Shown here: in pieces, positions 1 through 22,423 of the stretch
Position numbering within the stretch: position 1 is the first letter of the stretch
Layout of the letters: every line of letters begins with the position of its first letter
IMG/VR virus record: IMGVR_UViG_3300038713_000011
Location: 1 to 22,423 of that record
DNA length: 22,423 nt
Source of the DNA: a virus
Reading direction: 5' to 3' (one strand)
Program-made: the position numbers and the translations under genes
Notes under the pieces: model-generated
Told to the model about the DNA's origin: nothing
Database searches by the model: none
The model's input: only the letters and a program-made list of their open reading frames with translations

Positions 1-1
1 G

Positions 2-61
2 CAAGGCTATGACTTTGGTATAGATTTGTTTTGTAAACAAGAGGAGTGGACACATGACTAA
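2..61 (+). CDS. 3' end of an upstream gene (partial)
   Basis: An open frame enters from the left edge and stops with TAA at 59-61, giving 19 visible residues ending in EEWTHD. The stop overlaps the ATG of the next gene (54), which fits the tight gene packing elsewhere. The fragment is too short to assign to any family, and it could be chance. Confidence 0.4.
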   Translation, partial: QGYDFGIDLFCKQEEWTHD

Positions 62-410
62 AATAGTACACGATACATGGCAGTCTGTCATGAATCATGA
101 ACGTAATCCATTGCGACACATACCTGACTTGAACACAAGACATATGGTCATGCAAGTGTTGGCATGGATGTGGTGCATAGTATTTTCTATGTACTTTGGT
201 AGTATGTGGGTGTTTGGTATAACTGCCATTGCTCACGTGTTTATAATCTGTGCTATTGTTTTAACTGTAGCTACGTTTGAAACTGCAAAGAGAAAGCCTA
301 CATTTTTTCTAAAGAAAGGCTATCACACACCAAGCAGAAGTAGATATATGTATCACGATGGCAAGAGAATTAAGTATGACGATAATGACATGGGTGGAGA
401 ACATGAATAA
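54..410 (+). CDS. small two-helix membrane protein, unknown function
   Basis: 118 aa. The start follows GAGGAG (40-45). Residues about 31-49 and 51-73 are two hydrophobic segments rich in Trp, Met and Phe, followed by a charged tail (KRKP at 79-82, then many Lys, Asp and Tyr), so this is probably an inner-membrane hairpin with a cytoplasmic C-terminus. There is no signal peptidase site and no enzyme motif. It is the first complete gene of the rightward block. Small membrane proteins of this kind are common in early regions of marine phages, but I cannot name a function. It lacks the usual features of a holin (a short charged C-terminus and neighbouring endolysin), so I do not call it one. Confidence 0.75.
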   Translation: MTKIVHDTWQSVMNHERNPLRHIPDLNTRHMVMQVLAWMWCIVFSMYFGSMWVFGITAIAHVFIICAIVLTVATFETAKRKPTFFLKKGYHTPSRSRYMYHDGKRIKYDDNDMGGEHE

Positions 411-427
411 TATGAAAGGAGATAATC

Positions 428-559
428 ATGTGGCATAGAATAACAGATTTTTTTAATGTGGAGTATCACAAAAAATATGGAGAGGGTACAAAGTTTGACC
501 TCGATTATGGTAAGCTATTGATAATAGCATTATGTATTTATATAGCATGGAAGGTGTAA
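428..559 (+). CDS. 43-aa small protein with C-terminal hydrophobic helix
   Basis: 43 aa from ATG at 428 to TAA at 557-559. It is supported by a strong Shine-Dalgarno (AAAGGAGA at 415-422) six bases before the start and by filling the gap between two genes. The N-terminal half is polar and aromatic (HRITDFFNVEYHKKYG). The C-terminal third is a short hydrophobic stretch (LLIIALCIYIAW), which could be a single membrane anchor. Function is unknown. Confidence 0.55.
   Translation: MWHRITDFFNVEYHKKYGEGTKFDLDYGKLLIIALCIYIAWKV
518..546 (+). promoter_or_regulatory. candidate sigma70 promoter before the integrase
   Basis: TTGATA (518-523), a 17-base spacer and TATAGC (541-546) give 5/6 and 4/6 matches to consensus. 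It would read into the small ORF at 561 and the integrase at 676. It lies inside the 43-aa ORF and the local sequence is AT-rich, so chance occurrence is possible. Confidence 0.3.
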
Positions 560-560
560 C

Positions 561-740
561 ATGGAAGATAAAAGCTACGAACTATTTTCAGAATTAGTTG
601 ACAGAGAACATGAGAGTTTGATCCCTGATAAAACTATACCCACATTTAATATATGGGATGTAAGAAAGGAGAACAATGAATATTCTAGAACTAAAAGACA
701 AATACCTAGAGTCACAAGACTTCAAACTTCTAGCAAGTAA
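561..740 (+). CDS. 59-aa small protein overlapping the integrase start
   Basis: 59 aa from ATG at 561, one base after the previous stop. The first ~40 residues are acidic (MEDKSYELFSELVDREHE) and the C-terminus is basic (SRTKRQ, then VTRLQTSSK). The last 65 bases overlap the integrase in another frame, so either the C-terminus is genuinely out-of-frame overlapping or the frame is fortuitous. The integrase Shine-Dalgarno lies inside this ORF. Small genes just upstream of a phage integrase sometimes encode excision factors, but there is no recognisable winged-helix motif here. Confidence 0.4.
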   Translation: MEDKSYELFSELVDREHESLIPDKTIPTFNIWDVRKENNEYSRTKRQIPRVTRLQTSSK

Positions 741-1584
741 AACACAAAAGGATTACATCTACTTCTTAGACAAGATGTTATCCACACCTGTGAATGGTAG
801 GCACGTGTCTAGATCAAGAGTGTCCACCTTTACAGGTGTAAAAGCTAGACGAGCATACGAGACTTGGCTCAAGAGAGGTGTGTCCTTTGCTAATCATATA
901 TGCTCTGTGTCCAAGAAGATGTATTCATATGCAAATGAAATGGGTTACGCAGAAACTAATCCGTTCAAGACATTTAAATGCAAGACAACACACAATAGAC
1001 GTGTGACTTGGACAAGGCAGCAGGTCAAAACTTTTTTAGACGAGTGCTATTTATCCTTTGAATACAGGAACTTAGGACTAATAGTTCAGATGGCATATGA
1101 ATGGTGTCAACGAGTTGGAGACATGAGAATGTTAAAGTTTAGCAACATAGATTTTGATACAGGAGTATTGAATCTTGAGCAATCTAAACGTAGAGCATTG
1201 GTGCATCTACCCATAAGTGAAGACTTACTAGAAATGTTAATACAACAGAAGGAAGAGTTTGGTTTTCAAGAATGGGTAGCACCATATCCCTTTGCTAGAC
1301 GTAAGTCATACGAGCCTTACACCCTACACAGGCTATCAAAAGTAGCACGAAGGGTGTTAGATTTGTGTGGACTACCAAAAGAACTACGTATAGCAGACCT
1401 GAGAAGGACAGGTACAACAGAAATGGTTGAGGCAGGTGTCTCTATGGCACAGATTATGTCAGTTACAGGGCATTCTACACCCAATAGTGTAAAGCCTTAC
1501 ATGAAAAATACTTATGCATCTGCAGAAAATGCCTTGACAAAAAGACAAACCTATGTTAAAAGCACTATGGATGTGCCACGATGA
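676..1584 (+). CDS. int: tyrosine site-specific recombinase (phage integrase)
   Basis: 302 aa, a normal size for the family. It would catalyse integration and excision between attP and a host attB through a 3'-phosphotyrosyl intermediate. An N-terminal SAM-like DNA-binding domain covers about residues 1-105; the catalytic domain covers about 110-285. Visible catalytic residues are R146 (CQRVGDM), K171 (EQSKR), R243 (ADLRRTG), H266 (TGHS) and nucleophile Y275, nine residues after H266 as expected. The first histidine of the usual HxLR box is replaced by A240. The start follows AGGAG at 667-671. Its stop overlaps the primase start as ATGA. No attP core or tRNA-like sequence is recognisable nearby, so lysogeny is inferred from this gene alone. 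Confidence 0.93.
   Translation: MNILELKDKYLESQDFKLLASKTQKDYIYFLDKMLSTPVNGRHVSRSRVSTFTGVKARRAYETWLKRGVSFANHICSVSKKMYSYANEMGYAETNPFKTFKCKTTHNRRVTWTRQQVKTFLDECYLSFEYRNLGLIVQMAYEWCQRVGDMRMLKFSNIDFDTGVLNLEQSKRRALVHLPISEDLLEMLIQQKEEFGFQEWVAPYPFARRKSYEPYTLHRLSKVARRVLDLCGLPKELRIADLRRTGTTEMVEAGVSMAQIMSVTGHSTPNSVKPYMKNTYASAENALTKRQTYVKSTMDVPR
1534..1562 (+). promoter_or_regulatory. candidate extended -10 promoter before the primase
   Basis: A perfect TTGACA (1534-1539), a 17-base spacer ending in TGT (1554-1556, an extended -10 TGn) and TAAAAG (1557-1562, 4/6). It lies in the integrase 3' end and would allow primase and helicase transcription independent of the integrase. The -10 is weak. Confidence 0.28.
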
Positions 1585-2360
1585 TGGATATAATAAATAA
1601 CATAGCAGATGAATTAGCAAGTGGAGAAACAAAAAGAATGAACTGTCCTAACTGTGGTGGATATAAAACTTTTACAATCACAAACAATGTAGGACAGTTG
1701 CTATGGAATTGTTACAAGGCATCATGCAAGGTGTCAGGTTCTACAAGAACTACATTATCAGTTGCCGATATTAGAAACTACTTTAACTTGGTGCAACAAG
1801 ATGAAAATAAATTTAATCTACCTGACTACGTGGTTCATCACACAGGTAGGCAAGAAGTAAAAGAGTTTGCCCATGAGTATGGGATAAACTATGAGAGTAT
1901 TCCTCTGTACTTTGATGTAAAAGAAAAGAGGATTGTGTTTCCCATAAGAGACAAAGGGATAATTGTAGATGCAGTTGGAAGAGCAACTAGTAAATTTACA
2001 AATCCTAAATGGAAACGATATGGGAATAGTAACGTACCTTTTTCTATTGGAACAGGTAACGTTGCAGTGGTTGTTGAGGATTGTGTGAGTGCATCTGTGC
2101 TTGATAGTGAAGGGTGTGTTGGGGTTGCTTTGTTAGGAACATCTTTATCACAACAACACAGAGAGCATTTACAACAATTCTCAACAGTCATCATTGCTTT
2201 AGACCCTGATGCTAGTTACAAGTCTTTCAGTATTATGAAAGAACTTAGGAGTTATGTTAACGAAGTCTTAGTGTTAAAGTTAGAAGACGATTTAAAATAT
2301 AGAAGAGAGAATGATTTAACTAAACTAAAGGAGTTATTAAATGGAACTATCGTTAATTAA
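1581..2360 (+). CDS. DNA primase: zinc-binding plus TOPRIM domains
   Basis: 259 aa, like the primase half of T7 gp4 without the helicase. It would make RNA primers at the replication fork. A zinc-binding domain at the N-terminus shows C22-x2-C25 (CPNCGGYKTF) and C44-x4-C49 (CYKASCK). A TOPRIM domain follows: a conserved Glu in VVVEDCVSA (E166) and the DxD metal pair in IIALDPDAS (D208, D210). The start ATG overlaps the integrase stop (ATGA). The 3' end overlaps the helicase by 20 bases, so primase and helicase are separate but probably translationally coupled. The short Lys/Glu-rich C-terminus (about 230-259) could be the helicase contact, which is inference. Confidence 0.9.
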   Translation: MMDIINNIADELASGETKRMNCPNCGGYKTFTITNNVGQLLWNCYKASCKVSGSTRTTLSVADIRNYFNLVQQDENKFNLPDYVVHHTGRQEVKEFAHEYGINYESIPLYFDVKEKRIVFPIRDKGIIVDAVGRATSKFTNPKWKRYGNSNVPFSIGTGNVAVVVEDCVSASVLDSEGCVGVALLGTSLSQQHREHLQQFSTVIIALDPDASYKSFSIMKELRSYVNEVLVLKLEDDLKYRRENDLTKLKELLNGTIVN

Positions 2361-3564
2361 AACTTTGATGAATAAAGATTTCTATGAAGATCACAAGGGT
2401 GCTAAGTGTCCTGATAGATTGTTCAGTAAAGAAGTTAGAAAGATCAAAGCAACCATAGATAAAGCTATGTTACAGTATGGTAGGACAGTTACTACAGATG
2501 AGATACAGGCATTGTTTCTATCATCTAATCCTAGCTTGACTACTGCACAGAAACAGGCATACGAATCAATGTTTCTTACATTGAAGAAGGAGACTGAACT
2601 TGGAAAAGACATTGCACAAGAAGTGCTTTCAAAATTATTTCAACAAATCGTGGGCGAAGATATTGCTAACATTGGTTTTAACTATGTCAATGGTACTCAA
2701 TCCACACTTGAACCTCTTAGAAATATACTTGATTCCTATGGTGATGACTTTATTCCTAATCTAAATGTGGATTGGGAAGACCTTAGTATTGAGAATCTTA
2801 TTAAGAGCAACGACCTAGAGACTAGATGGTCATTTAATATACCATCATTGGTGCATCAATTAGAGGGTGTCAATGAAGGTCACTTGATTGAGGTAGGTGC
2901 TAGACCTAACACAGGTAAAACTAGCTTCCATGCCTCTCTAATCGCTTCCCCTACAGGCTTTGCACATCAAGGTGCTAGGTGTGTGGTGTTGTGTAATGAG
3001 GAGAAGGCAGTACGAGTTGGTGCAAGATATCTAACTGCAGCAGTGGGCATGAATATGCACGAGATACGTGACAAACCTAGTCAGGCACATGAGTTGTGGA
3101 AGAAGGTGGAGAAGAATGTATCCATCAAAGATGCCACAAGTAAGGACATGAATTGGGTTGAGAGTATCTGCAAGGCATACAAACCTGATGTGCTTGTCCT
3201 TGATATGGGAGACAAGTTTGCAATCACACAGGGATTTGCTAGACAGGATGAGGCATTGAAGGCTAATGCTATCCATGCTAGACAGATAGGTAAGGCATAT
3301 AACTGTGCAGTCTTTTATATGTCACAGTTAAGTGCAGAGGCAGAGGGTAAAGTATTACTGAACCAATCTATGATGGAAGGCAGTCGTACAGGTAAAGCAG
3401 CAGAGGCAGATGTTATGATATTGATAGCCAAGAACCCACCTGTTGAAGGTAAAGATGGAGAGGATAGTGTACGTCATCTTAACATTGTCAAGAATAAAAT
3501 TACAGGTTGGCATGGTAAAATTATCTGTGACCTAGATTATAAGTTAGCGAGGTATCAGGCATGA
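2341..3564 (+). CDS. replicative DNA helicase, RecA-fold (DnaB / T7 gp4 type)
   Basis: 407 aa. A helical N-terminal region (about 1-150), probably the primase contact, precedes a RecA-like ATPase domain. Walker A is GARPNTGKT at 186-194. Walker B is VLVLDMG, ending in D288. A DnaB-like Gln follows in YMSQLS (Q339). It would unwind DNA 5'-3' as a hexamer at the fork. The start is supported by AAGGAG at 2328-2333, seven bases upstream, even though it overlaps the primase by 20 bases. The stop overlaps the endonuclease VII start as ATGA. The position between primase and polymerase fits a replisome operon. Confidence 0.9.
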   Translation: MELSLIKTLMNKDFYEDHKGAKCPDRLFSKEVRKIKATIDKAMLQYGRTVTTDEIQALFLSSNPSLTTAQKQAYESMFLTLKKETELGKDIAQEVLSKLFQQIVGEDIANIGFNYVNGTQSTLEPLRNILDSYGDDFIPNLNVDWEDLSIENLIKSNDLETRWSFNIPSLVHQLEGVNEGHLIEVGARPNTGKTSFHASLIASPTGFAHQGARCVVLCNEEKAVRVGARYLTAAVGMNMHEIRDKPSQAHELWKKVEKNVSIKDATSKDMNWVESICKAYKPDVLVLDMGDKFAITQGFARQDEALKANAIHARQIGKAYNCAVFYMSQLSAEAEGKVLLNQSMMEGSRTGKAAEADVMILIAKNPPVEGKDGEDSVRHLNIVKNKITGWHGKIICDLDYKLARYQA

Positions 3565-4286
3565 CAAAGTACATAACGTGCATCAAGTGTGATATAGAAC
3601 AACCTGTAACACAGTTTATTGCTATGAAGTCAGGTGAAATAAAAAGAACTTGTAAGTCATGTAAGAATGGACACAAGGCTATAATTAAAAAGTTACGTAA
3701 GGAGAATGAGTATCCTAGTGAGGATTACTGTTGCCCTATCTGTGACAGAGACTTGGAAGAATTATCTAAGTATGGACAGATAAGAATGAAGACATGGGTG
3801 TTGGATCATTGTCATGAAACAAATACTTTTAGAGGTTGGATATGTCATCATTGTAACACAGGACTAGGTGCATTCTCTGATGAGACAACAAGACTAGCTC
3901 ATGCTATGAGATACTTGGATGCACACAGAGCAAAACTTGAGAAGGCAGAAAGTCTTTATAGTAAAGAAGATATACCTGAACTAAAAGAGGATTTAAAACA
4001 AGAAGAGAAAAAGGCTAAACAATGTGACTTGGATAATTATCACAAGTTACAATACTCAAATCCATATGCACGAGAAGCAAAGAGATTACGTAAGTTAATA
4101 AAACTTATAGAGGCAGATTTGGAAGTACAAGACTATGAAGGTGGTACTGTTTTAATTAATGATAAGTTTGTAGTTACACTACGTAATGATAATTGGAGAA
4201 TACTACACAAGAATAAATGGTATAGGCACAAGTCTGACCTACAACATTTCATAGATAATTATATATTGAAGGAGCAAAACAAATGA
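3561..4286 (+). CDS. recombination endonuclease VII (HNH Holliday-junction nuclease)
   Basis: 241 aa. The T4 gp49-type core is clear: zinc ligands C58-x2-C61 and C95-x2-C98, the catalytic LDHCH signature at 81-85, and the family pattern RGWICHHCNTGLG at 91-103. The enzyme resolves four-way junctions and branches before packaging. Two extras are visible. An N-terminal zinc-ribbon-like set (C7-x2-C10, C31-x2-C34) precedes the core. A C-terminal extension of about 120 residues follows, first charged and probably coiled coil (120-185), then a beta-rich, Trp- and Lys-rich end (about 195-235). T4 gp49 is shorter (157 aa). ATGA overlaps couple it to helicase and polymerase. Confidence 0.9.
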   Translation: MTKYITCIKCDIEQPVTQFIAMKSGEIKRTCKSCKNGHKAIIKKLRKENEYPSEDYCCPICDRDLEELSKYGQIRMKTWVLDHCHETNTFRGWICHHCNTGLGAFSDETTRLAHAMRYLDAHRAKLEKAESLYSKEDIPELKEDLKQEEKKAKQCDLDNYHKLQYSNPYAREAKRLRKLIKLIEADLEVQDYEGGTVLINDKFVVTLRNDNWRILHKNKWYRHKSDLQHFIDNYILKEQNK

Positions 4287-6310
4287 AACTAACACTTGAC
4301 GTAGAGAATACAGTTACCAAGAGAGATGGTAAGATGCACCTTGATCCATTTGAGCCTGACAATAAGTTAGTTATGGTGGGTTGTCTCACTGATCAGGGCA
4401 ACGAATACTTATACAATATGGACAGAGATGGTACACCTCATGTTGAGATACAAAAGTTACTAGATCAGGCAACCATACTTATAGGACATAACATAGCCTA
4501 TGACTTGATGTGGCTATGGGAATCAGGATTTAAATATGATGGTCCTGTCTACTGTACTATGTTATCAGAGTATATATTACAGAGAGGATTGAAAGAACCA
4601 TTACATTTAAAAGATTGTGCAGAAAGATATGACCTTGAAACAAAGAAGGAAGATACTCTGAAACAATACTTTGCCAAAGGTTATGCTACAGATGAGATAC
4701 CTAGAGATGAGCTAAGTCAGTATTTATCTGCAGATTTACACGCAACACAACAACTATGTGATGCACAGTACAAGAAACTAAATAGCACAGAGTATGCAGG
4801 ACTTATGGAATCTGTAATACTTACAAACAAAGTTTGTGTATCTCTTGCTAAGATATATAAGAATGGGTTTAAGGTAGATCAGGATAAACTATTAGAAGTT
4901 AAACAAGAGTTTGAGCAAGAGAAGAAAGATATAGAAGAACGTTTGACTGCACAGGTAAGAGAACTTATGGGTGATACACCTATCAATCTCAACAGTCCTG
5001 AACAAATGTCTTGGGTCATTTATAGTAGAAAGATTAAGGACAAGGCTACGTGGGGTAATTACTTTCATCCTAACATGAATGAAAAACAATTTAAAAATAA
5101 TGTAGCATACAATTCTAGTGTGGTATATAAAACAAAAGCAGAACAGTGTGGCTATTGTAAAGGCACAGGATATATCAGGAAGATAAAGAAAGATGGTAGT
5201 CCATATGCCAAGCCTAGTGTATGTCCTATCTGTGATGGGAATGGATATAAGTTCATACCTACAAAAGAGATTGCAGGATTAAAGTTTTCTGCACCTAATC
5301 AGAAGTGGATAAGTGCAAATGGTTTTAGTGTAAACAAACATAATCTAGAACTACTACAGAATGTAGCCAAGGATAGACACATGACAGATGCAAAATCTTT
5401 TCTACAAGATATACAAAGATTGTCTGCACTAGATACATACTTGTCCTCATTTGTTGAGGGTATAGAAACATATGTAAAACCTGATGGTATGTTACACGTG
5501 AGATTACTACAACACAGAACATCTACAGGTAGATTTAGTGGAGCAGATCCTAATATGCAGAATATGCCTAGAGGTGGTACATTCCCTGTGAAGAAAGTAT
5601 TTGTATCACGTTGGGAAGGTGGAGAGATATTAGAGGCAGACTTTGCACAGTTAGAATTTAGAACTGCAGCATTTTTGTCACAAGATAAAGTAGCAATGAA
5701 GGAGATAGAAGATGGATTTGATGTGCATAGTTATACTGCTCGTGTTATTAGTGATGCAGGTGAGCCTACTACTCGTCAAGAGGCGAAGGCACACACGTTT
5801 GCACCACTCTACGGAGCAACAGGCTTTGGCAGATCGTCTGCACAAGCAACATACTACAAGCACTTCACAGAAAAGTACAAAGAAATCAACTTATGGCACA
5901 CCAGATTGGCTCAAGAGGCTATGAATACAAGCATGATAAAGACACCATCAGGTAGAGAATTTGCATTTAAGAATATGCAGAGGTATGCCAATGGTAAAGT
6001 GTCTCACTTCACACAGATAAAGAACTATCCTGTACAAAGTTTTGCTACTGCAGACATCGTGCCTGTGGTTTTGATGGAGATAGAGAAACAGTTAAGTCAG
6101 TTGAAGTCATGCATTGTAAACACAGTTCATGATTCTATTGTGATAGATGTACACCCTGAAGAGAAACAGAGGGTTACGTTTATACTAAAATCTATTAATA
6201 CTAATATGAAAAGTATTATAGATAAACAGTTTCAGATTGATTTCAATGTGCCTCTAAAATTAGATATGAAAATAGGTAATAATTGGCTTGACACAAATGA
6301 TATTATGTGA
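4283..6310 (+). CDS. family A DNA polymerase with exonuclease and DnaJ-type zinc insert
   Basis: 675 aa; the phage replicative polymerase. The 3'-5' proofreading domain (about 1-170) has DVE at 6-8, NIAYD with D74 and SADLHAT with D151. The polymerase domain (about 370-675) has motif A EADFAQLE (D453), motif B R498-x3-K502-x7-Y510-G511 and motif C VHDS (D617). The residue equivalent to E. coli Pol I 762 is F506. Between the two domains lie two CxxCxGxG-type units, C289-GY-C292-KGTG and C314-PI-C317-DGNG, as in the DnaJ central zinc domain. That architecture was reported for SAR116 phage HMO-2011. The start overlaps the endonuclease VII stop (ATGA). The stop codon forms part of a promoter (6288-6316). 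Confidence 0.95.
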   Translation: MKLTLDVENTVTKRDGKMHLDPFEPDNKLVMVGCLTDQGNEYLYNMDRDGTPHVEIQKLLDQATILIGHNIAYDLMWLWESGFKYDGPVYCTMLSEYILQRGLKEPLHLKDCAERYDLETKKEDTLKQYFAKGYATDEIPRDELSQYLSADLHATQQLCDAQYKKLNSTEYAGLMESVILTNKVCVSLAKIYKNGFKVDQDKLLEVKQEFEQEKKDIEERLTAQVRELMGDTPINLNSPEQMSWVIYSRKIKDKATWGNYFHPNMNEKQFKNNVAYNSSVVYKTKAEQCGYCKGTGYIRKIKKDGSPYAKPSVCPICDGNGYKFIPTKEIAGLKFSAPNQKWISANGFSVNKHNLELLQNVAKDRHMTDAKSFLQDIQRLSALDTYLSSFVEGIETYVKPDGMLHVRLLQHRTSTGRFSGADPNMQNMPRGGTFPVKKVFVSRWEGGEILEADFAQLEFRTAAFLSQDKVAMKEIEDGFDVHSYTARVISDAGEPTTRQEAKAHTFAPLYGATGFGRSSAQATYYKHFTEKYKEINLWHTRLAQEAMNTSMIKTPSGREFAFKNMQRYANGKVSHFTQIKNYPVQSFATADIVPVVLMEIEKQLSQLKSCIVNTVHDSIVIDVHPEEKQRVTFILKSINTNMKSIIDKQFQIDFNVPLKLDMKIGNNWLDTNDIM

Positions 6311-6316
6311 TATAAC
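6288..6316 (+). promoter_or_regulatory. strong sigma70-type extended -10 promoter
   Basis: TTGACA (6288-6293, 6/6), exactly 17 bases, then TATAAC (6311-6316, 5/6), preceded by TGA (6308-6310) as an extended -10 TGn. That TGA is also the polymerase stop codon. Transcription would start near 6323, giving a short leader with GAAAGGAAGG before the ATG at 6348. It is the best promoter match found in the window and would drive the 301-aa gene and those behind it using host RNA polymerase. Confidence 0.75.
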
Positions 6317-6347
6317 AAACAATCTTTAAAGAAAGGAAGGTAAAAAT

Positions 6348-7253
6348 ATGAATGAAATTGTTACAATAAATACAGAGAATTATTCTGTTATGGCTAAAGC
6401 TATGGGTTTAGCAGGAGAATCTTCTGACAGTAAGAGTAGTAATTTAGCTAGACTAAAACTACAACATAAAAATATTATGGGTGAGAAAGAAGTAGGTGAT
6501 GAGATAGAAGAAGTAGTAAAGATAAAGGCAGGTTCTTATAAGTTAGATGTGCCTGATGATACTGCTTACTATGCTAAAGAAGTTACTATCAGACCATTCA
6601 TGCAAAGGTTTATGTACAAAAGATTTGTAAAGAATACTAATGCAAAACAGGGTGAACCATTAGGTATCTTTCATAAAACTATCATGGCAGATAATTTAAA
6701 TATTGACCTGAAAGATAATCAAGGTACATTTAATTGTGGTAAACCTAGTGGTTATATAAAAGACTTTGCATCTTTACCTGCAGATATGCAGAACTTAATA
6801 AAGCAAATAAAAAGAGTTAGAGTTTTATTTGGATTAATAACTATGAAAGATGTGAAGACTGAAACTGAAGGTAAACTCACAGAGGTAAAAGATCTTCCTT
6901 TTATTTGGGAAATAGATAATCGTGAGGCATTTAAGATTGTAGGAAAACCTTTTGCTACACTTTCTACTATGAGAAAGTTACCTGTGCAACATAACATAAC
7001 TGCATTGGGTGATCCTAGAGCTTTGCCTAGTGGAGATAAGTTCTATGTTCCTAAAGTTATGTTAGATACTACTAACACTATCACTTTAAGTGACAAAGAT
7101 CAAACAACTTTTACTGACTTTGTATCTTGGATTGAGAATTACAATACTTATATAATGAATATGTGGGATGAAAAAGTAAACTCAACTATGTCAACTGAAG
7201 ATGAAAATACTGTGGATCAATTTGTACAGATAGATAATCAAGATGTAGCCTAA
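6348..7253 (+). CDS. candidate single-stranded DNA-binding protein, unrecognised family
   Basis: 301 aa. I do not recognise a named family. A soluble protein with no membrane segment: a Lys- and aromatic-rich middle (YYAKEVTIRPFMQRFMYKRF at 79-98) suits nucleic-acid binding, and the last ~22 residues (from about 280) are acidic (STEDENTVDQF), as in many phage and bacterial SSBs whose tail recruits partners. It lies between the polymerase and the recombination nucleases, where T7-like phages keep gene 2.5, and sits directly behind the strongest promoter in the window, as expected for a protein needed in high copy. The SSB call is inference. Its stop overlaps the next ATG (TAATG). Confidence 0.5.
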   Translation: MNEIVTINTENYSVMAKAMGLAGESSDSKSSNLARLKLQHKNIMGEKEVGDEIEEVVKIKAGSYKLDVPDDTAYYAKEVTIRPFMQRFMYKRFVKNTNAKQGEPLGIFHKTIMADNLNIDLKDNQGTFNCGKPSGYIKDFASLPADMQNLIKQIKRVRVLFGLITMKDVKTETEGKLTEVKDLPFIWEIDNREAFKIVGKPFATLSTMRKLPVQHNITALGDPRALPSGDKFYVPKVMLDTTNTITLSDKDQTTFTDFVSWIENYNTYIMNMWDEKVNSTMSTEDENTVDQFVQIDNQDVA

Positions 7254-8002
7254 TGAAAAGTAATAACCCTTTTAAGGTACATAACATTAACTATCTGTCA
7301 CCTAGTAGTATTAACACCTACATAAGTGATATACCTATGTGGATAACACGATACCTGTATGGTGTTAAATCTTCTAGTGGTGCTAGTGCAGTAAGGGGTA
7401 TTGCAGAAGAGTTTGCACTAGCCAACAAGTATGAGAAGGGTGTGTTTGACTTTAATCTTTTAGATGTAAAGTTCATGTCCTTGTGTGCAGAATCTCAGAT
7501 AGATTTGGGAGATACTAAAACAATAAAAGAAAGGAAAATATTAAAAGACTTTGGTAAAGTCATTGATGAAAACTTTAACCATAAAAATCTTGTAGCTTAT
7601 CAAGAAAAGGTTGAAGTTCAGTTTGATGATTTACCTGTACCTGTCATGGGATATATTGACTTCAGATTTACTGACAAGATTGTAGATTTAAAAACTTCTA
7701 CACGAATGCCCTCTAAACCTACAGAGGCACAGAAAAGACAGATGGCTTTATATTCTATGGCATACCCTGATAGTAGTGTAGATTTATTCTTTGCTACACC
7801 AAAAGAATGTAAGACATTTACATTGACAGACTTATCACAGTATAAAGATCAACTAAAAAAAGTTGCATTTAGTATACAAAAGTTTTTGTCTATAAGTGAT
7901 GATAGACATGAGTTAGCTTCGTTAGTTCACCCCAACCTAGATTCTTGGATGTGGTCAGGGGAGATGATAGAACAAGCTAAAAAAATATGGAGTATAAAAT
8001 AG
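7253..8002 (+). CDS. PD-(D/E)XK exonuclease, RecB/Cas4-like
   Basis: 249 aa. The N-terminus (LSPSSINTYISDIPMWITRY) is the 'sxS.l..y..cp..w' pattern of RecB/Cas4-type nucleases. The metal site is visible as D136 (MGYIDFRF) and D145-L-K147 (IVDLKTS), followed by Q163 (KRQMALYS), the QxxxY element of this clade (Y167). The usual motif-I His after RG is absent (RGIAEEFAL at 48-56). It probably acts as a 5'-3' or end-processing exonuclease in phage recombination or host DNA turnover, like T7 gp6 in role but not in fold. It overlaps its neighbours at both ends, by 1 base (TAATG) and 16 bases. Confidence 0.82.
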   Translation: MKSNNPFKVHNINYLSPSSINTYISDIPMWITRYLYGVKSSSGASAVRGIAEEFALANKYEKGVFDFNLLDVKFMSLCAESQIDLGDTKTIKERKILKDFGKVIDENFNHKNLVAYQEKVEVQFDDLPVPVMGYIDFRFTDKIVDLKTSTRMPSKPTEAQKRQMALYSMAYPDSSVDLFFATPKECKTFTLTDLSQYKDQLKKVAFSIQKFLSISDDRHELASLVHPNLDSWMWSGEMIEQAKKIWSIK

Positions 8003-8241
8003 TGAGTACGGATGCAAAGAAGATAGAAGACTTGCAAAAGGACATTGAAACTATGGAGAAAGAGTTGACTGAGGCAAAGAAAACTCTTCGTGATATGAGA
8101 ACCAAAGGTTTGAGAGATGCTATGGAAGCTAAGAAGTTAGCAGACGAGGCAGTAAAAGAAGAGATGAAAGCTCTTGGTGTTTCATATTCTCATGACTCAT
8201 ATGAGTTCAATCCTTTTACAGGTTGGAGAAGATTACTCTAG
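7987..8241 (+). CDS. 84-aa coiled-coil protein
   Basis: 84 aa. Residues about 10-62 form a long, charged, alanine-containing helix with heptad-like spacing (KKIEDLQKDIETMEKELTEA), then a short C-terminal patch ending in NPFTGWRRLL. There is no catalytic motif. It overlaps the exonuclease by 16 bases and joins the endonuclease I start as TAGTG. It may be a small partner of either nuclease; that is only a positional inference. Confidence 0.65.
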   Translation: MEYKIVSTDAKKIEDLQKDIETMEKELTEAKKTLRDMRTKGLRDAMEAKKLADEAVKEEMKALGVSYSHDSYEFNPFTGWRRLL

Positions 8242-8699
8242 TGTCACCACATAGAGCATATCGTAACGCTTTGAAGCATGGGTATAGGAGTGGATTAGAA
8301 CATAAGATTTCTATCTACTTGAAAGAGAATAAGTGCAAGTTTACTTATGAAACTATTAAGATAGAATGGGAAGATTTATCTTATCGTACCTATACCCCTG
8401 ACTTTATACTTAACAATGGTATAATTATAGAAACAAAAGGTAGGTTTTTAGCATCAGATAGACGTAAACATCTAGCCATACAGAAACAACATCCTCATTT
8501 AGATATTAGATTTGTGTTTGAAAATAGTAGAAACAAATTAAGAAAGGGAGCAAAGTCAAGTTATGGTGAGTGGTGTATCAAGTATGGATTCCGTTATTAT
8601 GATAGGATCATTCCTGAAGATTGGTTGAAAGAAAAAGGTAAACACAACTACCCTAAATTTATAAAGTTTTCAGGGAGAAAGATAAGGAGAATAAAATAG
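8241..8699 (+). CDS. T7-type endonuclease I (Holliday-junction resolvase)
   Basis: 152 aa from GTG at 8241, close to the 149 aa of T7 gp3. Family motifs run throughout: RSGLEHK with E20, YTPDF with D54, IIETKG with E64 and K66, then IRFVFENSR and a late IPEDWLKE. These match the T7 active site (E20, D55, E65, K67) almost residue for residue. The enzyme cuts four-way junctions and, in T7, helps degrade host DNA. I chose GTG because it overlaps the upstream stop as TAGTG, follows GGAGAAG (8225-8231) at a normal distance and reproduces T7 spacing; a TTG at 8223 would add six residues. It is the second junction nuclease in the module. Confidence 0.92.
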   Translation: MSPHRAYRNALKHGYRSGLEHKISIYLKENKCKFTYETIKIEWEDLSYRTYTPDFILNNGIIIETKGRFLASDRRKHLAIQKQHPHLDIRFVFENSRNKLRKGAKSSYGEWCIKYGFRYYDRIIPEDWLKEKGKHNYPKFIKFSGRKIRRIK

Positions 8700-8701
8700 T
8701 T

Positions 8702-9004
8702 ATGGATAAAAATGATGTTAGTGTAGTGTTAAAACCTATTGTAGAAAAAAATAAATGGACAGGAGATGTGTCTATAGGATTAGTATCCACTAATCAAATG
8801 ACTCTTAGCAGAGAAGATCAAATAGATTTTTTAAAATTAGCAAGAAGATTTTGTGCTCTTTTCCCTTTAATGTTAGATGATAAAAAGGTAGAACGTGAGG
8901 CAGAAAGATTGGCAGAAAGTTTTATGCCCATTGAATATCTGCTAACTGAAAGTTTAAAAAAACATGATAATGTAATACACGTTAATTTTAAGGATGACAA
9001 ATGA
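8702..9004 (+). CDS. 100-aa protein of unknown function
   Basis: 100 aa, preceded by AAGGAG (about 8684-8689). Predicted mixed alpha/beta: an N-terminal strand region (VSVVLKPIVE), then SREDQIDFLKLARRFCALFPLML and a charged helix (EREAERLAESF). There is no known motif. The stop overlaps the DUF3310 gene start (ATGA), so it is part of the same unit. Confidence 0.7.
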   Translation: MDKNDVSVVLKPIVEKNKWTGDVSIGLVSTNQMTLSREDQIDFLKLARRFCALFPLMLDDKKVEREAERLAESFMPIEYLLTESLKKHDNVIHVNFKDDK

Positions 9005-9345
9005 GACATTTGGAGTATATGAAAAAGAAATTTAAAGAACTAGAAGAAAAATCAAAGGAGCAAAAAGTGAAATATTTATCAGGTGTAAAAAAACAAGCAC
9101 AAGAACAATCAGATCATAAACAAACTATGGATATGGTTAATCATCCACCACACTACAACAAAGCAGGTATAGAAACTATTGATGCTATTCAGGCTATGAC
9201 AGGTGATGGCTTTGAGTTTTATCTACAAGGTAACATTATGAAATATCTATGGAGATATAGATACAAGAATGGTGTAGAAGATTTAAAGAAAGCAGAATGG
9301 TATTTGTCTAAACTAATAGAGGCAGTAGATGTATCTGAAAGTTAA
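9001..9345 (+). CDS. DUF3310 family protein
   Basis: 114 aa. A charged N-terminal helix (1-40) leads into the DUF3310 pattern: NHPPHY at 47-52, GIETIDAIQAM, then GNIMKYLWRYRYKNG at 77-91 and DLKKAEWYLSKLI at 94-106. DUF3310 is a widespread phage family, often annotated as nucleotide-kinase-like, with no firmly established biochemical role known to me. Its position just before the RNR is compatible with nucleotide metabolism, but that is inference. Confidence 0.85.
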   Translation: MRHLEYMKKKFKELEEKSKEQKVKYLSGVKKQAQEQSDHKQTMDMVNHPPHYNKAGIETIDAIQAMTGDGFEFYLQGNIMKYLWRYRYKNGVEDLKKAEWYLSKLIEAVDVSES

Positions 9346-9496
9346 ACTAAATATTACACTGCAGATAGACCCTGAAGAATATCCTGTTCCTGCAGATGGT
9401 AATGTAGGAGAAGAAATACAGGATTATATTAAGGATACTTTGCATGACTTAGAGGGTGTGCAGATACGACATATGAAAACAATAAGTGAGGAGTGA
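9329..9496 (+). CDS. 55-aa small protein between DUF3310 and RNR
   Basis: 55 aa from ATG at 9329 (overlapping the DUF3310 end) to TGA at 9494-9496, filling the only gap before the RNR. The sequence reads as a compact alpha/beta protein: strand (LKVKLNITLQI), the turn DPEEYPVPADG, helix (EEIQDYIKDTLHDL) and strand (GVQIRHMKTI). That regular pattern and the gap-filling position argue for a real gene. Function is unknown. The RNR Shine-Dalgarno lies in its last codons. Confidence 0.6.
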   Translation: MYLKVKLNITLQIDPEEYPVPADGNVGEEIQDYIKDTLHDLEGVQIRHMKTISEE

Positions 9497-9497
9497 A

Positions 9498-11429
9498 ATG
9501 ATTAATAATTACCTACCAACAGACTATCAAAACTTTATTGCCTTGTCTAGGTATGCAAGATGGAAAGATGATGAGCAACGTAGAGAAACGTGGATTGAAA
9601 CTGTAGAAAGATATTTTGACTATATGTCAAATCATCTGAAGACTAAGCATGGATATGAAATAACTAAAGCTCTGAGAGAAAAATTAAATAACTCTATTAC
9701 ATCTCTAGGTGTTATGCCTAGTATGAGAGCCTTGATGACTGCAGGTGTAGCCTTAGATAGATGTCATGTTGCAGGATACAACTGTAGTTATATACCTGTA
9801 GATAGTCCACGTAGTTTTGATGAGTGTATGTACATACTTATGTGTGGTACAGGTGTAGGGTTTTCTGTAGAAAGAGAAAATGTAGATAAGTTACCTATTG
9901 TTAATGAACATTTTGAAGAAAGTAGCACAGTAATAACTGTTGCAGATAGCAGACCCGGATGGGCAAAAGCATTTAGAGAAATGATAGCTATGTTATATGT
10001 AGGTCAGATACCTAAATGGGATGTATCAGAGGTACGACCTGCAGGAGCTAGATTAAAAACGTTTGGTGGTAGAGCATCAGGTCCTGCACCCTTAGAAGAT
10101 TTGTTTAAGTTTTGTATTGACATATTTAAAAATGCAAAAGGTAGAAGACTGTATCCTGTTGAATGTCACGATATTATGTGTAAGGTAGGTGAGGTTGTAG
10201 TTGTAGGTGGTGTACGTAGATCTGCACTTATCTCTCTGTCTAATTTAGGTGATGATCAAATGCGTCATGCTAAGTCAGGTCAGTGGTGGGAGAATGAAGG
10301 ACAACGAGCATTGGCTAACAACTCTGTTGCATTTAAAGGTAAGCCTGAGATGGGTACATTCATGAGAGAGTGGACTGCACTATATGAATCTAAGTCAGGA
10401 GAACGTGGTATATTTAATCGTCAGTCTGCTAAAGTAAAAGCACTAGAGAATGGTAGACGAGATGCTAACTATCAGTTTGGTTGTAATCCTTGTTCAGAGA
10501 TTATATTAAGACCATATCAGTTCTGTAATCTAACTGAAGTTGTTGCACGTGAAACAGATGATATGTTATCCCTAAAAGATAAAGTATGTATGGCTACTAT
10601 CTTGGGTACATTTCAATCTACACTTACTGACTTCAAATACTTACGTAAAGTATGGAAAGATAATACAGAAGAAGAAAGATTATTAGGTGTATCTTTGACA
10701 GGTATACTTGACTGTCCTGTACTATCCCCTGACAATGCTAATTTAGAATCTAATCTAGAAATATTAAAAAAAGTTGCAGTGGAAACAAATAAAAAGATTG
10801 CAGAAGATTTAGGTATACCACAGTCAACTGCTATCACTTGTGTAAAACCTAGTGGCACAGTTAGTCAGTTAGTGGATAGTGCTTCAGGTATTCATGCAAG
10901 ACACAATCCTTTTTATATTAGAACTGTACGTGGTGATAATAAAGATCCACTCACACAGTTTATGATAGAGGCAGGTATTCCTGCAGAGCCTGATGTTATG
11001 AAACCTGATAGTGTCTCTGTGTTTAGCTTTCCTATGAAGTCACCAACAGGTGCTATCACAAGAACTGAGATGACTGCCATAGAACAGTTAGACTATTGGT
11101 TAATCTTTCAGAGACATTGGTGTGAGCATAAACCATCTGTAACTATATCTGTCAAAGAGCACGAGTGGATGAGAGTTGGTGCATGGGTGTATGATAACTT
11201 TGATGAGGTATCAGGTATATCCTTTTTACCTTTCAGTGACCACACGTATGCACAAGCACCTTATCAAGATATAGATGAAGATAAATATAATGACTTGACA
11301 AAAGCCATGCCACGTGCTATAGATTGGAGTAAGTTACAGGACTTTGAAAAAGAAGATACTACTAGTGGTAGTAAAGAACTAGCCTGTACTGCAGGTGTAT
11401 GTGAAGTTGTAGATATAGAAGGGAGATAA
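9498..11429 (+). CDS. class II (B12-dependent) ribonucleoside-triphosphate reductase, monomeric
   Basis: 643 aa. It reduces ribonucleotides to deoxyribonucleotides using adenosylcobalamin. It resembles the monomeric Lactobacillus leichmannii-type enzyme: first redox Cys C96 (YNCSYIP), the active-site loop NPCSEI with C332 and E334, second redox Cys C343 (QFCNL), a finger-loop glycine region (CGTGVGFS at 116-123) and the C-terminal swinging pair C630-x4-C635 (CTAGVC). No intein is visible. I start at ATG 9498, four bases after GAGGAG (9488-9493); a GTG at 9486 would add four residues but would put the Shine-Dalgarno inside the gene. It raises dNTP supply for phage replication and makes the phage dependent on host cobalamin. 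Confidence 0.94.
   Translation: MINNYLPTDYQNFIALSRYARWKDDEQRRETWIETVERYFDYMSNHLKTKHGYEITKALREKLNNSITSLGVMPSMRALMTAGVALDRCHVAGYNCSYIPVDSPRSFDECMYILMCGTGVGFSVERENVDKLPIVNEHFEESSTVITVADSRPGWAKAFREMIAMLYVGQIPKWDVSEVRPAGARLKTFGGRASGPAPLEDLFKFCIDIFKNAKGRRLYPVECHDIMCKVGEVVVVGGVRRSALISLSNLGDDQMRHAKSGQWWENEGQRALANNSVAFKGKPEMGTFMREWTALYESKSGERGIFNRQSAKVKALENGRRDANYQFGCNPCSEIILRPYQFCNLTEVVARETDDMLSLKDKVCMATILGTFQSTLTDFKYLRKVWKDNTEEERLLGVSLTGILDCPVLSPDNANLESNLEILKKVAVETNKKIAEDLGIPQSTAITCVKPSGTVSQLVDSASGIHARHNPFYIRTVRGDNKDPLTQFMIEAGIPAEPDVMKPDSVSVFSFPMKSPTGAITRTEMTAIEQLDYWLIFQRHWCEHKPSVTISVKEHEWMRVGAWVYDNFDEVSGISFLPFSDHTYAQAPYQDIDEDKYNDLTKAMPRAIDWSKLQDFEKEDTTSGSKELACTAGVCEVVDIEGR
11295..11323 (+). promoter_or_regulatory. 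candidate extended -10 promoter in the RNR 3' end
   Basis: A perfect TTGACA (11295-11300), 17 bases ending in TGC (11315-11317, extended -10 TGn), then TATAGA (11318-11323, 4/6). It has the same architecture as the promoter at 6288 with a poorer -10. It would drive the cluster of small genes from 11432 to 12244. Confidence 0.35.
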
Positions 11430-11431
11430 AT

Positions 11432-11680
11432 ATGAGAGAGATGTTACTATCAGCTTTGAAGTCCTATTACGTAGGACATATAAATAAACACATTGCCAAT
11501 GTTGAAATCTATTTAAGTAGGTCTACAGGTATTGGAGAACATTCTGATATCATAGAGGCTATGGACAAAGAGGTGGCAGAGATTGGTAAGTATGATGATA
11601 GACTATCAATGATAATGAAATATTTAGAAAGGAGACAATCTAATGAGACAGAAGAAAAAAAGGAATCCAAATCTAAGTAA
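11432..11680 (+). CDS. 82-aa helical protein of unknown function
   Basis: 82 aa, with GGGAGA just upstream and only two bases after the RNR stop. The sequence looks all-helical, with an N-terminal hydrophobic-amphipathic helix (MLLSALKSYYVGHINKHIAN) and a charged, Lys/Glu-rich end. I know similar unnamed small proteins occur in marine phages but have no function to offer. The last 38 bases overlap the next gene in another frame. Confidence 0.7.
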   Translation: MREMLLSALKSYYVGHINKHIANVEIYLSRSTGIGEHSDIIEAMDKEVAEIGKYDDRLSMIMKYLERRQSNETEEKKESKSK

Positions 11681-11921
11681 GTATGATGCACCCTTACGTA
11701 TTCAGTTTGAACGTGGACTGAATGCATTCAAGGGTAAACAATACATACAGACTGTTCGCAGTAAAGATGCAAAGATTATTGCTACAGTTAGTCCTTACAA
11801 TCCAAACACTATGCAACATAGGGAATGGCAAAGAGGATATGACTTTGCATACTTTAAAAACTTAGAAAGAGTCAAACGTGAAGAAGCTAGAAGAAGAAGC
11901 CAAGAGGTTCATGCAGAGTAG
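11643..11921 (+). CDS. RMF-like small basic protein
   Basis: 92 aa, very basic at both ends (MRQKKKR; VKREEARRRSQ). The core resembles ribosome modulation factor: R24-G25-x2-A28-x2-G31, then P51-Y52, then W62-x2-G65-x3-A69. E. coli RMF has the same G-x2-A, PY and W-x2-G-x3-A elements, with PY to W one residue closer. RMF drives 70S ribosomes into inactive dimers in stationary phase. A phage version could lower host translation or shield ribosomes; this is inference from a motif pattern and should be held loosely. AAAGGAG lies before the start. It overlaps the upstream gene by 38 bases. Confidence 0.6.
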   Translation: MRQKKKRNPNLSKYDAPLRIQFERGLNAFKGKQYIQTVRSKDAKIIATVSPYNPNTMQHREWQRGYDFAYFKNLERVKREEARRRSQEVHAE

Positions 11922-12021
11922 GATAAAACCTACTCATGAACTACCTGACATAATAAAAAATTTAGAGACTATACTTAGAAGGTTAAAAGAAATAGATGCA
12001 AAAAATAACACCAACTCATGA
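11911..12021 (+). CDS. 36-aa small ORF
   Basis: 36 aa from ATG at 11911, overlapping the previous stop and the next start by 11 and 26 bases. AAGAGG lies just upstream. The middle is an amphipathic helix (ELPDIIKNLETILRRLKEID). The frame fills the gap between two genes in the same way as the neighbours. It is too short for family assignment and may be spurious. Confidence 0.42.
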   Translation: MQSRIKPTHELPDIIKNLETILRRLKEIDAKNNTNS

Positions 12022-12244
12022 CTTGTCATGGTATCTTAAATGGACAGGCTCTATGTTAATTATGTCAGGGATTATCTGTAGATCGGCAGGTGTTCTGCCT
12101 TTCTACGATTTGGTAGCCTCGTGTATAGGCACAGGATTACTAGCAGGTATGGCTTACATATGGCATGATAGAGCACTACTCACTGTTAATGTCGTAGCCT
12201 GTGCTGCCTTGGCTATGGGTGTGTTGAGGTCTGTGTTTACCTAG
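11996..12244 (+). CDS. small three-helix membrane protein
   Basis: 82 aa. A short polar N-terminus (THDLSWYLKW) and three hydrophobic segments at about 15-30, 36-54 and 60-80, separated by short loops, the second loop holding HDRA (57-60). This is a membrane protein; I recall similar unnamed proteins in marine phages. A holin role is conceivable given size and topology, but no lysis genes are visible beside it, so I leave function open. It is the last rightward gene and overlaps the end of the leftward 714-aa gene by 8 bases. Confidence 0.72.
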   Translation: MQKITPTHDLSWYLKWTGSMLIMSGIICRSAGVLPFYDLVASCIGTGLLAGMAYIWHDRALLTVNVVACAALAMGVLRSVFT

Positions 12245-14381
12245 CCATCAATCCACCACGATTTAACTTAGGTGTTATTTCCATGATGACTTCTTTGTAT
12301 TGTCGTGGTGACAAAGATAATATCTTTTCTTCTGTTGCAAGTTTATAATCTAATATGTTACCTTTTGTTTCACGTAGTGTAGATTGCAACTCATTAATAA
12401 ACTTCTTTGCACTAAAATCTTTAGGTGCTTCTCTATCTTGATATCCCTTTAATCTTTTTGGAGCAGTTTGCATTACACCTCTACTAGGTCTCTCTAATAA
12501 AGCATTTAATACTGTCATATTATTTTTCTTTTCTCCTTTTGGTAATACGATACCTAGACCTTCAACAAGTCCAGCTAGATTTGGAGATATTGCTAATTCA
12601 TCTATGATCTCATCGTAGCCACCTCTCGCTCCTGCAGTTCTTGTAAACTTGGCTAGTTCAAGAGCACTATTAAAATAATCTTTAACTAAATCATAACCTT
12701 TCTTTTGATTTACAGGATCTCCAATTAAGGCTCTGTTATTAACACTACCTATAGATAGTTCTAGTTTTTTGTGTTTGTCAAATGCCTCGTTTGCTTTTTC
12801 AACCATAGCTAACATCTTTGGATCATCTACGACTTTCTTTGGTTTAGTGAGAAAATCAGGTCTAGTAAACGCTACCTCTGCCTCTGTATGTGCAGACTTA
12901 GGTAGCTTTATACCTAGAGTGTCATCTGTCATAACATCTCTATATTTATTAAACAATCCCTCTCTAAGATCTTTATCACGTGAATATAAATTGACAATCT
13001 TGTTATAATCATCAGGTGTCATACTTTTAAATTTACCATAAGGTAATTCTGTAAATAATAAATTCTCTACAGTTCTACCCATTTCATCTGTTCCCATTGC
13101 CATATCACCTACCTCACTTCCACCCGGAGTTGTAAAAGCAGGTTTTACAGATGTAACAGGATCAAGTGACATTGATAATGCAGGTGTTCCTAGTTCTGCG
13201 TGAATAGGTGTTTTTCTAGTGGCTAAACCTAGATATGTTTTATCTGTTAATTTTCCTGTGCTATCTTCATATCTATCAAAACCACGTCTTGTTATATCAT
13301 CAATAAATGTTTTATCAAGTTCCACTACCTCTGTTAAATCTTGTCTATTTCTCTTTGTTAGTTCTGCCTCTATATCTCTAAGATCTACTTTATTATTATC
13401 AAGTAACTTAACTACACCATATGTCTCACCCTCATAATTATTAATAGCAGATGGTGTTCCTTTTAAATATACTTCACCTGCCTCTGCATTAGTTTCTAAA
13501 GATATTGTGTCATTATAAACTTTAGGAGTAGGGGGTACATTAGAATCCTTACTTGCATTTGCTAATACAGGAAATTGTATTTTAGCACCTGCATATTTAT
13601 CTATCTCATCTACATCTTTACCTACCTTCATACCATAAGTAGCTATATCTATGATGGGATTACCATCGTTAGCATCTACTATCTCTGTAAATATTTTTGA
13701 GTTGTCCATGAATGTTCTTGCTAATTCATTTGCTTGATGATCTCTGTCTATATATGTGCCTAGTTTTGGTGATGCAGTAAACTGACCCATAGCAGTGCCA
13801 TGATATAATATCTCTTTTCTAGGTTTGTCAAGCATCTTAATACGTTTCTTATGCTCTTTCTTTTTAAAATTACTCTTTATTTCTTTTATTTGGCTCTGTC
13901 GTTTTGTTGATATATTTTTATTAAACTTATCACCTAATTCTTTCTTTACATAATCACTTGTATTTACAAGTATATCAGTGCCTGTCTTCCTGTCACCTCT
14001 TTTAAATGCATCTATAGCCATTTGACGTAGCATATTCTTACCTATTCTAGATACAAAACCTAATCCGGGAATCAACCCCATTGTTATTAACCCTGTAAAT
14101 GCACCACCAAGACCCATCTTAATTAAATCTCTTTCACCATAACCTGCCTGTAGTAATTCATAGGCACGTGTGTAATCTTCAGGTGCATCTTTAAATGCAA
14201 TCACATCACCTGTTATAGGTGCAGTTGCTAAAGCAAAGTCTCTCACATCTTTTATGGTTATAGGTTCTACACCTTGAGCCTGTCTTTGTATGTCTGTTAT
14301 ACCTGCTTCACGTTCTTCTCGTTTACGTTCTGCCTCTGCAAACATTCTATCAGTTTCAAGTCCTAGTTCAAATCCCCTCAT
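12237..14381 (-). CDS. 714-aa virion-block protein with possible ADP-ribosyltransferase-like motifs
   Basis: 714 aa, the last gene of the leftward operon; its ATG overlaps the 1158-aa gene stop (ATGA). Residues 1-40 are charged and helical. A hydrophobic Gly-rich stretch lies at about 90-110. A basic helix region (150-190) precedes ILYHGT (191-196), followed by LGTYI and HQANELARTF. Further on, GTPALSMSLDP (398-408) with F416 and the acidic VENLLFTELPYGKF (438-451) resemble the STS strand and Glu region of ADP-ribosyltransferases. Neither pattern is complete, so an ART-like fold is only a hypothesis. The protein ends in GGLMAR. Being downstream of two probable internal virion proteins suggests it is packaged and ejected, as T4 Alt is. 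It could equally be a structural protein with no enzyme activity. Confidence 0.7.
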   Translation of the reverse strand: MRGFELGLETDRMFAEAERKREEREAGITDIQRQAQGVEPITIKDVRDFALATAPITGDVIAFKDAPEDYTRAYELLQAGYGERDLIKMGLGGAFTGLITMGLIPGLGFVSRIGKNMLRQMAIDAFKRGDRKTGTDILVNTSDYVKKELGDKFNKNISTKRQSQIKEIKSNFKKKEHKKRIKMLDKPRKEILYHGTAMGQFTASPKLGTYIDRDHQANELARTFMDNSKIFTEIVDANDGNPIIDIATYGMKVGKDVDEIDKYAGAKIQFPVLANASKDSNVPPTPKVYNDTISLETNAEAGEVYLKGTPSAINNYEGETYGVVKLLDNNKVDLRDIEAELTKRNRQDLTEVVELDKTFIDDITRRGFDRYEDSTGKLTDKTYLGLATRKTPIHAELGTPALSMSLDPVTSVKPAFTTPGGSEVGDMAMGTDEMGRTVENLLFTELPYGKFKSMTPDDYNKIVNLYSRDKDLREGLFNKYRDVMTDDTLGIKLPKSAHTEAEVAFTRPDFLTKPKKVVDDPKMLAMVEKANEAFDKHKKLELSIGSVNNRALIGDPVNQKKGYDLVKDYFNSALELAKFTRTAGARGGYDEIIDELAISPNLAGLVEGLGIVLPKGEKKNNMTVLNALLERPSRGVMQTAPKRLKGYQDREAPKDFSAKKFINELQSTLRETKGNILDYKLATEEKILSLSPRQYKEVIMEITPKLNRGGLMAR

Positions 14382-17300
14382 AGCTTTCTCTTTCTTTTAG
14401 ACATTATGCCTTTTTCTCTAAGTGTTTCAGCTACACCTGCTCTACTTAATGCCCACTGTAATACATTTACTCTATCGTCAGTGTCTGCATTTACTAAAGT
14501 TAAATCTCTAGTATTTAAAATTGAAAAGTTATCTATTAAATTATTATCTGCATCTGATTCACCAAGTATATAATATTCATCAGTCTTTAATATGTTCCTA
14601 AACTCTGCATCGATAGCAGCTCTTTCTTCCCTAGGTAGTTTTCTATAATTTCTTATGTCGTTTTCACTATAAGGCAAATCAAAATCTTTTGCTAAATTAT
14701 CTAATTTAAGTAAGGCAGCCTCTCTTGCTCCGGGAACATCAGGATCAGGACTGCTAAATATATTTCTTTTTGCATATCTTTTTAAATAATTTCTTTTTTC
14801 TGCATTTGATTTAAGACTTAAATATGATTCATCCCTAAGTATAACATCTGCCAACCTTTCATTTAGATTTACATCTTTAACATTACCACTTAACTCTTCT
14901 CTTATGAGTCTATCTACTAAATCGTTTGGATCTCTTCTATATAAATCATAGTATTGTAGATTTAAATTACGCATTTCTTTTTCTAATAAATTTAACTTAG
15001 GTAATCTAGTAAATCCTGTTAGTTGTTTTTCTAAAGGATTTATAGCTATAACTTCACCTGATCTAAACGGATTAACTAGAGGAAGATCATATTCTTTTGC
15101 ACCAAAGTATCTACCTAGTGCAGTGTTAGGACCAAAGTCAGGCATAGCACGAGTGCCTCTATTATATATAATTTTAAAGAAATCTATTTCACCACCGGGT
15201 CTAGTTTCAGGAACATATCTAGCAAATTTATCAAACTGACTGTACACATCTTTTACCACTGACAATGGTATGGTATAAGTATTAACTAAATTAGCTACAA
15301 ACTCTCCAAATATTTTAGAACCTTTTTCTCCTATAAAATTACCCTCTGCAGTGAAGTCATCAAACAATTTATCTATAGCATAAATACCATAACCTGCTCT
15401 GAAAGAAGAACCAAACAATGCCTGTAATGAATCTTGCATATATTGTCTAGGACTTGTAAACACTTCTGATAATCTTTTACCTGATGCATCTTTTCTATCC
15501 ATTATATCTATGAATAGTCCTGCAGGGTTAAATAAGAAAGTGTCATCTAACTTTACATCTTTACCCTCTTCACTAGATTTATTATATCTTAACATAACAT
15601 CTGCTGCCAAAAGATAAGGAGCAAAAGGTCCGTATGTAGGTCTTCCGTCTACTATTTTACCTGTTTCATCTTTGAACTCATACCAATATGTGCCTATTCT
15701 ACCATCATCATCCATCTGTTCTTTTCGCCAGTTGTATGCAGTTGTTAGCATCATAAGACCCATGAATTGTTTTGCAGCCATTTTTCTGTAATCGTCTGCA
15801 TTTTTACTAGCTATTGATTTTAAATATCCTTGTTTAGTTCCAATCCCCTCTAAGTTCATCAGTCCTAATAAAGGTGTGTGTTCATATAAGAACTTCATTT
15901 GATTTGCTACGAATCTTGGGAAAGGCAACACTGATGATATCACGAAAGGTACATTTCTATGTGCATCAATAGTTACTTTAGCAACTTTGCTAAAAAATCC
16001 ATCACCTTTAAATGATTGTTGGTAAACAAACTCTAGTGCATCTTGCATAGAACCTTCTAAAGTTTCTTTACTTATAGTATTAAACTTACCATCTTTAATA
16101 AGTTGAATTAAATCTTTACCATCATCTGCTAATCTTCTTCTAAGTGATGCAGTAAACATTGCCTGTTTAAAAAAATTATCAGACATAGTATTTAAAAAGT
16201 TTGCACTAGTTCCTATCTTAGCTAATGCACCCTCTCCTGCTTGAGCAGATAAATCTGCAGCATCTCTGAATAACACAGAGGCACTATCAGGCATTGTGTT
16301 TTCAAATAACTTTCTAACCACTTGAGCCTCATATGGATTTAACATATATTTAACCACATCTAAAGAGTCCATAGGATTTTTTTTGTTAAGTAAATTATAT
16401 ATGCCACGTGTTCCTACATCAACCACAACTCTAAACAAAGCATTGGCATTGTTACGCATGGTAGTAGCAGGTTGTGATGTCATTAAACCTAGTCTTAATT
16501 TATCTAAGTCTTTAAGTAATCCTAGTTTTCTTTTATTCTCTATTACTTCTTTGGCTTGACCTTTAGTTACTTTAGTCAATCCTCTTTGCTCTAACTCAAC
16601 TATACTATTTAATAGTGAATTTACCTTTTCTTTAGATACTTCAGGATCTATTTGTTTTTTTAAAAAGCCATGATAGCCTAATTTTCTACCTGCATCTGAT
16701 ATGTCTGCTAAATATATTAGAGAGAATTGATCGTATGTTAAGTTATGTTCTTTTAATATTGTGCTAAGTTCATCAAACTTTAAGTCACCTTTTCCTATTG
16801 CTCTTGCTAATCCTTCAGTGATTCTATCACCTTTAGTTAAATTACTTTTTATTCTATTCTTTACTTTGATTGCAGCAGCAGATAAATTTTCATAGAAATC
16901 AATATCTAAATTGTCTACACCTTTTTCTTGAGCTAGTGATCTACCCATCTTAACTTTATCAGGATCAAGTGGTCTTTTCTTTACAGGTTTTTTCTTTATA
17001 ATTCTTTTTAAACCTGCCTTAGTCATTTCATATGTATCAGGTATTAATTCATTCAAGGCATCATTTAAAAAATCTATATCTTCATCTGCTCTTACACTTT
17101 TTAAAAAGTCTTTTGATTTTTTATTAGCAGCATCTGCTACAACTTTAGATGCCTTCTCTGCTTCTGATAATAATATGTTGGCATCAATAGCCTTTTTAGT
17201 TTGATAGTATCCTGCACCTGCATTAAACAATCCACCAAATGTAGCCTGTATACCTGCTTGTGTTGCAATTCTACCTGCATCAACCTCATCTGTTAATGTT

Positions 17301-17854
17301 GTTTCTACTTTAGTTAACTCTTGAGCACCACCTTGTACTGCACCTATTGTGCCTTCTACTGCAGCACCTTTAGCAGCACTCTTAGCTATTTCTTGATTTA
17401 ATAACTTACGTATGCCTAGCTTAGTTAATTGATTAGCTCCTGTTGATGCAAGTTTACCTGCACCTGCAGTAAATAAACCTGCATATGTTGAAGGAGCAGT
17501 AAGTATACCACCTGCATAATCTTTAATAGTTTCAATATTAAAACTATCACCTTCCATATTTTCATATAGTTGTATTAGATTTGCAAACTTTATTTTTTCT
17601 TGAAGGTTGGAATTTTGAGCATACTCTAAGTCACGTATAGCAGTGACTTCATTTACATTTTGATATCTGAAATGCTCTAGGAATTGATCATATATTTTTT
17701 CAGGGGTATCTAACTCTGAATCTTTGTACCCCTCTCTCTGCACTAGAAAGTCATAAGCATCATCTAAAAAATCGTCATCTTTAGTTAGCTTTTCTTTCTT
17801 TTGTTCTTCAGGAGTTAATCTATTGTAATCCCTAATTTGATTATCTTGTAACAT
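14378..17854 (-). CDS. large internal virion / ejection protein (inferred)
   Basis: 1158 aa. The start is supported by AAGGAG overlapping the upstream stop. Residues 1-110 are charged and helical. About 112-215 is a long Gly/Ala-rich, mildly hydrophobic region (GGILTAPSTYAGLFTAGAG; later GAAVEGTIGAVQGG), a pattern common in phage proteins that enter the host envelope. A long helical middle follows. A second mixed region has FMGLMMLTTAYNW and YGPFAPYLLAADVML, and the C-terminal part has NPLEKQLTGFTRLPKLNLLEKEM and a basic end (MSKRKRKL). No peptidoglycan hydrolase motif is evident. Size, composition and position after capsid/tail-type genes fit the T7 gp15/gp16 role (core protein ejected with DNA), but this is by analogy, not recognised homology. 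Confidence 0.75.
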   Translation of the reverse strand: MLQDNQIRDYNRLTPEEQKKEKLTKDDDFLDDAYDFLVQREGYKDSELDTPEKIYDQFLEHFRYQNVNEVTAIRDLEYAQNSNLQEKIKFANLIQLYENMEGDSFNIETIKDYAGGILTAPSTYAGLFTAGAGKLASTGANQLTKLGIRKLLNQEIAKSAAKGAAVEGTIGAVQGGAQELTKVETTLTDEVDAGRIATQAGIQATFGGLFNAGAGYYQTKKAIDANILLSEAEKASKVVADAANKKSKDFLKSVRADEDIDFLNDALNELIPDTYEMTKAGLKRIIKKKPVKKRPLDPDKVKMGRSLAQEKGVDNLDIDFYENLSAAAIKVKNRIKSNLTKGDRITEGLARAIGKGDLKFDELSTILKEHNLTYDQFSLIYLADISDAGRKLGYHGFLKKQIDPEVSKEKVNSLLNSIVELEQRGLTKVTKGQAKEVIENKRKLGLLKDLDKLRLGLMTSQPATTMRNNANALFRVVVDVGTRGIYNLLNKKNPMDSLDVVKYMLNPYEAQVVRKLFENTMPDSASVLFRDAADLSAQAGEGALAKIGTSANFLNTMSDNFFKQAMFTASLRRRLADDGKDLIQLIKDGKFNTISKETLEGSMQDALEFVYQQSFKGDGFFSKVAKVTIDAHRNVPFVISSVLPFPRFVANQMKFLYEHTPLLGLMNLEGIGTKQGYLKSIASKNADDYRKMAAKQFMGLMMLTTAYNWRKEQMDDDGRIGTYWYEFKDETGKIVDGRPTYGPFAPYLLAADVMLRYNKSSEEGKDVKLDDTFLFNPAGLFIDIMDRKDASGKRLSEVFTSPRQYMQDSLQALFGSSFRAGYGIYAIDKLFDDFTAEGNFIGEKGSKIFGEFVANLVNTYTIPLSVVKDVYSQFDKFARYVPETRPGGEIDFFKIIYNRGTRAMPDFGPNTALGRYFGAKEYDLPLVNPFRSGEVIAINPLEKQLTGFTRLPKLNLLEKEMRNLNLQYYDLYRRDPNDLVDRLIREELSGNVKDVNLNERLADVILRDESYLSLKSNAEKRNYLKRYAKRNIFSSPDPDVPGAREAALLKLDNLAKDFDLPYSENDIRNYRKLPREERAAIDAEFRNILKTDEYYILGESDADNNLIDNFSILNTRDLTLVNADTDDRVNVLQWALSRAGVAETLREKGIMSKRKRKL

Positions 17855-17864
17855 TTAAAACTCC

Positions 17865-19262
17865 TTAGAGTCCATAATCTGAGGGTTTGAGGTTGTTATC
17901 TAAAAACATTTGTCTATACTTAGATTTTGCATCTGATAAGTCTTGAAGGTATTTCTGTTTTGCAGCATTACGTCTACTTTGCTTGACCGATTGTCTTTTT
18001 TCTTTGTTGATTTCTATTAATAATTTATCATAAGCATCTTTAATATTTTTTACTTCATCTTTATACATCTTATTTATTTGTCTTCCCCTAAGAGGTTCTA
18101 CTGTAGTGTCTTTCTTATTTTTTTTAACAGGACCTGTATTTTCAGATATTTTCTCAAGACCTACATCTTGTAGTGATTTTAATATAAATCCTTGAGGTCT
18201 ATCTTTACCTTTTCCTTCTGCCACATCTCCTTCAACTTTAAAGTTTTCATTGATAACTTGATCTATGGCACTTTGATTTGTATAGAATCTAGGATCATCT
18301 AATTTAGGACCTTCTATTTTTAGTGACAATGCTTTCTGTTTTATTATTTGAGCTATTCTTGGTACTACCTTTTCATATTTTTTAGCATCTTGTGCATAGA
18401 TAACATCACCTTGAGTGCTAATACTAACTGATAATCCTAATCTCTTAGCTACGGCAGCCTCTGCTACTTTTGCCATTTTTTCTTCACCTATGTCTTCTTT
18501 AGCTCCAAGAGATGCTATTCTTTTAGCTTCTTTACCTGCCTCTGTAAATATATCTTTTTTAGTATCAAAGTATGCCTTAAGTTCTTTTTCTTTTGCAGTA
18601 TCAACTGCCTGACTAACATCTGTAGATTTTACTATGTTTTGTATTCTTGGTGTTAAATCTACACCTTTTTCATCACTAAACATTTCACCTGATACAAAAG
18701 AGGTTATAGGTCCTGATGCAGGTTGAGAACGAATTTGTTTCATTTGTAAATCTATATTTTTTGCAGGGATTGCTAGAGCTTCTGCAAGTTCACTTAATGT
18801 CATGTTAGGCACTTTAGATGTAGGAGTTTCTGCAGTAAGATCTGTATTTTCTTTTAACATAGTTACTATGCCATTTAAATCGTCTAAATTAAATTTAGTT
18901 TTTATCTTTTCTAAAGTACCACCTAACCCTCTCTGTTGTATTAAAGCTATATCTGCATTTTCTAATTCAGGAAACTTACCCTTCAATGCAGTTAGTGATT
19001 CAAGATTGCTATTTACTCTATTTTTTCTTGTTGCTTTATTTTTAGTTATTAAATCTGTTATACTAGATGCAGTTGTTTTAATTAGATCATTAGCATCTTG
19101 TCTATCTAGTTTACCAAATTCTGCTTCTTTATCATACAGTTCTTTTACTAGATATGGATCTTTTCTAGCTAATGCAATAGAAGGCAAGGCAACTGCAAGT
19201 GCTCTTTTAAATCTACCACCAACACTTTTATCAGTTAAAAATGATACTTCTTTTTCTGCCAT
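17865..19262 (-). CDS. 465-aa helical virion-block protein
   Basis: 465 aa. The ATG overlaps the upstream stop (TAATG), and the Shine-Dalgarno (AGGAG) lies inside the previous gene's last codons. It is mainly helical and Lys/Glu/Asp-rich, with one hydrophobic N-terminal stretch (RALAVALPSIAL at 19-30) after a short polar leader. The C-terminus is a strongly charged coiled-coil region (about 385-455, with KEKRQSVKQSRRNAAK). There is no enzyme motif. It is probably an internal virion or core protein partnering the 1158-aa protein, inferred from adjacency and composition. A 157-aa antisense frame at 18802-19275 is not considered real. Confidence 0.72.
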   Translation of the reverse strand: MAEKEVSFLTDKSVGGRFKRALAVALPSIALARKDPYLVKELYDKEAEFGKLDRQDANDLIKTTASSITDLITKNKATRKNRVNSNLESLTALKGKFPELENADIALIQQRGLGGTLEKIKTKFNLDDLNGIVTMLKENTDLTAETPTSKVPNMTLSELAEALAIPAKNIDLQMKQIRSQPASGPITSFVSGEMFSDEKGVDLTPRIQNIVKSTDVSQAVDTAKEKELKAYFDTKKDIFTEAGKEAKRIASLGAKEDIGEEKMAKVAEAAVAKRLGLSVSISTQGDVIYAQDAKKYEKVVPRIAQIIKQKALSLKIEGPKLDDPRFYTNQSAIDQVINENFKVEGDVAEGKGKDRPQGFILKSLQDVGLEKISENTGPVKKNKKDTTVEPLRGRQINKMYKDEVKNIKDAYDKLLIEINKEKRQSVKQSRRNAAKQKYLQDLSDAKSKYRQMFLDNNLKPSDYGL

Positions 19263-19768
19263 TAATCTCTCCTAGCCATTAAACCCATAGGCTCTTCTTC
19301 CTGTTTATCTTCTTCTACAACTTTTTCTTCTTGTGGTTTATCTTCACTTAATTCTTTTTGGAACTTAGCAAATGCTGCTTCAGATGCAGAGTCATTTATC
19401 TCTATATCCTTATCTCTTTCCATACCTGTGGTATATTCTATACCTGCTCTGTCGCCAATCAACATAAGCATTTCCATGATTACAGGTATAAGTAACATAC
19501 CTACATCGATAGTGTGTTTACCTTGTAACACAGTTGCTAATTGTATATTGTTTGCCATTAATGTAATAGGCATACCTGTTTCCATCAAGTTGATAGCTTG
19601 TTCTACAAAAGCCTCATCCTGCATACTTGTTACATAATATTGTGCAGCTTGACTAACAGTTGGGTATTGTGGTGGTGTTTGCCAAGGTCTAGCACCTACC
19701 TCGTGGGTCATTGCCATGCCCGGAATGGGTGCTTCAAATATAGGTTCGTCTCTGTTTCCGTATCTCAT
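19262..19768 (-). CDS. 168-aa virion-block protein
   Basis: 168 aa; the start overlaps the 78-aa gene stop (ATGA). A Pro-rich N-terminus (EAPIPGMAMTHEVGARPWQ, then PPQYP at 33-37) precedes helices with a hydrophobic segment at about 89-105 (VGMLLIPVIMEMLMLIG). The last ~50 residues are an acidic tail (KPQEEKVVEEDKQEEE) ending in GLMARRD. The 'PIPG..(M/L)T...G.RPWQ.PPQ' opening is one I associate with marine phage structural proteins, but I cannot name a family. The role is probably minor structural or assembly, inferred from its operon. Confidence 0.7.
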   Translation of the reverse strand: MRYGNRDEPIFEAPIPGMAMTHEVGARPWQTPPQYPTVSQAAQYYVTSMQDEAFVEQAINLMETGMPITLMANNIQLATVLQGKHTIDVGMLLIPVIMEMLMLIGDRAGIEYTTGMERDKDIEINDSASEAAFAKFQKELSEDKPQEEKVVEEDKQEEEPMGLMARRD

Positions 19769-20001
19769 GTTTCTATTTCTTCTTTACCATTTAATCTCTC
19801 ATTTTGTATAGCTTCAAAAAAATTCATGGCATCATTAAATGGATCATTTTGTTCCATAGTAGGCATATTTTTTTTCATAGACATATCTCTAGACAGTAAA
19901 CCTTTGGTTGTAGGTGTTTCTGTTTGATTTTGTATATCTCTAGTAAACTTTTTAAAGTTATTAAACTTATTATAAATATTTGCTGAAGGGTTTGTAATCA
20001 T
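19765..20001 (-). CDS. 78-aa protein of unknown function
   Basis: 78 aa between two virion-block genes, joined by TAATG upstream and ATGA downstream. It is polar, with Asn- and Lys-rich beginnings (SANIYNKFNNFKKF), a Met-rich middle (DMSMKKNMPTMEQ) and a helical acidic end (FFEAIQNERLNGKEE). No motif was recognised. Strict coupling with both neighbours supports it as a real gene. Confidence 0.65.
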   Translation of the reverse strand: MITNPSANIYNKFNNFKKFTRDIQNQTETPTTKGLLSRDMSMKKNMPTMEQNDPFNDAMNFFEAIQNERLNGKEEIET

Positions 20002-22286
20002 TATCCAAAAGGTCCTCTAATAATTGCAGCACCTAGTGTGCCTAGCATACTACCGATGGCAGTTGATCCTGCAGCTTTCTTAGTCTGTTCTGCAGTATAT
20101 TGTTGTGCTTCTTTACTAATGTTAGCTACACCTAGTGCATTGATTCTATCTTGCTCATTCTCTGCACTCTTCCATGCCCACTCCATAGTGTCTGCATAAA
20201 ATGACCATAAGTCATCATATGTTTCATTGGATATGTCAAGAACTGCTTTTGCATTTAGTTCGTTAGCACGATTGATAGCAGCAGTATCTGCAGTGGCTAA
20301 CTCTCTTCTCCATACTGCATTGTTCTGTGCGATAGCTATTTGATTTTGTGCATTAAACTGATCTCTTGCATTCATCACCTCTGCATTAAATCTTGCAAGT
20401 GTATTCATTTCACCTGCATTGAACTGATCCTGTGCATTTGATTGTGTAGCATTAAACTGTTCTACCTGACTTCTCAAGTTAGCGAAGAACTGATCTACTT
20501 GGTTTTGTGAGGTTGCATTAAACTGTTGGGCAGCATTTAGGGCAGCCTGATCTGTTAATATACTTTGTGTTAGTTGTTGCATATTAAACATACCTGACTG
20601 TTGCTCATTAGATAAGTTTGCCATATCTACTTGTAGGAATGCCTTTGCATTTTCTACTGCAGCCTGTTGTCTATTTGTTAAGTTACTAGTGTCTAGACCT
20701 GAAAGTGCAGATGCTTCTGCTAATACAAGAGCTTGTCTATTTGACAAGTTTTGTAGATTTAATGTATTAGCTATCCTACTATTTTCTAGTTGTACTTGTT
20801 GCTCTGCAGTAAAGTTTCTATTAGCTATATCACTTATCTTAGCAGCATTCTGCACCCTAGCTTGAAATGCCTGATCAAACTCTTGACCTATAAATGATGC
20901 TCTTTGTTGAGCAGCTAACATAGCACGTTGTTGTCTATTAGATAAGTTTTGTAATTCAAATGTTCTTACAGTGTTTGCATCTGCCTGTGCTATAGGTAGT
21001 GCAGACTCCATCGCAGCCTGTACGAGTGCTTGTCCTGCAATACTAGATGCACCCAAGCCTCTCTGTTGCATTACTGCCTGTACACCTCTGATTGCACCTG
21101 ATGCCCATGCAGGTGGATTAGTTGCATCAAAGTTAGCAGTTAAACTTGCTAGTTGTCCTGCTACAGTTGCCTGATCACTTGCAGTAGAAGTCGCAGCATC
21201 TATTTGTTCTGTAAATGTTTTTGCTACTTCTGCGTTAGTAACTGAATCAACTAACTCTCCTTCACGAATAGCTCGTTGAGCAGGACCTGACATAAGTATT
21301 GCATTGCCTTGAGCAGCATCTAAATTAGCCACACTACTTGCAGTTGCTTGTGCTGCGAGTATCTGAGCATTATCACTTAAATCTGTTTGAGCAGCTTGAT
21401 TACTAGCTACTGCATTTTGCACTGACTCTTGAGCCACTACAGGTGTTACTTGTGCAGCAGTTCCTGTTGTTGCTCCTGCCTGTTGTAATCCTGCTTGAGC
21501 AGTTTGACTAATCACATTAGCCTGACCCATACCTATTCTAGGGTCAATTAACTGTGATTGTTCAAAGGGTGTTAGTTCAGGTTGTGTGACTGCACCTACA
21601 GGTAAAGCACCTGTCTGTGCTCTTACTACAGTTGCATCTTGTATACCTTTTGGACTACCCTCTGTGCCAAACACAGGTATCTGCCCTTGTCCAACTCCCA
21701 TAGTAGGCACGTAGGCTTGTTGTCTATCTGTTCCTTGGGTTGCAGGTATTTGTTGTGCAACAGTTGTTTGAGGTGCAGGTGCTACTGCATCTCTTGGGTC
21801 TACAGGAGTAGGTGAAGGGATTCCCGGACCCTTAGTAAAATCTATTCTATTTGCATCTTGAGGTTCTGCTCTTTTAAAACTTTCTGCACCAATAGATTCC
21901 ATATAATCTCTATATGCACCTCCTATAACAGGATTTGAAAAGGTATAGGTTTTTCCTCCTACAATAACAGGGTCAATAACTGCAGGTGCAGGAACACCAA
22001 ATAAGTTATCACCTCCACCCATAACTTGTTGTTTATATATATCAGATTTTAAAAAGTCTTGATAGTTAGGTGCAGATGTCATGCCCTGTTGCATACCCCC
22101 CTCTGCCATTCTAACATAACCACCCTCTGCCATTCTTCTTGCAGCATCTTCAAAGACAACCATCTGTCTTTTTTTGTCAGGGTTCTGTTCTAGGTAATTA
22201 TCAAAGTTTACCATGTCACCTTTGTAACCAAGTCTATTGGCTATCTTCTGCATACCACTCGGTTTAAATCCTGTAAACATTGCCAT
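20001..22286 (-). CDS. 761-aa repeat protein of the virion block (hendecad helix)
   Basis: 761 aa; the ATG overlaps the upstream stop (TAATG). The N-terminal ~65 residues include a double RMAEGG motif (51-56, 59-64). About 95-250 is Pro/Gln/Thr-rich and low complexity. About 250-435 is Ala/Gln-rich helix, including GLGASSIAGQALVQAAME. Residues 447-688 are an unbroken 11-residue repeat: first 22-residue units opening NLSNRQQ, then 11-residue units with QF/NA. An aromatic patch (DDLWSFYADTMEWAWK at 691-706) and a small apolar, glycine-containing tail (GSMLGTLGAAIIRG) follow. This suits a long helical virion component that touches membranes. There is no enzyme motif. A tail, core or ejection role is inference from position and composition. 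Confidence 0.8.
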   Translation of the reverse strand: MAMFTGFKPSGMQKIANRLGYKGDMVNFDNYLEQNPDKKRQMVVFEDAARRMAEGGYVRMAEGGMQQGMTSAPNYQDFLKSDIYKQQVMGGGDNLFGVPAPAVIDPVIVGGKTYTFSNPVIGGAYRDYMESIGAESFKRAEPQDANRIDFTKGPGIPSPTPVDPRDAVAPAPQTTVAQQIPATQGTDRQQAYVPTMGVGQGQIPVFGTEGSPKGIQDATVVRAQTGALPVGAVTQPELTPFEQSQLIDPRIGMGQANVISQTAQAGLQQAGATTGTAAQVTPVVAQESVQNAVASNQAAQTDLSDNAQILAAQATASSVANLDAAQGNAILMSGPAQRAIREGELVDSVTNAEVAKTFTEQIDAATSTASDQATVAGQLASLTANFDATNPPAWASGAIRGVQAVMQQRGLGASSIAGQALVQAAMESALPIAQADANTVRTFELQNLSNRQQRAMLAAQQRASFIGQEFDQAFQARVQNAAKISDIANRNFTAEQQVQLENSRIANTLNLQNLSNRQALVLAEASALSGLDTSNLTNRQQAAVENAKAFLQVDMANLSNEQQSGMFNMQQLTQSILTDQAALNAAQQFNATSQNQVDQFFANLRSQVEQFNATQSNAQDQFNAGEMNTLARFNAEVMNARDQFNAQNQIAIAQNNAVWRRELATADTAAINRANELNAKAVLDISNETYDDLWSFYADTMEWAWKSAENEQDRINALGVANISKEAQQYTAEQTKKAAGSTAIGSMLGTLGAAIIRGPFG
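20223..20948 (-). repeat. 33-bp coding repeat (11-residue periodicity, 22 units)
   Basis: The DNA encoding residues 447-688 of the 761-aa protein. Twenty-two consecutive 11-residue units occur with no insertion or deletion. Asn is at position 1 in 16 units and Asp or Glu in four more. The same 33-bp spacing is visible on the plus strand as recurring 'cattaaactg'-type words. Units have diverged, so the array is old rather than freshly duplicated. Confidence 0.85.
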
Positions 22287-22423
22287 TATCTACTTCCCAT
22301 TAATATCTTGTCTAATTTATCTTCTAATCTTTTGAGTGCATCCATAAGATTATGCATATCTTCTTTTACATCATCCTTACGTGCATACTCTTCTCTTGTC
22401 TTGTTTAAGAGTATCTGTATGCG
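22286..22423 (-). CDS. C-terminal end of an upstream virion-block gene (partial)
   Basis: An open frame enters from the right edge and ends at TAA 22288-22286, overlapping the 761-aa gene start as TAATG. The 45 visible residues are highly charged and amphipathic (EEYARKDDVKEDMHNLMDAL, then KRLEDKLDKIL), a probable coiled-coil C-terminus. The start and family lie outside the window. Confidence 0.7.
   Translation of the reverse strand, partial: RIQILLNKTREEYARKDDVKEDMHNLMDALKRLEDKLDKILMGSR

What the first reader, a model, noticed from the sequence alone, without database searches (positions are those of the whole stretch)
20223..20948. Gap-free 22-unit hendecad repeat with a 22-to-11-residue switch
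From residue 447 to 688 the 761-aa protein can be cut into 22 units of exactly 11 residues with no indel. The first part alternates as 22-residue pairs (NLSNRQQ-type openings at 447, 513, 535 and 557; a degenerate one at 491). The second part has 11-residue units with Phe at 589, 600, 611, 622, 633 and 644, most followed by NA. Hendecads give right-handed or nearly straight long helices, and 22-mers built of two 11-mers are the plan of membrane-active apolipoprotein helices. With an aromatic patch and a glycine-containing apolar tail behind it, this could be a long helical rod or membrane-lining element in the virion. The membrane role is inference.
Basis: partly seen in the sequence, partly recalled or inferred. 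Interest (0 to 1): 0.68.

Follow-up and report, generated by a model that had tools for sequence, protein, structure and literature searches.

The report
Phage helical rod with 11-residue ruler
A marine short-tailed phage carries a probable DNA-delivery protein with a long helical rod built of exact 11-residue units; across hundreds of related phages the rod grows or shrinks only by whole units, and its longest forms step by blocks of ten units.

Summary
The repeat is real. Residues 447-688 of the 761-aa protein form 22 units of 11 residues with no indel (lag-11 and lag-22 identity z = 6.1 and 7.2). The window is an HMO-2011-type podovirus and the protein is the homologue of HMO-2011 gp25. In 341 relatives carrying both conserved anchors that flank the repeat (289 distinct regions), anchor spacing takes 21 values from 118 to 756 residues. 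Twenty of the 21 values, and 288 of 289 regions, agree modulo 11; two control stretches of the same proteins show no such rule. The segment before a conserved switch unit differs by exactly 10 hendecads (110 residues) in two ladders: 12/22/32/42/52/62 and 18/28/38/48 units. AlphaFold2 gives a near-continuous helix from 416 to 755. The repeats contain no proline, are 30% Asn+Gln, and have no single amphipathic face, so the apolipoprotein/membrane idea is not supported. Gene order, a predicted-fold match of the 1158-aa partner to a cyanophage internal virion protein, and an S74 cap shared with annotated DNA-ejection proteins favour an ejection (pilot) protein. I propose a multi-helix shaft or conduit, analogous to the phiX174 H tube. 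Oligomeric state and virion location are untested.

The parts
20001..22286 (-). 761-aa hendecad-rod protein, homologue of Puniceispirillum phage HMO-2011 gp25 (phage1322_25)
22128..22286 (-). residues 1-53: small conserved three-helix N-terminal domain (GFKPxGMQKIAxxMGYxGxMxxFDxYLxxNP)
   Evidence: AF2 block pLDDT 70-88 over residues 1-50; alignment A2
21447..22124 (-). residues 55-280: low-confidence, variable linker
   Evidence: pLDDT mostly under 50; control distances across it follow no modulo-11 rule
20970..21113 (-). residues 392-439: conserved helix-turn-helix N anchor (PPAWASG...QRGLGASS...ESALPIAQADA) that starts the rod
   Evidence: invariant P392, W394, G410, S414, S415, P431; turn between helices 396-408 and 416 onward
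20553..20948 (-). residues 447-578: 12 hendecads arranged as 22-residue L-type/A-type pairs (the zone that grows by 10-hendecad blocks in relatives)
20223..20552 (-). residues 579-688: conserved switch unit DQAALNAAQQF, then 11-residue Phe-ended units (QF-NA type), running into the C anchor
20103..20351 (-). residues 646-728: conserved C anchor (IAQNNAVWRRELATADTAA...LWSFYADTMEWAWKSAENEQDR)
20004..20102 (-). residues 729-761: weakly apolar Gly-containing C-terminal tail (in CRP-3, CRP-212 and CRP-738 relatives an S74 or S74-like stretch follows it)
19262..19768 (-). 168-aa partner protein, found in 202 of 221 loci including all 16 phage records examined; ends in a GLMARR tag
17865..19262 (-). 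465-aa protein at the gp15-like position by order and size (not by detectable homology)
14378..17854 (-). 1158-aa protein at the gp16-like position; predicted fold matches a cyanophage internal virion protein

Best explanation
The protein is most likely an internal (ejection or pilot) protein of a short-tailed phage, encoded first in an ejection cassette, at the place held by T7 gp14 / P22 gp7. A small N-terminal domain and a flexible linker precede a helix-turn-helix, which opens into one long helix made of hendecads. Several copies are proposed to pack side by side through hydrophobic seams on opposite sides of the helix, leaving Asn/Gln-rich polar faces. That would form a straight shaft or conduit which leaves the capsid with or before the DNA and extends the short tail through the envelope. 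SHOWN: the exact 11-residue register; its preservation over 20 lengths; expansion in blocks of 10 hendecads; absence of proline; a predicted long helix; conserved synteny. INFERRED: presence in the virion and ejection (from cassette, partner fold and shared S74 cap), oligomer number, a hollow rather than solid rod, and any DNA contact.
For: Register: 288 of 289 distinct regions share the same anchor spacing modulo 11, over 20 lengths; two control stretches in the same proteins spread over all residues modulo 11; at least 37 length changes on a quick tree. Blocks: 12/22/32/42/52/62 and 18/28/38/48 units before the switch, with internal lag-110 identity up to 0.63. Helix: AF2 helix 416-755 with short breaks; 0 Pro in 24,772 residues. 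Wheel: first harmonic 0.08, second 0.60, h2 > h1 in all 88 proteins; heptads of the phiX174 H tube give 0.07 and 0.48. Cassette: same order (rod gene, ~170 aa, ~450-900 aa, ~1100 aa) in HMO-2011, CRP-1, phiM6, RHph, CRP-738 and others; T7/P22 ejection genes run gp14-, gp15-, gp16-like (PMC8954989). 1158-aa partner: BFVD match to 'Internal virion protein' of Synechococcus phage S-RIP1, E 1.7e-6, prob 1.00. S74 cap: CRP-738 homologue matches phrog_4287 'DNA ejection protein'; Salmonella phage 7-11 gp20 bears that cap; its homologue SU10 gp22 (29% identity, 2e-34) is among gp20-24, present in the virion and lost on genome release (PMC9509320).
Against: No sequence homology to T7 gp14, 7-11 gp20 outside S74, or any PDB chain. 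gp14-like proteins surveyed are 181-240 aa and vary by less than 30%, while here proteins run from 459 to 1660 aa. S74 caps belong to trimeric fibres elsewhere (general knowledge), which would suit a solid trimer. The 38-134 nm range of straight helix lengths implied by the family (my estimate at 1.5 A per residue) does not fit one constant envelope thickness. The AF2 model is a monomer with mean pLDDT 53. The two-seam argument is modest: permutation P = 0.20 for the second harmonic alone, 0.008 for high second with low first. I found no virion proteomics for any member.
Confidence: 0.5

Rival explanations
1. Solid trimeric (or hexameric) coiled-coil rod inside the virion, working like a siphophage tape-measure protein: a length-defining or channel-filling rod that leads the DNA out, rather than a hollow tube.
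For: Some tape-measure proteins have tandem repeats with a possible unit of 11 residues marked by Trp/Phe (PMC3271669); here Phe recurs every 11 residues in the second zone. S74-type caps in relatives are trimeric in known proteins (general knowledge). Weak BFVD matches to tape-measure proteins.
Against: Host phages are podoviruses with short tails, so there is no long tube to measure. No recognised tape-measure family was hit. No single hydrophobic seam on the family wheel.
Confidence: 0.2
2. External tail needle or fibre stalk: a trimeric coiled coil whose length adapts to surface glycans, folded with help of an S74 chaperone in some relatives.
For: S74 caps are typical of fibres and spikes (general knowledge); a relative hits a long-tail-fibre PHROG through that cap. 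The gene lies just downstream of tail-fibre genes in HMO-2011. Strong length variation suits a surface-reaching part.
Against: About 220 low-confidence linker residues precede the rod. The gene is linked to the 168-aa and 1158-aa genes, and the latter matches an internal virion protein. In SU10 the needle is a different gene (gp18), and the relative of the S74-bearing protein is among the ejected proteins.
Confidence: 0.15
3. Internal core or DNA-spooling protein that stays in the capsid and organises packaged DNA.
For: N/Q-rich helices could touch DNA; internal cores are known in T7 and epsilon15.
Against: Rod length varies about six-fold while cultured relatives have 53-69 kb genomes; no basic character (net charge -1.5 per 100 residues).
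Confidence: 0.1
4. Membrane-lining or membrane-lying amphipathic helix of the apolipoprotein type.
For: 22-residue pairs of 11-mers; a Gly-containing apolar tail.
Against: First wheel harmonic about zero, 15% charged residues, no proline, N+Q 30%; tail hydropathy low.
Confidence: 0.05

Closest known systems
phiX174 DNA pilot protein H (H tube, PDB 4JPP)
   Same: Long helices with 11-residue units, N/Q-rich with regularly spaced amides; no single hydrophobic face in its heptads on the same calculation; proposed role as envelope-spanning DNA conduit (PMC7354561).
   Different: H has only three hendecads, then heptads, and belongs to a tailless ssDNA phage. No sequence relation was found. A decamer and lumen are shown for H, not here.
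T7 gp14 / P22 gp7 class of ejection proteins
   Same: First gene of the ejection cassette; helical; T7 gp14 residues 37-139 form a hexameric helical channel (PMC8954989); a Gly/Ser-containing stretch between two helices (inference).
   Different: Known members are 181-240 aa with little size variation and no hendecads; no detectable homology.
phiEco32-like DNA injection proteins (Salmonella phage 7-11 gp20, SU10 gp22)
   Same: S74 C-terminal cap shared by 7-11 gp20 and some relatives here; clustered with other large late proteins; SU10 gp22 is among the proteins lost on genome release.
   Different: No hendecad periodicity in 7-11 gp20 (lag-11 identity 0.08) and no homology outside the cap.
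Siphophage tape-measure proteins with possible 11-residue Trp/Phe units
   Same: 11-residue period with aromatic markers and length change by duplication (PMC3271669).
   Different: Those set tail length in long-tailed phages; the present phages belong to a short-tailed group.

Membership tests
HMO-2011 gp25 family (this protein family) | N anchor, hendecad rod in fixed register, C anchor, partner gene downstream | tested here: met
Podovirus ejection (pilot) proteins | encoded in a cassette with large internal virion proteins | tested here: inconclusive
   order conserved in the annotated phages read; 1158-aa partner matches an annotated internal virion protein by predicted fold only; suggestive, not proof
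Podovirus ejection (pilot) proteins | present in the virion and released at infection | not testable with these tools
   no proteomics found; only indirect through SU10 gp22
T7 gp14 family | sequence homology to gp14 | tested here: not met
   hmmsearch E 0.99, hhalign probability 0.1
T7 gp14 family | about 200 aa with predicted transmembrane helices | tested here: not met
   761 aa; only 1 of 88 tails reaches KD 1.6
phiX174 H tube | long helices containing 11-residue units | tested here: met
phiX174 H tube | decameric tube with amide/guanidinium-lined lumen | not testable with these tools
   no multimer prediction available; N+Q 30% of residues
phiX174 H tube | sequence homology | tested here: not met
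   no PDB chain matched the family profile at E up to 1
Tape-measure proteins | long tail tube whose length it sets | not tested
   no virion image for this contig; cultured relatives are described as podoviruses
Apolipoprotein-type 11/22-mer amphipathic helices | one lipid-facing apolar side, with proline-punctuated 22-mers (from general knowledge) | tested here: not met
   first harmonic 0.08; 0 Pro in 24,772 residues

The most novel reading that the evidence does not exclude
A hollow hendecad helical conduit in short-tailed dsDNA phages, functionally like the phiX174 H tube, whose length is quantised in whole hendecads and, in long forms, in 10-hendecad (about 16 nm) modules, so that phages tune conduit length by block duplication.
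Probability: 0.25. Interest if true: 0.82.

Novelty: new variant of a known kind. Interest (0 to 1): 0.62.

Why it matters
A family of abundant marine phages appears to carry a natural molecular ruler: a helical rod whose unit (11 residues) and super-unit (110 residues) are held over 20 lengths and roughly six-fold size variation. It gives a tractable system for asking what sets the length of a phage DNA-delivery device, and a natural design series of very long hendecad assemblies. It also puts a structural hypothesis on a protein annotated 'hypothetical' throughout the HMO-2011 group.

Tried and rejected
Pfam, PHROG and PDB sequence searches with the protein, its relatives and its profile gave no informative hit except Peptidase_S74 in relatives. 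phrog_6121 matched CRP-3 over residues 258-618, but no match remained once S74 was cut off, so only the cap carries that link. T7 gp14 and 7-11 gp20 showed no relation outside S74. A weak SU10 gp22 match to CRP-3 (6e-5, composition correction off) was discounted as low complexity. Foldseek with the low-confidence rod model gave a 'DNA transfer protein' at 5.5e-4; long helices match many things, so it was not relied on. The 1158-aa model found nothing significant in the PDB. An iterated C-anchor HMM drifted onto the repeat and was replaced by a non-iterated one. A first pass with text anchors gave three false spacings of 140. No match in plasmids. A relation between rod length and host or envelope could not be tested because most hosts are unknown.

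Full report
WHAT WAS CHECKED. The window is a 22.4 kb fragment of an HMO-2011-type podovirus. The 761-aa protein (20001..22286, minus strand) is homologous to HMO-2011 gp25 and to proteins of CRP roseophages, HTVC pelagiphages, Sinorhizobium phage phiM6, Rhizobium phages, Vibrio phage CHOED and Aeromonas and Pseudoalteromonas phages; in every record with an annotated gene it is unassigned, apart from one automatic label 'huntingtin'.

THE REGISTER IS HELD ACROSS RELATIVES. I collected relatives from viral contigs, phage records and genome contigs and measured the distance between two conserved flanking anchors by profile HMM. In 341 proteins, 289 distinct regions, the distance takes 21 values between 118 and 756 residues. 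Twenty values and 288 regions leave the same remainder modulo 11; the one exception (L130) has a single extra residue next to the C anchor. Controls in the same proteins, N-terminal domain to N anchor (41 distinct distances) and C anchor to protein end (35 distinct), spread over all remainders. A quick tree of the anchor sequences needs at least 37 changes of length; tree error can inflate that number, so the safer statement is 20 distinct lengths obeying the rule. Insertions and deletions that break the 11-residue phase have been almost completely excluded.

ZONES AND BLOCKS. A conserved switch unit (D-Q-A-A-x-N-A-A type) separates an N-terminal zone, where L-type and A-type units alternate as 22-mers, from a C-terminal zone of Phe-ended 11-mers. 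In two groups the C-terminal zone is constant (8 or 10 units as counted) while the N-terminal zone steps by exactly 10 hendecads: 12, 22, 32, 42, 52, 62 and 18, 28, 38, 48. The longest forms show recent-looking duplication of the 110-residue block (lag-110 identity up to 0.63). The shortest relatives have 2 to 8 units in this zone, and L112 appears to have expanded its Phe-type units instead.

STRUCTURE. AlphaFold2 with 27 sequences gives a small confident N-terminal domain (residues 9-53), a low-confidence linker, a helix-turn-helix at 396-416 and a near-continuous helix 416-755 with short breaks. Mean pLDDT is 53, as might be expected for one chain of an oligomer. The hendecads contain no Pro or Cys in 24,772 residues, 30% Asn+Gln and 15% charged residues. 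Position 1 of the unit is Asn in about 70% of 2,332 units. On an 11/3 helical wheel the hydropathy has almost no first harmonic (0.08) and a second harmonic of 0.60; every one of 88 representatives has h2 > h1. The heptads of the phiX174 H tube, taken from the published table, give 0.07 and 0.48. This argues against a single lipid-facing side and is compatible with helices packed between two neighbours. A permutation test is only suggestive (0.008 for high second with low first harmonic, 0.20 for the second alone).

CONTEXT. Gene order is conserved: rod gene, ~170-aa gene, ~450-900-aa gene, ~1100-aa gene. The 168-aa partner occurs in 202 of 221 loci and in all 16 annotated phages tested. The 1158-aa protein has no recognised family, but its AF2 model (pTM 0.61) matches predicted structures of phage proteins, including an annotated internal virion protein of Synechococcus phage S-RIP1 (E 1.7e-6). 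T7/P22-class ejection genes are ordered gp14-, gp15-, gp16-like (PMC8954989). Relatives in CRP-738 and CRP-3 carry a Peptidase_S74 cap after the apolar tail; CRP-212 has a similar C-terminal stretch. The CRP-738 cap matches phrog_4287, 'DNA ejection protein', and Salmonella phage 7-11 gp20 bears it. Its homologue SU10 gp22 is one of five proteins present in the virion and absent after genome release (PMC9509320). This is indirect evidence that the present protein is an ejection protein.

MECHANISM. My preferred reading is a multi-copy helical shaft or conduit, deployed from the capsid to extend the short tail. The comparison with the phiX174 H tube (PMC7354561) is one of working principle, not kinship: a tube of helices that begins with hendecads and is lined with amide and guanidinium side chains. 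The main rivals are a solid tape-measure-like rod and a tail needle or fibre. Helix lengths across the family would range from about 38 to 134 nm if straight (inference from 1.5 A per residue), more than one envelope requires at the long end; what sets the length is the open question. The membrane-lining idea is not supported by composition, wheel or tail hydropathy.

VERDICT. Observation confirmed and extended well beyond the window; interpretation partly supported; function still inferred. I rate it a new variant of a known kind (an ejection protein with a modular, length-quantised hendecad rod). The register and block rules are the strongest results and stand independently of the functional assignment.

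Noticed in passing
window 19262-19768, 14378-17854 and 12237-14381 (all -): Three late proteins end in a similar short tag: GLMARR (168 aa), GIMSKRKRKL (1158 aa), GGLMAR (714 aa). In 270 distinct 168-aa homologues 174 carry G[LFI]M in the last 45 residues against 4 in shuffled tails; in the 1158-aa family only 4 of 53 carry the stricter form. Possible packaging or docking tag.
   Followed up: partly
window 22100-22130 (-): The rod protein has a MAEGGYVRMAEGG motif near its N terminus; similar A[RKE]GG[VY]V[RK]M-like motifs occur in 98 of 312 relatives.
   Followed up: partly
L095, L090, L092 (CRP-3, CRP-738, CRP-212 relatives): C-terminal Peptidase_S74 (endosialidase-type chaperone) cap confirmed by Pfam on CRP-3 and CRP-738; CRP-212 has a similar stretch by eye. 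Its presence on a helical rod protein is unusual.
   Followed up: partly
window 12237-14381 (-): 714-aa protein after the cassette is an orphan with homologues in only 5 of the first 221 loci.
   Followed up: no
window 676-1584 (+): Tyrosine-recombinase-like ORF at the place of the HMO-2011 gene annotated 'phage integrase'; role in this phage group unclear.
   Followed up: no
L225-L228: The same two contig lengths (55,371 and 62,825 bases, one pair sharing a contig name) are binned in a Flavobacteriales MAG and in a Neomarinimicrobiota MAG: phage contamination of MAGs.
   Followed up: no
hendecad regions of relatives: Glycine is not spread evenly over the hendecad: most at positions 10 and 3 and none at position 4; in the longest forms it recurs at fixed units of each 110-residue block, perhaps hinges or packing points.
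   Followed up: partly
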